The translations under genes and the position numbers were made by a program. From Streptomyces sp. YIM 121038 (lineage in GTDB: Bacteria; Actinomycetota; Actinomycetes; Streptomycetales; Streptomycetaceae), in contig NZ_CP030771.1 in the NCBI RefSeq assembly GCF_006088715.1, positions 1,612,001-1,676,000 on the forward strand: a stretch of DNA of 64,000 nt, read 5' to 3'. The notes beneath the pieces are model-generated. The model saw only the letters and a program-made list of their open reading frames with translations, made no database searches and was not told the origin of the DNA. Below are positions 1 to 64,000 of this stretch, one piece after another. Numbering within the stretch: the stretch's first letter is position 1; every line of letters starts with the position of its first letter.

Positions 1-1255
1 GCCACTCGGCCGACGTCATGCGCACGTCCTCGCCCGGGGCGAGCTCTGCGGCGTGCTTGAGGACCGTTTGTGCCAGGAGGTCGCCCTCGATGACGTCGTC
101 ATTCAGGTCATCCAGGCTTGCCCGGTAGGCGGCCAGCGTCCCGAAGCCGGTGGCCGCGTCGAGCTGGGCGCACAGGTGGGCGAAGTCGGCCATCCGCAGG
201 TCGGTCGGCGTCTCGGCCTGGACCGCCCGCACCTGGACGGCCAGGTCCAGCAGGGAGCCGAGGACGACGGGCAGGATCTCGGCGTACTCCGCCCACAGCT
301 CCGCCTCGGTGCGCCGCACCTTGGGCCGCTCCAGACGCAGCGTGAGGAGGCGTTCAGCGAGGTCGGGGCGGATGACGCCGACGTCGATACCGGTCAGCAG
401 CATCGGTCGCCGGTAGCGGGAGCGCACCACGTCCCCGTCCGTGAACAGCGCGCGCTTGATCGACTCAGCGCCCGTGATGACGCAGCACATCAGGTCGGAC
501 AGGTCCGGGGGCAGGTGGGAGAGATTGTCGAGAGCGGTGATCCATCCGGCGGCGACGGCCGTGATCATGTTCTCTTCGTCTTTCGGCGCCCGGCGCAGGT
601 CGCCGGTCATGCCCTCGATGATCCGCACGAGCATCCGCCCGCCGGTCGACTTGCCCGCCCCCTGCGGGCCGGTCAGGAACGGTGCCGGGACCGGGGCAGA
701 CGGTTCCAGGCAGCCGATGAGCCAGGCGAGGGCCAGGGCCTCGGTCTTGGCGTCGGCGAAGTTGCACAGCCGAAGGAGCAGGTCCAGGCCCTTGCCGCCT
801 GTGTCCCTCGCCGGGAGGGGGAGTTCGCCGGTGAGCTGGGTGCGCCTCCAGCAGACCTCTTCGGGGTCGGGGGTGCGGATGTCCCATCCGGTGGGGTGGA
901 TGCGGACCGACTGCCCGTCGGTGCGGCCCAGGTCCAGCCAGGTGGCTCCGTCGAAGCCGGGCGCGACGCGGATGTGGGTGGGCTGTACCGGCTCGGTCAA
1001 GGCGAGTGCTTCGATCAAGTCCAACGCCTCCTTGAGGGCGGTTCCGTTGAAGACGCCGACCCCGTCGCGGAAGAGGCCGACCATGAGTTCCTGGCGGTGG
1101 CTCCCGCTGGTGCCCTGGGAGCGGATCGGGCGAGCGACGGGGTGGCCGGTGCGCTGGGCGTAGACGGTGCCGTCGACGGTGCGGAAGTACCGGAAGTGGC
1201 TCTGCACGTAGTCGCAGATGACCTTGCGTGCAGGGTCCTTCTCGTCGTCGGCCAT
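1..1255 (-). CDS. P-loop ATPase/helicase-like replication protein (partial)
   Basis: This reading frame has no stop before the left edge, so only the first 418 codons are seen. The start is the ATG at 1255, three bases after the primase-polymerase stop codon, so the two genes are translationally close. A Walker A motif (GPQGAGKST) lies at residues 196-204. A hydrophobic Walker B-like strand follows (WITALDN), then a conserved block with RSRYRRPMLLTGID. This layout is typical of the ATPase encoded beside a Prim-Pol gene in actinobacterial integrative elements and phages. The likely role is helicase or loader activity during element replication, working with the primase-polymerase just upstream. 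The exact family (DUF3631-like or primase-helicase) cannot be settled without the C-terminus. Confidence 0.75.
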   Translation of the reverse strand, partial: MADDEKDPARKVICDYVQSHFRYFRTVDGTVYAQRTGHPVARPIRSQGTSGSHRQELMVGLFRDGVGVFNGTALKEALDLIEALALTEPVQPTHIRVAPGFDGATWLDLGRTDGQSVRIHPTGWDIRTPDPEEVCWRRTQLTGELPLPARDTGGKGLDLLLRLCNFADAKTEALALAWLIGCLEPSAPVPAPFLTGPQGAGKSTGGRMLVRIIEGMTGDLRRAPKDEENMITAVAAGWITALDNLSHLPPDLSDLMCCVITGAESIKRALFTDGDVVRSRYRRPMLLTGIDVGVIRPDLAERLLTLRLERPKVRRTEAELWAEYAEILPVVLGSLLDLAVQVRAVQAETPTDLRMADFAHLCAQLDAATGFGTLAAYRASLDDLNDDVIEGDLLAQTVLKHAAELAPGEDVRMTSAEW

Positions 1256-1257
1256 GG

Positions 1258-2097
1258 TCACAGCCCCAGCCGGGCGCGGGCGTTGGCCCACGCATCCGTG
1301 CAGTGCCGGGCGGTCTCGCCCTTGGCCTGCGCGGCGGCGAACAGCCGCACCACGTCGGTGTCGGTGAGGCAGCCGCACCGGCCGTGCGTGGACAGCACGG
1401 CCAGGAAGGTGCGGTAGACGGTGGCGTGCACGGCGCTGCGGGCGTCGGTGATGCGCTGCTCGGCCATGGCGATGCCGCGCTCCAGGTAGGCGGGCGTGCG
1501 GTGGGGGCATGCTCCGCCCCCGGCGGGTGCGGGCACGCTGAGGGAGCTCGGCGTGGGCCGGGCCGTGGCGGGCTTCTTCACGGCCAGCGCGCGCACGATG
1601 TCCGGCAGCGCCGCGGGGGTGCCGGTGCCGGGGCCGAGCCAGCGGGCGTAGGCCATGCGGGACTTGATGTCGATGCCGGGGCGTACTCCGTGTGAGGAGG
1701 GCATGGTGCCCGCGTAGAGCCAGTGCTGGCCGCGTGTGGTGGGCAGGGTGCGGGTGGGGGGCAGGTGGGCTTGGGCCCAGGCGATGGCGTCGGCGTGGTC
1801 GAGGTCGACGACGGTGAGGCGGGCACCGGCGGGGTGGTAGGCGATGGCGGTGGCTTGCCGCCATGCGGCCGTCCAGGCCGGGGAGGTGAGCGTGCCCGGG
1901 TCGGTGGTCGCGGCAGCCCAGGCGTGGCACGGGCGCGGGCACCTGCACGGCCCGGCCTGTTTCATGTTGGGTCGGCCGCCGCAGGCGTTCTTGGCGCAGG
2001 CGCAGCAGTTGCCGAAGGGGGCTTTGCCCACGCGCAGCGGCAGCACCGGCACGCCTTTGGCCGCGAGCTGGAGCGCGGTGCGCAGGTGCTCACTCAT
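1258..2097 (-). CDS. Bifunctional DNA primase/polymerase (Prim-Pol, AEP fold)
   Basis: A 279-residue protein. The N-terminus (AAKGVPVLPLRVGKAPF) and a cysteine-rich stretch (residues about 28-55) are typical of Prim-Pol proteins of actinomycete elements. VVDLDHADAIAW supplies the acidic D-x-D pair of archaeo-eukaryotic primases. GIDIKSRMAYARWLGPG matches the later catalytic segment. The ATG at 2097 was chosen because it overlaps the methyltransferase stop (ATGA), giving translational coupling; longer upstream readings are an antisense-like, low-complexity sequence. A Prim-Pol plus ATPase is one of the known AICE replication types, so this is the probable replication initiator of the element. 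It would prime and copy excised element DNA. Family assignment is firm; polymerase activity is inferred. Confidence 0.85.
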   Translation of the reverse strand: MSEHLRTALQLAAKGVPVLPLRVGKAPFGNCCACAKNACGGRPNMKQAGPCRCPRPCHAWAAATTDPGTLTSPAWTAAWRQATAIAYHPAGARLTVVDLDHADAIAWAQAHLPPTRTLPTTRGQHWLYAGTMPSSHGVRPGIDIKSRMAYARWLGPGTGTPAALPDIVRALAVKKPATARPTPSSLSVPAPAGGGACPHRTPAYLERGIAMAEQRITDARSAVHATVYRTFLAVLSTHGRCGCLTDTDVVRLFAAAQAKGETARHCTDAWANARARLGL

Positions 2098-3170
2098 GCC
2101 GCCACCTCCAGCGCGGGCGCGGCGGTGGCGCCGAGGAGCAGGCCGTAGGCGTGGTGGGCCTGTTGGGGCACGACGCCGTTGCCGATGATGCGGAGCTGTT
2201 CCTTGCGGGGGATGCCGGGCACGGCGGTGACCCAGCCGGCCGGGAGGCCCATCATCCATTCGGCGAACGCCGGGGAGAGTCGCCGGTTGCCGCGGGCGCC
2301 GGGCTCGGTCGGGCAGGGTGCCGCCCGGCCGGTGAGGTGTTCCCAGCGGCGGATGGCGGGCCCGTAGTCGGTGCCGTCGGTGGCCACCCAGCGCTCATCG
2401 AGACGCACGGCCTGGCCGGGCAGGTAGTAGCGGCCCGAGGTGTCGCGCTGGTTGGGGCCGCCGTGGGGTCCGTCGGAGGCCTTGGGGGTGGGCAGCAGCC
2501 TCAGCCGGCGGGCGGGGGCGGCAGCAGGAAGACCACCTCGTCCTCCAGCGTCGGCCCGTGCCCGCCCGCCTTCCGCTTCGCCGGCGGCTGCGGGCCGCCA
2601 TTGGCCCCAAGCTGCGCCGTGGGGGTCTTCAGCAGCCGGATAGGCGAGGGCGAACCAGCGGTCGCGCTCGTGCGGGGCGCCGGTTTCGGGGTCACCAGCT
2701 CGTAGACATGTCCAGCGCGCGTCATACCCGAGCGCGGCCAGGTCCTGGGCGACGACGTCCAGCCCCCGCGAGCGGAGCGCCGCCACGTTTTCCAGGAAGA
2801 CGAGGCGCGGTCGAAGGTAGCCCACAGCCTGAGCGACGTTTTTCCAGACGCGCGACCACTGGCCATTGATTCCATCCCTTCGTCCAGCGTTGCTGATGTT
2901 GCGGCAGGGGAAACCGGCGCTGATCACGTCCGGGGCGTACTGGTCGCGGACTTGGTGCCAGTCCATGGCGGTGATGTCCCCGAGGTTGGGCACCGCGGGG
3001 TGGTGCGCGGCGAACACGGCCGCGGCGTGCGGGTCGTTCTCGGCGTAGGCGGCCACCCGGCCGCCGATCCCGGCACGGATCGCCGTCTCCAGTCCGCCAT
3101 AGCCGGCGCACAGGGCGACGATCCTTGGCGGTGCCCCGGAGGTGTGCCGGATGTCAGTGGGGTGGTTCAT
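2094..3170 (-). CDS. DNA (cytosine-5) methyltransferase, internally frame-shifted
   Basis: The ATG at 3170 is preceded by an AAGGAGG-type site. Motifs in order: SAM-binding ALCAGYGGLE (19-28), catalytic GFPC (Pro88-Cys89), LENVAAL (E127, N128), GAPHERDRWF (164-173), and C-terminal IIGNGVVP. It would methylate cytosine and protect against the HNH nuclease encoded divergently. Between about 2645 and 2515 the annotated frame carries low-GC3, low-complexity sequence. The next frame instead encodes the family-typical RLLKTPTAQLGANGG and KRKAGGHGPTLEDEV with almost pure G/C third positions. The gene therefore seems to hold two compensating frameshifts that replace about 43 residues while keeping the reading frame open. 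Activity is uncertain. Confidence 0.85.
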   Translation of the reverse strand: MNHPTDIRHTSGAPPRIVALCAGYGGLETAIRAGIGGRVAAYAENDPHAAAVFAAHHPAVPNLGDITAMDWHQVRDQYAPDVISAGFPCRNISNAGRRDGINGQWSRVWKNVAQAVGYLRPRLVFLENVAALRSRGLDVVAQDLAALGYDARWTCLRAGDPETGAPHERDRWFALAYPAAEDPHGAAWGQWRPAAAGEAEGGRARADAGGRGGLPAAAPARRLRLLPTPKASDGPHGGPNQRDTSGRYYLPGQAVRLDERWVATDGTDYGPAIRRWEHLTGRAAPCPTEPGARGNRRLSPAFAEWMMGLPAGWVTAVPGIPRKEQLRIIGNGVVPQQAHHAYGLLLGATAAPALEVAA

Positions 3171-3269
3171 GCTGGGGTCCTCCTTGCTGATGAGTGGTGG
3201 GGAGCCGGGCCGGTCGCGGGCTTTGGCGAGAGCGCGACCGGCCCGGAGCTGGGGAGGGAAGGGGAGCGT

Positions 3270-4241
3270 GTGGCAACGGCGTGGCTGGTCCTGGCGGCGG
3301 GCGACAATCGCAAGCACGGGGGGAATGGCGGCTATGACGATCTGCCGTCGGAGCACTACAGCTGGGACAGCTCGGTGCCGCATCACGCGTCCCTGGCCGC
3401 CGGGGACGTGATCGCTGTATGGGACAAGACGGCCCTGCTGGGCATCTCCGTCATCGAGGCGATCGAGACCGGCCAGGCCGTGAAGGAGGTCTACCGCTGC
3501 CCCGGGTGCGGCAAGGCGGACTTCCAGCCGCGCAAGACGAAGCGGCCCGTATACGTCTGCCTGAAGTGCCCGGCGAGATTCGACGTCCCCACGGCCGGGA
3601 CCAAGACCGTGACGACCTACCGCTCGCGCCACGGTGCGGCCTGGGTCGACATGCCCGGGGTGCTGAGCGGCGCCGAACTGCGGGCTCTGTGTGACAACCC
3701 CCGCACGCAGCACAGCTTGCGCTCGATGCGGTGGGAAGGGCTGCGGTCCGCGATCGAGGAGACCGGCGCGGCCACGAGCGTGGATATCGCCGACAGCGCG
3801 CAACGGGCGATCGCGGGCGGGCACCGGCAGGCCACCGTGCGCGCCCGGCTGGGCCAGGCCGCCTTCCGCCGCCAGCTCTTGCAGGCCCACGGGCAGACCT
3901 GCGCCATCACCGGGCCCGCCCCGGCGGCGGTGCTGGAGGCCGCCCACCTGTATAGCTACGCGGTCAGCGGCGAGCACCACAGCGACGGCGGGCTGCTGCT
4001 GCGCCGCGATGTCCACCGACTGTTCGACCTGGGCCTCCTGGTGGTCGACCCGGCCTCGCTGACGGTGGATGTCGCAGCCCCGCTGCTGCCCTACCCCGCG
4101 TACGCGGCCCTGCACGGCGCGCCGCTGGCCGTCCCGGTCACCACACGCCACCGGGCATGGCTGCGGGCTCACCGGGACCTCCACCGCCACGGCCGGCCCG
4201 CCACGGCACCTGCCTCCCGGGGCGAGCTGGACCAGGTGTAG
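3270..4241 (+). CDS. HNH endonuclease with zinc-ribbon insert (candidate restriction enzyme)
   Basis: A 323-residue protein from a GTG at 3270, preceded by GGGAAGGGGAG. Residues 1-65 (TAWLVLAAGDN, then WDKTALLGISVIEAI) resemble a PUA/EVE-like sensing domain. C77/C80 and C97/C100 form a zinc ribbon. The C-terminal nuclease core starts at CAITG (C211), with H226 in LEAAHLY and DVHRLFDLG at 247-255, the HNH_2 type seen in McrA-like and restriction nucleases. It is transcribed away from the C5 methyltransferase with a 99-bp shared promoter region, the layout of a restriction-modification pair. The next gene is also an HNH protein. A nuclease for modified or unmodified foreign DNA is inferred; the recognition site is unknown. 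Confidence 0.8.
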   Translation: MATAWLVLAAGDNRKHGGNGGYDDLPSEHYSWDSSVPHHASLAAGDVIAVWDKTALLGISVIEAIETGQAVKEVYRCPGCGKADFQPRKTKRPVYVCLKCPARFDVPTAGTKTVTTYRSRHGAAWVDMPGVLSGAELRALCDNPRTQHSLRSMRWEGLRSAIEETGAATSVDIADSAQRAIAGGHRQATVRARLGQAAFRRQLLQAHGQTCAITGPAPAAVLEAAHLYSYAVSGEHHSDGGLLLRRDVHRLFDLGLLVVDPASLTVDVAAPLLPYPAYAALHGAPLAVPVTTRHRAWLRAHRDLHRHGRPATAPASRGELDQV

Positions 4242-4250
4242 GAGAGCCGG

Positions 4251-4892
4251 ATGCCCTCACACCTCGCGCGGCGCGGGAAACATGAATCAGAGCGGCGCAG
4301 GCGGCGCTACTTTCCCCTGTGGGAAGAACTCACCGTGGTGACCGCCCACGACGGGCGGTGCGTGTACTGCCTGGCTCCCTCTGAGGTCAAAGACCACGTC
4401 ATCCCCTACAAGCGCGGCGGAGACGACGACCCGCGCAACCTCGCTCCGGCGTGCGTGGCCTGCAACCTCGCCAAAGGCGACCGCACACCGCTGGAGTTCG
4501 CCGCGCTCAGCCTCAACCCCGGCGTCTGGGGCCCGGGCGGACACCCGGGACGAGGACGATTACGAGACGAGATGGACGAGCTGCGCCGACGCTATGAAGT
4601 ATGGGTGGAGCGCATCGAGTGCACACAGCTCGAAATCCTCAACCCGCGCCGCAGGAGCTGGTTCCAGTACGACCTGGGCAGCACCTATTTCAACACCAAG
4701 ACGCCGCCAACGATCCGGGTGAGGGCGGCCATCTACCGCGCCTTCTACCCCCGGCACATCGCGCAGGCCGCGGCGACGGACTGGACCACGGACCACTTCA
4801 CCTTCCGCGCCTTTCAGCACCGCCGCTGGGGTGTGGAATCCGAGGACCCCAACGACTGGAAGCTGGCCTGGCCCGACCCGCAGTCGGGCTAG
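4251..4892 (+). CDS. HNH endonuclease, CxxC zinc type
   Basis: A 213-residue protein. Its Shine-Dalgarno (AGGAG) overlaps the stop of the preceding HNH gene, so the two form an operon. The N-terminal half has the classical zinc-stabilised HNH fold: CVYC (C37, C40), DHVIPYKRGG with D48/H49, PRNLAPACVACN with N63, C68 and C71. The C-terminal half (residues 100-213) is rich in aromatic and charged residues and is not recognised; it could bind DNA. Pairing two different HNH nucleases next to a C5 methyltransferase suggests a defence cassette, with this protein as second nuclease or nickase (Vsr-like repair is possible but no Vsr motif is seen). Confidence 0.82.
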   Translation: MPSHLARRGKHESERRRRRYFPLWEELTVVTAHDGRCVYCLAPSEVKDHVIPYKRGGDDDPRNLAPACVACNLAKGDRTPLEFAALSLNPGVWGPGGHPGRGRLRDEMDELRRRYEVWVERIECTQLEILNPRRRSWFQYDLGSTYFNTKTPPTIRVRAAIYRAFYPRHIAQAAATDWTTDHFTFRAFQHRRWGVESEDPNDWKLAWPDPQSG

Positions 4893-4996
4893 AACGGCAG
4901 TTCGTCACCGGAGCCAGAGTCCGGCCGCGCGGCGGCGGATCCCAGCGCGGACGTACCAGACGCGCTCCACGGATCGTCACCGCTCGCGGAAACGTC

Positions 4997-5191
4997 TCAG
5001 GCAGGACCTTTGGCGTTGATGGTGACGGTGGTGAAGCGAACGCTGGCGTCGATCTCGACGACCTCCAGGACGAGCATCGAACGCTTCTCGCCCTGCTTGT
5101 TCCTCCAGTCGTGCTGCCCGATCCGCCCGTGCGCGGCGAGGCGCAGGGCGGTGCTGAGGTGGTCTCGCCGGTCCGGGGCGGGAGGGGTCAT
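4997..5191 (-). CDS. Small hypothetical protein of the transfer operon
   Basis: A 64-residue protein with a good site (AGGAGAG) upstream of the ATG at 5191. The C-terminal half (LVLEVVEIDASVRFTTVTIN) looks like a compact beta-strand segment. No known motif was recognised. It is the last small gene on the minus strand before the divergent HNH pair and probably belongs to the same transcript as the genes at 5.3-12.4 kb. Small proteins of this kind are common in Streptomyces conjugative elements. Function unknown. Confidence 0.6.
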   Translation of the reverse strand: MTPPAPDRRDHLSTALRLAAHGRIGQHDWRNKQGEKRSMLVLEVVEIDASVRFTTVTINAKGPA

Positions 5192-5278
5192 GCTGGTTCT
5201 CTCCTGCTCTCATGGAGGGACGGGAGAAACCCGGGCCGGGCGCGGCTTGTGGAGAGACGGCGCCCGCCCCGGGCGGAG

Positions 5279-5698
5279 CTAGCAGGCGTTCGGCTGGTCG
5301 TCCTCGGGCCGCTTCAGGTCGGCGGTGAAGTAGAGACGGGTGCGCATGCCGTCGCGGGTGGGGTAGGTGCGGGCGGTGCCAGTGCGGAAGGCCTCGGCCA
5401 GCGCGCGGGTGATGGCGTCGGCGTCGCGGTCGTCGCAGATGATCCGGATGTCGAACGTCACGGGCTCTCCTCGATGGCGGGGACGGGGATCAGGGGCCAG
5501 AGGGATCTCGATGCCGGGGTCCAGCAGCCACGCGGTGGTCTCCGGCGCGGTGTCGCCGCCGACCGCGACGACTGCCGCGGCCACGATCCGGGCAGATTCC
5601 GGGTCGAGGCCGGTCGTCTCCACATCGAACGCCAGCATCGGGCCGCCCGGCCAGGCGCCGGAAGCCACCGCGTCGTTGTGCCGCTCAGCGTCCGTCAC
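5279..5698 (-). CDS. Truncated DnaQ-like 3'-5' exonuclease fused in frame to a small protein
   Basis: The reading frame from a GTG at 5698 (overlapping the previous gene by 14 bp) begins with a clear exonuclease motif I, MLAFDVETTGLDPESARIVAAAVV, shown here in part (MLAFDVETTGLDPESARIV). It continues to LLDPGIEIP, where DnaQ-like enzymes normally proceed to the HGI motif. Here the sequence breaks off into LAPDPRPRHRGEP, and the catalytic ExoII and ExoIII segments are absent. The remaining 60 residues start at an internal GTG (5461) with its own GAGGAGAG site (TFDIRIICDDRDADAITRAL). They look like an independent small gene. The likely history is a deletion that joined a decayed exonuclease to its neighbour. 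The 60-residue product may be the only functional one. Confidence 0.6.
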   Translation of the reverse strand: MTDAERHNDAVASGAWPGGPMLAFDVETTGLDPESARIVAAAVVAVGGDTAPETTAWLLDPGIEIPLAPDPRPRHRGEPVTFDIRIICDDRDADAITRALAEAFRTGTARTYPTRDGMRTRLYFTADLKRPEDDQPNAC

Positions 5699-6086
5699 GG
5701 CTGGCCCCCTGCGTGACGATGGGCAGGGGGTACCAGGTGGCGAGCTGGTACATCTCCAGAACCTCGATGAGGAATTCGTCGCTCTGGCCGGTGGGGTCGT
5801 CGGGGTCGGTGACGATGACGCGGGGCGGGCTGGTGAGGCGGGCGTGGACGCACAGGCGGTGGGCGGGGGCGTCGTCAGGGTCGACATCGGAGCGCAGGGT
5901 CCAGGTCTGGCGCTCGGCGGCCAGCACCAGCGGGTCCCCGCGCAGCGCGCCGCAGTAGACGAGCCGTAACGCGACTGCCTCGGGCAGACAGTCGAGCTGG
6001 GTCAGTTCCCAGGCGCGGGCGTGCAGGAACGCGCGGGCCTGGTCGGGACCCACGATGAGGTCTAGTGGGGTGGTGGGGGCGGTCAT
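5685..6086 (-). CDS. Hypothetical protein of the transfer operon (133 aa)
   Basis: The ATG at 6086 overlaps the stop of the upstream gene as ATGA, showing operon organisation. The protein is soluble, acidic overall, and has no recognised domain; TPLDLIVGPDQARAFLHA and PPRVIVTDPDDPTGQSDEFL are its most regular stretches. The C-terminus overlaps the start of the exonuclease remnant. Third-position GC is high along its whole length, supporting real coding. Its position among transfer genes suggests an accessory role for the element, but no function can be assigned. Confidence 0.65.
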   Translation of the reverse strand: MTAPTTPLDLIVGPDQARAFLHARAWELTQLDCLPEAVALRLVYCGALRGDPLVLAAERQTWTLRSDVDPDDAPAHRLCVHARLTSPPRVIVTDPDDPTGQSDEFLIEVLEMYQLATWYPLPIVTQGASRDGR

Positions 6087-6286
6087 CGGGTGCCTTCCTT
6101 GGGGGTGGTGGTGCGCAGGACGACGAAGGTGTCGTGCAGGGCGTCGTAGTGGACGTGCACGGGCTGATCGGTGCGGGTGCGTTCCTCGGACGCGGCGTGG
6201 GCGGCCTTCAGCGAGGCGCGCACGTCACCGGCGGGGAAGCGTTGGAGCGGAATGGGGTGGTGGCCGGTGCAGGTGGTGCAGGGCAT
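6083..6286 (-). CDS. Small hypothetical protein with CxxC motif (67 aa)
   Basis: Starts at the ATG at 6286 behind a strong GGAGGAG site. The N-terminus MPCTTCTGHHPIPL holds a CxxC and a His-His pair that could bind a metal. The C-terminal part (VHVHYDALHDTFVVLRTT) alternates like beta strands. The stop codon overlaps the start of the next gene (ATGA). The longer upstream reading in this frame is Arg/Pro-rich and is not credible. Typical of small accessory proteins in Streptomyces plasmids; role unknown. Confidence 0.6.
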   Translation of the reverse strand: MPCTTCTGHHPIPLQRFPAGDVRASLKAAHAASEERTRTDQPVHVHYDALHDTFVVLRTTTPKEGTR

Positions 6287-6303
6287 GTCTCCTCCCGGCA
6301 AGG

Positions 6304-6612
6304 TCACTTGGGCGCGCGGAAGAGCCGGAGGGTGATGCCGCCGACGCCGATCGGGCCTGCGGCGCCGCCGATGGCGATGGCGGTGTGGGCAGCGAAGTCG
6401 AGCAGGGCCAGGAACGCGGCCACGACGCCGAACAGGCCGAGGGCGCCCGCCCCGGCGACCGTGAGGGGCAGCAGGTAGCTGCGAGCCGGGCGTGCGGCAG
6501 GGTGGGTTGTGATGGTGTGGATGATGATGGGTTGGCCGGTGGCTTGTGCGCGCCGGTAGTCGTCGGCGGGGATGTGCGGGGCCAGGTGTCCGGGCGGGCC
6601 GGTGTGGTGCAT
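6304..6612 (-). CDS. Small membrane protein, plasmid spread type
   Basis: A 102-residue protein from an ATG at 6612 (GGAAGGGAG upstream). The N-terminal half is hydrophilic (HIPADDYRRAQATGQP). Two hydrophobic segments follow, around LLPLTVAGAGALGLFGVVAA and LLDFAAHTAIAIGG. Such small membrane proteins sit next to traB in many Streptomyces elements and help intramycelial plasmid spreading (Spd proteins). It lies directly downstream of traB across the octamer repeat cluster at 6745-6832. Assignment to the Spd group rests on context and topology, not on a recognised motif. Confidence 0.65.
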   Translation of the reverse strand: MHHTGPPGHLAPHIPADDYRRAQATGQPIIIHTITTHPAARPARSYLLPLTVAGAGALGLFGVVAAFLALLDFAAHTAIAIGGAAGPIGVGGITLRLFRAPK

Positions 6613-6744
6613 GCGTGGTGCTCCCTTCCGCGTGCCGGAACGGGGCGCGAGCACGCGCGTGTATGCGTGCCCGAGCCGCGCGTGCGTGTGGAGGCCGACC
6701 CGGAATGCCTCCAGGCCAGGTGCTGTGACAGGCAGGTGTGATGC

Positions 6745-6832
6745 GGTGTGACGGCCGCCGTGATGGGCCCGTCACACCCGTGTCTGCCTAGGGGTTTGGG
6801 TGTGACGGGCCCGTCACATGTGACGGCGTCAC
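6745..6832. promoter_or_regulatory. Cluster of TGTGACGG octamers (candidate TraB recognition/clt site)
   Basis: The octamer TGTGACGG occurs five times in about 80 bp: forward at 6747, 6801 and 6819, inverted at 6769-6776 and 6811-6818. Two copies form a perfect 18-bp palindrome, TGTGACGGGCCCGTCACA, at 6801-6818. Streptomyces TraB proteins bind clustered 8-bp repeats (TRS) in the clt locus near traB, and their sequence varies with the TraB wing-helix. The position at the 3' end of traB fits this role. A terminator or a repressor site is the main alternative. Confidence 0.5.
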
Positions 6833-8880
6833 GCTGCGGCGCGCTCGGGGATGATTCGCCATCGGCCTGTGGTGTTGGTCGCCTCCAGGCGGCCCTGGAT
6901 CGCGGCAGCCTTCAGGCGCTTGGACACCCATGAGCGGGTCAGGTCGTGAGCGTCGCACCAGTCCATGAAGTCGCGCGGGCCGACGACCATCCGCCCGGCG
7001 GCCTCGAACTCATCCAGTGCCTGCGCGAACAGCTCACGGGCCTCAGCCGGGGAGGGCTTACGGCCGCTGTCCGTCCCGAACAGCGGGGCGTCGTCGCCCT
7101 GCTGCGCTTCGGGCAGCTCGGCTTCGGGGTCGATGTCTGCGTCCTCGGGGTCGACCAGCAGGCCCGCGTCCTCCACGTCCTGATCGTCGCCCGATCGGAT
7201 CGGCCGCACCACTGGACCGTCGCCCGGCTCGGAGGCGGGACGTCCGGTATACGCGGTCCCGGCCACGCTCTTGAGTGCGCCGGCGGTGACGGGGTCGGCG
7301 GCGGCACCGTGGCGCTGTGCCCACAGGGCGAGTTGCTGCATGGTGTCCACGGCGCCCGGTGTGAAGCGCCAGGTGCGGCCCGGTGAGGCGTAGCGGTCTT
7401 CGTCGATGCCGGGTGAGACGACGTAGCAGTAGCCGGGCTTGCGGTTGCGCCACGCCCCCGGGTGGGCGCCCGCGGCGAGGACTTCGTCGGGCAGGCTGAA
7501 GCCTTCGTCGTCAGGGTGGCAGCCGAGCGCGATCACCGACGGCAGCGAGGCCCTGGTGGATGTCGACATCTGGTCGTAGGACGGGCGCTGGAGGGAGATG
7601 ACCAGGGAGACGCCCGCGGAGCGGGCTTCTTGGGCAATGCCGGTGAACGCGTCGTCACCGACGAACCGCAGGGTGTTCGCGGCCTCCTCGAACCAGGCGA
7701 CCATGAACGGCATCCCCGCACACCCGCACGCGCGTCCGTCAGGGCGGCAGGAGTGGGCCGGGTCGGTCTGCTCGTGTGCGGCTTCGGGGATCCACTGGCG
7801 GTACTGGTGCTGGCCGAGCCAGCGAGTGCGGGCCGGGATCGCCGCCTGCACGGCCGCCACCATGGTCTCGGTCGGGGCCCCACCCTCCACTGCCCAGTCG
7901 TAGCCAGGCAGCAGCGGGCGGAAGTCCTGGAAGGACTTGGGGTCGGAGAAGACCATCGTCACGTCGCGGCGGGAGAGGATTTCAGTCTGCAGGTTCAGTG
8001 CGGCGTCGCCCTTGCCGGAGCCCGTTCCGCCCGCGACCAGCACGTGCGTGCCGTTCCGTCCGGACTCCGGGTCCCCGGGCAGCCACAGCAGCAACGGCGA
8101 GCCATCGTCATACCGGCCGATCACCAGCGGATCGGCGATCGACCCGCCGAGGTTGGAGGGGCCTTCCCATTCCACGGTCTCGGCGAGCATGTCTTCGGGG
8201 ACGATGACCAGGTCGCCGCGGCGGGCCGAGTCGGGGTCGGGCTGGTAGCGCACTGCGGAGGCGGGCAGGTCCAGCGCGGAGGCGATGCGGGGCAGCGCCC
8301 CGGCCATGTCCGCGTTGGTCTGCGTGCCCGCATCGAGTTCCACGCGTGCCGTGGCCCGGTTCGGCTCCACCCGCGCGGCGCGGATCTGCGCCCGGGCCAG
8401 GCCGATCTTCTCCATCAGCCCGCCGTCCCCGCTGCTCTGCTCGCCGGTGTCGGAGGTGCGCATGAAGATCCGCACGTTCCACGACAACGCCAACGCCGGA
8501 CCGCCCATCAGGTAGAGGTCATCGACCGGCCCGGCGGCGGGCCCTGCGAGGCAGGCGGCCGTCAGCCACGCCGAGCCCAGCGCCGTGGTGATCGCCGAGT
8601 GGAGCCGCCGCTGCTTGCTGGCGCTCTTGCCGATCACCCACGCACCGCCGGACATGGCGACGGAGGTGAGGGTCAGGCCGACGGCGGCGGCCGGGCTCGC
8701 CGCCCACCGCTCGTGGCCGAGGACTCCGGCCAGGCCGACCCCGGCCACCCCGAGCCAGGGCGGCAGGTGCGGCTTGGCCCTGCCCAGCAGGTAGTTGCTG
8801 ACCCCGCTGGCGCCGGTGCCGCCTTCGCGGGTGTTCACCAGTTGCGCGAGCTGCGCCTGCATGTTCTGGTCCGTGGTCAT
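6829..8880 (-). CDS. traB: TraB-like FtsK/SpoIIIE DNA translocase for conjugation
   Basis: A 683-residue protein from ATG 8880 (a GTG five codons earlier at 8895 is possible). N-terminal residues carry hydrophobic segments (for example VAGVGLAGVLG and AAAVGLTLTSVAMSGG). The motor domain has Walker A LVAGGTGSGKGDA, Walker B-like MPFMVAWFEEA, and LVISLQRPSYDQMS downstream. The last 60 residues (GPRDFMDWCDAHDLTRSWVS onward) form a winged helix that in TraB proteins reads the TRS octamers. TraB is the single protein needed for double-stranded DNA transfer between Streptomyces mycelia, acting as a hexameric membrane pump. This places the block firmly as a conjugation module. Confidence 0.9.
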   Translation of the reverse strand: MTTDQNMQAQLAQLVNTREGGTGASGVSNYLLGRAKPHLPPWLGVAGVGLAGVLGHERWAASPAAAVGLTLTSVAMSGGAWVIGKSASKQRRLHSAITTALGSAWLTAACLAGPAAGPVDDLYLMGGPALALSWNVRIFMRTSDTGEQSSGDGGLMEKIGLARAQIRAARVEPNRATARVELDAGTQTNADMAGALPRIASALDLPASAVRYQPDPDSARRGDLVIVPEDMLAETVEWEGPSNLGGSIADPLVIGRYDDGSPLLLWLPGDPESGRNGTHVLVAGGTGSGKGDAALNLQTEILSRRDVTMVFSDPKSFQDFRPLLPGYDWAVEGGAPTETMVAAVQAAIPARTRWLGQHQYRQWIPEAAHEQTDPAHSCRPDGRACGCAGMPFMVAWFEEAANTLRFVGDDAFTGIAQEARSAGVSLVISLQRPSYDQMSTSTRASLPSVIALGCHPDDEGFSLPDEVLAAGAHPGAWRNRKPGYCYVVSPGIDEDRYASPGRTWRFTPGAVDTMQQLALWAQRHGAAADPVTAGALKSVAGTAYTGRPASEPGDGPVVRPIRSGDDQDVEDAGLLVDPEDADIDPEAELPEAQQGDDAPLFGTDSGRKPSPAEARELFAQALDEFEAAGRMVVGPRDFMDWCDAHDLTRSWVSKRLKAAAIQGRLEATNTTGRWRIIPERAAA

Positions 8881-8891
8881 CGCGCGGCGCC

Positions 8892-9410
8892 TCACTGCTG
8901 TGCCCAGTTCATCGCGGGCGTCTTCGGCTTACGGGCCCGGTGGCGGACGCGGTTGATCTCCTCCTGGTACTCCTGCTGGAACACCGCGTACGTGGCCGCG
9001 GCGTTCTTGGCCGCGTCGCGCAGCGCGTTCGCGGACTTCTTCAGCTTGCGGGAGACCTTCGCGGCGCGGAGCCGCGAGCCCAGCACCCGCCCCTCCGGGT
9101 CCGGCACCGCGGCGAGGACGCTTTGCATGATCTCGGCGGCCATGGCGACCTCCATGGACAGCATCACCCCGGCCGCGCGCAGGGTGTTGCAGTAGTTGCG
9201 CACCTGGGCGGGGCTGTTGAACTCCGGCGGCGGCAGCAGCGACTGCCCGCCCCCGGCACCGTGGCGGGAGGGCCGGTTGACGTTGATGTTGATGGACGGC
9301 ATGAAGCTGCCGCCCATGGCGCCGACGAAGCCGCCGGCGGCGGCTCCGGCGTTGGCGAACTTGTTGCCCTTGTTGGCGCCCGCAGCGCCGTTGCGGGTGG
9401 GGGTGGCCAT
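8892..9410 (-). CDS. Plasmid transfer-associated protein (172 aa)
   Basis: Starts at ATG 9410, whose last base is shared with the stop-side end of the upstream membrane gene. The N-terminus is Gly/Ala/Asn-rich (NGAAGANKGNKFANAGAAAG) and contains SININVNRPS; the C-terminal two thirds is helical, with NYCNTLRAAGVMLSMEVAMA and a basic tail RVRHRARKPKTP. No catalytic motif is visible. It is encoded just upstream of traB in the same operon, where Streptomyces elements often carry a TraA- or Spd-type partner of the translocase. Function inferred from position only. Confidence 0.7.
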   Translation of the reverse strand: MATPTRNGAAGANKGNKFANAGAAAGGFVGAMGGSFMPSININVNRPSRHGAGGGQSLLPPPEFNSPAQVRNYCNTLRAAGVMLSMEVAMAAEIMQSVLAAVPDPEGRVLGSRLRAAKVSRKLKKSANALRDAAKNAAATYAVFQQEYQEEINRVRHRARKPKTPAMNWAQQ

Positions 9411-9922
9411 CAGTCCGTCTCCTTGGAGATCGAGCGACGCAGCACAAACCAGGCACCCTGGGCCGCCAGCAGGCCCAGGAACCACAGGACATCCAGCGGC
9501 CCGGCCAGCGGGCCGAGCAGGATCGCGAGCGCGGTCCACAGGCCGACGACGGCCGCGGTGGCTGCGGCGGCCCACTGCCAGGACCGGTCCCCGCCCTTGA
9601 CACGGCGGCGCAGCGGCGGGGTGAGCAGGACGAGCGGAGGCAGCAGCCCGGCCACGGCCACCAGCGCGCCTGCCCACGGGGCGAGGACGTGCAGGATCGC
9701 GGCCAGCAGCAGGAGCAGCACGGCCGTGGCGGTGGGGAGCAAGGCCAGGCGGTGGCGCCATAACAGCAGCCCGACCGTGTGCAGGGCGCGCGCGGCGAGG
9801 GAGGGGCGCTCGGGCACGACCAGCAGGAAGGAGTCCTGGCGGCGGCCGCGCTGGCGCGGGATACGGACCGTAGTGGCCCCGGCGGACACCTTCACCGTGC
9901 GGGGACGAGTAGGACTGGGCAC
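9410..9922 (-). CDS. Membrane protein of the transfer operon (four predicted segments)
   Basis: A 170-residue protein from GTG 9922 behind AAGGAGTG. A basic N-terminus (about 50 residues) precedes hydrophobic segments: HRLALLPTATAVLLLLLAAI, APWAGALVAVAGLLPPLVLL, AAAATAAVVGLWTALAILLG and LDVLWFLGLLAAQGAWFVL. This is the topology of SpdB-like spread proteins. It lies two genes upstream of traB. No sequence motif ties it to a named family. Confidence 0.7.
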   Translation of the reverse strand: MPSPTRPRTVKVSAGATTVRIPRQRGRRQDSFLLVVPERPSLAARALHTVGLLLWRHRLALLPTATAVLLLLLAAILHVLAPWAGALVAVAGLLPPLVLLTPPLRRRVKGGDRSWQWAAAATAAVVGLWTALAILLGPLAGPLDVLWFLGLLAAQGAWFVLRRSISKETD

Positions 9923-10066
9923 AGCAACACTCCTTGGATGAAAACTCAGTGGGGCAGCGCGAGGCTACGTCGGCGACCTCGTGCACCGGCGAGGGCAGGC
10001 GCCTTCGCAGTCGCGGTGAAGACCAGACCTGGACAGGGCGCCCGGAGAGGGTTGGGGCGCTGGGTG

Positions 10067-10378
10067 TCACACCGTGTGGTGCGGGTGAGCGGCAGCAACT
10101 TGCTGCCAGCGACGGTCTTCCGCGGCGCCCGCGCGCTTCAAGCGGACCTGGAAGGTGCAGCCCGAACGCGTGCAGCGGTGCGTCGTGGTGTCCCGGGCAT
10201 CAACGATGCGGAACAGCAGATCCAGGGCGCTGGCCAGCACCGAGCCCGCACACGCCAGCAGCAGCAAGAGCGGCACGTGGTGGTTGTGCAGGCGCAGGCC
10301 TACCGCCATGGCCAGCGTCGTCGCGATGGCGGCACAAACGGGAATGACGAGACGGTCACGGAACGTCCTGCGGTTCAC
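10067..10378 (-). CDS. Small membrane protein of the transfer operon
   Basis: A 103-residue protein with GTG start at 10378 and a GGAGG site. Two hydrophobic stretches are present (LVIPVCAAIATTLAMAVGL and VPLLLLLACAGSVLASALDL). They are followed by a short C-terminal tail with a C-x5-C pair (HRCTRSGCTFQV). A spread-type accessory protein is the best guess. The gene sits between the zinc-binding protein gene and the 170-residue membrane protein gene, all on one strand with short gaps. Confidence 0.6.
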   Translation of the reverse strand: MNRRTFRDRLVIPVCAAIATTLAMAVGLRLHNHHVPLLLLLACAGSVLASALDLLFRIVDARDTTTHRCTRSGCTFQVRLKRAGAAEDRRWQQVAAAHPHHTV

Positions 10379-10407
10379 GGTCAACCTCCGGTCAGGGGAC
10401 GGAACGT

Positions 10408-10791
10408 TCAGGCAGCGTGCTGTTCGGTGGCGGCGATGCAGGCGCCGCAGATGCCGTAGGAGCGCGGGATGCAGTAGCCGACGTCGCGGCGGCAGCGCGG
10501 GCAGGTGCGGCGCGCCAGCATGGCCAGCGCGAGCGCACCCCACTTGCGCGAGGTCATCGGCCGGACCGGCTTGGCCAGGTCGATCCGGTACAGGTAGGCG
10601 ACCTGGTGCCCGCCGGTGCGGCGGTTGGCGCGCATGACCTGCGCGGCGATCGGCTGCCCGCCCGGCCGCAGCCCGCGGGCCCGCAGCTGGCGCCGCGTGG
10701 CCAGGCCGGCAGGGGCGAGGCGGTAGGGGTAGGCGGGTATCCCGTAGCGGGCACCGGTGGGGTCGAAGCAGTCGGCGTACGCGTGCGGCAT
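10408..10791 (-). CDS. RRQ(R)L-motif zinc-ribbon protein
   Basis: A 127-residue protein from ATG 10791 with a strong AGGAGG site. The signature LATRRQLRARGLRPGGQP is shared by a family of small proteins from Streptomyces mobile elements. It is followed by a C-terminal zinc ribbon: CPRC (CPRCRRDVGYC) and CGAC near the end. The family is found almost only in conjugative elements and may bind DNA or tRNA. The gene is preceded by the SpdC-like gene with a 10-bp gap, confirming operon structure. Role unknown. Confidence 0.72.
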   Translation of the reverse strand: MPHAYADCFDPTGARYGIPAYPYRLAPAGLATRRQLRARGLRPGGQPIAAQVMRANRRTGGHQVAYLYRIDLAKPVRPMTSRKWGALALAMLARRTCPRCRRDVGYCIPRSYGICGACIAATEQHAA

Positions 10792-10801
10792 CGCGGGCCT
10801 C

Positions 10802-11812
10802 CTAGCGGCTGGCGATGGCCAGGTCGGCACGGACGCCGGTGTGCGGCTGGCGCTGCTCGGCATAGCGCGCCGAGACCCAGCCCACCGACCAGCCGCACAA
10901 CTCCGCCGCCGCCCGCACCGACAACTCCGCCACGAACGCGGCACTCACGATCTGCCGGGCCTCGGGCTCGGGCAGCTTGCCCGCAGCCGGGCCACGCTCC
11001 AGCAGCGCAGCTTGTTCACGCTCTGCCCGCTGCTGGCGTTCACGCTGTTCACGAACGGCAGCCTCCTGCGCCGCGCGGCGTTGCTGCGCGGCTTGCTCGG
11101 CGGCCTCGCGGGCGAGGCGTTCACGGTCGGACTCGCGCTGTTCACGCTCGCGTTCACGGCGTTCACGCGCCTCCCGCTCAGCGGCTGCTGCCCGCTCACG
11201 GCCTTCACGCTCCGCACGCCACCGCCAGTCCTCCCGCTCAGCCTGTTCACGGGCCAAGCGGGCCTCGTGTTCACGCTGTTCACGCGCCAGCACGGCAGCG
11301 TGCTCGCGCTCCTCCCGCGCCTGCGCACGGGCCCGCTCGGCGCGTTCCCGGGCCGCTTGCTCAGCTACGTCGCGCTCGGCCTGCTGCCGGGCCTCCAGCG
11401 CCGCGACGGCGTCCGCGAGGGCGCGGCGGTAGGCCAGGCTGGTCTCGGCGGTGACGATCAGCAGCAGCGGCGCCACCGCATGCACCGCCACCCCGACCAG
11501 GTCCTTCTGCAGGGCGGAATCGGCGGTGTTCAGGGCGAGCGTCATACCGCCGGTCATCCACCGCAGCACGACCGGCCACCCGCCCCCACGCCCACCCAAA
11601 CGAGCGAGCACGGAGTCCAGGCGGACCACGATCACCACGGCGGCATCCACGACCAGGGGCAGGATGGGCGCCGTCCACTCCCACCGAGCGGGGGTGTGCG
11701 CGGCCATCAGCGGCGTGACCGTGAGCACGGAGTAGAGCATCGCCCCGCACACGATCAACCACGTGCCCAAAGTCAGCGCCCGCTCCGCTGAACGGATATG
11801 AACAGCGTTCAC
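10802..11812 (-). CDS. DUF2637/SpdC-like membrane protein with long coiled coil
   Basis: A 336-residue protein from GTG 11812, which overlaps the upstream stop (GTGA). The N-terminal 130 residues carry hydrophobic segments (TLGTWLIVCGAMLYSVLTV, WTAPILPLVVDAAVVIVV and LVGVAVHAVAPLLLIVTAE), the DUF2637 arrangement. Residues about 150-270 are an unbroken Arg/Glu/Ala helix (for example REREREQRESDRERL). This is expected to form a coiled coil on the cytoplasmic side and is encoded by short repeats such as gttcacg. A C-terminal HTH-like segment (VRAAAELCGWSVGWVSARYA) could bind DNA. Such proteins assist plasmid spreading; linking DNA to the membrane is a reasonable inference. Confidence 0.8.
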   Translation of the reverse strand: MNAVHIRSAERALTLGTWLIVCGAMLYSVLTVTPLMAAHTPARWEWTAPILPLVVDAAVVIVVRLDSVLARLGGRGGGWPVVLRWMTGGMTLALNTADSALQKDLVGVAVHAVAPLLLIVTAETSLAYRRALADAVAALEARQQAERDVAEQAARERAERARAQAREEREHAAVLAREQREHEARLAREQAEREDWRWRAEREGRERAAAAEREARERREREREQRESDRERLAREAAEQAAQQRRAAQEAAVREQRERQQRAEREQAALLERGPAAGKLPEPEARQIVSAAFVAELSVRAAAELCGWSVGWVSARYAEQRQPHTGVRADLAIASR

Positions 11813-12138
11813 GCCACACACCCCGCCGAGGCCGGGGCGGGGACCTTGCCGAAGCCGATCAGCTCCAGCTCGGCGTCCGCGAGGGTCGCACTCGCCTGCA
11901 GCACGCGCGTGCGGCCGCCACTTTGAACATGGCCGTTCACGTCCTGCGGGGCGATGCCCAGCGCTTCCCGCCACGCCTCGAAGCCCGGCAAGTCGTCGTG
12001 GAAGCTCAGCCGCAGCCGCTCCGGAAAGATCGGCGACACCTGCACATCCGGCGCCGCCAGATGCCCGAAGTCCACCGCCAGCAGCCGCAGCACGCGCAAC
12101 GCGACCGCCAGATCATCCAGCCTCAGGTCCTCGCTCAC
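11809..12138 (-). CDS. Hypothetical protein of the transfer operon (109 aa)
   Basis: Starts at GTG 12138, overlapping the stop of the first operon gene (GTGA), and ends overlapping the start of the SpdC-like gene. The sequence is regular: an N-terminal helix (LDDLAVALRVLRLLAVDFGH) followed by beta-like stretches (ERLRLSFHDDLPGFEAWREA). No family recognised. Tight double overlap indicates translational coupling and co-production with its neighbours. Confidence 0.68.
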   Translation of the reverse strand: MSEDLRLDDLAVALRVLRLLAVDFGHLAAPDVQVSPIFPERLRLSFHDDLPGFEAWREALGIAPQDVNGHVQSGGRTRVLQASATLADAELELIGFGKVPAPASAGCVA

Positions 12139-12425
12139 GCCGCCACCGCCCTGGTGGCGCTGCCACGGCGGGCGGACGGTCGGGGCAGAGGAACGACACT
12201 CAGCTCCGACAGGTGCGCGTCGATGGCCTCGGCGGCGACGCGCGCCACGTCGTCGACCAGGTGCGGGTGATCGGCCAGGATGTCGCGGGCCGCGTCCTGG
12301 CGGGCCGCGCGCTCCATCCTGCTCTCGCCCTCCACCCCCAGCCACAGCTCAACGGGGGTGCCGAGGGCGAGTTCGATGTAGTCGTCAGCCGAGACGACCT
12401 GATGCATGCCGATGAAGGACTTCAT
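12135..12425 (-). CDS. First gene of the transfer operon, hypothetical (96 aa)
   Basis: ATG 12425 is preceded by AGGAGCC. The protein starts MKSFIGMHQVVSADDYIELA and contains a helical middle part (RAARQDAARDILADHPHLVD). No motif recognised. It has a long untranslated leader containing a tRNA-like hairpin (12549-12593), so expression of the whole operon may be controlled there. The nearest promoter should lie between 12600 and 12950, where the GntR gene diverges. Confidence 0.65.
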   Translation of the reverse strand: MKSFIGMHQVVSADDYIELALGTPVELWLGVEGESRMERAARQDAARDILADHPHLVDDVARVAAEAIDAHLSELSVVPLPRPSARRGSATRAVAA

Positions 12426-12548
12426 GGCGAGGCTCCTGATATGGAGGGACGGAAGGAAGCCGAGGCGGGCGCAGGCCTCTGGCGAGGCGGCGCAAATCCA
12501 CGGCGGGAAGGCTGAACGGGTAGCAGAGACCCTCTTCAGCTCAGCGGG

Positions 12549-12593
12549 TGGCGCCCCGGCCGGGAGTCGAACCCGGCCTACGACCATCGGGGC
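12549..12593 (-). other. tRNA-like element: T-arm plus acceptor stem, no anticodon arm
   Basis: Read on the minus strand, GCCCCG pairs with CGGGGC as an acceptor-like stem, enclosing a perfect T-arm (GGCCGGG, loop TTCGACT, CCCGGCC) with a consensus T-loop, and the 3' end reads GCCA. D- and anticodon arms are missing (only nine bases join the two stems), so this is not a working tRNA. It could be a remnant of a tRNA-gene attachment site or a regulatory hairpin in the leader of the transfer operon. The 11-mer GGTGGCGCCCC at its edge recurs 106 bp away (12653-12663). Confidence 0.45.
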
Positions 12594-12952
12594 GGAAGAA
12601 TCTGAAGCGCGTCATCGTCACTGCTCTGACGCCAGCAGGGCGGCGCGCACCAGGTGGCGCCCCAGGGGTTGGCCTCCCGTGAGGAAGGGATGATCCCCGA
12701 GAGCGTTCTCCAGAGCTGGCACGCGGGGCAGGGACAGATTCGCCCCGCCACGAGGTGGCCGCCAGCGGCCGTCACCCGGGCCGTTGCGGGGACGGGGACT
12801 CTCACCCCGTCGACTTGTCGCGCTATTGAGTTCTCAACCAACGGCGCTCACTTCGTACTCACCCCAGCGGGGCTTTCCTCCGGGCGATGGAGTCGGCCGG
12901 GCCGCCCCCTATCGGGCTCTCACCCAATGCAGACTGTTCTAGCACGACTGCT

Positions 12953-12973
12953 ACAACTAGTACAAGAGGTTGT
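12953..12973. promoter_or_regulatory. Inverted repeat upstream of the GntR gene (candidate operator)
   Basis: ACAAC and GTTGT flank an 11-bp spacer 48 bp ahead of the GntR start, in an AT-richer patch rich in CTAG and TACAA words. Small GntR proteins of conjugative elements usually repress their own promoter and that of the transfer genes, and this site lies between the two divergent units. No experimental support is visible in sequence. Confidence 0.4.
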
Positions 12974-13020
12974 ATTGATCGTGCTGCTTGACCTAGATCA
13001 AGGAGAGCTAGCATCGACGC

Positions 13021-13389
13021 ATGACGCCTACTTCTGACGACGCGCGACGGGTGAACGAGCAGATCGCCGAGACCCTGCGGGACGAGATCAAGACCGGCAG
13101 GCTGAAGGTGGGAGACAAGCTCCCCTCGGTTCGCGCGATCGCCGAGCGCTTCGAGGTCGCCCCGGGGACGGCGACCAAAGCCGTCCAACTGCTCGCGAAG
13201 TGGGAGCTGGTGGCCCCCGACTCGACGCGCGGCTACTTCGTGAGCGCTCAGGTCTCAGGCGATGAGGAAGTGCCGGGCCCCAGCCCCGAGTTCGCGGCCA
13301 TCATGGAGGAGGTCGCAGCGATGCGTGAGCACCTAGCGCGTCTCGACGAGCGGCTCCAGCGGTTGGAGGATTCGGAGAAGCGAGGTTGA
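13021..13389 (+). CDS. GntR-family regulator, short YtrA-like form
   Basis: A 122-residue protein starting at ATG 13021. Residues 10-75 form the GntR winged helix (LRDEIKTGRLKVGDKLPSVR, then FEVAPGTATKAVQLL). There is no large effector domain; instead a short helix with heptad pattern (MREHLARLDERLQRLE) should dimerise. It is encoded divergently from the transfer operon. In related elements a GntR repressor (KorSA-type) keeps transfer and replication silent, so this is the probable transfer repressor. Confidence 0.85.
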   Translation: MTPTSDDARRVNEQIAETLRDEIKTGRLKVGDKLPSVRAIAERFEVAPGTATKAVQLLAKWELVAPDSTRGYFVSAQVSGDEEVPGPSPEFAAIMEEVAAMREHLARLDERLQRLEDSEKRG

Positions 13390-13495
13390 CGGGCTCCGCG
13401 AGGCGCCGCGCCCTCTCCGCGAGGGCGCCCACTTCCGCGGAGAGCTCCGCAAGGGCCACCATCACCTGGTGCCGCTCATCAGCCGTCAGAGACAT
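13301..13495 (-). CDS. Small hypothetical protein antisense to the GntR 3' end
   Basis: A 64-residue reading frame with a very good site (AAGGAGG) seven bases before ATG 13495. The first 40 residues are helical (TADERHQVMVALAELSAEVG). The last third overlaps the GntR gene on the other strand and looks like low-complexity sequence. The good start signal argues for expression; the overlap argues for caution. It would be divergent from the XRE gene. Confidence 0.45.
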   Translation of the reverse strand: MSLTADERHQVMVALAELSAEVGALAERARRLAEPVNLASPNPPTAGAARRDALGAHASLRPPP

Positions 13496-13622
13496 GCCTG
13501 TGCCTCCTTGCCGCCGCCGTGGGCGTCTCGGTCTCGACACAGACGACGCTATGACCAGGCCCTTGGGCGACCCCGGAAAAACCTTCCGGGGTCCTCATCC
13601 CAACTGAGGTGAGGCTGAAGCC

Positions 13623-14846
13623 ATGCGAGGAATGACGCAGCACCTGACAACCGGCGAGCGCGTGGCCTGGTACCGGCATCGCCGAGGCCTCTCCCAGGAA
13701 GTGCTGGCCGGACTGGTTGGCCGTACGTCGGACTGGCTCGGCAAGGCGGAGAACAACCGTATCGAGCTCGATCGCCTCTCCGTGATCCGCGCCCTGGCGC
13801 ACGCCTTGGACGTGTCCGTCGGCGACCTGATCGGCGAGCCCACCCTCCTAGAGTGGTCGGACGACAGCGGCCGGCGTACCGTCCCCGCCCTGCGTGAAGC
13901 CCTCATGGACTACCGCCAGTTGACTCCGCTCTTGAGCCCGCCTGCCGACGGCGAGCCCTCGACCCTGGCGAACCTTCGTGCCGACGTCGGTGAGGTGTGG
14001 GACGCCTACCAGGCATCGCGCTTCGGCTTTGCCACGCGGCAGCTGCCGCTCCTCCTGGCCGACGCCCTCCTGGCCGCCCGTACGTACGCGGGAGAGGAGC
14101 GCGAGGAAGCCAACGCCCTGCTGGCGCTGACGTACCAGGGCGCGGCGATGGTGCTCGGCAAGCTTGGGGAGAACGAACTCGCGTGGATGGCCGCCGACCG
14201 CGGACTGGCCGCCGCCCAGCAGAGTGGCAACAACGTGATCACGGGATCGCTCTTCCGCTCCGTGACCCACTGCCTGCTGTCGACCGGGCGATACGAGACC
14301 GCCGTGCAACTCGTGGGCGACGCGGCCGGATTCCTGGAGCCAGGGCTCAGCGAGGCGACGCCCTCGTTCCTGTCCGTCTACGGGACCTTGTTCCTGGCCG
14401 GGTCGATGGCGGCCGCCCGCGCGGAGGACCGCGCGACGATACAGGCCTTCCTACGCGAGGCGGAAGCGACAGCAACGCGGCTCGGCACCGACGCCAACCA
14501 CATGTGGACCGCCTTCGGCCCCACCAACGTTGCCATCCACAAGGTGGCCACGGCCGGGGAACTCGGAGACTTCCAGGTCGCTTCCGACCTCGGCCCGCAG
14601 ATCGACACGAGCAGCCTGCCCGTCGAGCGCCGGGTGCGCCATGACCTCGAAGTAGCGCGCGCACTCACCGCCCGAAACCGCACAGACGAAGCACTCGCCG
14701 TCGTCCTCGAAGCAGAACAGCTCGCACCCGAGCAGGTCAGGCACCACTACATGAGCCGCGAACTCGTACTCGGCTGGGTCCGCGGCACCCGCGGCCGGCC
14801 GAGCAGCTCCGTGGCTGACCTGGCCGACAGGCTTCGAGTCGTCTGA
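13623..14846 (+). CDS. XRE-family regulator with C-terminal TPR-like region
   Basis: A 407-residue protein. Residues 8-70 are a Cro/CI helix-turn-helix (RVAWYRHRRGLSQEVLAGLV, ending VSVGDLIGE). The rest is all-helical with repeated alanine-rich hairpins (EEREEANALLALTYQGAAMV, then ENELAWMAADRGLAAAQQ), as in TPR-containing plasmid regulators. It is followed at once by a Nudix gene. This pair is recurrent in Streptomyces mobile elements and sits in the control region of the element. It may respond to a peptide or to element copy state; this is inference. Confidence 0.82.
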   Translation: MRGMTQHLTTGERVAWYRHRRGLSQEVLAGLVGRTSDWLGKAENNRIELDRLSVIRALAHALDVSVGDLIGEPTLLEWSDDSGRRTVPALREALMDYRQLTPLLSPPADGEPSTLANLRADVGEVWDAYQASRFGFATRQLPLLLADALLAARTYAGEEREEANALLALTYQGAAMVLGKLGENELAWMAADRGLAAAQQSGNNVITGSLFRSVTHCLLSTGRYETAVQLVGDAAGFLEPGLSEATPSFLSVYGTLFLAGSMAAARAEDRATIQAFLREAEATATRLGTDANHMWTAFGPTNVAIHKVATAGELGDFQVASDLGPQIDTSSLPVERRVRHDLEVARALTARNRTDEALAVVLEAEQLAPEQVRHHYMSRELVLGWVRGTRGRPSSSVADLADRLRVV

Positions 14847-14865
14847 GGTGGTTAGGCTCGGTCAC

Positions 14866-15348
14866 GTGAGCGAGACCGAGAACGAACACGAGGCGAAGAT
14901 GGCGCGTCCGCGCATGGCCGCGGGCGCCCTGTTCTTTGACGAGCAGGGCCGCGTCATGCTCCTTGAGCCGACGTACAAGGACTACCGGGATATCCCGGGT
15001 GGGTACGTCGACGTCGGCGAGTCTCCGTTGCAGGCATGTGTGCGGGAGGTCCGCGAGGAGCTGGGCATCACGCCAGGGATCGGTCGTCTGCTGGCCGTCG
15101 ACTGGGCCCCCAGCCCTACTGAAGGCGACAAGGTGCTGTATCTCTTCGACGGTGGTGCTCTACCGGCGCGGCTTCAGGAACAGATCCGGTTGCAGCGTTC
15201 CGAGATCAAGGCGTATGCCTTCCACAGCGTCGACGACGTCGACTCTCTGACCATTCCGCGCCTCGCACGCCGGGTCCGGGCTGCCGTGATCGCTCGTAGC
15301 GAGGGCCAGGTGGCCTATCTGGAGCACGGCCAGCATCCAGAGCGGTAG
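14866..15348 (+). CDS. Nudix hydrolase (Pif-like)
   Basis: GTG 14866 (SETENEHEAKMARP) is preferred; an in-frame GTG at 14848 is also possible. The complete Nudix box is present: GGYVDVGESPLQACVREVRE followed by ELG, matching G-x5-E-x7-R-E-x2-E-E-x-G. Nudix enzymes hydrolyse nucleoside diphosphates linked to another group. In the Streptomyces element pSAM2 a Nudix protein (Pif) blocks transfer into cells that already carry the element. The same position beside regulators suggests an immunity role here, but a housekeeping hydrolase cannot be excluded. Confidence 0.85.
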   Translation: MSETENEHEAKMARPRMAAGALFFDEQGRVMLLEPTYKDYRDIPGGYVDVGESPLQACVREVREELGITPGIGRLLAVDWAPSPTEGDKVLYLFDGGALPARLQEQIRLQRSEIKAYAFHSVDDVDSLTIPRLARRVRAAVIARSEGQVAYLEHGQHPER

Positions 15349-15390
15349 AGGCCCGAATCAGGCCATGGATATCCGCAGGCTGTCGCAAGT

Positions 15391-15606
15391 TCATGGGGTG
15401 CCCGCATCCGAAACGCTCTGCGCGAGGTCACTCACGGTACGCAGGATGCCCTGACCGAAGTCGGTGGGGGCGATCAGCACGCCGAACGTCACCGCCACGG
15501 TGAGGACCATCGTCTGGTCGACTCGGCTTCTGGCCTGCACGCGCCGACGTACGAGCACGATGAGGATGACAGCGAGCAGAACTGCCAAGTTGATCGTCAG
15601 TTTCAC
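15391..15606 (-). CDS. Small membrane protein (71 aa)
   Basis: Starts at GTG 15606 with a GGGAAGGG stretch upstream. One hydrophobic segment at the N-terminus (NLAVLLAVILIVLVRRR) and a second weaker one (MVLTVAVTFGVLIAPTDFG) bracket a basic loop. The order suggests a small inner-membrane protein. It ends close to the Nudix gene, convergently. Similar two-segment peptides occur in Streptomyces elements, but no name can be given. Confidence 0.6.
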   Translation of the reverse strand: MKLTINLAVLLAVILIVLVRRRVQARSRVDQTMVLTVAVTFGVLIAPTDFGQGILRTVSDLAQSVSDAGTP

Positions 15607-16077
15607 CGGTCGGCCCTTCCCTCAGGCAGGAACGTCCCAACTCTCCTGTGTAGCCAGAGCCGTGTGACTCAGCGACTCAGATGCCTGTGGTTGGCGGCAA
15701 AGCGCTCATCTGAGGCCGGATCAGCTTGCCGTTGGCGTTGTAAGGCGCAAACCCCTCGACGGGATACGACGAGGCCTGTCGACGTAGCGGCCGGGCGACG
15801 GGCAGCCGGGGCCACTCCCTCGCGTGCAGGGCCCACAGGAGCTGAACAGGTACGCTAATGCAACAGACGCTGAATTTCACTCACTTCCGAGGAAGCCCAT
15901 TTCACCCTCGGATCTTGGGCGACCTAGCGCACCTTGCACTGCATCGATCCGCTACACCGGCGGAGCCAGACTGCGGCAAGGAAGCGAATGAGGCATCCAC
16001 CCATGACTCTGTCAGGTGTCCTGCCCGGCGAGGCGTCACGGAAGGCGGCTGAACTTCGAGTGCGCTTGTGAACTTAC
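15607..16077. other. Intergenic region with lower GC, no gene seen
   Basis: About 470 bp between the small membrane gene and the caspase gene. Possible short frames here lack start signals and codon bias. Base composition falls compared with flanking core DNA, in line with the caspase locus having arrived by transfer. No repeat, tRNA or integrase site was recognised. Confidence 0.5.
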
Positions 16078-18294
16078 TTAGTCAGTTGCAGCCTCTCGTG
16101 CAGCCCGTATCACATCAGCTGCCTTCATGCCGCATTGAGCCCACGTAATACTAAAGCTCCAGCCTATGCGGACAACCTGGTCACCGCTAATGCCGATGGG
16201 TAGGCGGATATTATTCTGCATTCTCAAGACGAGGTCCTGGGCAGCGAACTTTGTGATGCCGTCGACAAGCAAGACGAACTCGTCCCCGTCAAGCCGGGCG
16301 ATTGTATCTCCCTCTCGAGAAAAGACTGCCAGACGTCGGCCGACCTCGATGAGGACGAGATCACCACTCTGACGCCCAAATCGAACATTGATCCGCTTGA
16401 AGTCGCGGAGCGCACAAAAAACAACAGCCAGCCCGGTGTCATGCGGATCATTTTGGGGAGCAGTTGCATGTCGATGGTGTTCCTGAAGGTCACCATACGG
16501 TTGGCAAAGGTAAGCGCTCAGGCGAACGTGCAGCTCAGCAGAGTTTGAGAGCCCCGTGAGCTGGTCATGAGAAGCGCGATGAGCCAGTTCGAGCTCGCGA
16601 CGCTTTCGCTCCTGGATGTCTTCGACATGGGTGAGTAGAAAACGCGGCCCTTCAGGGGAGTCCGCGACGACAGTGTTCCGCATGGAAACCCATACATAGG
16701 TGCCGTCGCGGCGCCCAAGGCGCAGCTCCACACGGCCATTTTCGGCGGAAGTTCTCAGTAGCAGTTCAATGTCCTCAGGATGGACGAGATCCGAGAAGGC
16801 GTAGCGGCGAAGCGCTCTTGCAGGACGCCCGAGCAATCGGCACAGCGCGTCGTTGGTGCGCAGAATTCGACCGTGCTGGTCACCACCCATCTCAGCTATA
16901 GCCGCGCCATTAGGGGCATACTCGAATGCCTGCCTGAAGCTTTCCTCGCTAGCGCGCAAAGCCTTCTGCTCCCGCTCCAGGCGGACCAGGGCACGCTGCA
17001 TGTTGGCACGGAGACGAGCATTACTGATTGCGATGGCCGCCTGGAATGCGTAGGACCGCAATGCATCCCGCTGTTCCAGGTTGGGGCGGCGGCCAGCGGG
17101 CGGCCCACCTACGGTTATGACGCCAAGCAACTGCCGGCGGGTACCGTCGGGCACATACATGGCGGCGAATAGGCGATCCAGGGGGTGCCACTCATCCTCG
17201 AAGCGTGGCAGGGGGCCGTCGGTGTACCACCCCGGGATGTCATCATCGTCGCCGAGTCGACTTTCGGTATAGGGGATGAAGCGGAGGAGGTCACCCCACG
17301 CTTCACCCATGGAGAAGTGACGGTCCCAGGCAGCGCGAGAGCCGACCTGTCCAGTAATGCGACCTTCAACCTCGATGTTGCCCGAAAAGGAAGCTACGAC
17401 GAGGTCACCGTCTGGGCGTACAAGGTTCACGCAAACCATCTCGTAACCAAGCCCACTCACGAGACCGTCCGAGACGGCCTGCAGCGTGTCGGCCAGACTA
17501 CGGGCAACATGCAGGTCTTGCATAGCGGCTTGGAGATCAGAACGAAAATCGTGAGCTTGTTCCGGCACATAGGCAGGGTTCCGGACGAATGCAGCACGAC
17601 CTACCTGGTTGCGACCCAAGCACTGTGGATCAGGCCGTGCCTGACGCCTCAGAATTGACTGAACTCCTAGGAAAACCGTGTCTAGGTCGAGAAACTCGGG
17701 CGCGTCCGCTATGCCATCAGTTAACACGCCCACCAAAGCACCAGTGAAGGCCGTGAACGCCTCCCCGGGAGGTGCAAGGGCGATGGCACTCTCGTGGGCT
17801 GCCGCAAGTACATAAGTACCTTCTACTTCAGCGAGTGCCGCGATGCTCGATGCAGGTGACTGCACTCCCATCGCGCGGGCACTGAAACAGCAGTCGAGAA
17901 TTACGACGCACCGTGCCGCACCACTATCGGTCAGCCGCATGCGCATCCAGTCGTAGGGGAATGCCGTCGAATGAACGGCACTCGTATCACTGTCGGGCAT
18001 GCCCAAATACAGTCGGCCTTGACGGTCGAGCAACCCATGTCCCGCGTAGTACAGCAACAAAGTGTCCGTTGCTGCTTCTGCGGCGCTGAAGATGGCTTGG
18101 TCAACCTCGCGAGTAGAGGCAGGATTAAGTAACTGGGTACAGCATGACGGGTCCATCCCCCACACGTCACCGGAAAATAAATCGACAAGCGTAGACAAAT
18201 TTCGCTGGACCGCTGGAAGAGGTTCGAGACTGCTGAACCTGTCAACCCCGATGAACAGCGCCCGTGATTTTTGGGCGTCGGGAAGTTCACTCAC
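16078..18294 (-). CDS. Caspase-GAF-PAS-degenerate GGDEF fusion protein (EACC1-associated)
   Basis: A 738-residue protein from GTG 18294. Residues 8-240 are a caspase-like peptidase (C14): strand ALFIGVDRF, catalytic His86 in LYYAGHG, and Cys136 in VILDCCFSA. Residues about 255-430 resemble a GAF domain. Residues 448-565 are PAS (SFRQAFEYAPNGAAIAEMGG, then FLLTHVEDIQERKRR). Residues 575-735 are a GGDEF domain (HDQLTGLSN, RLDGDEFVLL). The GGDEF signature is DGDEF, and the metal-binding DLD segment is replaced by A628-L-R630, so cyclic-di-GMP synthesis is unlikely; nucleotide sensing is more plausible. The EACC1 gene lies 15 bp upstream in the same direction. Codon use is less GC-rich than in neighbours. 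Best inference: a sensor-regulated protease effector of a conflict or cell-death system. Confidence 0.88.
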   Translation of the reverse strand: MSELPDAQKSRALFIGVDRFSSLEPLPAVQRNLSTLVDLFSGDVWGMDPSCCTQLLNPASTREVDQAIFSAAEAATDTLLLYYAGHGLLDRQGRLYLGMPDSDTSAVHSTAFPYDWMRMRLTDSGAARCVVILDCCFSARAMGVQSPASSIAALAEVEGTYVLAAAHESAIALAPPGEAFTAFTGALVGVLTDGIADAPEFLDLDTVFLGVQSILRRQARPDPQCLGRNQVGRAAFVRNPAYVPEQAHDFRSDLQAAMQDLHVARSLADTLQAVSDGLVSGLGYEMVCVNLVRPDGDLVVASFSGNIEVEGRITGQVGSRAAWDRHFSMGEAWGDLLRFIPYTESRLGDDDDIPGWYTDGPLPRFEDEWHPLDRLFAAMYVPDGTRRQLLGVITVGGPPAGRRPNLEQRDALRSYAFQAAIAISNARLRANMQRALVRLEREQKALRASEESFRQAFEYAPNGAAIAEMGGDQHGRILRTNDALCRLLGRPARALRRYAFSDLVHPEDIELLLRTSAENGRVELRLGRRDGTYVWVSMRNTVVADSPEGPRFLLTHVEDIQERKRRELELAHRASHDQLTGLSNSAELHVRLSAYLCQPYGDLQEHHRHATAPQNDPHDTGLAVVFCALRDFKRINVRFGRQSGDLVLIEVGRRLAVFSREGDTIARLDGDEFVLLVDGITKFAAQDLVLRMQNNIRLPIGISGDQVVRIGWSFSITWAQCGMKAADVIRAAREAATD

Positions 18295-18309
18295 GTGCCG
18301 CCCCTACCG

Positions 18310-18666
18310 TTATTCTTCGAGCAGTTGTTCTATCAGGTGCTGCGCCTCATCTCGAGTTGCGCCTGTGATCGTGACCTTGCTGCCGTCGGCGCGCTCGACG
18401 GTGATGGTGGGTTTCTGGGGGCGAGTGGCCCGCCACGACGCGATGGATACCCCGAGAGAGCCAGCACTGATGCCGCTGCCAAGCACAAGTGACACCAGGT
18501 CCAGGGGTGCACCTTGCTGTCCCGGTAGCGGCAAGGAAGAGGATGTCATCTCAACGCGGACCTCACGTCGAATAGTGCGATCCAGGAGTAACCATTCAAA
18601 TAGGGAGCGAACGTCGCCCTCGGTAGAGTCGCCATCGATCTGCAATGTGACGCGCAAGTGCCCCAC
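18310..18666 (-). CDS. EACC1-type effector-associated adaptor
   Basis: A 118-residue protein. The N-terminal half forms beta-rich sequence (HLRVTLQIDGDSTEGDVRSL, then TIRREVRVEM). It is followed by a hydrophobic helix (LDLVSLVLGSGISAGSLGVS) and a C-terminal ferredoxin-like strand-helix unit (TITVERADGSKVTITGATRD). This order is the hallmark of effector-associated constant component 1, which is encoded just ahead of proteases, ATPases and other effectors in actinobacterial conflict systems. The caspase gene follows after 15 bp. The role is probably to couple the effector to a sensing partner or to the membrane. The family call is from memory of the pattern and needs a profile search. Confidence 0.82.
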   Translation of the reverse strand: MGHLRVTLQIDGDSTEGDVRSLFEWLLLDRTIRREVRVEMTSSSLPLPGQQGAPLDLVSLVLGSGISAGSLGVSIASWRATRPQKPTITVERADGSKVTITGATRDEAQHLIEQLLEE

Positions 18667-19579
18667 CCTCAGTGTGCTGTCTCACGGACCGTCAGCATAG
18701 AGCGACCAAGTAGGGCCGCGCGGTGCGGATGGCAATGCCGGGAAAGTTCTGGCTACAGCGGCGCATCTCGATAGACGCGCGTGAGGAGTGCGTGAGCGCC
18801 ATCAGACCTTTCAGCCCAGGCTGCTTCCCTGCAGGTCAGAGTCACCAACCCGGACGATATCCGCATGCGCTCCGGAGCCGTGTGCGCAGCCAAGTCACGT
18901 GAGATGGCGCCGTCGGCGCCGGGCCGTCTGTGGGCCGTGCGAGCGTGGCCTCCAGCGACCGGCAACGACGAACGACAGCCATTGGGGCGGCTGGCCAGCC
19001 CTACGGCAGGGGCGACTGAGCCAGATCGCCCATGGGCCCCGCCACTTCGTGCGCAACAAGAGGCAGGGCTGCCGCACGGGGACTCACCGGGGAGCCATAC
19101 AGGGAGCCAATCACCGCAGCATTAGGTGGACTCCCATGGACCCGCATGGATGTTCGTAGGCCCCAGGGCCTGGTCAGGGAGGAGGTTCAGGGCCCCGTTC
19201 ATGCCTCACCGATCAACCTAGCCTTACCAATCCGATAAACGGACCGGCCAGTACGGTGAACGGTTCATGCACGTCAGCGGGCGGATGTCGGGGCTCCGCT
19301 CGGCCCGGCCAGGCGCCGTGGCTCCCCGTTCGGCCCCCCGGGCCCGAATATGTCGCCTATATCACCCATGTCGCTTATGGCATCCGCGCCTTCGGCGCCG
19401 ACCGGGTAGGAGCACGCCTTCGCCCGAGTGAAGACCTGGAAGATCCTGCGCGGCTGTGAGCGAGGCCGCCAGGCCCGAGGGATCCTCGGCTTCCGCTCCG
19501 GTCAAGTCGTCAACCGGGCACATCGATGCCGTGCCACGGCGTACACGGTGTCGATCCAGCCTGCCCCGGGGTGGGGGAA
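18667..19579. other. Junction between island and chromosomal core, no reliable gene
   Basis: About 700 bp upstream of the EACC1 gene plus the out-of-frame tail of the TerD fusion. Several short overlapping frames exist on both strands, none with both a good ribosome site and codon bias. The EACC1 promoter should be near 18670-18750. No attachment repeat or tRNA was found, so the right border of the mobile region cannot be placed exactly. Confidence 0.45.
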
Positions 19580-21668
19580 TCAGGTCGCTGATGTCCGTTC
19601 CGGGGAGGAGGGCCGGCGTGGGGGCGAGGGTTCCAGGTGGGTCACCACCGTGGCGTAGAAGCGGTGTACCGCGTCGTCGACGCTGCGGATGAAACCGGAC
19701 TCGGCGTTGCCGCGGCTGCTGCCCATGCCCTTGAAGAGGGAGAGGCGGAAGCCGGTGATGTGTGCGCCGTCCTTGGGCAGCAGGTCGGCCGGTTCGGGGC
19801 GCAGGCGTTCCAGGGTGCCCCGCGGCCCGCCCGCCTCCTCCTCGACCAGGGTCTCGATGTGGAGGTCGGCGGGGGCCTCGGCGAGGCGCCTCACGAGCCG
19901 TTTCGCCCAGGTCAGGGGATAGCCCTGGTCCGGTGCGGGAATCTCGACGCAGGTGCGCAGCCTGCCGGCCGGTGCGCAGGTCGGCGATCACCGTGAGGAG
20001 GCCGGGCGTGCCCTCGATGCGGACCTCCGCGTGCAGCCTGCCTTCGAGGCACAGCTGGTCCGCGAGGCGCGACCGGCGGGTCCCGGGGTCGATACCGCGC
20101 TTGGACCGCTGGACGGGCAGCACCTTCTGGCCGAGCTCACCGCCGAGCCTCAGGCACACCTGACGGATGAGCCGTTCCCAGCTCTCCACCACCTCTAGGG
20201 CGCGGGCGTCTCCATGGCACAGGGTCTCGTCGTCGATTCCGTTGCGTACGGGAACCCAGGCGGAGCCCATGTTCTGGAAGCCGTGACAGCCCGAGCTCTC
20301 GTGCTGGAGGTAGTGCAGCAGCTCCTGGAGCAGCCAGGCGTGCGCCACGTTGCCCACACCCTCGTGCCGGATCAACAGCTGCGCCTGGTGGACGACTTCG
20401 GCCCAGGACAGGTGCCAGAGCGCCACCTTGTGTTTGCGCCGCCCGTCGATCCTGACGTCGACGAGGGGGCTGCCCTCCAGCGCGACGTCGTTCGACAGGG
20501 TGATGACGGCCTCGTAGCCCCGGCGCGTGGCGATGTCCATGTACGCCTGCACCTGTTCGGCCCTGAGGGCGTTCCCGTTGGTCTTCGTCTCCACCAGCGC
20601 GGTCCACAGCTTTCCGGCCCGCTCGACGCGGATCACTCCGTCCGGGCGCCGCGGAGCGTCGCCGTGGGGCAGCGAGACCTCGGCGAACGTCTCCATGCGG
20701 CCCGCCGGCGCGCCGAACCCCGCCGTGAGCCTCCTGCCGAACTCCGGAACCTGCGCCATCACCGAGAGGAGCACGGACGTGGCCCGCGTCTCCCGGTCCC
20801 GGTCGCTCTTGAGCACGGAGACCGGGAAGAGCCTGGCCGACCTCCAGGACTCGTTCTCCGCCAGGGACTTCCTGGCCGCCCTGGGCAGGGTGACCTTCTT
20901 CTTGGCGGTACGAGGACGGGGCGTGGGCTTCTCCGGCTCCCCCTCGCCCTCGGGCCGCCGGGGAGCCGGTACGGCCTCAAGGACCGGGGGCGGTGCGCCG
21001 TCGGCCGCCGGGGCCGCGGGGGCGACGGCTGCCTCCACGCCCCCCGCCGCCACGTCCCGCGGCTCCCCGTCGGCCCCGTCAGCCCCGTCAGCCCCGTCAG
21101 CCCCGTTGGCCTCGTCAGCCGCGTCGTCATCGATGTCCACACCGAAGTCCGTTGCCAGGCCCGCCAGTCCGGCCGCGTACCCGTCCCCGACGGCCCGGAG
21201 CTTCCACGCGCCGCCGCGGCGGTAGAGCTCGCCGAAGATGAACGCGCTCACCGCTCCCGCCTCGTCGATCCCGAAGCGGACCAGGTCCTCGCCACAGGCG
21301 TCGGACAACGTCAGCCGCAGATCGCCCAGTTCCCCGAAGCGAGCTCCGTCGTACCGGCTCGCCGCCACCACGATGCGGTCGATCCCGTCGGGCACCGCGG
21401 TCAGGTCGAAGCCGATCCGGTCCTTGTTGCCGCTCCCGCTGGGAGACTTGCCCAGGAGCTGGACGCTTCCGTCAGCGGCCACCGGGTTGTTGTAGAAGTA
21501 GAAGTCCGCGTCACTGCGCACCTTGCCGTTGGCGTCGAGGAGCAGGACGGAGACGTCGGCGTCGCCCTCACCCGTCGAGCTGGTCCACTCCAGACTCACC
21601 ATCACGGAGCCGACGTTCTCGCTCAGGGCCGCCAACCCCACGTTGGCACCCTTGGTCAACTCGTACAT
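19580..21668 (-). pseudogene. TerD-PD-(D/E)XK nuclease-like fusion, frameshifted near its 3' end
   Basis: The start is ATG 21668 (MYELTKGANVGLAAL). Residues 1-180 are a TerD stress domain (SVMVSLEWTS, GDADVSVLLLDANGKV, NKDRIGFDLTAVP). An acidic Gly-Ala-Asp linker follows, then a basic segment. Then comes a PD-(D/E)XK-like nuclease core: RPDGVI (D343) and ALVETKTNGN (E360, K362). Near 19964-19973 the coding strand reads ACCGGCCGGCAGG where ACCGGCAGG would keep the frame: a 4-bp CGGC duplication. After it the original frame continues as TCVEIPAPDQGYPLTW to FYATVVTHLE and ends at 19580. The shifted frame runs on as Arg/Pro-rich sequence to 19362 (768 residues). Most of the protein would still be made, with an altered C-terminus. 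Confidence 0.75.
21073..21108. repeat. 9-bp tandem repeat inside the TerD fusion
   Basis: Four consecutive copies of gccccgtca (the last ending ttg) encode Gly-Ala-Asp repeats in the linker between the TerD and nuclease-like parts. Such slippage-prone repeats vary in number between strains. Confidence 0.75.
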
Positions 21669-21854
21669 GCCCCCGCCCCCTCTTACGCACGCCGAACGCG
21701 CATCGCCCGTCCCCATCGCCCGACGGACGACCCGATGTGATGTGCGACACATTCGCCGCACGGCAGGACTCTAGTACTCGGCGGGCGCGGTCCGTGGCGG
21801 TCTGCCGGAAACGGCGGAAGGGGGTGCGGCCGCGGTGAATGTGCTGTTCCGAGG

Positions 21855-21872
21855 GGCCCCGGCCCGGGGGCC
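21855..21872 (-). terminator. Possible terminator of the urease operon
   Basis: GGCCCC and GGGGCC form a six-base stem with a six-base loop, overlapping the ureD stop. There is no T-run afterwards, as is common in Streptomyces. Weak evidence. Confidence 0.35.
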
Positions 21873-22662
21873 TACCCCCACCGCTCCAGCGCCCCGTCCA
21901 GGATCCGGCGCAGGCGCAGCGCGTCCGGGGCGACGGCCGTGACGAGGGCTGCGGGGCCGGGGAGGGGGGTGAGGGCCGCGTGGTCGTCGAGGACGGTGGC
22001 GGGGGGTGGGGAGGTCCGGAACTCGGGGCGTACGAGGAGGAGTTGACCGACGGCACGGTGGCCGTCCAGGACCGCCGGGCCGTTCCAGCCGGGTGGGGCG
22101 GTGGGGCCACAGGTCAGTTGCTGGTCGAGGAGGGGGCGGCCCGCGTGGTGGACGGTGAGGCGGGTGCGCAGGAGGCCGGGGGGTTCCGCGGTGCGGCCCA
22201 GGGCCTGTTCCTCGCGCAGGACCAGGCGGCCGCCCTCGGTGATGTCCACCCGGGTGGTGACCCGCAGGTCACTGTCCCGTACGGAGATCAGCTGCTCGGG
22301 GAGCCAGTGCAGTTCCGCGTCCTCGGCGACGGTGAGGCGCACGTCGTAGTGGGCCTCGCGCCGGTCCTGGCCCGGCAGGGCCATCGTGGCCGCCGCGGAG
22401 CCGATGTGCAGGCGCGCGCCCCGCTCGGCCGTCGCCTCGACGGTGAAGTGGTCGCCGCCCAGCGGGCCGCTCATCGCGCCGACCAGCAGGACCCGGGCGG
22501 CACCGCCCGCCGGGCCCGCGGCGCGGACGCGGCGCAGCGCCAGCGGGCCCTCGCCCTCCAGGACCGGCAGGGCGGTGCCGCCGCGGCCGTCGGGCCGGGC
22601 GGTCACGCGGGCGGTGGCCCTGACTCCCGCGGAGCCCAGGGCCCGCGCCACCGGTGCGCTCG

Positions 22663-22666
<4 letters not shown>
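21872..22666 (-). CDS. ureD: Urease accessory protein UreD
   Basis: A 264-residue protein that starts by overlapping the ureG stop (ATGA). Family-typical stretches include [34 protein letters not shown] and [16 protein letters not shown]. UreD (UreH) binds apo-urease and forms the channel complex with UreF and UreG through which nickel reaches the active site. It is the last gene of the ureA-B-C-F-G-D operon, as in other Streptomyces. Confidence 0.93.
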
Positions 22667-23349
<683 letters not shown>

Positions 23350-23483
23350 GGTTCTCCTCGGGAGCGTTCGGTGGGGTATTCGGGTTCTCAGGGGTGGCGC
23401 CGGGCAGGGGGGCCTGCCCCTACCGAGGGCTCTGTGGCGGGTCGGCCTCGCGCGCTCGGAGCGGCCGCCCGCGCCCCCGGGCC

Positions 23484-24161
23484 CTACGACGCGAACAGCC
23501 GTACCGGCCACGCCGCATGCGCCTCGCCCCCGATCTCGAGGAGCGGCGCCGACGCCGCCGGGAGCGCGTCGAGGCCCTCGTCGCGTACGTTCCCGGCCGC
23601 GGCCACCGCCTCCGCCACCACCCGGTCCACGTCGTCCCCGAGCCGCGCCAGCGCGGCCGTGGCGTCGAAGGGGTCGAGGCTCAGCAGGCGCACGACCGCC
23701 GTGGCGGGCCCGCTGACGGACTCGTAGGCGGAGCAGTACGCCGCGTCGGCGGCCCCGAGCCCGGCCGCCCGCGCCGCGGCGCCGAGGACGACCGGCTGGT
23801 GGGCGCCCTTGGGGAAGGCCCGGGCCAGCGCGTCGAGCTCGGGCGCGGGCCAGGTGGCACGGGCCGCCCGCAGCAGCTGGCGGCCCAGCTTGCGCGCGGC
23901 GGTCCGCAGGGCCAGGGACGGGGTGCGCGCGTCGGCGGCCTCGTCGAGGGCGGCCGTCTCCGCGACGCCGAGCGCGGCGGCCGCCGCCAGGGCGGCGGAC
24001 ACCAGGCCGGTGGTGTGCAGCCGCCCCCGGCAGAAGGCCTCCAGGCTCGGCGCCCCGGTGATCCGCCCGGCCTTGACGGCCGCCTCGGCGCCGCCGGAGT
24101 GCGCGTGGCCCCCGGCGGGGAAGCGGCCGTCGGCCAGGATCAGGAGTGCTGCTCGTGACAT
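23484..24161 (-). CDS. ureF: Urease accessory protein UreF
   Basis: A 225-residue helical protein: [19 protein letters not shown] at the N-terminus is the family signature, and [20 protein letters not shown] is conserved. UreF bridges UreD and UreG in the maturation complex. A 134-bp gap separates it from ureG, somewhat longer than elsewhere in the operon. A 42-bp gap follows ureC. Confidence 0.93.
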
Positions 24162-24203
24162 GTTGACGACAACCAGGATCTGAGGATCGGAGGGAGGGCG
24201 CGG

Positions 24204-25925
24204 TCAGAAGAGGAAGTAGCGCTGGGCCATGGGGAGTTCGGCCGCCGGTGCGGGCTCCACCAGCTCGCCGTCGATCGTGACCGCGAAGCTGTCGGGCGCC
24301 ACCTCCACCCGGGGCAGGGCGTCGTTCTCCCGCATGTCCGCCTTCGTGCGCCCCCGGGTCGAGCGGATGGCCACGAAGCGCCGGTCGAGGCCGAGGCGCT
24401 CGGGCAGGTCGTCGTCGAGGGCCGACTGGGTGACGAAGTTGACGGAGTTGAGCGCGGGCGCCCGGCCGCGGGCGCCGAACATCGGGCGCGGAAGGACCGG
24501 CTGCGGCGTGGGGATCGAGGCGTTGGCGTCGCCCATCTGCGCGTACGCGATCTGCCCGCCCTTGAGGACGACCTGCGGTTTGACGCCGAAGAACGCGGGT
24601 TCCCACAGGACCAGATCGGCCAGCTTGCCGCTCTCCACCGAGCCGACCTCGTGCTCGATGCCCTGGGCGATGGCCGCGTTGATCGTGTACTTCGCGACGT
24701 AGCGGCGGGCCCGGTGGTTGTCGGCGCGGGTGTCGCCGGGCAGGGCGCCCCGGCGGCGCTTCATCACGTGCGCCGTCTGCCAGGTGCGCAGGACGACCTC
24801 GCCGATCCGGCCCATCGCCTGGGAGTCCGAGGACATGATCGAGATCGCGCCCAGGTCGTGGAGGACGTCCTCGGCGGCGATGGTGGTGGGGCGGATGCGG
24901 GACTCGGCGAAGGCCAGGTCCTCCGGGACCGCCGGGTTGAGGTGGTGACAGACCATCAGCATGTCGAGGTGCTCCTCGACGGTGTTGACGGTGTGCGGAC
25001 GCGTCGGATTGGTCGAGCTGGGCAGCATGTTCGGCAGCGAGACCGCCGTGATCATGTCGGGGGCGTGGCCGCCGCCCGCGCCCTCGACGTGGAAGGCGTG
25101 CATCGTACGGCCGCCGACCGCGGCGAAGGTGGCGTCGACGAAGCCCGCCTCGTTCAGGGTGTCGGTGTGGACGGCGAGCTGGGCGCCCGTGTCCTCGCAG
25201 ACGTTCAGACAGGCGTCGATGACGGCGGGGGTGGCACCCCAGTCCTCGTGGATCTTGAAGCTGACGGCGCCCGCGCGCAGCTGCGCGTGCATCGAGGCGG
25301 CGTTGGTCGTGTTGCCCTTGCCCAGGAAGCCGATGTTGACGGGGCTGTTCTCCATCGCGGCGAACATCCGCGCCAGATGCCAGGCGCCGGGTGTGATCGT
25401 CGTGGCCTTGCTGCCCTCGGCGGGGCCCGTGCCGCCGCCGATGAGCGTGGTGACGCCGGAGGCCAGGGCCTCGTCGACGATGGTCGGCGAGATGAAGTGG
25501 ATGTGCGTGTCGATGCCGCCCGCGGTGAGGATCTTGCCGTTGCCCGCGAGGATCTCGGTCTCGGGGCCGATGACGAGCTCGGGGTGCACCCCGTCCATGG
25601 TGTCCGGGTTGCCCGCCTTGCCGATGCCCGTGATGCGGCCGTCGCGGATGCCGACGTCGGCCTTGACGACGCCCCAGTGGTCGATGATGAGCGCGCCGGT
25701 GACGACGGTGTCGGGCGCGCCCTCGGCCCGGGTCGTGCGGGCCTGGCCCATCGACTCGCGGATGACCTTGCCGCCGCCGAACACGGCCTCGTCGCCGGAG
25801 CGTCCGGGGCCGCCCGAGCGGTCCTCCTCGATCTCCACGAGCAGGTCGGTGTCGGCGAGCCGGACGCGGTCGCCGGTGGTGGGGCCGAACAGGTCCGCGT
25901 ACGCGGCTCGGGACAGCTCAGGCAC
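24204..25925 (-). CDS. ureC: Urease alpha subunit UreC
   Basis: A 573-residue protein from GTG 25925, overlapping ureB by 8 bp. The nickel ligands are present: HIHFISP (H-x-H), the carbamylated lysine in [12 protein letters not shown], histidines in [22 protein letters not shown], catalytic His in [13 protein letters not shown] and Asp in [10 protein letters not shown]. It hydrolyses urea to ammonia and carbamate in the cytoplasm, giving nitrogen supply and acid resistance. Length matches the family. All active-site residues appear intact. Confidence 0.98.
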
Positions 25926-26298
25926 GGGTCGCTCCGTTCGGTTCGCCGCCCGGGCCGGGGGCGTCGAGGGCGCCCCCGGTCTCCCCGCGCAGTCCGGGGA
26001 CGACGCGGGCGCCGGCCAGGGGGACGAGCTCCACGTCCACCGGGATGCCGGGCTCGAAGCGCACGGCGGTGCCCGCGGCGATGTTGAGCCGCTTGCCGCG
26101 CGCGGCGGCTCGGTCGAAGTCCAGGCCGGGGTTGGCCTCGGCGAAGTGGTAGTGGGAGCCGACCTGGACGGGCCGGTCGGCGGCGTTCAGGACGGTCAGC
26201 CGGGTCGTCTCGCGGCCCTCGTTGAAGGGGACGGGTTCCTCGGCGAAGAGGATCTCTCCGGGGATCGGGCCACGGCCCGATCCGGTCACGGTGTGCAT
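25918..26298 (-). CDS. ureB: Urease beta subunit UreB
   Basis: A 126-residue protein from ATG 26298 ([20 protein letters not shown]). Conserved [18 protein letters not shown] and [15 protein letters not shown] define UreB. The C-terminal 20 residues are Gly/Pro-rich and variable. It forms the (abc)3 urease with UreA and UreC. A start 11 codons upstream is possible but lacks conserved sequence. Confidence 0.95.
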
Positions 26299-26314
26299 GC
26301 TGCGCGAACTCCCG

Positions 26315-26617
26315 TCACACGATCGGGTCATGGACGGTGACGAGCTTGGTGCCGTCCGGGAAGGTCGCCTCGACCTGGACGTCGTGGATCATCTCGGGGA
26401 TGCCCTCCATGACGTCGTCCCGCGTGAGCACCCTGCGGCCCGACGCCATCAGATCGGCGACGCTGCGGCCGTCCCTCGCGCCCTCCAGGACGTGCGACGT
26501 GATGAGGGCGATCGCCTCGGGGTGGTTGAGCCTGAGGCCGCGCGCCCTGCGCTTCTCGGCCACGTCGGCGGCCACATGGATGAGCAGTCTCTCCTGCTCG
26601 TGCGGGGTCAGTTGCAC
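26315..26617 (-). CDS. ureA: Urease gamma subunit UreA
   Basis: A 100-residue protein, the exact family length, from GTG 26617 behind GAGGTG. Begins [20 protein letters not shown] and contains [19 protein letters not shown] and [19 protein letters not shown]. It is the first gene of the operon; the promoter should be in the 300 bp between it and the Phd gene. ureE is absent from the cluster. Confidence 0.96.
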
Positions 26618-26913
26618 GTCCCACCTCACAGTCCTCGCCCCGGACCGTGCGGGGTCCGGCTGCCGCGGCCACCGCGACGGGCATAGATGTAACACGCAGC
26701 GACTCACGTGCCGGTGTCCACTTTCGCTTACGGAATCCCCAGGTGGCGTGGCAGGGCAGGCTAGTTGGGCGGAGTTTCAGCGAGGTTAACCAGCCCTTGA
26801 CCGAGCCATGACCATCAGCGGGGCTCCGCCATACCGATCAGGCCACGCGGGCCGTCCGCGAGGACGGGCACGGCCCGGCGCGCGGCGGCGGTGCCGGGCG
26901 ACCGGGCGGGCCG

Positions 26914-27192
26914 CTAGGTCATCCGGGGCCCGTGGTGCTCGGCGGCGATGCCGAAGCGCTGTCGCTCCCCGGGGGCGGATGCCGTGCCGCCGATCGACGA
27001 CACCGAGGTGATCACCGGCTCCTGCGCGGGCTCTTCCGCCTCTTCCAGGCGCCGCAGGTCGTCCGCGGACACCAGGGCCACGAGCGGCTTGCCGTGCCGT
27101 GTGACGACGACGCGCTCACCGCCGTACACGACGCGGTTGATCAGGTCGGCGAGCTCCGCCCGGGCTTGCGTCACCGGAATCTCGTAGGCCAT
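26914..27192 (-). CDS. Phd/YefM-family antitoxin, orphan
   Basis: A 92-residue protein. Residues 1-55 match the Phd/YefM fold: [20 protein letters not shown] and [20 protein letters not shown]. The C-terminal tail is disordered and Pro/Glu-rich ([10 protein letters not shown]), where antitoxins bind their toxin. No toxin gene is adjacent on either side. An operon-less antitoxin may act as a transcription factor or neutralise a toxin elsewhere. Upstream lies an inverted repeat (TGTA...TACA, 27219-27234) that may be its operator. Confidence 0.85.
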
Positions 27193-27237
27193 GTCCCCAT
27201 CATAACGTCACGTACGTCCTGTACATTTTTTACAGAA

Positions 27238-27260
27238 GGCCGCCGCGCCGGGCGGCGGCC
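27238..27260. promoter_or_regulatory. GC-rich hairpin between phd and clpP
   Basis: GGCCGCCG and CGGCGGCC form an eight-base perfect stem with a seven-base loop, 22 bp before the ClpP start. It may lie in the clpP leader or serve as a bidirectional terminator; sequence alone does not decide. Confidence 0.35.
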
Positions 27261-27282
27261 CCGTGCTGCCAGGAGGCGTGCC

Positions 27283-27912
27283 ATGCGCGGACCGTCCGCC
27301 CGTTCCGTCCTGCCGGAGTTCACCGAGCGCACCAGTTCGGGCACGCGCACCTGGGATCCGTACTCCAAGCTCCTGGACGAGCGGATCGTCTTCCTCGGCA
27401 CGCCGGTCGACGACGTCTCGGCGAACGACGTGATGGCACAGGTCCTCTATCTGGAGCACGCGGCACCGGACCGGGACATCTCGCTGTACATCAACTCCCC
27501 CGGCGGCGACTTCAGCGCGACGACCGCGATCTACGACACGCTGCTGTACGCCTCCTGCGAGGTGGAGACGGTCTGCCTCGGACAGGTCGCGTCCGCCGCC
27601 GCGGTGCTGCTCGCGGCGGGCACGCCCGGCAAGCGGGCGATCCTGCCCGGCGCCCGGGTGCTGCTCCAGCAGCCCGCTCTTCCCGAGCCGGTGCGCGGCC
27701 AGCCGACCGACCTGCGGATCCGCGCGGAGGAGCTGCGGCGCACCCGCGCGCTCCTGGAGGAGATGCTCGCCCGTCACACCGGGCGCACGCCCGAGCAGAT
27801 CTCGGCCGACATCGAGCGGGACACGGTGCTCGACGCCGAAGCCGCCGTCGCCTACGGTCTGGTGGACCGGGTCGTCCCGAGCCGCAAGGCCGTGCGCCCG
27901 GACGCGGGATGA
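27283..27912 (+). CDS. ClpP-family protease subunit lacking the catalytic histidine
   Basis: A 209-residue protein from ATG 27283 with AGGAGG upstream. The ClpP fold is clear: [34 protein letters not shown] (Ser104) and [20 protein letters not shown] (Asp180). In place of the usual M-I-H-Q-P, the sequence is [11 protein letters not shown], so His is replaced by Gln129. With Ser and Asp kept but His lost, proteolysis is doubtful. It may form mixed rings with another ClpP as a structural partner. It is not part of a clpP1P2 pair; the gene stands alone with a small downstream partner. Confidence 0.9.
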
Positions 27913-27919
27913 GGCGCGG

Positions 27920-28225
27920 GTGCTTCCGGAACCGCCGCCGCTGCCCGCGCTGACCCGCGCCGAGGGCGAGCTGGTGGACGCCTATCTGGCGGTCCTCGAC
28001 CTCCTCGGCCGGATCAACCCGGCCCGTGCCGAACACACGTACGGCGGGCTCCGTGCCGCGCAGGCGCTGGTCGCCCGGGCGACCGACCTGCGGGACGCGC
28101 TGGCGCTCATGCATCAGCGCGGGGAGAGCGAGGTGCACGCGCCGACGCTCGCGCGGGCGCTGCGCGTCCTGGACGGCGAACGGCGCGCCGCGCGCGTGAC
28201 GGTGCCGCCGCCGACGGGGCCGTGA
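27920..28225 (+). CDS. Small helical protein downstream of clpP
   Basis: A 101-residue protein from GTG 27920, seven bases after the clpP stop, so co-transcribed. Helical and rich in Ala/Leu (AYLAVLDLLGRINPARAEH, LVARATDLRDALALMHQ). No known domain. It may be an adaptor or stabiliser of the atypical ClpP; this is inferred only from the operon. Confidence 0.65.
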   Translation: MLPEPPPLPALTRAEGELVDAYLAVLDLLGRINPARAEHTYGGLRAAQALVARATDLRDALALMHQRGESEVHAPTLARALRVLDGERRAARVTVPPPTGP

Positions 28226-28744
28226 CGGAGGTCAAGGCGACGCCGGCGGTACGAGGGTCCGTCATGATTCAGTCCGATTCACCCCCCACGACCGGCCGTC
28301 TCGTGCCACACTTCCAGCCAGCCCTCATTCCGTTTTCGGCCTGGCCGCTCCGTGCGCCGGTGACATCTGACACCGTGGAACGCGCCCCGGACCCAGCGCG
28401 CCCGCGCCATCCGCCCGTTGCCGGTGTGCGCCGATGTCGGGCCGAGTCCGAGGCTGCCCCGGAGATGACCAGAGATGATCGCCCCTTCTGCGTAATCGGC
28501 GCTCGTCCCGGCGGCCCCCCGAAGATGCGCAACTCCCTTACGCCGCAGCCGGATTCGGGCGTTCCGGCGCTGATGGGGCAATCATCTCCGAGTGTGACCT
28601 AGACCCCATTCGGGCCCTGTCCACCGGAACGGGTCAGGCGTGAGGAGCCTCACATACCGCCGATCCGGCTCGGTTTTTTCGCCCCTCTCGGGTGAAGATC
28701 CCTTCCGACGACAAGCCCCCGCCACAGGCGGCGGGGCGATCCGG
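28226..28744. other. Intergenic region upstream of the riboswitch, no reliable gene
   Basis: About 520 bp. A plus-strand frame from 28222 to 28602 overlaps the previous stop and is Pro/Arg/Ser-rich without homologous pattern, so it was not called. The promoter of the NlpC/P60 gene and its riboswitch should lie at the right end, near the T-run at 28674-28680. Confidence 0.45.
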
Positions 28745-28922
28745 GCGGACGCCGAGTCCTGCCGCCGCCCGGATGCCCGGTCGACATCTGTGCACCGGCA
28801 GGAGTGGAGGACCCAGCAAGGCGGGCCGTCCGGCTAGTCCGGAAGGCCCTTGGGGTGAAGTCGCATCGCGCGGCCGGGCATCTTCGCCTGCCCGAACCCG
28901 ACAGGTCATCCTTCACAGGCGG
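28745..28922 (+). ncRNA. ydaO-type c-di-AMP riboswitch
   Basis: Conserved blocks of the ydaO leader occur in order: GACGCCGAGTCCTGCCGCCG at the 5' side, CCCGGTCGAC, GCAGGAGTGGAGGACCCA, CCCTTGGGGTGAAGTCGC, GGCCGGGCATC and CCGAACCCGACAG. In actinobacteria this riboswitch precedes wall-hydrolase genes and turns them off when c-di-AMP is high. The NlpC/P60 start codon lies 18 bp after the last block. Boundaries are approximate. Confidence 0.9.
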
Positions 28923-28939
28923 CTGACGAAGGGTTGCGC

Positions 28940-29416
28940 ATGACTGCGCTGCATCGTGTTCCGTCGCTGCTGACGAGGGCCAGTACGGCCTCGGCACTCA
29001 CACTCGCCGCCGTGGGCGGCACCGTCGTGGCCCCCGGGCTCACCGGAGACGCACAAGCGGCCACCTCGCACGGGACGAAGGCGCTCAAGGTCGCGGCGTC
29101 CAAGAAGGGCTCCCCGTACAGCTACGGCGCGATCGGGCCGAACCGTTTCGACTGCTCGGGCCTGACGCTCTACTCGTACAAGCGCGTCGGCAAGAAGCTG
29201 CCGCGCACCGCACAGCAGCAGTACAACAAGACCCGCAAGGTGTCCTCCGCCAACCGCACCCGGGGGGACCTGGTCTTCTTCCACTCCGGCCGGAGTGTCT
29301 ACCACGTCGGCATATACGCCGGTAAGGGCAAGATCTGGCACGCCCCGAAGCGGGGCACCGTGGTGCGGCTCGAGAAGATCTGGACCAACCAGGTCTGGTA
29401 CGGCCGGGTCCGCTGA
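28940..29416 (+). CDS. Secreted NlpC/P60 peptidoglycan hydrolase
   Basis: A 158-residue protein from ATG 28940. Signal peptide: basic start, hydrophobic core (ASALTLAAVGGTVVAPGL) and likely cleavage after DAQA. The mature part is a single NlpC/P60 domain: catalytic Cys in NRFDCSGLTLYS, first His in VYHVGIYAGKG and a third polar residue in KIWHAPKRG. It cleaves peptide stems of peptidoglycan outside the cell. It is controlled by the c-di-AMP riboswitch just upstream, consistent with roles in growth, germination or osmotic response. Short for the family (no SH3 or LysM part). Confidence 0.93.
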   Translation: MTALHRVPSLLTRASTASALTLAAVGGTVVAPGLTGDAQAATSHGTKALKVAASKKGSPYSYGAIGPNRFDCSGLTLYSYKRVGKKLPRTAQQQYNKTRKVSSANRTRGDLVFFHSGRSVYHVGIYAGKGKIWHAPKRGTVVRLEKIWTNQVWYGRVR

Positions 29417-29618
29417 CCCGCCGGCGGGCGGCGGCCCACCAGGGCCCGCGCCGCCGCCCGCTCCGGGCGCCACCAGCGCCTTTCGCCGCCGTCCGGTCAG
29501 GGCCCGGACGGCGGCACCACCCCGAGGACGCGGCGGACCACCCCTCGCGCCGACGTCACCCGCCCGGCCCCGCCGTCAGGGCGGGAGTGGAGCGGCTCCG
29601 CGCGGATACTCGTGGACC

Positions 29619-30137
29619 ATGGCCGACCATCACCCCCGTGCCGCGGGCGTCTCCAGACCGGACGCCGCCCGGCACACGCGCAACGAGACGCCGCTGGAGC
29701 GGGCCGACCGCAACTTCTCCGAGCTCCTCCAGGAGCTGCGGGTCACCCAGACCGGTGTGCAGATCCTCTTCGCGTTCCTGCTCACCCTCGCCTTCACCCC
29801 GCGCTTCCCCTCGCTCGACTCCGTGCAGCGCGCCACGTACGTCGTCACGCTGCTCCTGGCGGTGCTCGCCGCCGCGCTGTTCACGGCGCCCGCCGCGGTG
29901 CACCGGACCCTGTTCGCGCGGGGCGCCAAGCCGCTGATCGTACGGGTGTCCTCGCGGCTCGCGGCCGTCGGCCTCGCGGTGCTCGTGCTCGCCCTCACCG
30001 GATCCGTCCTGCTCGTCGTCGACGTGGCCGTGGGCCGCACGGACGGGGTGCTCGCGGCCGCGGGCACGTTCCTGGTGTGCGCCGGGCTGTGGGGCGTGCT
30101 GCCGCGCCTGGTCGGCCGCGCGGGCGGGAGGCGCTGA
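29619..30137 (+). CDS. DUF6328-like four-segment membrane protein
   Basis: A 172-residue protein from ATG 29619. After a polar N-terminus (NETPLERADRNFSELLQELR, VTQTGVQ) come four hydrophobic segments: ILFAFLLTLAFTP, YVVTLLLAVLAAALFTAPAA, LAAVGLAVLVLALTGSVLLV and LAAAGTFLVCAGLWGVLP. The R-V-T-Q-T-G-V-Q motif ahead of the first segment is typical of this actinobacterial family of unknown function. It is followed by the convergent ATP-binding protein gene. Confidence 0.82.
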   Translation: MADHHPRAAGVSRPDAARHTRNETPLERADRNFSELLQELRVTQTGVQILFAFLLTLAFTPRFPSLDSVQRATYVVTLLLAVLAAALFTAPAAVHRTLFARGAKPLIVRVSSRLAAVGLAVLVLALTGSVLLVVDVAVGRTDGVLAAAGTFLVCAGLWGVLPRLVGRAGGRR

Positions 30138-30150
30138 CCCCGCGCCCGAT

Positions 30151-30582
30151 TCAGCTCTGCACCGGCACCGACCACGGCAGGGTGATCCACACCGTCTTGC
30201 CGCCCGCCGCCGTGGGGCGGACCGTGAGTCTGCCGCCGCACTCGGCGGTGAGCCAGCGGACGATGACCATGCCTCTGCCGTTGTCCTGCTGGACGGCCGC
30301 GGGCAGCCGCTTGGGGAAGCGGGGGTGACTGTCCGTGACCCCGATGCGCAGCCGCTCGTCGCGGTCGAGCCGGACGTCCACGGTGAAGGTGGGCGAGAGG
30401 CCGAGGGTGTGCTGCACCGCGTTCGTGGCGAGCTCGGAGACGATGAGCCGCACCGTGTCGGCCACGTCGGCATCGGCCGGGAGGCCCCACTCGGTGAGGA
30501 CGTCCGCCACGTACGTGCGGGCGGTGGAGACCGAGACAGGGTCGCTCGGCAGGGTGACTGATGCTTCCTGGTGGTCTGCCAT
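30151..30582 (-). CDS. ATP-binding anti-sigma-factor-like protein (HATPase_c)
   Basis: A 143-residue protein from ATG 30582. GHKL ATPase motifs: N box ELATNAVQHT, and G1-type DNGRGMVIVRWL, in the order of SpoIIAB/RsbW-like proteins. Streptomyces has dozens, used as anti-sigma factors or orphan kinases. It is divergent from the XRE/DUF397 pair, a common arrangement in Streptomyces: ATP-binding protein, XRE, DUF397. Confidence 0.88.
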   Translation of the reverse strand: MADHQEASVTLPSDPVSVSTARTYVADVLTEWGLPADADVADTVRLIVSELATNAVQHTLGLSPTFTVDVRLDRDERLRIGVTDSHPRFPKRLPAAVQQDNGRGMVIVRWLTAECGGRLTVRPTAAGGKTVWITLPWSVPVQS

Positions 30583-30845
30583 GACGGCGCCGTCCCTTTC
30601 CCACCGGGACCGCACTTCCGACGCGTGGCGGAAGTACTCGAGGATCGTCCCGGAGCTGGTGCTTCGCGCCAGATTGCCACTCTCTCGCGGGCCGCGCCCG
30701 CCGATCCACCGAGATGTGCATATATCTGTCGCTCGAAGCGGTGAACTCTGCGACGGCAGACCGTATTTGGGCGCAACACTGGCAGTTCCCCTACTGTCCC
30801 CTACCGTTGGCGCGGTCCTCCGGAAGGACCCAGAAGGAGACAGCC

Positions 30846-31706
30846 ATGCAGTACGGTCCCGCGGTGCGCCGTCGCAAGCTCGGCGCGGAATTGCGGGCGT
30901 TGCGCGCCGAGGCCGGGCTCACCAGTGGCGAGGCCGCCTCCCTCGTCGGCTGGCACCAGTCGAAGGTGAGCCGGATCGAGACGGGCCGCAGCGGCGTGAA
31001 GGCCACCGACGTACGACTCCTCCTTGAAGCGTACGGCGTTCAGGACCCGCATCTGCGGGAGCTCCTGGTCGCCCTCGCGGGCGGGGGCGACGAGCACGGG
31101 CGCCACCACTGGTGGCACGCCTACCGAGGGCTCCTGCCGCCCGCGTACCGGGACTTCATCAGCCTGGAGTCGCAGGCCTGCCGGGTGCGCACGCTGGAGA
31201 CGACGGTGGTTCCCGGCCTGCTCCAGACGCCCGAGTACGCCCGTGCGGTGACACGTGCCGCGCTCGGCGGGCGGCCCGAGGAACAGGTCGAGGCCCTCGT
31301 GCAGGTGCGCCTCGCCCGCCAGGACGTGCTGCGCAGCGAGCCGCCGCTCAGGCTGAGCGTGGTCCTGGACGAGGCGGTGCTGCGGCGGCAGGTGGGCGGC
31401 CCCGAGGTGCTTTCCGGACAACTGCGTCGGTTACTGGACGCGGCTCGGCTGCCTCAAGTGCGGCTCCAAGTACTCCCGTTCGCCTCCGGCGAGCACATCG
31501 GGCTGATCGGCCCTTTCGTTATTCTCTCCTTTCCGAACATTTCCGATCTGGATGTGGTTGTTCTCGACCACTTGACGAGTAGCCTCTACCTCGAACGGAA
31601 AGAAGACCTTCAGGCGTACACCGACGCCTTCAACTCGCTTCGCGGACAGGCGCTTTCCGTTCAGGATTCAATGGATTTCATCGCCGAGTTAGGTGACGGC
31701 GCGTAA
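30846..31706 (+). CDS. XRE regulator with DUF5753 domain
   Basis: A 286-residue protein from ATG 30846 behind AGAAGGAGA. Residues 8-65 form a helix-turn-helix (RKLGAELRALRAEAGLTSGE, WHQSKVSRIETG). Residues 90-270 are DUF5753 (YRDFISLESQACRVRTLETT, VVPGLLQTPEYARAV, and RLRQ-type segments). The DUF397 gene follows after 9 bp. Such pairs (BldB/AbaA-like, Scr1/Scr2 type) affect development and antibiotic production in Streptomyces. Targets unknown. Confidence 0.92.
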   Translation: MQYGPAVRRRKLGAELRALRAEAGLTSGEAASLVGWHQSKVSRIETGRSGVKATDVRLLLEAYGVQDPHLRELLVALAGGGDEHGRHHWWHAYRGLLPPAYRDFISLESQACRVRTLETTVVPGLLQTPEYARAVTRAALGGRPEEQVEALVQVRLARQDVLRSEPPLRLSVVLDEAVLRRQVGGPEVLSGQLRRLLDAARLPQVRLQVLPFASGEHIGLIGPFVILSFPNISDLDVVVLDHLTSSLYLERKEDLQAYTDAFNSLRGQALSVQDSMDFIAELGDGA

Positions 31707-31715
31707 GGAGGCACC

Positions 31716-31940
31716 ATGACTGCACTGCCTCGGTACGTTCCCTCCAGCACGTCTCTCAGGGGCGCGCGGTGGCGGCGCAGCAGCCGCAGCAACGGAATGA
31801 ACAACTGTGTGGAGACGGCCCCGCTCGGCGCAGGCCCCCTGACGGGCCTGCTCGCCGTGCGCGACTCGAAGGACACGGCCGGCCCGGCCGTGCTCTTCTC
31901 CCCCACGGCCTGGGAAGTCTTCGTCGACGCCCTTCGATGA
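31716..31940 (+). CDS. DUF397 protein
   Basis: A 74-residue protein with the family pattern: WRRSSRSNGMNNCVETAP, then LLAVRDSKDTAGPAVLFSP and WEVFVDALR. The start ATG overlaps a good AAGGAGG site nine bases upstream. Partner of the preceding XRE regulator; some DUF397 proteins inhibit or modulate the regulator. Confidence 0.94.
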   Translation: MTALPRYVPSSTSLRGARWRRSSRSNGMNNCVETAPLGAGPLTGLLAVRDSKDTAGPAVLFSPTAWEVFVDALR

Positions 31941-32018
31941 AGGCTCACGGCCCTTAGGTGAGGCCCGAGTGAGTGCGCCGGACCCTGGACCCAGGTCGTA
32001 GGTGCCAGATCTCAGGTG

Positions 32019-33155
32019 TCAGGGTGCGGTGCGGCTGATCACCCCGACGACCTCGGCGACCTGTGTGTCGCTCAGGTCCGCACGGGCGGTCAGCCGCAAC
32101 CGCGAGACGCCGTCGGGGACCGACGGCGGGCGGAAGCACCCCACGGCGAGACCGGCGGCACGGCAGTCGGCCGCCCAGCGCACCGCCGCCCCGGGTGACG
32201 GGGCGCGCACGGAGACGACGGCGGCGTCCGGGCGGACCGCCGAGAACCCCTCCCCCACAAGGAGTTCGTGGAGCCGACTCGCCACCGCACGCGCGCGTGC
32301 GGCGCGCTCGGGCTCGCGGCGCAGCAGCCGCAGCGCGGCGAGCGCCGCCCCCGCGGCGGCGGGCGCGAGACCCGTGTCGAAGATGAACGTGCGGGCGGTG
32401 TTGACCAGGTGGTCGATGACCCGCGCCGGGCCGAGCACGGCGCCGCCCTGACTGCCCAGGGACTTCGAGAGCGTGACGGTGACCACCGTGTCGGGCGCGC
32501 CCGCGAGCCCGGCGGCGTACGGGGCGCCCCGGCCGCCGTCGCCGAGGACGCCGAGGCCGTGGGCGTCGTCGACGACGAGCCCCGCGCCGGACGCGCGGCA
32601 GGCGGCGGCCAGTTCGGCAAGGGGCGCGGCGTCGCCGTCCACCGAGAACACCGAGTCCGTCACGGCGATCGCGGGGCCCTCGTGGGTGCCGAGCGCCTTG
32701 CGCGCCGCCTCGGGGTCCGCGTGCGGCACGACCTGGGTGGTGCCGCGGGCGAGGCGGCAGCCGTCGATCAGGGAGGCGTGGTTGCCCGCGTCCGAGACGA
32801 TCAGCGAGCCGTACGGGGCCAGGGCGGTGACGGCCGCGAGGTTCGCCGCGTAGCCGGAGGACAGGACGAGGGCGGACTCGAAGCCGCAGAACGCGGCGAG
32901 CTCCCGCTCCAGTTCCGCGTGCAGTTCGGTGGAGCCCGTGACCAGGCGCGAGCCGGTCGCGCCGCCGCCCCAGCGGTGGGCGGCCGCGGCCGCGCCCGCG
33001 GTGACCTCCGGGTGGCGGGTGAGGCCGAGGTAGTCGTTGCCCGCGAGGTCGACCAGGGTGGTTTCGGCCGGGCGCGGGCGCAGGCCGCGGACGAGCCCGG
33101 CGCGTTCGCGCGCCCGCGCCTGCTCGTCGATCCAGTCGAACGGCGCGCTCGTCAT
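32019..33155 (-). CDS. bioF: 8-amino-7-oxononanoate synthase
   Basis: A 378-residue PLP enzyme that joins pimeloyl thioester and alanine. Landmarks: DLAGNDYLGLTRHPEVT, SGYAANLAAVTALAP, DAGNHASLIDGCRLARG, VTDSVFSVDGDAAPLAEL and the PLP lysine in VTVTLSKSLGSQGG. It is transcribed away from bioB with a 176-bp spacer. bioF in Streptomyces is often divergent from bioBAD, so this is the first committed step of the same pathway. Confidence 0.92.
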   Translation of the reverse strand: MTSAPFDWIDEQARARERAGLVRGLRPRPAETTLVDLAGNDYLGLTRHPEVTAGAAAAAHRWGGGATGSRLVTGSTELHAELERELAAFCGFESALVLSSGYAANLAAVTALAPYGSLIVSDAGNHASLIDGCRLARGTTQVVPHADPEAARKALGTHEGPAIAVTDSVFSVDGDAAPLAELAAACRASGAGLVVDDAHGLGVLGDGGRGAPYAAGLAGAPDTVVTVTLSKSLGSQGGAVLGPARVIDHLVNTARTFIFDTGLAPAAAGAALAALRLLRREPERAARARAVASRLHELLVGEGFSAVRPDAAVVSVRAPSPGAAVRWAADCRAAGLAVGCFRPPSVPDGVSRLRLTARADLSDTQVAEVVGVISRTAP

Positions 33156-33331
33156 GAGGCCTCCAGGTCGTCGTCCGCCTGAGCGGTGCGAGGGGATGCG
33201 TTTGTAGACAGTGCACAGACCCTAGCTGTCGCGCCACCGGGCCATGGTGTGGCAATACCCACAGCTGTCAGAGGTTCTGTTGTGTGGTTTCTCCATGGTC
33301 AGACGGACCCGGGTACGCCAGGATCGGCGCC
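33156..33331. promoter_or_regulatory. Divergent bioF/bioB promoter region
   Basis: Contains interrupted inverted repeats: GACAG at 33207 and CTGTC at 33226, and a second ACAGCTGTC block near 33261. A shared repressor site (BioQ- or BirA-like) would explain the divergent layout, but the repeats do not match a consensus that I can state with certainty. Confidence 0.35.
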
Positions 33332-34516
33332 ATGGATCTGCTCAACACGCTGGTGGACAAGGGGCTTCGGCGCGAGCTGCCGACCCGTGACGAGGCGCTT
33401 GCCGTGCTCGCGACCTCCGACGACGAACTGCTCGACGTGGTGGCGGCGGCCGGAAAGGTGCGGCGCCACTGGTTCGGTCGACGGGTGAAACTGAACTATC
33501 TGGTCAATCTGAAGTCGGGCCTGTGCCCCGAGGACTGCTCGTACTGCTCGCAGCGGCTCGGCGCGGACACCGGCATCCTGAAGTACACCTGGCTGAAGCC
33601 GGACGAGGCCTCGCAGGCCGCGGCGGCCGGGCTCGCGGGCGGCGCCAAGCGGGTCTGCCTGGTGGCGAGCGGCCGGGGGCCGACGGACCGGGACGTCGAC
33701 CGGGTCTCGGACACGATCAAGGCGATCAAGGAGCGACACGAGGGCGTCGAGGTGTGCGCCTGCCTCGGCCTGCTCTCCGACGGCCAGGCCGAGCGGCTGC
33801 GCGGCGCGGGCGCCGACGCGTACAACCACAATCTGAACACGTCGGAGTCGACGTACGGCGACATCACCAAGACGCACACCTACGCCGACCGCGTCGACAC
33901 CGTGCAGAAGGCCCACGCGGCCGGTCTTTCGGCCTGCTCGGGGCTGATCTCGGGCATGGGCGAGACGGACCAGGACCTGGTCGACGTCGTCTTCGCGCTG
34001 CGCGAGCTCGACGCGGACTCCGTGCCGGTGAACTTCCTCATCCCCTTCGAGGGCACCCCGCTCGCCAAGGAGTGGAACCTCACGCCGCAGCGCTGCCTGC
34101 GCATCCTCGCGATGGTGCGGTTCGTCTGCCCGGACATCGAGGTCCGCATCGCGGGCGGCCGCGAGCTGCATCTGCGCACGCTCCAGCCGCTGGCCCTGCA
34201 CCTCGCCAACTCGATCTTCCTCGGCGACTATCTGACCAGCGAGGGCCAGGCGGGCAAGGCCGACCTGGAGATGATCGCGGACGCCGGGTTCGAGGTGGAG
34301 ACCGCGGACCAGGTGACGCTGCCGGAGCACCGCCGGGGCGGAGGCTGTGGGTCCGGTTCTGGGTCCGGGGCCGGCGAGGGCACGGGATGCGGCTCCGCCT
34401 GCGCCCCCGCCGAGGCGCCCGAGGCCGCCGCGCAGGCCGAGCCGGGCGGCGCGCGGACCGACCTGGTGGCGGTGCGCCGCCGGGGCGCGGGGACGGACGT
34501 GGCGCCCAATGCCTGA
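33332..34516 (+). CDS. bioB: Biotin synthase
   Basis: A 394-residue radical SAM enzyme from ATG 33332. The cluster motif is [13 protein letters not shown]; further family blocks are [20 protein letters not shown], and [14 protein letters not shown] and the RIAGGREL arginine. It inserts sulphur into dethiobiotin using a 4Fe-4S and a 2Fe-2S cluster. The last 60 residues form an unusual Gly/Ser/Cys-rich tail ([20 protein letters not shown], then ACAPAE) beyond the usual end. bioA starts eight bases before the stop. Confidence 0.95.
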
Positions 34517-35804
34517 CCTGCGCGAGATCCTGGACCTCGACCGCGCCCACGTCTGGCACCCCTACGGGCCGATGCCCGGCCGGCAGGAGCCGCTGGTCGT
34601 CGAGGAGGCCAGCGGGGTCCGGCTGCGGATCGCGGGCGTCGGCGACGTGGTCGACGGGATGTCGTCGTGGTGGTCGGCGATCCACGGCTACAACCACCCG
34701 GTCCTCAACGAGGCGGCGCGCGACCAGCTCGGCCGCATGAGCCACGTCATGTTCGGCGGCCTCACCCACGAACCCGCCGTGCGCCTGGCCAAGCGGCTCG
34801 TCGACCTCACGCCCGACGGCCTCGAACACGTCTTCCTCTCCGACTCCGGCTCGGTGTCGGTCGAGGTCGCCGTGAAGATGTGCCTCCAGTACTGGCGCTC
34901 CGTCGGCAGGCCCGAGAAGCAGCGGATGCTCACCTGGCGCGGCGGCTACCACGGCGACACCTGGCAGCCGATGGCCGTGTGCGACCCGCAGGGCGGCATG
35001 CACTCCCTGTGGCAGGGCGTCCTGCCCCAGCAGGTCTTCGCCGACATGCCGCCCGCGGGCTTCGACGCGTACGACGACGCGTACGCGGCCCACCTCCACG
35101 ACATCATCGGGCGGCACGCCCACGAACTGGCCGGCGTGATCGTCGAACCGGTCGTCCAGGGTGCGGGCGGCATGCGCTTCCACTCCCCGCGCTATCTGCG
35201 GGCGCTGCGGGAGGCCTGCGACGCGCACGACGTGCTGCTCGTGTTCGACGAGATCGCGACGGGCTTCGGCCGCACCGGCGCCCTCTTCGCGGCCGACCAC
35301 GCGGCCGTCACCCCGGATGTGATGTGCCTGGGCAAGTCGCTGACCGGCGGCTATCTGACGATGGCGGCGACGCTGTGCACACCGCGCGTCGCCGACGGCA
35401 TCGCCCGCGGCGAGGTCCCCGTGCTCGCGCACGGCCCGACCTTCATGGGCAACCCGCTGGCCGCCGCGGTGGCGGGCGCCTCCATCGACCTGCTGCTCGG
35501 CCAGGACTGGCAGACCGAGGTCAAGCGGATCGAGACGGGCCTGCGGGCCGCGCTCGCCCCGGCCGCGGAGCTGCCTTACGTCCGTGACGTACGGGTCCTC
35601 GGCGCGCTCGGCGTCGTCCAGCTCGACCACCAGGTCGACATGGAGGCGGCGACGCGGGCCAGTGTGGCGGCGGGGGTGTGGCTACGGCCGTTCCGCGACC
35701 TCATCTACACGATGCCGCCCTTCATCACCGGGGACGACGACGTGGCGCTCATCGGGCGCGCCGTGTGCGCGGCGGCGCGCGCGAGCGGGGAGGCACAGGC
35801 GTGA
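34509..35804 (+). CDS. bioA: Adenosylmethionine-8-amino-7-oxononanoate aminotransferase
   Basis: A 431-residue PLP aminotransferase from ATG 34509, overlapping bio[12 protein letters not shown] at the N-terminus, [19 protein letters not shown], and [19 protein letters not shown] are BioA-specific. [19 protein letters not shown] and the PLP lysine in [16 protein letters not shown] follow. It transfers the amino group from SAM to make 7,8-diaminononanoate. Coupled to bioB and bioD by overlapping genes. Confidence 0.95.
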
Positions 35805-36505
35805 GCGTGATCGTGGTGTCCGGCACGGGCACGGAGATCGGCAAGACGGTGACGACGGCGGCCGTGGCCGCGCTCGCGCTCGCCGCCGGGCGCAGCGTGG
35901 CCGTCCTCAAGCCCGCGCAGACCGGCGTCGGTCCCGGGGAGCCCGGTGACGTCGCCGAGGTGCAGCGGCTCGCGGGCGCCCGGGTGACGGGCGCCGAACT
36001 GGCCCGCTTCCCCGAGCCGCTGGCTCCGGCGACGGCCGCGCGGCGCGCGGGGCTCGCGCCCGTCACGCCCGGCGACGTCGTCGAGGCCGCGCGGAAGCTG
36101 GCGGCCTCGCACGACCTCGTCCTCGTCGAGGGCGCCGGGGGCCTCCTCGTGCACCTCGACGGGAGCGGCGCCTCCCTCGCGGACGCGGCGCGCGAGCTCG
36201 CGGCGCCGGTGCTCGTCGTCACGGCGCCGGGGCTCGGCACCCTCAACGTGACCCAGCTGACGGGCGAGGCCCTGCGGGCGCGGGGCATCGAAAGCCTCGG
36301 CCTGGTCATCGGCAGCTGGCCCGCCGAGCCCGACCTCGCGGCGCGCTGCAACGTCGAGGAGCTGGCCCGGGTGGCGGGTGCGCCGCTGCTCGGGGCGGTG
36401 CCCGAGGGGGCCGGGAGGCTGAGCGGGCCGGAGTTCCAGGACGCGGCCCCGAGGTGGCTGGGGCCGGAGCTGGGGGGTATGTGGGACGGGGTTTCCCTCC
36501 CCTAG
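35801..36505 (+). CDS. bioD: ATP-dependent dethiobiotin synthetase
   Basis: A 234-residue protein from GTG 35801 overlapping the bioA stop. The P-loop is [15 protein letters not shown], where most BioD have GTDTGVGKT. Conserved [25 protein letters not shown] and [18 protein letters not shown] follow. It closes the ureido ring of dethiobiotin. Last gene of bioBAD; a strong hairpin follows. Confidence 0.93.
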
Positions 36506-36541
36506 CCCGCCCCTTTGCACACGCGCGGGCGCGGGGCGGGC
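36505..36541 (+). terminator. Terminator hairpin after bioD
   Basis: GCCCGCCCC and GGGGCGGGC form a perfect nine-base stem with a 19-base loop; it begins at the last base of the bioD stop codon. No T-tract follows. Confidence 0.5.
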
Positions 36542-36638
36542 AGGGCCCGTCCGGCGCCCGCGGCCGGGGCCGCGGCCCGGTTGCGGCGGGCCCTGAGGGG
36601 GGAAGAACCAGCCATCTCCCCTCCGTGAGGAGGCCACC

Positions 36639-37310
36639 GTGCCGACCGCCAAGCCGTCCCGCCGCGCCCCCGTCCACCACCCGCTCTTCGCCCGTTGCTA
36701 CGCCCGCTTCAGCGTCGCGGCCGAACCGGCGATCGCCCCGTACCGCGCGGAGCTGCTCTCCGGGGTCAGCGGCCGCGTCATCGAAGTGGGCGCGGGCAAC
36801 GGGCTGAACTTCCCGCACTACCCCGCCGCCGTCTCCGAGGTCGTCGCGATCGAACCGGAGCGTCTGCTGCGCCAGTTGGCCGTCTCGGCGGCGCTGCGCG
36901 CGGACGTGCCGGTCGACGTGGTGCCGGGCGCGGCGGAGGCCCTGCCGGTCAAGAGCGAGGCCTTCGACGTGGCCGTCGCCTCGCTGGTGCTGTGCAGCGT
37001 GCGGGACGTGCCGCGCGCGCTCGCGGAGCTGCGGCGGGTCCTTCGGCCGGGCGGCGAGCTGCGGTTCTTCGAGCACGGGCGGGCGCGGGGCACGGCCTTC
37101 GCCACGGCCCAGCGCGCCCTGGACCGCACGGTGTGGCCGCTGCTGTTCGGCGGCTGCCACACCGCGCGGGACCCGGTGGGCGCGCTGCGCGCGGCCGGGT
37201 TCGAGCTCGGCCCCTACCGCCGGGTCCTGGTGCCCGCGAAGCGCCCGCGCCTGCCCACGTCGCCGTGTGTCATCGGCACCGCCTGGCGGCCGTCGGAGGA
37301 CGGGGCCTGA
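36639..37310 (+). CDS. Class I SAM-dependent methyltransferase
   Basis: A 223-residue protein from GTG 36639 with GAGGAGG upstream. Rossmann motif I VIEVGAGNGLNFPHYP, acidic motif II VVAIEPERLL and post-motif VASLVLCSVRDVPRALAELR, followed by RRVLRPGGELRFFEHGRARG (methyltransf_11 type, UbiE-like). The substrate is not evident. It stands alone between bioD and the convergent VOC gene. Confidence 0.9.
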   Translation: MPTAKPSRRAPVHHPLFARCYARFSVAAEPAIAPYRAELLSGVSGRVIEVGAGNGLNFPHYPAAVSEVVAIEPERLLRQLAVSAALRADVPVDVVPGAAEALPVKSEAFDVAVASLVLCSVRDVPRALAELRRVLRPGGELRFFEHGRARGTAFATAQRALDRTVWPLLFGGCHTARDPVGALRAAGFELGPYRRVLVPAKRPRLPTSPCVIGTAWRPSEDGA

Positions 37311-37316
37311 GCGGTC

Positions 37317-37679
37317 TCAGAGGGGCTGGACGAGGTTCACCGCGTTGCCGTCCGGGTCCTTGATGTGGACGACGCGCTGGCCCCACGGCATGTCGTTCGG
37401 CGGCCCGAGGACCTGGCCGCCGAGGTCCTCCACGGGGCCGAGGAGCGCGTCCACGTCGTCGACCGTGACGCTGAGCAGCGAGCGCTGGGGCGCGTCCAGC
37501 GGGGCCTTCTCGTCGGCGACGATGCCGAGTTCGGACTCCCGTACGCGCAGGCCCACGAAGAACACCGGGCCTTCCTCGGGGACGCGGGTGGTCTGTTCGG
37601 CGCCCAGGAGCTGGGCGTAGAAGGACTGGAGCCGGATCACGTCCGGGGTGATGAGCATCGGCTGGATGGTGGCAGGCAT
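37317..37679 (-). CDS. VOC-family (glyoxalase/bleomycin resistance-like) protein
   Basis: A 120-residue protein with one good AGGAGG site before ATG 37679. The beta-alpha-beta-beta-beta pattern is visible: MLITPDVIRLQSFYAQLLGA, then VFFVGLRVRESELGIVADE and VVHIKDPDGNAVNLVQPL. It could bind a metal and act on a small molecule; no substrate can be named. Confidence 0.88.
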   Translation of the reverse strand: MPATIQPMLITPDVIRLQSFYAQLLGAEQTTRVPEEGPVFFVGLRVRESELGIVADEKAPLDAPQRSLLSVTVDDVDALLGPVEDLGGQVLGPPNDMPWGQRVVHIKDPDGNAVNLVQPL

Positions 37680-37859
37680 GCCTGGCCTCCTGGGAGTCGT
37701 GAACGGGCGAGCGCGGGTGCGGAACGAGTGTGTGGGGGTGACCGCAGCGGGCCGCGAAACTCATCGGTGCCCGGCGGGGCACGCGCCCGCGCCGCCGCCG
37801 CACGCCGTGTCCGGCCGGGGCGGGGGGACCGGCCTGCCCCGGGGCGCCTGACCGGGGGT

Positions 37860-38029
37860 GCGGGTCACCCGGCCCGCCTCAGGCCACCCTGGCCGGGGGG
37901 CGGGGGGCCATCGGCCCGCCTCAGGCCACCCCGCCAGGGGCGCGGGTCACCCGGCCCACGTCAGGCCGCCCGGCCAGAGGTGCAGGTCACCGGCCCGCCT
38001 CAGGCCCCCGGCGGTGCCGGGCGCGCGGG
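37860..38029. repeat. Degenerate direct repeats (about 40-46 bp) in an intergenic region
   Basis: Four imperfect copies share the core CGGCCCGCCTCAGGCCACC, three of them preceded by GGGTCACC-like sequence. They fill much of the 396-bp gap between the VOC and Fic genes. The rest of the gap shows no gene. Confidence 0.6.
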
Positions 38030-38075
38030 GCGACGCGGGGGCACGCGGTCGCGGAGACCCCGGCTGCCGCGCCCG

Positions 38076-38447
38076 TCACCGGCTCCACTGGCGCAGTTCC
38101 CGCGCTATCTCCCCGACGCCCGCCGCGTCCTCCTTCACCAGGCGGGCGAGGTCGCGCACCTGCTCGGGCGAGGTCACGACCTTCACTCCGCTCGCGACCA
38201 GATAGGCGTACGCGACGGACACCGCGAAGAGCGCGTTCGAACGCTCCAGGGCGGGGACGTGGAGCAGTACCTGGAGCAGGGCGGCGGCGCGGTCGTGCGG
38301 TCCCTCGTAGACGGGGACGTCGAAGATCTCGGCCCGGTGCCGGGCCACGGCGGCCACCAAGGCGCCCCAGTCGGTGACTTGGGGGTCTCCGGGGGTCTTC
38401 TGTTCGGCGATCATCAGGAGCCAGGCGAGGTCGATGCGGAGGTTCAA
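38076..38447 (-). CDS. Fic/Doc-like toxin, degenerate active-site motif
   Basis: A 123-residue protein starting at a TTG (38447), four bases after the antitoxin stop. Its helical core follows the Doc fold (MNLRIDLAWLLMIAEQ, then DRAAALLQVLLHVPALERSN, ALFAVSVAYAYLVASG). The Fic catalytic motif H-x-F-x-(D/N)-G-N-(K/G)-R is reduced to HVPALERSNA, without the Gly-Asn-Lys part. Such proteins are common partners of a small ribbon-helix-helix antitoxin in Streptomyces. Kinase or AMP-transfer activity seems doubtful. Confidence 0.75.
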   Translation of the reverse strand: MNLRIDLAWLLMIAEQKTPGDPQVTDWGALVAAVARHRAEIFDVPVYEGPHDRAAALLQVLLHVPALERSNALFAVSVAYAYLVASGVKVVTSPEQVRDLARLVKEDAAGVGEIARELRQWSR

Positions 38448-38450
38448 GAG

Positions 38451-38678
38451 TCAGCGACGACCTTCGCGGTCCGTGCCGAACTCCTCGGCGAACACGCCTT
38501 CGTACTGCTTCATGAAGTCGGCGGCGGCCTCCACGAACGTATGGCCGAGCTCGCCGACGTCCTGTTTGACCAGCTCTTCGATGTACCGGTTCACGCTCAT
38601 GCCGCGGGCCAGGGCGCGCTCGCGCGCGGCCCGGGCGGTGTGCTCGTCCACCCGCACGTTCAGCTGCGTCTTCGCCAT
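38451..38678 (-). CDS. Ribbon-helix-helix antitoxin
   Basis: A 75-residue protein: TQLNVRVDEHTARAARERAL and RGMSVNRYIEELVKQDV form the ribbon-helix-helix DNA-binding fold. The C-terminal 30 residues are acidic and flexible, the likely toxin-binding part. It is the first gene of a two-gene toxin-antitoxin operon with the Fic-like gene. Confidence 0.88.
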   Translation of the reverse strand: MAKTQLNVRVDEHTARAARERALARGMSVNRYIEELVKQDVGELGHTFVEAAADFMKQYEGVFAEEFGTDREGRR

Positions 38679-38864
38679 GCCCTCAAGCTAGCGCCGCCGC
38701 GCTAGCACCGACAAGGGCGCCAGGACGGTGCCCCTTACATATGTCCGGGTGCCCGACCTGCGAGGGATACCGGCCCCTTGACCCCGCGCCTACCCTCTGA
38801 ACCCTCTCCACTCCTGCGCCGCGCCCGCCCGGCCCGGCCGACGGCCTCAACCAGGGAGGCGGCT

Positions 38865-39692
38865 TTGTCCACACCCGCTACGACGCCGCACACGGAACGC
38901 GCCGAGCCCCCGGGCACCGCTGCCCGCGCCCGCGGTCTGACCAAGGCCTACGGCTCGGGCGAGACCGCGGTGCTCGCCCTGGACGCGGTGGACGTCGACA
39001 TCGCGCGACGCCGGTTCACGGCCGTGATGGGCCCCTCCGGCTCCGGCAAGTCCACGCTGATGCACACCCTCGCCGGGCTCGACTCGGTCTCGGCGGGACA
39101 GGTGTGGCTCGGCGAGACCGAGATCACCGGGCTCAAGGAGCGCGAGCTGACGCGGCTCCGGCGCGACCGGGTGGGCTTCATGTTCCAGTCGTTCAACCTG
39201 ATCCCGACGCTCAACGCCCGCGAGAACATCACGCTGCCCATGGACATCGCGGGCAAGCGCCCCGACGCCGAGTGGCTGGAGCACGTCATCGACACGCTGG
39301 GCCTGCGCGACCGGCTCCGGCACCGGCCCGCGCAGCTGTCCGGCGGGCAGCAGCAGCGCGTCGCCTGCGCGCGGGCCCTCGCCTCCCGCCCCGAGCTGAT
39401 CTTCGCCGACGAGCCGACCGGCAACCTCGACTCACGGGCCGGGCTCGAAGTCCTCGGCTTCCTGCGCGACGCCGTGGACGCGCTGGGCCAGACGGTGGTG
39501 ATGGTCACGCACGACCCGGGCGCGGCCGCCCACTCCGATCTGGTGCTCTTCCTCGCCGACGGCCGGATCGTGGACGAGATGGACCGGCCGACGGCGGAGG
39601 CCGTCCTGGAGCGCCTGAAGCGGTTCGACGTGCTGCACGCGGTGCCGCGCGAGGCCGAGGGCCCGGCGCAGAGCACCCCCGACGAAGGCTGA
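38865..39692 (+). CDS. ABC transporter ATP-binding protein (MacB/LolD type)
   Basis: TTG at 38865 is preferred because of the AGGGAGG site six bases upstream. The motor has Walker A MGPSGSGKSTLMHTLAGL, Q-loop FMFQSFNLIPTLNARENI, signature LSGGQQQRVACARALASRP, Walker B LIFADEPTGNLD and the His loop MVTHDPGAAAHSD. It belongs to the family that works with FtsX-like permeases, exporting lipids, peptides or acting as mechanotransmission; the permease gene is next, 11 bp away. Confidence 0.94.
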   Translation: MSTPATTPHTERAEPPGTAARARGLTKAYGSGETAVLALDAVDVDIARRRFTAVMGPSGSGKSTLMHTLAGLDSVSAGQVWLGETEITGLKERELTRLRRDRVGFMFQSFNLIPTLNARENITLPMDIAGKRPDAEWLEHVIDTLGLRDRLRHRPAQLSGGQQQRVACARALASRPELIFADEPTGNLDSRAGLEVLGFLRDAVDALGQTVVMVTHDPGAAAHSDLVLFLADGRIVDEMDRPTAEAVLERLKRFDVLHAVPREAEGPAQSTPDEG

Positions 39693-39703
39693 GGCGGACC
39701 GCC

Positions 39704-42271
39704 GTGCTCAAGTCCACGCTCCGCAGTTTCCTCGCCCACAAGGGCAGGCTGTTCCTCTCCGCGCTCGCCGTGGTCCTCTCGGTGGCGTTCGTCGCGGGCA
39801 GCCTGATCTTCTCGGACACCGTCAACCGCACCTTCGACCGGCTCTTCGCGTCCACCTCGGCCGACGTCGCGGTCTCCCCGAAGGACGACGACGGGCGGGT
39901 GTCGACGGGACACACCCCGACGCTGCCCGCCGCCGTGGCGAAGGAGGTCGCGCGGATCGACGGCGTCGCGGCCACGCACGTCGACGCGTCCGTGGAGAAC
40001 GTCACCGTCGTCGACCGCGACAACGACGCGGTGAGCCCGACGACCGGGGCCCCGACCATCGCCGCCAACTGGTACGAGACCGAGCGCAGCCCGGTGCGGC
40101 TCACCTCGGGCCACGTGCCGCGCGGCCCCGGCCAGGCCCTGCTCGACGCGGACACGGCCGACAGGAAGGACGTGGAGATCGGCGACACGCTGACGGTGAT
40201 CGCCGCGCCCGGCTCCTTCCGGGTCGAGGTCGTCGGCATCGTCACGTTCCGCACCACCAACCCCGGTGCCGCCCTGGTCTTCCTGGACACCCCGACCACG
40301 CAGACCAAGCTGCTCGGCGACAAGAAGGCGGCGACGAGCATCGCCGTGGACGCGGCGCCCGGGGTGAGCGACGCCGAGCTGAAGCGGCGCGTCGCCGCCC
40401 GGCTCGGATCGACGTACGAGCTGAAGACCGCGGCCGAGCAGGCCGAGTCCGCCGCGGCCGCGCTCGGCGGGTTCCTGGACGTCGTCAAGTACGTGATGCT
40501 CGGCTTCGCCGGGGTCGCCGTCCTCGTCGGCGTGTTCCTGATCGTCAACACCTTCTCCATGCTCATCGCGCAGCGCACCCGCGAGCTGGGGCTGCTGCGC
40601 GCCCTCGGCGCCGACCGCAGACAGGTGCGCCGCTCGGTGCTCATCGAGGCCGTGCTGCTCGGTCTGGCGGGCTCCACCCTGGGGCTCGGCGCCGGGATCG
40701 GGCTCGCGGCCGGACTCATCGAACTGATGGGTCTGCTCGGCATGAACCTGAAGTCGACGGAGATGGTGATCGGCTGGCCGACGCCCGTCGCCGCGTACGT
40801 GGTGGGCGTCGGGGTCACGTTCGTCGCCGCGTATCTGCCCGCGCGCCGGGCCGCGGGGGTCTCGCCGATGGCCGCGCTCGCGGACGCCGAGATCGCCGGT
40901 GTGGGGCGGCCGCTGCGGCTGCGGGCGCTCGTCGGGGCCGGGGTCGGGGCGGCCGGGGCGGCGGCGCTCGTGGGGTGCGCGGCCGCGGGCGACACCTCCA
41001 CGTCGGCCTCGCTGCTCGGGCTCGGCGTCGCCCTCACCCTCGTCGCCATGGTCGTGGCGGGCCCGCTGCTCGTCCGCCCGGTGGTCCGGGTGCTCGGCGG
41101 CGCCTTCCCCGCGGTCTTCGGGTCCGTGGGCCGCATGAGCCAGCGCAACGCGCTGCGCAACCCGCGCCGCACGGGTGCGACGGCCGCCGCCCTGATGGTG
41201 GGCCTGGCGCTGGTGGGCGGCCTGTCCGTGGCGAGCGCGTCGATGACGAAGTCGTTCGACGAACAGATCGACAAGACGCTGGGCGCGGACTTCGTCGTCA
41301 ACGGCGCCGCCAACCCCTTCACCCCGTTCCCCGCCGAGGTCACCGAGAAGGTGCAGGCGACACGGGGCGCGGGGCTCACCGTCCGCAACCGCTTCGCGAA
41401 CCTGAAGCTGCGCACGCCCGACGGCAGGACCGTGAAGTCCACCGTCGCGGGCTACGGCGACCGGGTCGACGAGGTCCTCAACCTCTCGTACGCGCGCGGC
41501 AGTACGGCCCGGGCGCTGGCCCCCGGTCACGTCGCGATGGACCAGGACTTCGCCGAGGACCACGGCGTACGCGTCGGTTCGGTGCTGCCCGTGGAGGTCG
41601 CGGACCGGCGCGCTGCCGACCTCACGGTCGGCGCGCTCACCGACATGGACCTCGCGGAAGGGCCCGGCCTGGAGGGCGGGATCTTCATGGGGCTCGGCAC
41701 GCTGGAGAAGTACGTCCCCGACGGACAGGACGCCACGCTCTACGTCAACGCCGCCGAGGGCACGGACGCGGGCACGCTGCGGGACCGGCTCGAGTCCGTG
41801 CTCGACCCGTACCCGCAGCTGAAGGTGCTCGACCAGGCCGACTACAAGAAGCTGATCCGCGAACAGATCGCCGTGCTGCTCTACCTGGTGTACGCGCTGC
41901 TCGGCCTCGCGATCGTCATCGCCGTGCTCGGCGTGGTCAACACCCTGGCCCTGTCGGTCGTGGAGCGCACCCGGGAGATCGGGCTGCTGCGCGCGATCGG
42001 CCTCGCGCGGCGGCAGCTGCGGCGCATGATCCGCCTGGAGTCGGTGGTCATCGCGGTGTTCGGCGCGGTGCTCGGGCTCGCGCTCGGCCTGGTGTGGGGC
42101 GTGTCGATGCAGCAGGTGCTGGCGCTACAGGGCCTGAAGGCGTTCGCGGTGCCGTGGGCGACGATCGTCGCCGTGGTGGTCGGTTCGGTCGTCGTGGGGA
42201 TCGTCGCGGCCCTGCTTCCGGCGCTGCGGGCGTCGCGCATGAACGTGCTGGAGGCGATCGCGCACGAGTGA
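39704..42271 (+). CDS. FtsX-like ABC transporter permease
   Basis: An 855-residue protein from GTG 39704. It is built as two FtsX units: an N-terminal membrane helix (GRLFLSALAVVLSVAFVAGS), a large extracytoplasmic domain, then three helices (VMLGFAGVAVLVGVFLIVN, LGLAGSTLGLGAGIGLAAGL and VAAYVVGVGVTFVAAYL), repeated in the second half. The cytoplasmic loop pattern QRTRELGLLRALGADRRQVR recurs as ERTREIGLLRAIGLARRQLR. Forms an operon with the preceding ATPase. Substrate unknown. Confidence 0.94.
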   Translation: MLKSTLRSFLAHKGRLFLSALAVVLSVAFVAGSLIFSDTVNRTFDRLFASTSADVAVSPKDDDGRVSTGHTPTLPAAVAKEVARIDGVAATHVDASVENVTVVDRDNDAVSPTTGAPTIAANWYETERSPVRLTSGHVPRGPGQALLDADTADRKDVEIGDTLTVIAAPGSFRVEVVGIVTFRTTNPGAALVFLDTPTTQTKLLGDKKAATSIAVDAAPGVSDAELKRRVAARLGSTYELKTAAEQAESAAAALGGFLDVVKYVMLGFAGVAVLVGVFLIVNTFSMLIAQRTRELGLLRALGADRRQVRRSVLIEAVLLGLAGSTLGLGAGIGLAAGLIELMGLLGMNLKSTEMVIGWPTPVAAYVVGVGVTFVAAYLPARRAAGVSPMAALADAEIAGVGRPLRLRALVGAGVGAAGAAALVGCAAAGDTSTSASLLGLGVALTLVAMVVAGPLLVRPVVRVLGGAFPAVFGSVGRMSQRNALRNPRRTGATAAALMVGLALVGGLSVASASMTKSFDEQIDKTLGADFVVNGAANPFTPFPAEVTEKVQATRGAGLTVRNRFANLKLRTPDGRTVKSTVAGYGDRVDEVLNLSYARGSTARALAPGHVAMDQDFAEDHGVRVGSVLPVEVADRRAADLTVGALTDMDLAEGPGLEGGIFMGLGTLEKYVPDGQDATLYVNAAEGTDAGTLRDRLESVLDPYPQLKVLDQADYKKLIREQIAVLLYLVYALLGLAIVIAVLGVVNTLALSVVERTREIGLLRAIGLARRQLRRMIRLESVVIAVFGAVLGLALGLVWGVSMQQVLALQGLKAFAVPWATIVAVVVGSVVVGIVAALLPALRASRMNVLEAIAHE

Positions 42272-42347
42272 GCGACGGACCTGCGCCCGGTACGGTCGAG
42301 GGGGCGGCGTGCCCGCCCCCCAACCGCGCGACACGTGAGGAGCGTTC

Positions 42348-43238
42348 ATGACCAGGCCGTTCCGGTTCGGCGTCACCATGATGACCCCCGCGGCGGGGGA
42401 CGAGTGGCGCACGAAGTGCCGCAGGGCGGAGGAGCTCGGCTACGACGTGATCCTGGTCGCCGACCATCTGGGGATGCCCGCGCCGTTCCCCGCGCTCGTC
42501 GCGGCGGCCGAGGCCACGGAGCGGCCGCGGGTCGGCACCTTCGTCCTCAACGCCGGGTTCTGGAACCCCGCTCTGCTCGCGCGCGAGGTCGCCACGGCGG
42601 ACGCGCTGACCGGTGGCAGGCTCGAACTGGGCCTCGGCACCGGATACGTGCGGGCGGAGTTCGACGCGGCGGGCCTGCCGTGGCCGACGGCGAGCGAGCG
42701 CGTGTCCCATCTGGTCCGCACCATCGAGGAGTTGGACCGGATCCTCGCCTCGCCGGAGCACCGGCCCGAGCCCCGGCAGCGGCCGCGCCCGCCCCTGCTG
42801 GTCGGCGGCAACAGCGACCACGTCCTGAAGGTGATCGCCACGCACGCCGACATCGCGGCGTTCACCGGTACGCGCACCGTCCCGGGCGACCCGAACGGCA
42901 AGCTGGCCGTCCTCACGGCAGAGGCCGTGCACGAGCGAGTGGCCGCGTACCAGCGGTTCGCCGCGGGGCGCTCCGCCCCCGCCGAGCTGAACCTCCTGCT
43001 CCAGGTGGTCGAGGAGACGCGGGACCGGCGGGCCACCGTCCGGCCGTCGCTCGGGCACGTCCCGCACCTCACCGAGGACGAGGCCCTGGAGGCACCGATC
43101 CTCCTGCTGGGCACGGTCCGGCAGATGGCCGAGCAGCTGCGCGCGCAGCGGGAGCGGTACGGCTTCTCGTACATCACGGTCCTGGAGCGGAGCCTGGAGG
43201 CGTTCGGCCCGGTCATCGAGGAGCTGCGCGGGGAGTGA
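42348..43238 (+). CDS. LLM-class F420-dependent oxidoreductase
   Basis: A 296-residue TIM-barrel protein from ATG 42348 with GAGGAGCG upstream. GVTMMTPAAGDEWRTKCRRA at the start, EELGYDVILVADHLGMPAP, and DALTGGRLELGLGTGYVRAE are typical of the luciferase-like family; LLVGGNSDHVLKVIATHADI follows. Probably binds coenzyme F420 and reduces an unknown substrate. Confidence 0.9.
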   Translation: MTRPFRFGVTMMTPAAGDEWRTKCRRAEELGYDVILVADHLGMPAPFPALVAAAEATERPRVGTFVLNAGFWNPALLAREVATADALTGGRLELGLGTGYVRAEFDAAGLPWPTASERVSHLVRTIEELDRILASPEHRPEPRQRPRPPLLVGGNSDHVLKVIATHADIAAFTGTRTVPGDPNGKLAVLTAEAVHERVAAYQRFAAGRSAPAELNLLLQVVEETRDRRATVRPSLGHVPHLTEDEALEAPILLLGTVRQMAEQLRAQRERYGFSYITVLERSLEAFGPVIEELRGE

Positions 43239-43377
43239 CACACCGCGGCCCCGCCGTCCTGTCGCCCCGCTGTCCTGTCGTCCCGCTGTCCCGCCGCGCT
43301 GCCGCGCTCTCGTCCGGGCTCTGTCCGGATTCTGAAATTCCGGGCGATGGGGCCGCGGCCGGTGATGGGATGCGGCC

Positions 43378-43803
43378 ATGGATGATCTACGGATTCGGCC
43401 CGCCCGGCCCGGCGACCTGGACGCGGTCCTCGCCTTCTGGAAGGTGGCCGGGGAGGGCACGAGCATCAGCGACGACCGCGCGGGCGTGGAGCGCCTCGTG
43501 GCCCGCGACCCCGACGCGCTGCTCCTGGCCGAGCGCGGTGGCGAGCTGGTGGGCACGGCGATCGCGGGCTTCGACGGCTGGCGGTGCCATCTGTACCGGC
43601 TCGCCGTACACCCCGACCAGCGCAGGCGCGGGATCGGCTCGGCGCTGCTCACGGCGGCGGAGCAGCGCTTCGCGGCGCTCGGCGGGCGCCGCGCGGACGC
43701 CATGGTGCTCAACCGCAACGAGCGGGCCCACCACGCCTGGCACGCGGCCGGGTACGCGCCGGAGCCGCAGTGGAGCCGCTGGGTGAAGCACCTCGACGAG
43801 TGA
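43378..43803 (+). CDS. GNAT-family acetyltransferase
   Basis: A 141-residue protein. The acetyl-CoA-binding motif A is LAVHPDQRRRGIGSALLTAA (Q-x-x-G-x-G/A type RRRGIGSALL). LRIRPARPGDLDAVLAFWK and NRNERAHHAWHAAGYAPEP match the family ends. Substrate unknown. Confidence 0.92.
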   Translation: MDDLRIRPARPGDLDAVLAFWKVAGEGTSISDDRAGVERLVARDPDALLLAERGGELVGTAIAGFDGWRCHLYRLAVHPDQRRRGIGSALLTAAEQRFAALGGRRADAMVLNRNERAHHAWHAAGYAPEPQWSRWVKHLDE

Positions 43804-44020
43804 CGCCCCCGGAGCCACGCATCCGTCACTTTTCATCACTTTTCGCAGCCATTTACTACGGAACGTAATGCCCCTGATAGTGCTTTGCTGATCCTTTAAC
43901 ATGGATGGACCCCTGTAACCCCGACGAAAGGTGTGAGCGTCCGCCCATGGGCGAGCCTCCTAGTACCCGACATCGCGCACTCACCACGCCCCTGGCCGAT
44001 CATGGGACGGAGGTGACCCG

Positions 44021-45484
44021 ATGACCGAAGTGCTCCTGCTCCTCGTGGCGGTGCTGCTGTCGCTCGCGTGCGGCGTCTTCGTCGCGGCGGAGTTCTCGCT
44101 CACGACCGTCGAGCGCAGCGAGCTGGAGAGCGCGGCGGAGCGCGGCGAACGCGGCGCCGAGAGCGCCCTCAAGGCGGTCAAGAACCTCACCTTCCAGCTC
44201 TCCGGCGCACAGCTCGGCATCACCGTGACCGGCCTGGTCGTCGGCATGCTCGCCAAGCCCGCGATCGGCGATCTGATCGAGGGCCCGCTCGGCTCCGCCG
44301 GCGTGCCCGAGGGAGCCGCGTCGACCGTCGCCCTGCTGCTCGGCACGGCGCTGTCCACGGTCTTCCTGATGGTCGTCGGCGAGCTGGTGCCGAAGAACTG
44401 GGCGATCTCCTCGCCGCTGCCCATCGCCAAGCGCGTCGCGACCCCGCAGCGGATCTTCAGCGCGGCCTTCCGGCCCTTCATCACGCATCTGAACAACACC
44501 GCGAACCGCGCCGTGCGCCGCATGGGCATGGAGCCCGCCGAGGAGCTCGCCTCCGCACGCGGCCCCAAGGAGCTCGCGGCCCTGGCCCGGCACTCCGCCA
44601 AGGAGGGCGCCCTCGAGGCGGAGGCCGCCGAGCGGTTCATGCGCACGCTGAACCTCGCCGACCTGACCGCCGAGAACGTGATGACGCCGCGCGTCCAGGT
44701 CGTGGCCCTGGAAGCCCAGGCCACCTGCCAGGACGTCGCCAACGCGACCCGCGGGACCGGTCTGTCGCGCTTCCCCGTCTACCAGGGCTCCCTCGACACG
44801 GTCGTCGGCGTCGTCCACATCAAGGACGTCATCGCGCTGCCCGCCGAGCGCAGGCCGCGGCTGCCCGTCCGCGAGCTCATGCGCGAGCCGCTGCTCGTGC
44901 CGGAGTCCCTGACCGTCGACCGGCTGCTCGACCGGCTCTCGGGCAAGCGCACCATGGCCGTCGTCATCGACGAGTACGGCGGCACCGCGGGCGTCGCCAC
45001 GCTGGAGGACATCGTCGAGGAAGTCGTCGGCGAGGTGCATGACGAGCACGACCCGCACGAGACGCCCGACCTGGCCGCCGTCGGCACCGACGAGGACGGC
45101 CGCGAGCTGTACTCGGCGGACGGCTCGGCCCGCACCGACGAGCTGGCCCGCGTGGGCCTGCGCGTACCGGACGGACCGTACGAGACGCTCGCCGGAGTCG
45201 TCGCGACCGAACTCGGCCGCATCCCCGCCGTCGGCGACCGCGTCGACGTCGGCGGCTGGCACCTGGAGGTCGTGGACGCGGGCGGCCGGCGCGCCGCGCG
45301 CGTCCTGCTGCACGCCCCGGCGCCGAGCGACGACGCGGACGCCGGGGACGGCGAGGGCGACGGATACGGCCGCGAGGGCCGTGACGGCGGACGGACCGGC
45401 ACCGGTGCCGAGGGACGTGGCAACGGCGAGGACCGGCGCGGAGGCTCTCTTGGGCGGGACGAGAAGGGGAAGGGCGAGCGATGA
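44021..45484 (+). CDS. CNNM/CorC-type membrane protein with CBS domains (hemolysin family)
   Basis: A 487-residue protein from ATG 44021 with GGAGGTG upstream. Residues 1-190 are the DUF21 transmembrane domain (LLLVAVLLSLACGVFVAAEF, then GAQLGITVTGLVVGMLAKPA, FLMVVGELVPKNWAI). Residues about 215-345 are two CBS motifs (NVMTPRVQVVALEAQATCQD, VVIDEYGGTAGVATLEDI). Residues 360-440 are the CorC_HlyC domain. The last 50 residues are Gly/Asp-rich. The family includes magnesium/cobalt transport proteins. Confidence 0.92.
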   Translation: MTEVLLLLVAVLLSLACGVFVAAEFSLTTVERSELESAAERGERGAESALKAVKNLTFQLSGAQLGITVTGLVVGMLAKPAIGDLIEGPLGSAGVPEGAASTVALLLGTALSTVFLMVVGELVPKNWAISSPLPIAKRVATPQRIFSAAFRPFITHLNNTANRAVRRMGMEPAEELASARGPKELAALARHSAKEGALEAEAAERFMRTLNLADLTAENVMTPRVQVVALEAQATCQDVANATRGTGLSRFPVYQGSLDTVVGVVHIKDVIALPAERRPRLPVRELMREPLLVPESLTVDRLLDRLSGKRTMAVVIDEYGGTAGVATLEDIVEEVVGEVHDEHDPHETPDLAAVGTDEDGRELYSADGSARTDELARVGLRVPDGPYETLAGVVATELGRIPAVGDRVDVGGWHLEVVDAGGRRAARVLLHAPAPSDDADAGDGEGDGYGREGRDGGRTGTGAEGRGNGEDRRGGSLGRDEKGKGER

Positions 45485-46494
45485 CCGTCATCCAGTTGCT
45501 GATCGGCCTGGCGACGCTCGTCGTCAACGCCTTCTTCGTGGGTGCCGAGTTCGCTCTGATCTCGGTGCGCCGCAGCCAGATCGAACCGCACGCCGAGGAC
45601 GGCGACCGGCGCGCCAAGAGCGTGCTGTGGGGGCTCCAGCACGTGTCCGTGCTGATGGCCGCGGCGCAGCTCGGCATCACGCTGTGCACCCTGGTGCTCG
45701 GCGTGGTCGCCGAACCCGCGATCGCGCACCTGCTGGAGCCGCTGTTCGACGCGGTGGGCGTGCCGCACGGCCTGGTCCACCCCATCTCGTTCGTCATCGC
45801 GCTCGCCGTGGCGACGTATCTGCACATGCTGCTCGGCGAGATGATCCCCAAGAACGTCGCGCTGGCCGAGCCGGTGCGCAGCGCCCTGCTGCTCGGTCCG
45901 CCCCTGGTGGCGCTGGCCCGCACGCTGCGCCCGGTGGTCTTCACGGTCAACGCGTTCGCCAACGGGATCCTGAAGCTGCTGCGGGTCGAGACCAAGGACG
46001 AGGTCGCGGCGACCTTCTCGGACGCCGAACTGGCCCGCATGGTGCAGGACTCCAGCGACGCGGGACTGATCGACGACCGCGCCCAGGAACGGCTGCACGA
46101 CGCGCTCGAACTGGGCCGCCGCCCCGTCCGCGACGTGGTGCTCCCCCTGGAACGCGTGGTCTACGCGCGCGTGGGCGTCACCCCGGAGAAGCTGGAGCGC
46201 CTGTCGGCCGACAGCGGCTTCTCGCGCTTCCCCGTCGTCGACGAGGGGCGGCGGATCGTCGGCTATCTGCACGTCAAGGACGCTCTGGAGGTCACCCCGC
46301 GCGACCTGCCCTTCCGGGTGGCGGACATGCGGCCGATCGCGCGCGTCCGCGAGACCACGCCGCTGGACGGCGTGCTCACGGCCATGCGGGGCAGCCGTAC
46401 GCACGTGGCCGCCGTGCTCGGCGCGGACGGCCGCCTGGCGGGCATGGTCACGATGGAGGACGTGCTGCGGGAGCTGTTCGGGCAGCCCGTCTAG
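45481..46494 (+). CDS. Second CNNM/CorC-type membrane protein with CBS domains
   Basis: A 337-residue paralogue of the preceding gene, starting in an ATGA overlap with it. DUF21 region (FFVGAEFALISVRRSQIEPH, AAAQLGITLCTLVLGVVAEP, MLLGEMIPKNVALAEP) and two CBS motifs (DVVLPLERVVYARVGVTP, HVAAVLGADGRLAGMVTMED). It lacks the C-terminal CorC_HlyC domain, which makes the two proteins complementary. Tandem pairs like this are common in actinobacteria and may form heterodimers. Confidence 0.92.
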   Translation: MTVIQLLIGLATLVVNAFFVGAEFALISVRRSQIEPHAEDGDRRAKSVLWGLQHVSVLMAAAQLGITLCTLVLGVVAEPAIAHLLEPLFDAVGVPHGLVHPISFVIALAVATYLHMLLGEMIPKNVALAEPVRSALLLGPPLVALARTLRPVVFTVNAFANGILKLLRVETKDEVAATFSDAELARMVQDSSDAGLIDDRAQERLHDALELGRRPVRDVVLPLERVVYARVGVTPEKLERLSADSGFSRFPVVDEGRRIVGYLHVKDALEVTPRDLPFRVADMRPIARVRETTPLDGVLTAMRGSRTHVAAVLGADGRLAGMVTMEDVLRELFGQPV

Positions 46495-46539
46495 CTCCGC
46501 TGGTCCCTCTGCGCGAGCTCACCGGAGGGCGCGCTTCCG

Positions 46540-46788
46540 TCAGCCGACGGGGGCGCGCCCTCCGCCGTCCGGGGTCTCCGTGAAGCCGGGCCCGGGCGGG
46601 CCGACCTTCGCCGAGCCGAGCGCGGTCAGGACGGCGAGCAGGGCCGCCATGCCCGCGGTGCCGAGGGCCGCCGCCCAGGCCACGTCCAGGAGGTTCGTCG
46701 CCCCGGCGACGAGGATCGCGGCGAGTGCCTGCGCGAAGGTGCGGACGGCACGCTCCGCGGTGGCTTTCCAGAAGGCAGCGCTCCACAT
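46540..46788 (-). CDS. Small holin-like membrane protein
   Basis: An 82-residue protein with two hydrophobic segments (FAQALAAILVAGATNLL and AAALGTAGMAALLAVLTALG) and a Gly/Pro-rich tail. The pattern FWKATAERAVRTFAQALAAI is that of r1t-type holins, but there is no phage lysis cassette around it. In Streptomyces chromosomes these are common and of unknown role. Confidence 0.75.
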   Translation of the reverse strand: MWSAAFWKATAERAVRTFAQALAAILVAGATNLLDVAWAAALGTAGMAALLAVLTALGSAKVGPPGPGFTETPDGGGRAPVG

Positions 46789-46829
46789 GGCGGCCCCCTC
46801 TCCAGGAGCGAGGCCTCACGGTTGAGCCC

Positions 46830-47816
46830 TCAACTGCCCTTATGGTCGCGCCCCTTGGCACCGCTTGTCGACGCGTCGGCCGCCCCGGGCATGAGGGCCT
46901 CCTGGAGCCGGGTGAGGAAGGCGTGGGCGGCGGGCCCCTGCGGGCCGTCCGCACGGCGGGCGAGCGCGATCCGGCCGCGCGGCACCGGCTCGGCGAACGG
47001 CAGCGCCCGCAGGCCGAGCTCCGCGACCTCCGCCTCCGTCGCGGGGAAGACCGCCACGCCCAGGCCGCGCGCCGCCAGCTGGGTGACCAGATCGGGCGCG
47101 GCCGCCTCGAAGGCGACCCGCGGCGCGAACCCGGCCTGCGCACAGGCCCGTTCCAGGGCCGCCCGCAGCCCGGTGCCCCGCAGCAGGCAGATGAGGGGGC
47201 GCTCGGCGAGCGCGGCCAGGGGGAGGCCGGGGGCGGTGGCGGTCTCCGCGAGGCCCGCGCGTTCCTCCACGTACGCGATCAGCGGGTCGCCCTCGGCCAC
47301 GACGGCCGCCAGCGGTTCGTCCACCACGATGTCCCAGAGGACGCCCTGGGGCGGGGTGTCGGTCGTCGGGCCGACCAGGGCGATGTCGAGTTCGCCCGCC
47401 CGGAGCGCGGCCAGCATGCGCTCCGACGTGTCCTCGGTCAGGGCTATCTCCACGTGCGGATGGTCGTCGTGGAAGTCCGCGAGCAGCTCCGCCACGCCGA
47501 ACATGCCGGTCGCGGAGCCCGAGACCACCCCGAGCGTGACGCGGCCGCGCAGCAGCCCGGTGAACTCGTCGGCCGTCTGCCGCATCCCTTCCACGGCGGC
47601 GAGCGCGGCACGGGCGTACGGCAGTACCGCCGCGCCCGCCTCCGTCACGGTGACCGTACGGCCCGAACGGTCGAGGAGCCGCTGCCCCAACTCCCTCTCC
47701 AGCTGACGCACCTGGGCGCTCACCCCGGGCTGCGCCACGTGCAACCGGGCCGCGGCGCGGGTGAAGTTGGCCTCTTCCACGACGGTCAGGAAGTACCGCA
47801 GCTGGCGAAGTTCCAT
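46830..47816 (-). CDS. LysR-family transcriptional regulator
   Basis: A 328-residue protein. The N-terminus MELRQLRYFLTVVEEANFTR with AARLHVAQPGVSAQVRQLER is the LysR winged helix. The rest is the periplasmic-binding-protein-like effector domain (VTLGVVSGSATGMFGVAELL, HVEIALTEDTSERMLAALRA). It diverges from the mycothiol-dependent gene at 47887 with a 70-bp spacer, which suggests that it controls it. Confidence 0.93.
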   Translation of the reverse strand: MELRQLRYFLTVVEEANFTRAAARLHVAQPGVSAQVRQLERELGQRLLDRSGRTVTVTEAGAAVLPYARAALAAVEGMRQTADEFTGLLRGRVTLGVVSGSATGMFGVAELLADFHDDHPHVEIALTEDTSERMLAALRAGELDIALVGPTTDTPPQGVLWDIVVDEPLAAVVAEGDPLIAYVEERAGLAETATAPGLPLAALAERPLICLLRGTGLRAALERACAQAGFAPRVAFEAAAPDLVTQLAARGLGVAVFPATEAEVAELGLRALPFAEPVPRGRIALARRADGPQGPAAHAFLTRLQEALMPGAADASTSGAKGRDHKGS

Positions 47817-47886
47817 AACCAGGAATGCTAGTCACCAGACGTACTGGCTCTTGGACTTGTCGCACCGCCCCTTGGATCTTGGAACC

Positions 47887-48546
47887 ATGGGGAACACACG
47901 GGGCACGGGTCCCGGAACCACATCGGAACAGCACATACGGTCCGCCATCGCGGCCGAGCGCCGCGACCTCGCCGACCTCCTGGAGAGCCTGACGCCCGAG
48001 CAGTGGGACGCACCGTCGCTGTGCGCGGGCTGGCGGGTGCGGGAGGTCGCGGCGCACATGTCGCTCGGCTTCCGCTACCCGCTCCCCCGCGTCCTGTGGC
48101 AGCTCGTCAGGGCGGGCGGCAGTCTGCACCGCATGACGGACCGGTGCGCCCGCGCGGACGCGGCGGCGTACGGGACGGACGAGCTCGCCGGTTTCCTGCG
48201 CGAGCACGCACACCACCCGTGGACCCCTCCTGTGGGCGGCTTCGCCAGCGCGCTCGGCCACGACGTCGTGCACGGCATGGACATCACGGTGGCCCTCGGC
48301 GTGGACCGGCGCGTACCGGAGGACCGGGTGCGGATCCTCCTGGACCACGTCACCGTCAAGGGCGCCAAGTTCTTCGGCGCCGACCTCGCCGGGGTCCAGC
48401 TGTGCGCCGACGACCTCGACCGGACGTACGGCTCCGGGGCGCCGCTGCGGGGAGCGGGCCAGGACCTGCTGCTCGCCGCGTTCGGCCGCGCGGTGCCGCG
48501 GGGGCGGCTGCACGGGGAGCCGAGCGGGCGCTTCACTGCGGCCTGA
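47887..48546 (+). CDS. Maleylpyruvate isomerase-like mycothiol-dependent protein
   Basis: A 219-residue DinB-fold protein: RDLADLLESLTPEQWDAPSL, CAGWRVREVAAHMSLGFRYP (first metal His in VAAHM) and FASALGHDVVHGMDITVALG (HDVVHGMD, further metal ligands). Belongs to the MDMPI family that uses mycothiol as cofactor, and is typical of actinobacteria. Divergent from a LysR gene. Confidence 0.88.
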   Translation: MGNTRGTGPGTTSEQHIRSAIAAERRDLADLLESLTPEQWDAPSLCAGWRVREVAAHMSLGFRYPLPRVLWQLVRAGGSLHRMTDRCARADAAAYGTDELAGFLREHAHHPWTPPVGGFASALGHDVVHGMDITVALGVDRRVPEDRVRILLDHVTVKGAKFFGADLAGVQLCADDLDRTYGSGAPLRGAGQDLLLAAFGRAVPRGRLHGEPSGRFTAA

Positions 48547-48769
48547 GCGGGGGGGCCGCGCGTCGGCCTGAGCGGGGGCCGCGCGTCGGGCAGGGCCGGG
48601 GTCGCGCGGCGGCCTGGGGGGGCGCGGCCGCACCCGGGCCCGGGTGCCATCCGGGGCTCAGGCCAGGTGCCGTCAGCGGCTCAGGTCCGGGCGCCAGCGG
48701 CGGCTCGGGCCCGGGTGCCATCGACACCTCGGGCCCGGCCCGCACCCGCGGGATACCATCGACCCCGCC

Positions 48770-49615
48770 ATGCAGATCAACGCCACCTACTCCAGCCTCG
48801 TCGCGGTCGGCGACTCCTTCACCGAGGGCATGTCCGACCTGCTGCCCGACGGCGGCTACCGCGGCTGGGCGGACGTCCTGGCCGAGCGCGTCGCCGCCCG
48901 CACCCCCGGCTTCCGGTACGCCAACCTCGCCGTGCGGGGCAAGCTCATCGGGCAGATCGTCGACGAGCAGGTCGGCGTCGCCGCCGCGCTCGGCGCCGAT
49001 GTGATCACGCTCGTGGGCGGCCTCAACGACACCCTGCGCCCCAAGTGCGACATGGGGCGCGTACGCGGTCTGCTCGAACAGGCCGTGGAGACCCTCGCCC
49101 CGTCCTGCAAGCAGCTCGTCCTGATGCGCAGCCCCGGCCGCCAAGGCCCGGTCCTCGAACGGTTCCGGCCCCGCATGGAGGAGCTCTTCTCCCACGTCGA
49201 CGACCTCGCGGCCCGCCACGGCGCCGTCGTCGTCGATCTGTACGGGTCGGCGGCGCTCGGCGACCAGCGCATGTGGGACGTGGACCGCCTGCATCTGACG
49301 GCGGAGGGGCACCGCAGGGTCGCCGAGGCGGTCTGGCAGACGCTCGGGTACGAGCCCCAGGAGGACTGGCAGGCACCGCTGCCCGTCGCCGTGCCCCCGT
49401 CCTGGTCCGCGCGGCGCGTCGCCGACGCCCGCTTCGCCCGGCAGCACCTGGCCCCGTGGATCGGCCGCCGACTGACGGGCCGCTCCTCCGGCGACGGCCG
49501 GACAGGCGCCCACGTGGACCCCACGACGGGCCGCGCCTTCTGGGTCACCCCGACCGACACCGCGTCGCCCGGCCCGGTCCAGGGCTGGCACCGCGTGGAG
49601 CCGGACCCCTCCTGA
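48770..49615 (+). CDS. SGNH/GDSL hydrolase
   Basis: A 281-residue protein. Block I VAVGDSFTEGMSD (catalytic Ser), block III VGGLNDTLRP and block V DRLHLTAEGHRRVAEAVW (Asp and His). No signal peptide, so it acts in the cytoplasm. A C-terminal extension (AVPPSWSARRVADARFARQH) is seen in Streptomyces homologues. Substrate is an unknown ester. Its upstream 220 bp are low-complexity GC repeats without a gene. Confidence 0.92.
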   Translation: MQINATYSSLVAVGDSFTEGMSDLLPDGGYRGWADVLAERVAARTPGFRYANLAVRGKLIGQIVDEQVGVAAALGADVITLVGGLNDTLRPKCDMGRVRGLLEQAVETLAPSCKQLVLMRSPGRQGPVLERFRPRMEELFSHVDDLAARHGAVVVDLYGSAALGDQRMWDVDRLHLTAEGHRRVAEAVWQTLGYEPQEDWQAPLPVAVPPSWSARRVADARFARQHLAPWIGRRLTGRSSGDGRTGAHVDPTTGRAFWVTPTDTASPGPVQGWHRVEPDPS

Positions 49616-49648
49616 GCCCGGCGGCACAGCCACTCGTGCCCGGCCCAG

Positions 49649-49687
49649 CCGGGTGGCCGGGTGGCCGGGTGGCCGGGTGGCCGGGTA
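49649..49687. repeat. 8-bp tandem repeat CCGGGTGG
   Basis: Four full copies plus a partial one, directly before a possible promoter region of the SDR gene. Slippage-prone. Confidence 0.8.
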
Positions 49688-49786
49688 CAAGCTGTACCCC
49701 CTTGCACGGAATGCCGTCGCGATCTCGGGAGTTGGCCGGAACAGAAGTGGATCACTCCTGCTCCCCACCCCGACAAGGATCGCGCC

Positions 49787-50560
49787 ATGACCACCCCGCC
49801 TCCCGCCCCTCGCCCCACGGCCCCCGCCGCCGTGCCCGGCCCGGGGCCCCTGCACGGCCGTACCATCGTCCTCATCGGCGGCGGCTCCGGCATCGGGCTC
49901 CGCGTCGCCCACCAGGCGGTGGCCGCAGGTGCCCGGGTGGTGCTCGGCGGGCGGTCCGCCGACCGGCTCGCCGCCGCGGCCCAGGAACTGGGGGACGCCG
50001 CGACCTGGCACACCGTGGACGTCACCGACCGCGCCTCCCTCGCCGCGTTCTTCGCCCCCGTGGAACGCGTCGACCACCTCCTCACCACCGCGGGCACCTA
50101 CCGGGTCGGCCCCATGCTGGAACTGAGCGACGAGGACGCCGAGAGCCCCTTCGTCGCCAAGTTCTGGGGCCAGTACCACGCGGTGCGGCTCGCCGCGCCC
50201 AAGCTCACGGCCGACGGGTCCGTGGTCCTGATGTCCGGCGCCGCGGGCGCGCGCCCACCGGGCCCCGCGCCCGCCTACGCCGCCTGCAACGCCGCCCTCG
50301 AAGGCCTCGCCCGCGGCCTCGCCGTCGAGCTCGCCCCCGTACGCGTCAACGTCGTCTCCCCCGGCACCATCGACGGCAACCTGTGGCAGGGCCGCCCCGC
50401 CGAAGCCCGCGAGCAGGCCTTCGCCCAGTACCGCAGGGACACCCTCCTGCACCGCCTCGGCAGCGAGGACGAGATCGCCCACGCGGTGCTCTATCTGTTC
50501 GGGAACGGCTATACGACGGGGTCTACGTTGTATCCGGATGGGGGCTACACGCTGAGGTGA
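49787..50560 (+). CDS. SDR-family oxidoreductase with altered YxxxK motif
   Basis: A 257-residue protein. Rossmann motif IVLIGGGSGIGLRVAHQAV, LTTAGTYRVGPMLE in place of NNAG, Ser in VLMSGAAGAR, then PAYAACNAALEGLARGLAVE. In the active-site Y-x3-K, Lys is Asn. C-terminal VVSPGTIDGNLW and the substrate loop are normal, ending YTTGSTLYPDGGY. NAD(P) binding is likely, classical SDR catalysis is doubtful. Confidence 0.9.
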   Translation: MTTPPPAPRPTAPAAVPGPGPLHGRTIVLIGGGSGIGLRVAHQAVAAGARVVLGGRSADRLAAAAQELGDAATWHTVDVTDRASLAAFFAPVERVDHLLTTAGTYRVGPMLELSDEDAESPFVAKFWGQYHAVRLAAPKLTADGSVVLMSGAAGARPPGPAPAYAACNAALEGLARGLAVELAPVRVNVVSPGTIDGNLWQGRPAEAREQAFAQYRRDTLLHRLGSEDEIAHAVLYLFGNGYTTGSTLYPDGGYTLR

Positions 50561-50678
50561 CTGTCAGACGGGGGGTGGGGCCCCTCCCCCCCTCCCCACC
50601 CCGCCCCTCCCCCTCGTAGATTCAGACGAACCCAGCCATGGCGCTGGCCTGCAGAAACCGCCAGTAGAATGGCCGACT

Positions 50679-52121
50679 GTGACTGCTGCGCCTGCTAAGC
50701 CCCGTATCCCGAACGTCCTCGCCGGGCGTTACGCCTCCGCCGAGCTCGCCACGCTCTGGTCGCCCGAGCAGAAGGTCAAGCTCGAGCGTCAGCTCTGGCT
50801 CGCCGTGCTGCGCGCGCAGAAGGACCTCGGCATCGAGGTGCCGGACGCGGCGCTCGCCGACTACGAGCGGGTCCTCGACCAGGTCGACCTGGCCTCCATC
50901 GCCGAGCGTGAGAAGGTCACGCGCCACGATGTGAAGGCCCGCATCGAGGAGTTCAACGCCCTCGCCGGACACGAGCACGTCCACAAGGGCATGACCTCCC
51001 GCGATCTGACGGAGAACGTGGAGCAGCTGCAGATCCGGCTCTCCCTGGAGCTGGTGCGGGACCGCACGGTGGCGGTGCTCGCGCGGCTCGGCCGGCTCTC
51101 CGGCGAGTACGCGGAGCTGGTCATGGCGGGCCGCTCGCACAACGTGGCCGCTCAGGCGACGACCCTCGGCAAGCGCTTCGCGACCGCCGCCGACGAGCTG
51201 CTCGTCGCCTATCGCCGTCTTGAGGACCTCCTCGGCCGCTACCCGCTGCGTGGCATCAAGGGCCCCGTCGGCACCGCTCAGGACATGCTGGACCTGCTCG
51301 GTGGCGACGCGGACAAGCTCGCCGATCTGGAGCGCCGCATCGCGACGCATCTGGGCTTCGACAGTGCCTTCACCTCCGTCGGTCAGGTCTACCCGCGCTC
51401 CCTCGACTACGAGGTCGTCACGGCGCTCGTGCAGCTGGCCGCCGCGCCGTCGTCCCTGGCGAAGACGGTCCGGCTGATGGCCGGGCACGAGCTGGTCACC
51501 GAAGGCTTCAAGCCGGGCCAGGTCGGCTCGTCCGCCATGCCGCACAAGATGAACACCCGCTCCTGCGAGCGTGTCAACGGTCTGACGGTCATCCTGCGCG
51601 GCTATGCCTCCATGACCGCCGAGCTGGCCGGCGACCAGTGGAACGAGGGCGACGTGTCGTGCTCCGTGGTCCGCCGTGTGGCCCTGCCCGACGCGTTCTT
51701 CGCGCTGGACGGGCTCCTTGAGACGTTCCTGACGGTGCTCGACGAGTTCGGTGCGTTCCCCGCTGTCGTCGCCCGGGAGCTGGACCGCTATCTGCCGTTC
51801 CTCGCCACCACCAAGGTCCTCATGGCGTCGGTGCGGGCGGGTGTGGGCCGTGAGGAGGCCCACGAGGCGATCAAGGAGAACGCGGTGGCTTCCGCGCTCG
51901 CCATGCGGGAGCAGGGCGTCGAGCGCAACGAGCTCCTCGACAAGCTGGCCGCCGACTCCCGGATTCCGCTGGACCGCGCGCAGCTGGACGAGCTGATGGC
52001 CGACAAACTGTCGTTCACCGGCGCTGCCGGGGCGCAGGTCGCCGCGGTCGTCGCGCAGATCGAGGCGGTGCTCAAGGAGCACCCCGCGGCTGCGGCGTAC
52101 GCGCCGGGCGCGATTCTCTGA
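50679..52121 (+). CDS. purB: Adenylosuccinate lyase
   Basis: A 480-residue protein from GTG 50679. Signature GSSAMPHKMNTRSCERVNGL, plus EEFNALAGHEHVHKGMTSRD and VMAGRSHNVAAQATTLGKRF. It catalyses two steps of purine synthesis: SAICAR to AICAR and adenylosuccinate to AMP. Long form, as in other actinobacteria. Single-gene transcription unit. Confidence 0.96.
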   Translation: MTAAPAKPRIPNVLAGRYASAELATLWSPEQKVKLERQLWLAVLRAQKDLGIEVPDAALADYERVLDQVDLASIAEREKVTRHDVKARIEEFNALAGHEHVHKGMTSRDLTENVEQLQIRLSLELVRDRTVAVLARLGRLSGEYAELVMAGRSHNVAAQATTLGKRFATAADELLVAYRRLEDLLGRYPLRGIKGPVGTAQDMLDLLGGDADKLADLERRIATHLGFDSAFTSVGQVYPRSLDYEVVTALVQLAAAPSSLAKTVRLMAGHELVTEGFKPGQVGSSAMPHKMNTRSCERVNGLTVILRGYASMTAELAGDQWNEGDVSCSVVRRVALPDAFFALDGLLETFLTVLDEFGAFPAVVARELDRYLPFLATTKVLMASVRAGVGREEAHEAIKENAVASALAMREQGVERNELLDKLAADSRIPLDRAQLDELMADKLSFTGAAGAQVAAVVAQIEAVLKEHPAAAAYAPGAIL

Positions 52122-52189
52122 CGCGCGGTCTCCCGCGTACCGGGAGGCCACACTCGTCGGGCGGGCCGTGGTCCGCGTGCCCGGCACGG

Positions 52190-52891
52190 TCAGCTCCGTG
52201 CCCGGTGCGCGCCGCGGCCCGCTTTGCGTATGCGGGCCACCACGAAGGCCAGGGCGGTGAGGGCGACGATGCCGAGGACGGCCTTCGAGTAGAGGCCGAC
52301 GACGTCGGTGACTTCGTGCCAGCGGGTGCCCAGGGCATGGCCGACGAGCACGAAGCCGCTGTTCCAGATGAGGCTGCCCGCGGTGGTGAGACCGAGGAAG
52401 ACCGGTAGGGGCATGCGCTCGATGCCCGCCGGTATCGAGATCATGCTGCGGAAGATGGGCACCATGCGGCCGAAGAACACGGCTTTGGTGCCGTGGCGGG
52501 CGAACCACGCTTCTGTCTTCTCTATGTCGGACGTCTTGACCAGCGGCAGGCGGGCGGCGATCGCGACGGTGCGGTCGCGGCCGAGCAGGGCGCCGATGGC
52601 GTAGAGGGCGATGGCTCCCGCCACTGATCCGGCGGTGGTCCACAGGAGCGCGGCGAGGAGGCTGAACTTGCCCTGGCTCGCGGCGAATCCGGCGAGGGGC
52701 AGGATGACTTCGCTGGGCAGGGGCGGGAAGAGGTTCTCCAGCGCGATGGCGGCGCCCGCGCCTGCCGCGCCGAGGGAGTCCATGAGGTCGGCGGCCCAGC
52801 CCGCTATGCCGCTCGCGGGGGCGTCCGGTGATGCGGACGCGTGGGGGGTGAGGAGGGGTGCGTGGAGTGCGTGCTCGGCTGTGAGGATCAT
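52190..52891 (-). CDS. DedA-family membrane protein
   Basis: A 233-residue protein. The family box is present: ENLFPPLPSEVILPLAGFAA, then GALLGRDRTV and the FGRMVPIFRSMISIPAGIER motif. About five hydrophobic segments. DedA/SNARE-associated proteins flip lipids (undecaprenyl phosphate or phosphatidylethanolamine) and maintain proton balance. The gene is convergent with purB. Confidence 0.93.
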   Translation of the reverse strand: MILTAEHALHAPLLTPHASASPDAPASGIAGWAADLMDSLGAAGAGAAIALENLFPPLPSEVILPLAGFAASQGKFSLLAALLWTTAGSVAGAIALYAIGALLGRDRTVAIAARLPLVKTSDIEKTEAWFARHGTKAVFFGRMVPIFRSMISIPAGIERMPLPVFLGLTTAGSLIWNSGFVLVGHALGTRWHEVTDVVGLYSKAVLGIVALTALAFVVARIRKAGRGAHRARS

Positions 52892-53047
52892 GTCGTCGAC
52901 GCTACGGAATGTGCAGGCCAGGGCGGTATGGGGGGCGCCGCAGAGTTGGGCTGTGGGGCTCCGTAGGGCGGGGCTGTGGGGTCCCTCAGTGAGGTGTGCG
53001 GTTTTCCGCAGTCCGCGGAGCGCGGCGCTCGACTAGCGTGATTGATC

Positions 53048-54190
53048 ATGCGGAGCTATTTCATGCGCCGACTGCGCGTCGCCGTGGGCGTGTTGCTCGG
53101 ATTCCTCAGCGCGATCGTCGAGCTGGTCCTCACCTTGGCGTCGGGCCTCTGGCTGCTGCTCACGCTCGGGCGGTCCGGCGCGGGCCGGGGCGAGTCGGCC
53201 GTGGTCGCTCGGGTCGCCCGCCGGTGGGCCGCCGGGCAGCGGCGCCGGATGGCGAGGTGGTACGGGTCGGAGATAGCGCCGCCGACGAGCGGTGCGCCCG
53301 CGCTGGCCTTCGTCGCCACGCGCTGGCCGGTGGGGCTGCTCGGCGGCCTGGTCCTGGTGTGCGCCTTGATAGGTGGGGGCTATGCCTCGTTGCTGCTGTG
53401 GGGCTGGGCCGCGGTCGATCTGAGCAGATGGCCGATGACCATGGGCGTCTCGGGCTTTGGTGGGATGTTCCTGCTGTTCCTGGCGGCTCAGGGGGTACGG
53501 GCGGTGGCGCTGATGGACGAGCGCCTCGCGCGGCACTTCCTCGGGCCGAGTGCCCGTCAGCGCATGCAGCGCCGGATCGGGGAGCTGGCGGAGAGCCGCG
53601 CGGGTGTGGTGGAGGCGGTGCACGACGAGCGGCGCCGTATCGAGCGCGATCTGCACGACGGCGTGCAGCAGCGTCTGGTGGCGCTGGGCATGCTGCTGGG
53701 CCGGGCCCGTCGTACGCCGGATGCGGAGAAGTCGGCGGCGCTGCTGCGCCAGGCGCATGAGGAGAGTCAGCAGGCGCTGGTGGAGCTGCGGGAGGTGGCC
53801 TGGCGGGTGTATCCGGCGGCGTTGGACGAGGGCGGGCTGGCGGCGGCTCTGGAGACGGTCGCGGAGCGGGCCGCGATCCCGGTGCGCCTCGACTGTGAGC
53901 TGCGGGACGCGCCGCCGCCCACGGCTCAGGCCGTCGCCTACTTCGTGGCGGCCGAGGCCGTGACGAATGCGGTGAAGCACTCGGGCGCCAGCCTGGTCAC
54001 GGTGCGTGCGCGGGGTGCGGAGGGGGTGTTGCGGCTGCGGGTGGAGGACGACGGCCGGGGTGGTGCCGATCCGGCGGGCGGTGGGCTGTTGGGCCTGACG
54101 CGGAGGGTCGCCGCGCTCGACGGTACGTTCAGTGTGGCCAGTCCGGCCGGGGGTCCCACTGTCATCACCGCGGAGTTGCCATGCGTGTAA
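53048..54190 (+). CDS. Two-component sensor histidine kinase (NarX/HisKA_3 type)
   Basis: A 380-residue protein from ATG 53048. N-terminal membrane helices (VGVLLGFLSAIVELVLTL and LGGLVLVCALIGGGYASLLL, then VSGFGGMFLLFLAAQGVR). The H box is RRRIERDLHDGVQQRLVALG, and the ATPase is split into VTNAVKHSGASLVTVRARG (N box) and RVEDDGRGGADPAGGG (G box). The response regulator gene overlaps its end by 10 bp. The signal is unknown. Confidence 0.94.
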   Translation: MRSYFMRRLRVAVGVLLGFLSAIVELVLTLASGLWLLLTLGRSGAGRGESAVVARVARRWAAGQRRRMARWYGSEIAPPTSGAPALAFVATRWPVGLLGGLVLVCALIGGGYASLLLWGWAAVDLSRWPMTMGVSGFGGMFLLFLAAQGVRAVALMDERLARHFLGPSARQRMQRRIGELAESRAGVVEAVHDERRRIERDLHDGVQQRLVALGMLLGRARRTPDAEKSAALLRQAHEESQQALVELREVAWRVYPAALDEGGLAAALETVAERAAIPVRLDCELRDAPPPTAQAVAYFVAAEAVTNAVKHSGASLVTVRARGAEGVLRLRVEDDGRGGADPAGGGLLGLTRRVAALDGTFSVASPAGGPTVITAELPCV

Positions 54191-54825
54191 TGATCGCCGA
54201 CGATTCGACGCTGCTGCGCGAGGGGCTGTCCCGGCTGTTGGCGGACGAGGGGCATGAGGTGACGGCGTCCGTGGGGGACGCGCAGGCGTTGCTCGACGCG
54301 ATCGCGGCCGATCCGCCGGACGCGGCGGTCGTGGATGTGCGGATGCCTCCGACACATACGGACGAGGGGCTGCGCGCGGCGCTGGAGATCCGCCGTTCCT
54401 GGCCGGGTACGGGGGTTCTGGTGCTGTCCCAGTATGTGGAGCGGCGGTATGCCACGGATTTGTTGACCACGGCGACGGAGGGCGTGGGCTATCTCCTGAA
54501 GGACCGGGTGGTGCAGGTCGACGAGTTCTTGGACGCCCTGGACCGGGTGGGTGCGGGGCGGACGGCCTTCGACCCGGAAGTCGTGCGTCAGTTGCTGACG
54601 TTCAGCAGGCAGGTGGATCCGCTGGCGCGGTTGACGGACCGGGAGCGCGAGGTGCTGGGCAAGATGGCGCAGGGGCATACGAACGCGGCGATCGCGGAGC
54701 AGTTGCACGTGTCGCAGAGCGCGGTGGAGAAGTATGTGAACGCGATCTTCGACAAGTTGGAGTTGCCTTCGGCGAGCGGGTACAGCCGCCGGGTGTTGGC
54801 GGTGCTGCGCTTCGTGGGGTCGTGA
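54181..54825 (+). CDS. NarL/LuxR-type response regulator
   Basis: A 214-residue protein. Receiver: MRVMIADDSTLLREGLSRLL, phospho-Asp in AAVVDVRMPP, Lys in GYLLKDRV. C-terminal LuxR helix-turn-helix LTDREREVLGKMAQGHTNAA, then IAEQLHVSQSAVEKYV. Cognate partner of the overlapping kinase gene. Confidence 0.95.
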   Translation: MRVMIADDSTLLREGLSRLLADEGHEVTASVGDAQALLDAIAADPPDAAVVDVRMPPTHTDEGLRAALEIRRSWPGTGVLVLSQYVERRYATDLLTTATEGVGYLLKDRVVQVDEFLDALDRVGAGRTAFDPEVVRQLLTFSRQVDPLARLTDREREVLGKMAQGHTNAAIAEQLHVSQSAVEKYVNAIFDKLELPSASGYSRRVLAVLRFVGS

Positions 54826-54979
54826 GGTGGGGCCGTCGAGGGCGTGGAGGAGTCGTCCGGGTGAGGTCCGGGTGTGGAGGGCGTGGCAGGTGTGGGAGCT
54901 GTCCGGGGGCGGGGGGTGCGGACCCGCTGGCGGGCCGCCCCTGAGGGGGCGTGAGGGGGGCGGCCCGCCTTCGGTGCGG

Positions 54980-56371
54980 CTAGAGGCCGACGTCTCGGCT
55001 GCGGATGTCCTCCAGGGACTCGCGGCGTACGAGGAGGCGGGCGTGGCCGTCTGCGACGGCGACGACCGGTGGGCGGCCGACGAGGTTGTAGCCGGAGGCC
55101 ATCGACAGGTGGTAGGCGCCCGCGACGGGTACGGCGAGCAGGTCGCCGGGGTGGGTGTCGCCGGGCAGTTGGATGTCGGTGGCGAGGACATCCCCGGCTT
55201 CGCAGTGGCGGCCGACGACGGTGACGGTGGTGGGTTCGGCGGTGGAGCGGCGCCCGATGAGGCGGGGCAGGTAGCGCACTCCGTACAGGGCGGGGCGTGG
55301 GTTGTCGCTCATGCCGCCGTCGACGGCGACGAAGGTCCGTTCGCTGGTGCGCTTCACGGACAGGACGCGGTAGAGGGCGACGCCTGCGGGTCCTGCGATG
55401 GCGCGGCCGGGTTCGACGATCAGGCGGGGCACGGGGAGGCCGGCCGCCGCGCAGCTCTCGGTGAGTTCGGCGCGCACCTTGCGGGCGAGGGTGGTGATGT
55501 CGAGTGCGTCCTCGCCGGGGCGGTAGGCGATGCCGTGGCCGCCGCCGAGGTCCAGTTCGGGCAGGGTGATGCCGTGGTGGTCCTTGATGCGGGCCATCAG
55601 GCCGACGAGGCGGCGCACGGCGCACAGGTAGGGCTTGTCCGTGGTGATCTGGGAGCCCAAGTGGCAGTGCAGGCCGACCAGTTCGAGTCCGGGCTGGTCG
55701 AGGATGCGGGCGATGGCGTGCTGGGCGGAGCCGTCGGTGATGGACAGGCCGAACTTCTGGTCCTCGGTGCCGGTGCGGATCTTGCTGTGGCCGCCCGCGG
55801 CGATGCCTGGTACGACGCGGACGAGGACCTTCTGGCGGCTGCCGTGGGGCACGGCCGAGGCGAGCCGGGCGATTTCCGAGGCGCTGTCGATGACGATGCG
55901 TCCGACGCCGAGCCGCAGGGCGGCGTGCAGGTCCTGCGGGCTCTTGGCGTTGCCGTGCAGGACGATGCGGTGGGCGGGGAAGCCGGTGGTGACGGCGAGT
56001 TCGAGCTCGCCGGCGGAGCACACGTCGAGGCCGAGTCCCTCTTCCGCGACCCAGTGCGCCATGGCGCGGCACAGGAAGGCCTTGGCCGCGTACAGGACGT
56101 CGGTGTGGGGGAAGGCGTGCAGATAGGTGCGGCAGCGGTCGCGTACGTCGGCTTCGTCCAGGAGGTAGGCGGGAGTGCCGAAGCGGTCGGCTATGTCGGT
56201 GAGTGCCACGCCGCCGACGGACAGGTCGCCGTGCGGGAGGCGGGTGGTGGAGTGCGGCCAGACCGTGAGGTCGTCGTCGGCGTCCAGGTGTGCGGGGGGC
56301 GGGGGCGGTGGTGCGGGCGGGGTGGGGAGCGCGGTGTGGTCGCGGGCCGCGGGCAGGTCGGCAAGGGTCAT
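54980..56371 (-). CDS. lysA: Diaminopimelate decarboxylase
   Basis: A 463-residue PLP enzyme from ATG 56371. PLP lysine in VLYAAKAFLCRAMAHWV, DVCSAGELELAV, HCHLGSQITT, LDLGGGHGIAYRPG, PGRAIAGPAG and CEAGDVLATD are all present. It converts meso-diaminopimelate to lysine. The N-terminal 45 residues are proline-rich (PAPPPPPPAHLDADD). The gene is monocistronic here, with no thrB/hom neighbours, so it may be a second lysA paralogue. Confidence 0.93.
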   Translation of the reverse strand: MTLADLPAARDHTALPTPPAPPPPPPAHLDADDDLTVWPHSTTRLPHGDLSVGGVALTDIADRFGTPAYLLDEADVRDRCRTYLHAFPHTDVLYAAKAFLCRAMAHWVAEEGLGLDVCSAGELELAVTTGFPAHRIVLHGNAKSPQDLHAALRLGVGRIVIDSASEIARLASAVPHGSRQKVLVRVVPGIAAGGHSKIRTGTEDQKFGLSITDGSAQHAIARILDQPGLELVGLHCHLGSQITTDKPYLCAVRRLVGLMARIKDHHGITLPELDLGGGHGIAYRPGEDALDITTLARKVRAELTESCAAAGLPVPRLIVEPGRAIAGPAGVALYRVLSVKRTSERTFVAVDGGMSDNPRPALYGVRYLPRLIGRRSTAEPTTVTVVGRHCEAGDVLATDIQLPGDTHPGDLLAVPVAGAYHLSMASGYNLVGRPPVVAVADGHARLLVRRESLEDIRSRDVGL

Positions 56372-56418
56372 GGCGGGGTCCTCGTTTCGCCTCGTCTTCA
56401 CATCGTCACCGGGCCGTG

Positions 56419-56865
56419 TCAGCCGATCCAGGCGGTCAGCGCGCCGACCAGGGCGGCGGCTCCGGTGACGCGCAGCGCGCCCGCGGTCAGCGGGTCCCCT
56501 TCCCGTCGGCGTGCGGGGCGGTGGGCGGAAGAGGCGGCGACGGACGGCACGGTGACCGGCGGCACGGGGGTGGCTGGTGTATCGGAGGTGAGCCGCGGGT
56601 CGACGGTGACGCCGGTGACGCCCAGTGGTTCGGTGAGGGCGCGCAGCGCCGGTTCGGCGAGGCGGATCCAGGGCTGGCGGGCGCCGAGGGTGGCGGCCAG
56701 CCGCTGCTCGGTGGTGAAGGCGACGGCGGTCCGGCCGCCGACGGGTGTGCGGAACAGGCGGGCGATACAGCCCGCGGGTCCCGGCCGGACGGGGACGAAA
56801 AGGGGTCCGGCCGGGCCCCGTTCGGCAGGCTCGGGGTCTTCGCCGCACACCAGGGGCTGGGTCAT
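56419..56865 (-). CDS. SAV_915-family protein
   Basis: A 148-residue protein from ATG 56865 behind AAGGAGG. Core: PLFVPVRPGPAGCIARLFRT and GRTAVAFTTEQRLAATLGAR, RALTEPLGVTGVTVDPRLTS. The C-terminal part is a weak hydrophobic helix (LVGALTAWIG). Family known in Streptomyces only by conserved sequence; function unknown. Next to lysA on the same strand with a 47-bp gap. Confidence 0.8.
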   Translation of the reverse strand: MTQPLVCGEDPEPAERGPAGPLFVPVRPGPAGCIARLFRTPVGGRTAVAFTTEQRLAATLGARQPWIRLAEPALRALTEPLGVTGVTVDPRLTSDTPATPVPPVTVPSVAASSAHRPARRREGDPLTAGALRVTGAAALVGALTAWIG

Positions 56866-57204
56866 GGTTCCTCCTTGAGCAGCCTCGGGCGAGGCTCTCG
56901 TGGGTCGGTCGGGCGCCGCGGCCTCGGTCGGTGCGGGGCGCCGGGGGCCCGGTGCCGGGCAGCGGGCACATGGTGACGTTATGCCCGGCACGGGGTGTCA
57001 ACCGACTGTCCATGACGTGCCGTTGACGGTAAAGGGGCGCACGCTGACACTCTGCTGACGCGCCCCCCGGTCGGCAGGCCCGGAACGGGTGAACGGGGCC
57101 GGGCGTGGGTGACGCCCGGCCCCGCCGCGGGCCCGCCCCGCTGTCCCTGCTCAAGCTGTCACGCTCGAAGCCGTCACCGTTCGAACTGTCACCGCTCGAA
57201 GCCG
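56866..57204. other. Intergenic region, no gene seen
   Basis: About 340 bp between the SAV_915-like gene and the kdpE stop. The part at 57153-57204 belongs to a tandem repeat listed separately. The rest shows no good frame; the promoter of the SAV_915-lysA unit is expected at about 56900-57060. Confidence 0.5.
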
Positions 57205-57214
57205 TCACTCTTCG
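57153..57214. repeat. Tandem repeat of AAGCCGTCACCGTTCG-like units
   Basis: Four consecutive 15- or 16-bp units (AAGCTGTCACGCTCG, AAGCCGTCACCGTTCG, AACTGTCACCGCTCG, AAGCCGTCACTCTTCG), arranged as two 31-bp pairs. It overlaps the last codons of kdpE. A protein-binding site or a recent slippage product are both possible. Confidence 0.7.
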
Positions 57215-57888
57215 AACCGGTAGCCCATGCCCGGCGCGGTGATCAGGTGCCGTGGATGGGCCGGGTCCGGCTCCAGCTTGCGGCGCAGCTGGGCCATGTA
57301 CACGCGCAGGTAGTTAGTGCGTGTGCTGTGCGAGGGTCCCCATACCTCGCCGAGCAGTTGCTGTTGGCTGACGAGGCGGCCGCGGTGGCGGATCAGGACT
57401 TCGAGGAAGTGCCACTCGGTCGGGGTGAGGCGTACGACGTGGCCGTCGCGCAAGGCCTTCTTGGCCAGGAGGTCGAGGGTGAAGCCCGGCGTCTCGACGA
57501 GGGCCGGGGTCTGTTCGTGGTCGGCGGGCCGGGTCCTGCGGGCCGCGGCCCGCAGCCGGGCGAGGAGTTCGTCCATGCTGAAGGGTTTGGGTATGTAGTC
57601 GTCGGCGCCCGCGTCGAGCGCCGCGACCTTCTCGTCGGAGGCCTGGCGGGCGGATACGACGAGGATCGGGGCGCGGCTGAATCCGCGCAGCCAGCCGATC
57701 AGATCGATGCCGTCCATGTCGGGCAGTCCGAGATCAAGGAGGACCACGTCCGGCGGCCGCGCCGACGCCAGACGCTGGGCCGTGCCCCCGTCGACCGCCG
57801 CGTCCACCTCGTACATACGCGCCTTGAGGTTGATCTCCAGAGCCCGTACGAGCTGTGGGTCGTCCTCGACCACCAGCACCCGGGTCAT
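57205..57888 (-). CDS. kdpE: KdpE-like OmpR-family response regulator (orphan)
   Basis: A 227-residue protein from ATG 57888. Receiver with VLVVEDDPQLVRALEINLKA, phospho-Asp in PDVVLLDLGLPDMDG, Lys in DDYIPKPFSMDELLARLR. Winged helix with LTPTEWHFLEVLIRHRGRLV and STRTNYLRVYMAQLRRKLE, the KdpE pattern. No kdpD or kdpFABC lies in this window, so it may be an orphan or be activated from elsewhere. Confidence 0.88.
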   Translation of the reverse strand: MTRVLVVEDDPQLVRALEINLKARMYEVDAAVDGGTAQRLASARPPDVVLLDLGLPDMDGIDLIGWLRGFSRAPILVVSARQASDEKVAALDAGADDYIPKPFSMDELLARLRAAARRTRPADHEQTPALVETPGFTLDLLAKKALRDGHVVRLTPTEWHFLEVLIRHRGRLVSQQQLLGEVWGPSHSTRTNYLRVYMAQLRRKLEPDPAHPRHLITAPGMGYRFEE

Positions 57889-58070
57889 CGTGTGCCGCCT
57901 CCTGACAGTGCGGGCGGACCCTGCCCGCGACCGTACGCGGCCGCAGCGGAACGGGCCCACAGAAATTAGTGCGGTCCCGTTCAGCAAAGCGCCCACCAGC
58001 GCGTTCGCCGTTGCTCTTGATGTCTCTCATACGGCGGGCCCAACGGCGTTGACGCGTCTCTTACATGTCC

Positions 58071-58466
58071 TCAGCCGTCGGCGAGTCCTCGGGCGATGTC
58101 CTGGGCGCTGGCGTAGGGCCGGTCGTCGGGGAGTCGTGCCGCGAGGTCGACGAGGCGGTCCGGCGCGTGGTGGTCGCGCAGGGTCCGCACCAGTTCGTCG
58201 CGGTGGAGGGGGTAGGCACGGCGGCTGAGATGGCGGGCCAGTTCGCCGCGCAGTTCCACTTCCCTCGGGGTCACTCCGGGTGGTGTCGAGCCCGGCCGTG
58301 GCGGTACGGGCATCGGGTCGACGGCGGGCTGGTCCTCGCCGGAGGGTTCCAGGGCCCGCTCCTCGCGCGCACGGGTTTCGTGGCCGCTGGGGAGTTGCCC
58401 GCGTAGCTCCCTCTTCAGCTCGTCGTCCCGCAAGGGGCCCGTCTTGTTCTGGCCTCGGTCGCTCAT
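58071..58466 (-). CDS. DUF2795 protein
   Basis: A 131-residue protein; ATG 58466 (MSDRGQNKTGPL) was chosen because of the GGGGAGTGAGG site. The C-terminal domain VELRGELARHLSRRAYPLHR, then ELVRTLRDHHAPDRLVDLAA and RPYASAQDIARGLAD is DUF2795. The N-terminal half is charged and disordered. Function unknown; common as a stress or sporulation-era protein in Streptomyces. Confidence 0.82.
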   Translation of the reverse strand: MSDRGQNKTGPLRDDELKRELRGQLPSGHETRAREERALEPSGEDQPAVDPMPVPPRPGSTPPGVTPREVELRGELARHLSRRAYPLHRDELVRTLRDHHAPDRLVDLAARLPDDRPYASAQDIARGLADG

Positions 58467-59377
58467 CCTCACTCCCCTGTCGGCGGTCGGCTCGCTCGTC
58501 ATGCGTCACATCGGGTCGGTGGGCGATCTGGCGGGTCGCGTATCCGCGTGGCGCCTCGTCAAACCGATGTGCCCCATCCGTTTCCGAGAGTCACAACGAA
58601 CAGCCACTGTGAGCAACGACGGCTGGAGGCCCAAGGGAGCCAGCGATGAGGAGGGGGACACGAAAACGTCCCGGGCCCCGGCCCCCTCGTGGCCGCGACC
58701 CGGGACGTCCGCTTGGACGGACGAGGGATGCCCGCTGCGGGGCGCACCCGCCCCGACCCCCGTTACCCCCGTATCAGGATGGGTGCGCTGTCGGCGGTGG
58801 TCGTCGTCACACGGCCTCCGATCCCGCACCGGGGTCCGTTCGTCCGTCCCCCCGCAGTGATCAGTCTTGGGCCGGTTCCGGAGGTTCCTGTTCTTGTTGA
58901 CGCTCTCCTGATGTGTCATCAGGGCCTCTTGACGCGGTCTTGACGCCTGAGGGGCGGGCCGTGCCCAGGGGAGGCGCGGCACGTATCAGGGGCCCGTCAA
59001 GGACCGCAGGGACGGCTTGAAGGCCAGCTCAGGGGCCAGTTGGATGAGGATCGTGAACAGCTTCGCGCGCCATGACGACCGGCCGCCTCATACGGTGGTG
59101 CCGGTCGCGCGCCCGTTCTCCTGACGGGGCGCTCAACCCGCACCGCATCCGCCGCATCCGCTGCGCCCGCCACGCCCGCCGTATCCGCCGTATCCGCGGC
59201 ACTCACCACCACCGCCGACACCCGTTGGCGCCCTTCCCGCCGTGACCCGGCGCTCCTGACGAGCGTGCACGGCCCCTTCACGGATTCACCGGCCTCCTTC
59301 GCGGGTCACAGCTCCCCACCCGCATGCCCGCCCCCGCCGGGGGCCGCCCCGGCATGCCCCGACACAGGAACACAGTC
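58467..59377. other. Long intergenic region without a reliable gene
   Basis: About 910 bp. A minus-strand frame with MTHQESVNKNRNLRNRPKTD (start near 58919) was considered, but it is Arg/Asp/Gly-rich without domain pattern. A large hairpin lies at 58666-58708. Plus-strand frames are short. The promoter of the downstream SDR gene is expected near 59250-59360. Confidence 0.45.
58666..58708 (-). terminator. Strong inverted repeat, probable terminator on the minus strand
   Basis: ACGTCCCGGG and CCCGGGACGT form a perfect ten-base stem; on the minus strand it is followed by TTTTCG, as in rho-independent terminators. It could end a transcript coming from the right. Confidence 0.5.
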
Positions 59378-60187
59378 ATGTCTTCTGCCTCACTGTCCGG
59401 CCGTACCGCGCTCGTGACCGGAGCCACCTCCGGCATCGGCTTCGAGACCGCCCGCCTGCTGGCCGAGCGCGGCGTCACCGTGCTGGTGCACGGCCGTACC
59501 GGCGACGAGGCGCGGGCCGCCGTCGACGCGCTCGCCGCCTCGGCCCGCGCCGGCGCGGCGCGCCCTAACGCCGTCGCCGCCGACTTCACGCGTCTGGAGG
59601 AGGTCGAGGAGCTCGCGCGGCGCGTCGTGGCCGAGCACCCGCGTCTGGACATCCTGGTGAACAACGCGGGCATCGCGGCGCCCGAGCGGCACACGGTCAC
59701 CGCCGACGGCAACGAGATCGCCTTCCAGGTGAACTTCCTCGCGCACTACCTCCTGACCAGCCTCCTGGAACCCGCGCTCACCAGCGATCCGGGCGGCCGC
59801 GTCGTCAATGTCTCCTCGTCGCTGCACCGCACGGCGTCGATCCAGTGGAGCGACCCCCAGCGCCTCCGCCGCTACGCGCGCCTGGCCGCCTACGCCCAGT
59901 CGCAGCTCGCGCTCACCGTCTTCGCCGCCGATCCGCGCGTGACCGCGGTGTCCGTGCACCCGGGCGTGTGCGACACGGCGCTGCTGGCGCTGTACGCGCA
60001 CGAGGGCACGACCGCCGCCGAGGGCGCCGCCCACGTGGTGCGTCTGTGCGACCCGGCCGTCGAGATCGTCAACGGCGCGTACTACGACCGTGCCGAGCGG
60101 GTGGAGCCGGCCGCGGCCGCCCGCGACGACCGCACGGTCAGGCGCCTCAGCAAGCTGGCCGACGTGCTGGTCGGCCACGCCTCCTGA
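59378..60187 (+). CDS. SDR-family oxidoreductase with altered YxxxK motif
   Basis: A 269-residue protein from ATG 59378. Rossmann TALVTGATSGIGFETARLLA, NNAG motif DILVNNAGIAAP, Ser in VVNVSSSLHRTASIQW, then YAQSQLALTVFA, where the catalytic Lys is Gln. C-terminal VSVHPGVCDTALLALYAHEG is like retinol-dehydrogenase-type SDRs. Cofactor binding likely; activity uncertain. Confidence 0.9.
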   Translation: MSSASLSGRTALVTGATSGIGFETARLLAERGVTVLVHGRTGDEARAAVDALAASARAGAARPNAVAADFTRLEEVEELARRVVAEHPRLDILVNNAGIAAPERHTVTADGNEIAFQVNFLAHYLLTSLLEPALTSDPGGRVVNVSSSLHRTASIQWSDPQRLRRYARLAAYAQSQLALTVFAADPRVTAVSVHPGVCDTALLALYAHEGTTAAEGAAHVVRLCDPAVEIVNGAYYDRAERVEPAAAARDDRTVRRLSKLADVLVGHAS

Positions 60188-60240
60188 CGGAGCCGCCGGT
60201 TCCCGCGCCCGGCCCGGCCGCTGTCCGTGCGGCCGGGCCG

Positions 60241-60390
60241 GGCGCGTCACGGCCGGGCGCGTCACGGCCGGGCGCGTCACGGCCGGGCGCGTCACGGCCG
60301 GGCGCGTCACGGCCAGGCGCGTCACGGCCAGGCGCATCACGGCCAGGCGCATCACGGCCGGGCGCCTCACGGCCGGGCGCCTCACGGCCG
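60241..60390. repeat. Ten tandem 15-bp repeats (GGCGCGTCACGGCCG)
   Basis: Ten consecutive units of exactly 15 bp. Units 1-4 are identical; units 5-10 carry single-base changes (ggcca; gcatcac; gcctcac). An eleventh partial unit follows. Because the unit length is a multiple of three, all frames stay open through it, which creates false long frames. It lies between the SDR and GNAT genes. Confidence 0.9.
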
Positions 60391-60458
60391 GGCGCGTCCC
60401 TTCGCGTGCGCCCTCTATCCTCTCGATCGCTTGTTGACACCCCTGGAGGTCGGCTTCC

Positions 60459-61277
60459 GTGATCCCGCTCGAGCCGCGTCAACTTCCCGCGCTCTCCGAC
60501 TGGTTCGCCGTCGGGGCGCCCGGGACCGCCGCCCTGCCCGAACACGTCCTGGCGCACGGCGCCGGGCAGTGGTGGGCGGACCGTGCCGAGGCGCCGCGCG
60601 CACTCGCGGTGACCTGTGCCGGGCACGTCGTGCTGCGCGGCGACCCGCGCGCGGTGACGGCCGCGGGGCTGGCGCCGTTCGCGGCCGGGCACGTCGATGC
60701 CCCGCTGCGCTTCCTGCCCGTGCTCGGTGCCGCGTTCGAACGCCTGGTGCCCGTCGAGCGGATGGTGTACGTCCACCGGGAGCCGGTGGCCGCCACGCGC
60801 CCGCCGCGCGGGGTGCGGGTCCGCCCGCTGGCGGCGGGCGACGCGGCCGCGCTGGCGGCGGGGTGGCCCGGTTCCGACTGGATCCACGACAGTTGGGGCG
60901 GCGCCGAGGGGCTCGCCGCCTGCGGGCGCGCGGTCGCCGCCTTCGACCGCGGCGGCCGGGTCCTCTCCGTGGCCTGCTCCTACTTCGCGGGCGCGGCGTA
61001 CGAGGACGTGGCCGTCGCCACCGCCCCCGAGCACCGCCGCAGGGGGCTCGCCCACGCCTGCGTGACGGCGCTCACGGCGGACATCGCGGCGCGCGGCCGC
61101 ACCGCGAGCTGGTCCTGTGCACGCGACAACCGCCCGAGCCGCCTCCTCGCCTGGACGACGGGCTTCCGGCTCGAGAGCGAGTACACGCGGTTCGCCACCG
61201 GGTCCCCTCTACCTCAATCGGCGGCATTGGGCAAACCCCTCCCGAACCCCACATCACCCCTGATGCCCCTTCTGTGA
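60459..61277 (+). CDS. GNAT-family acetyltransferase (N-terminal extension)
   Basis: A 272-residue protein from GTG 60459 with TGGAGG upstream. The C-terminal part holds the acetyl-CoA site (VAVATAPEHRRRGLAHACVT) and WSCARDNRPSRLLAWTTGFR. The N-terminal 120 residues form a second, degenerate GNAT-like fold. Substrate unknown. The upstream repeat block may contain its promoter. Confidence 0.88.
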   Translation: MIPLEPRQLPALSDWFAVGAPGTAALPEHVLAHGAGQWWADRAEAPRALAVTCAGHVVLRGDPRAVTAAGLAPFAAGHVDAPLRFLPVLGAAFERLVPVERMVYVHREPVAATRPPRGVRVRPLAAGDAAALAAGWPGSDWIHDSWGGAEGLAACGRAVAAFDRGGRVLSVACSYFAGAAYEDVAVATAPEHRRRGLAHACVTALTADIAARGRTASWSCARDNRPSRLLAWTTGFRLESEYTRFATGSPLPQSAALGKPLPNPTSPLMPLL

Positions 61278-61383
61278 CGTGCAGCAATAGCGTTCACGCC
61301 GCCCGAGTTCAAGAGCATCCAAAGAGTCCAAGGTCACAGCCGAGCCTCGGCATCAGGTGCTGTTTCCGCCCTAGCATCGACGC

Positions 61384-63236
61384 ATGACGGTCCTGCCTGA
61401 CGACGGGCTTTCGCTGGCCGCCGAATTCCCTGATGCGACCCATGAGCAGTGGCAGCGCCTGGTGGAAGGCGTACTGCGCAAGTCGGGCAAGGACGTATCG
61501 GGGGCGGCGGCCGAGGAAGCGCTGTCCACCGCGCTAGAGGACGGGCTCAGCACCCGCCCGCTGTACACCGCCCGTGACGCCGTGGCCGACGTGGGCCACC
61601 CGGGCTTCGCCCCCTTCGTGCGGGGCGGCTGCGCCGCGGGCGCCGCCGCCACCGGCTGGGACGTGCGCCAGCGGCACGCGACGAGCGACCCCGGTAGCAC
61701 GAACGAAGCGGTCCTCGCCGACCTGGAGAACGGCGTCACCTCGCTGTGGCTGACCCTCGACCCGGACGCGCTGCCCGTGTCCGGCCTGGAGCGGGCGCTC
61801 GACGGCGTGTATCTGGACCTGGCCCCGGTCGCCCTGGACGCCGGTGCGGCGTACGAGTCGGCGGCGCGGGCCTTCCTCGGGCTCGTGGACGCGGCGGGCG
61901 TCGCCAAGAGCGCGGCGCGCGGCACGCTCGGCGCCGACCCGCTGGGGTACGAGGCGCGTACGGGTGAGGAGTTGGGCGCGGACGCCGCCGTGGAGCTCGC
62001 GCGGCTCCTCGGCCGTGAGTACGGCGGTCTGCGGGCCCTGGTCGTGGACGCGCTGCCGTACCACGAGGCGGGCGGCTCGGCCGCGCAGGAGCTCGGCGCC
62101 TCGCTCGCGACGGGTGTCGCGTATCTGCGGCTCCTGACGGACGCGGGCCTGTCGCTCCAAGAGGCGTGCGCGCAGCTGGAGTTCCGCTACGCGGCCACCG
62201 CCGACCAGTTCCTGACCATCGCCAAGCTGCGGGCGGCGCGGCAGCTGTGGGCCCGGGTGGCCGAGGCGTGCGGCGACGCGGGCGCGGGCGCCCAGCGGCA
62301 GCACGCGGTGACGTCCCCGGTGATGATGGCCCGCCGCGACCCGTGGGTGAACATGCTGCGGACGACGGTGGCCAGCCTGGCCGCCGGGGTGGGCGGCGCC
62401 GACGCGGTCACGGTCCTGCCCTTCGACCACGCCCTGGGCCGGCCGGACGCGTTCGCGCGCCGGATCGCCCGCAACACCTCGACGATCCTCCTTGAGGAGT
62501 CGCATCTGTCACGGGTCATCGACCCGGCGGGCGGCTCCTGGTACGTGGAGCGGCTGACCGCCGAACTGGCCGACGCGGCCTGGGCGTTCTTCCAGGAGAT
62601 CGAGCGGGCGGGCGGCCAGGCGGCGGCCCTGCGCTCGGGTCTGCTCGGCGAGCGCCTCGCGGCGACCTGGGCCGAGCGCAGCCGCAAGCTCGCCAAGCGG
62701 CGCGAGCCGATCACCGGCGTCAGCGAGTTCCCGCACCTCGGCGAGAAGCCGGTCGAGCGCGAGCCCGCGCCCGCGGGGCCGACGGGCGGTCTGCCGCGGG
62801 TGCGCCGCGACGAGGCGTACGAGGCGCTGCGGTCCCGCTCGGACGCCCATCTGGCGGCGACCGGCGCCCGGCCGAAGGTGTTCCTGGCCGCGCTCGGCCC
62901 GGCGGCCGCGCACACGGCGCGCGCCTCGTTCGCCGCGAACCTCTTCCAGGCGGGCGGTGTCGAGCCGGTCCACGACCCGGTGTCGGTGACGGCCGACTCC
63001 GCCGCCGACGCGTTCCTGGCCAGCGGGGCGACGGTCGCCTGTCTGTGTTCGAGCGACGCGCTGTACGCCGAGGAGGCGGCGGCCGTCGCGGCCGCGCTGA
63101 AGGCGGCGGGCGCCCGGCACGTGTTCCTCGCGGGGCGGCCCGGCGAGTACGGCGAGAACATCGACGCGTACGTCTTCGCCGGCTGTGACGCCGTGGCCGT
63201 GCTGTCCTCCACCCTCGACCTCATGGGAGTGGCGCC

Positions 63237-63240
<4 letters not shown>
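61384..63240 (+). CDS. mutA: Methylmalonyl-CoA mutase small subunit
   Basis: A 618-residue protein of the expected length from ATG 61384. Landmarks: [70 protein letters not shown] block ([20 protein letters not shown]), [20 protein letters not shown] and [20 protein letters not shown]. It forms the heterodimer with MutB; the small subunit is not catalytic. Interconverts succinyl- and methylmalonyl-CoA, supplying polyketide precursors. Confidence 0.96.

Positions 63241-64000
<760 letters not shown>

Follow-up and report, generated by a model that had tools for sequence, protein, structure and literature searches.

The EACC1 gene and a caspase-GAF-PAS-GGDEF fusion gene form a two-gene pair at 16078-18666 on the minus strand of the window, which is the whole 64,000-nucleotide stretch of Streptomyces sp. 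YIM 121038 analysed here; all coordinates given below for parts of the pair are on this strand. The 5' gene (18310..18666) encodes an EACC1 protein of 118 aa (PF19953, E = 3.7e-25; 115 aa if the possible alternative start at 18657 is used) with 39 homologues at E ≤ 0.001. ORF analysis places it 15 bp before the fusion gene (16078..18294), whose 738 aa product was described using the ORF, profile domains and an AF2 model. This arrangement had been proposed by a sequence-only reading of the locus and is confirmed by the ORFs and by matches to PF19953, NF047832 and PF00990. The signs of foreign DNA that it pointed out hold as well. The GC content of the pair is 59% compared with 72% across the window, and the plasmid transfer genes TraB and TraA (6832..10070, minus strand; NF041214 and NF041213, both above cut-off) are located about 6 kb away. 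We infer that the transfer genes are a remnant of an integrated plasmid-like element.

The AF2 model of EACC1 (pLDDT 80.8) displays a compact alpha/beta fold. Hydropathy peaks at 1.74 across residues 57-75, where the model places a strand (residues 55-62) and a helix (residues 68-80) within this fold. The passages of PMC7159879 on EACC1-caspase systems describe EACC1 with a single transmembrane helix, a reading that may want checking given the split between strand and helix in the model.

The fusion protein begins with a caspase domain (residues 10-217; 17644..18267) that matches NF047832, the NCBIfam model of this caspase type, above cut-off. Profile search, alignment and AF2 model together predict a caspase fold with a His-Cys dyad, His86 and Cys136, which is invariant across seven aligned fusion caspases. 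The earlier proposal of a caspase-like protein with these two residues is thereby borne out, and both the caspase and EACC1 families were found by profile searches, with the folds predicted by AF2. The caspase is followed by a CdgB-derived GAF domain (residues 263-425; 17020..17508; GAF_3 matches weakly) and a long helix (residues 406-458 by AF2 secondary structure and pLDDT; 16921..17079). Many alignment columns of the helix are invariant or near-invariant, while the model has low confidence at its end (residues 449-470). It leads into a CdgB-derived PAS domain (residues 452-565; 16600..16941; PAS_9, E = 9.6e-8), and a degenerate GGDEF domain (residues 575-735; 16090..16572; PF00990, E = 1.2e-20) completes the protein. 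The protein catalogue entry for this gene (P0005; window 16078-17523) comprises 481 aa and begins at residue 258, with the caspase lost.

Alignment of the GGDEF domain revealed changes at two sites expected in an active cyclase. DGDEF (residues 669-673; 16276..16290) replaces the GGDEF motif, and Ala628 (16411..16413) is found at the position of a CdgB Asp that we take to be metal-binding, with its role as in PleD. What is presumably the RxxD inhibitory-site motif is kept as REGD (residues 660-663; 16306..16317). Since the catalytic residues are lost, the domain cannot count as a working cyclic-nucleotide domain, and on this point the sequence-only reading does not hold.

Kaur et al. described the EACC1-caspase two-gene system ('System 4') in 2020 and counted as many as 50 kinds of domain at the C-terminus; in the pertinent passages these C-terminal parts are viewed as effectors freed by auto-proteolysis, and an anti-invader or cell-death role is predicted (PMC7159879). 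The window pair consists of a 5' EACC1 gene and a 3' gene with an N-terminal caspase and a C-terminus that is variable among relatives, shares the actinobacterial host and the predicted conflict role, and is a member of this system. The proposed link to predicted conflict systems thus stands, with the role itself a prediction. The claim of a new system does not, as such pairs were described in 2020 and an NCBIfam model exists. The window pair departs from System 4 as described in these passages by its payload, which is closely related to a core regulator of the host, as a paralogue that is for the most part inactive. CdgB, GAF, PAS and GGDEF are not named as System 4 payloads in the section text of PMC7159879, which mentions nucleotide-utilizing and signalling domains broadly; the passages that mention GGDEF do so for VMAP and vWA parts only. 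Our literature searches found no caspase joined to a CdgB paralogue as payload and no experiment on the trigger, the substrate or the predicted anti-invader or cell-death role of EACC1-caspase systems. EACC2-caspase systems with TRADD-N, as outlined in PMC8195603, similarly combine a constant small domain, a caspase and a variable part, whereas their constant domain is a different one and resides inside the caspase protein itself.

After the fusion itself, the best match in this genome is the host's own CdgB (G000:C1:4526242-4527819), with an identity of 76% in query residues 253-598 and of 54% in residues 601-733. Divided by parts, GAF-PAS is 76% identical over 320 aa and the whole GGDEF part 44%. 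Identical residues amount to 109/159 in the GAF domain, 131/149 (88%) in the PAS domain with the preceding helix (residues 425-574) and 63/116 in the GGDEF core. Most of the caspase-free proteins among the best 120 database matches bear the name diguanylate cyclase CdgB and come from Streptomyces. CdgB has the domain order GAF-PAS-PAC-GGDEF, common to the C-terminal part of the fusion, and is reported in the available text of PMC6205966 to be a diguanylate cyclase that belongs to the Streptomyces core and governs development. Judged by these comparisons, the whole GAF-PAS-GGDEF part of the fusion is a paralogue of CdgB, a relationship overlooked in the earlier reading. The window copy differs in being fused behind a caspase, without catalytic residues, rare and accessory, whereas CdgB is core. 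On a GAF-PAS tree it clusters with other fusions and with copies from EACC1 contigs, away from the host's own CdgB. Being neither stand-alone nor inside the CdgB clade it is by this criterion not a CdgB orthologue, and the grouping marks it as an old paralogue. Of the other EACC1-caspase payloads, three were compared with the proteins of this genome and share at best 38% (SBP), 45% (kinase) and 27% (PQQ) identity with them, so next to these three CdgB has been copied unusually closely.

In order to compare the state of the GGDEF domain across relatives, 32 fusion rows (31 and the window) were reduced to 29 distinct fusions by removing the duplicates L011 (of P0001) and L049 (of P0015) and a 459 aa fragment (P0017). 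The domain is degenerate in 16 and absent in 10, and looks intact in three (P0007, P0014 and L042), which keep both the metal Asp and the GGDEF motif. Stand-alone CdgB, on the other hand, keeps both features in 97/97 sequences, a set made of 96 rows and the host's own CdgB that represents close kin and no random sample, as it derives from 102 rows of the best 120 matches. From these rows we dropped P0005, the window's protein with a late start, and set apart five short models whose contigs have the same lengths as those of EACC1 entries; all five are degenerate, and with them included the count is 97/102. As the sequences are related and hence not independent, a Fisher test on such counts is given no weight. 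Four of the short models (P0011, P0019, P0040 and P0049) are named diguanylate cyclase CdgB and one (P0013) diguanylate cyclase domain-containing protein, and the metal Asp is lost in each. CdgBs in loci from other genomes keep both features in 28/28 cases, which may overlap with the 97. The intact or lost label, given to the locus CdgBs by name and later borne out by these 28, changes at least five times on the GAF-PAS tree, indicating repeated loss, or regain or exchange of the domain in some copies.

GGDEF domains that are catalytically dead but keep an RxxD site are known to act as receptors of c-di-GMP. The REGD kept in the window copy could accordingly bind c-di-GMP and gate the caspase by the c-di-GMP level. 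Among the 19 fusions with a GGDEF domain, however, the Asp is kept in seven, GG[DE]EF in eight and RxxD in only eight, and the other 10/29 have no such domain, which makes a receptor of this kind unlikely. Alternatively, the caspase might cut itself, and the freed C-terminal part, acting as a functional diguanylate cyclase, would then block development. Auto-proteolysis is the model proposed in the passages of PMC7159879 on these systems, and the three fusions with both catalytic features may have a cyclase role. Nevertheless, both features are lost in the window copy and 26/29 fusions are degenerate or without the domain. With the enzyme lost and the sensor half kept, a released effector fits poorly and we consider it quite improbable.

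We next consider substitution rates, for which all dS values are rough and near saturation, several further pairs having yielded no value. Between the window copy and the host's own CdgB, dN is 0.216 for GAF, 0.085 for PAS and 0.379 for GGDEF at dS of 1.16-1.54 (1.16 for PAS), while own CdgB compared with 16 others gives 0.03-0.08, 0.01-0.03 and 0.01-0.07, respectively, at dS of 0.15-0.64. The dN rise relative to the CdgB-CdgB comparison is thus largest in GGDEF. The PAS dS is not clearly lowered, which argues against recent gene conversion. Compared with the fusion L011, dN is 0.077 for the caspase (dS 1.48), 0.105 for PAS (dS 1.24), 0.181 for GAF and 0.402 for GGDEF (dS 1.10), with all dS between 1.05 and 1.48. 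By these estimates the caspase and PAS are tightly constrained by purifying selection, GAF less and GGDEF least, and none looks neutral. The GGDEF domain evolves faster yet seemingly not neutrally and may therefore be retained for something. The sensor has shifted too, as the GAF identity of 109/159 compares with 141/161 and 148/161 in the two pairs of stand-alone CdgBs counted. An old fusion drifting out of use would be consistent with the low GC content, the rarity and the degraded GGDEF domain. The 738 open codons, the dyad invariant in the seven aligned caspases and the low dN of caspase and PAS at high dS in the comparison with L011 speak against such a decaying passenger, which seems very improbable.

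The fusion, an unusual architecture according to the sequence-only reading, is indeed rare. Of 392 Streptomyces genomes, at least six (G000, G007, G139, G280, G369 and G298) gave a single match spanning the caspase and CdgB parts, a lower bound since two candidates were scored per genome. Matches at E ≤ 1e-60 occur in 387/392 genomes, and among the matches listed those of all but eight genomes lie on the CdgB part. In the contig collection searched, 11/70 caspase loci carry a CdgB payload, all titled Streptomyces. Of 15 distinct fusion loci, 14 have EACC1 immediately upstream of the fusion gene, and the sequence of the 15th (L053) starts 37 bp before the ORF. A mobilizable plasmid from Streptomyces sp. 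NBC_01520 carries one caspase-GAF-PAS fusion with adjoining EACC1, a case that together with the low GC content suggests transfer between strains. A caspase tree unites 31/31 fusion rows in one supported clade, plus four rows with other or no recognised payload, and a single origin is not rejected on the GAF-PAS tree (p-AU 0.58).

In 2/392 genomes (G275 and G296) a pseudo-CdgB is attached to a different, caspase-free N-terminus, as if standing as its own module. These proteins of about 1040 aa (L016/L119 in G296, L017/L120 in G275) are composed of an N-terminal part without assignment, a second GAF domain and a dead GAF-PAS-GGDEF part. They contain no caspase, no EACC1 was found in the 14-16 kb fetched around them, and they show that a pseudo-CdgB of this kind is also carried on a second platform. 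A stand-alone CdgB is present in both genomes as well as in the window's genome, G007, G139, G280 and G369, which hold the fusion.

The most economical reading of these sequence data is a caspase under the control of CdgB's sensor half. The caspase would be switched by the GAF-PAS sensor of a catalytically degenerate paralogue that most likely produces no c-di-GMP, and we hold this to be about evenly balanced between right and wrong. Because the CdgB copy has lost key active-site residues, a role as sensor or bait rather than as enzyme is likely. The higher identity of GAF-PAS than of GGDEF to own CdgB, the contrast between fusions and intact stand-alone CdgBs, the dN rise that is largest in GGDEF, the recurrent upstream EACC1, the unusually close copying of a host protein and the pseudo-CdgBs on a caspase-free N-terminus all support this reading. 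Less easily accommodated are the three fusions with both catalytic features, the apparently non-neutral GGDEF domain and the diverged GAF domain. GAF-PAS might keep receiving CdgB's input or binding its partner, and a change relayed through the long helix would pair or release the N-terminal caspase together with EACC1. The caspase would then cut itself or other proteins, so that an infected or stressed hypha is stopped or redirected by death or a developmental switch.

A bolder and more tentative idea is that the pseudo-CdgB pairs with real CdgB via GAF-helix-PAS, as a bait by which the caspase senses tampering with CdgB or cleaves it. Cleavage would lower c-di-GMP and release development. 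The 131/149 identity of PAS and helix despite a dS of 1.16 implies that surface residues must be retained in addition to those of the pocket, and the seven genomes looked at, five with the fusion and two with the caspase-free form, all hold a stand-alone CdgB. On the other hand, CdgB's own PAS with helix is held still more tightly, with 147/149 identical residues in both CdgB pairs compared, for reasons of its own, so conservation alone does not establish pairing. Deletion of cdgB speeds sporulation according to the available text of PMC6205966, and removal of CdgB would favour it. Developmental state alters phage containment in the part of PMC10117723 at hand, where a hypersporulating S. venezuelae bldD mutant shows smaller plaques and quicker regrowth after phage attack.

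The pseudo-CdgB fusion resembles integrated decoys, which are known in plant immune receptors. It is conceivable, if speculative, that a conflict caspase took in CdgB, with the enzyme killed and the sensor face kept, and now guards or cuts the c-di-GMP developmental hub. Phage or stress would disturb CdgB, or the module would be triggered otherwise, whereupon CdgB would be removed by the caspase, leaving the hypha to die or to sporulate. Panoptes, in the passages of PMC12657218 consulted, likewise employs a decoy around cyclic nucleotides in phage defence; its decoy consists of nucleotides, whereas the possible decoy in the window pair would be a protein. Overall, the EACC1-caspase pair belongs to a known predicted system with a predicted defence role, and its unusual element is the CdgB-derived payload. 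An inactivated close copy of a named core regulator permits a concrete guess at trigger and substrate, namely CdgB, its input and c-di-GMP-controlled development, and thereby opens to experiment a possible connection of phage defence and caspase-like proteolysis with the multicellular development of Streptomyces.

Two further caspases in the same genome score above the EACC1-associated cut-off (G000:C1:8168003 and 9435714; L003/L121 and L004/L122). One carries a KAP NTPase, and the 10 kb fetched around it contain no recognised EACC1; the other adjoins EACC1 and carries a STAND-like NTPase. Within the window, a long ORF with a TerD domain (19362-21761, minus strand; E = 7.9e-47) has a C-terminal part that resembles a shifted frame by eye. 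A C-5 cytosine DNA methylase ORF (2097-4190, minus strand) overlaps one of two nearby HNH endonuclease ORFs (2952-4238 and 4251-4889, both plus strand), and these ORFs at 2097-4889 are possible restriction-modification genes. Finally, Rfam models detected a gntR-DTE RNA (12604-12778, minus strand; 90.5 bits) adjoining a GntR-type gene at 13021, and a 5_ureB_sRNA (25471-25761, plus strand; 82.8 bits) near ORFs that resemble urease accessory genes by eye.
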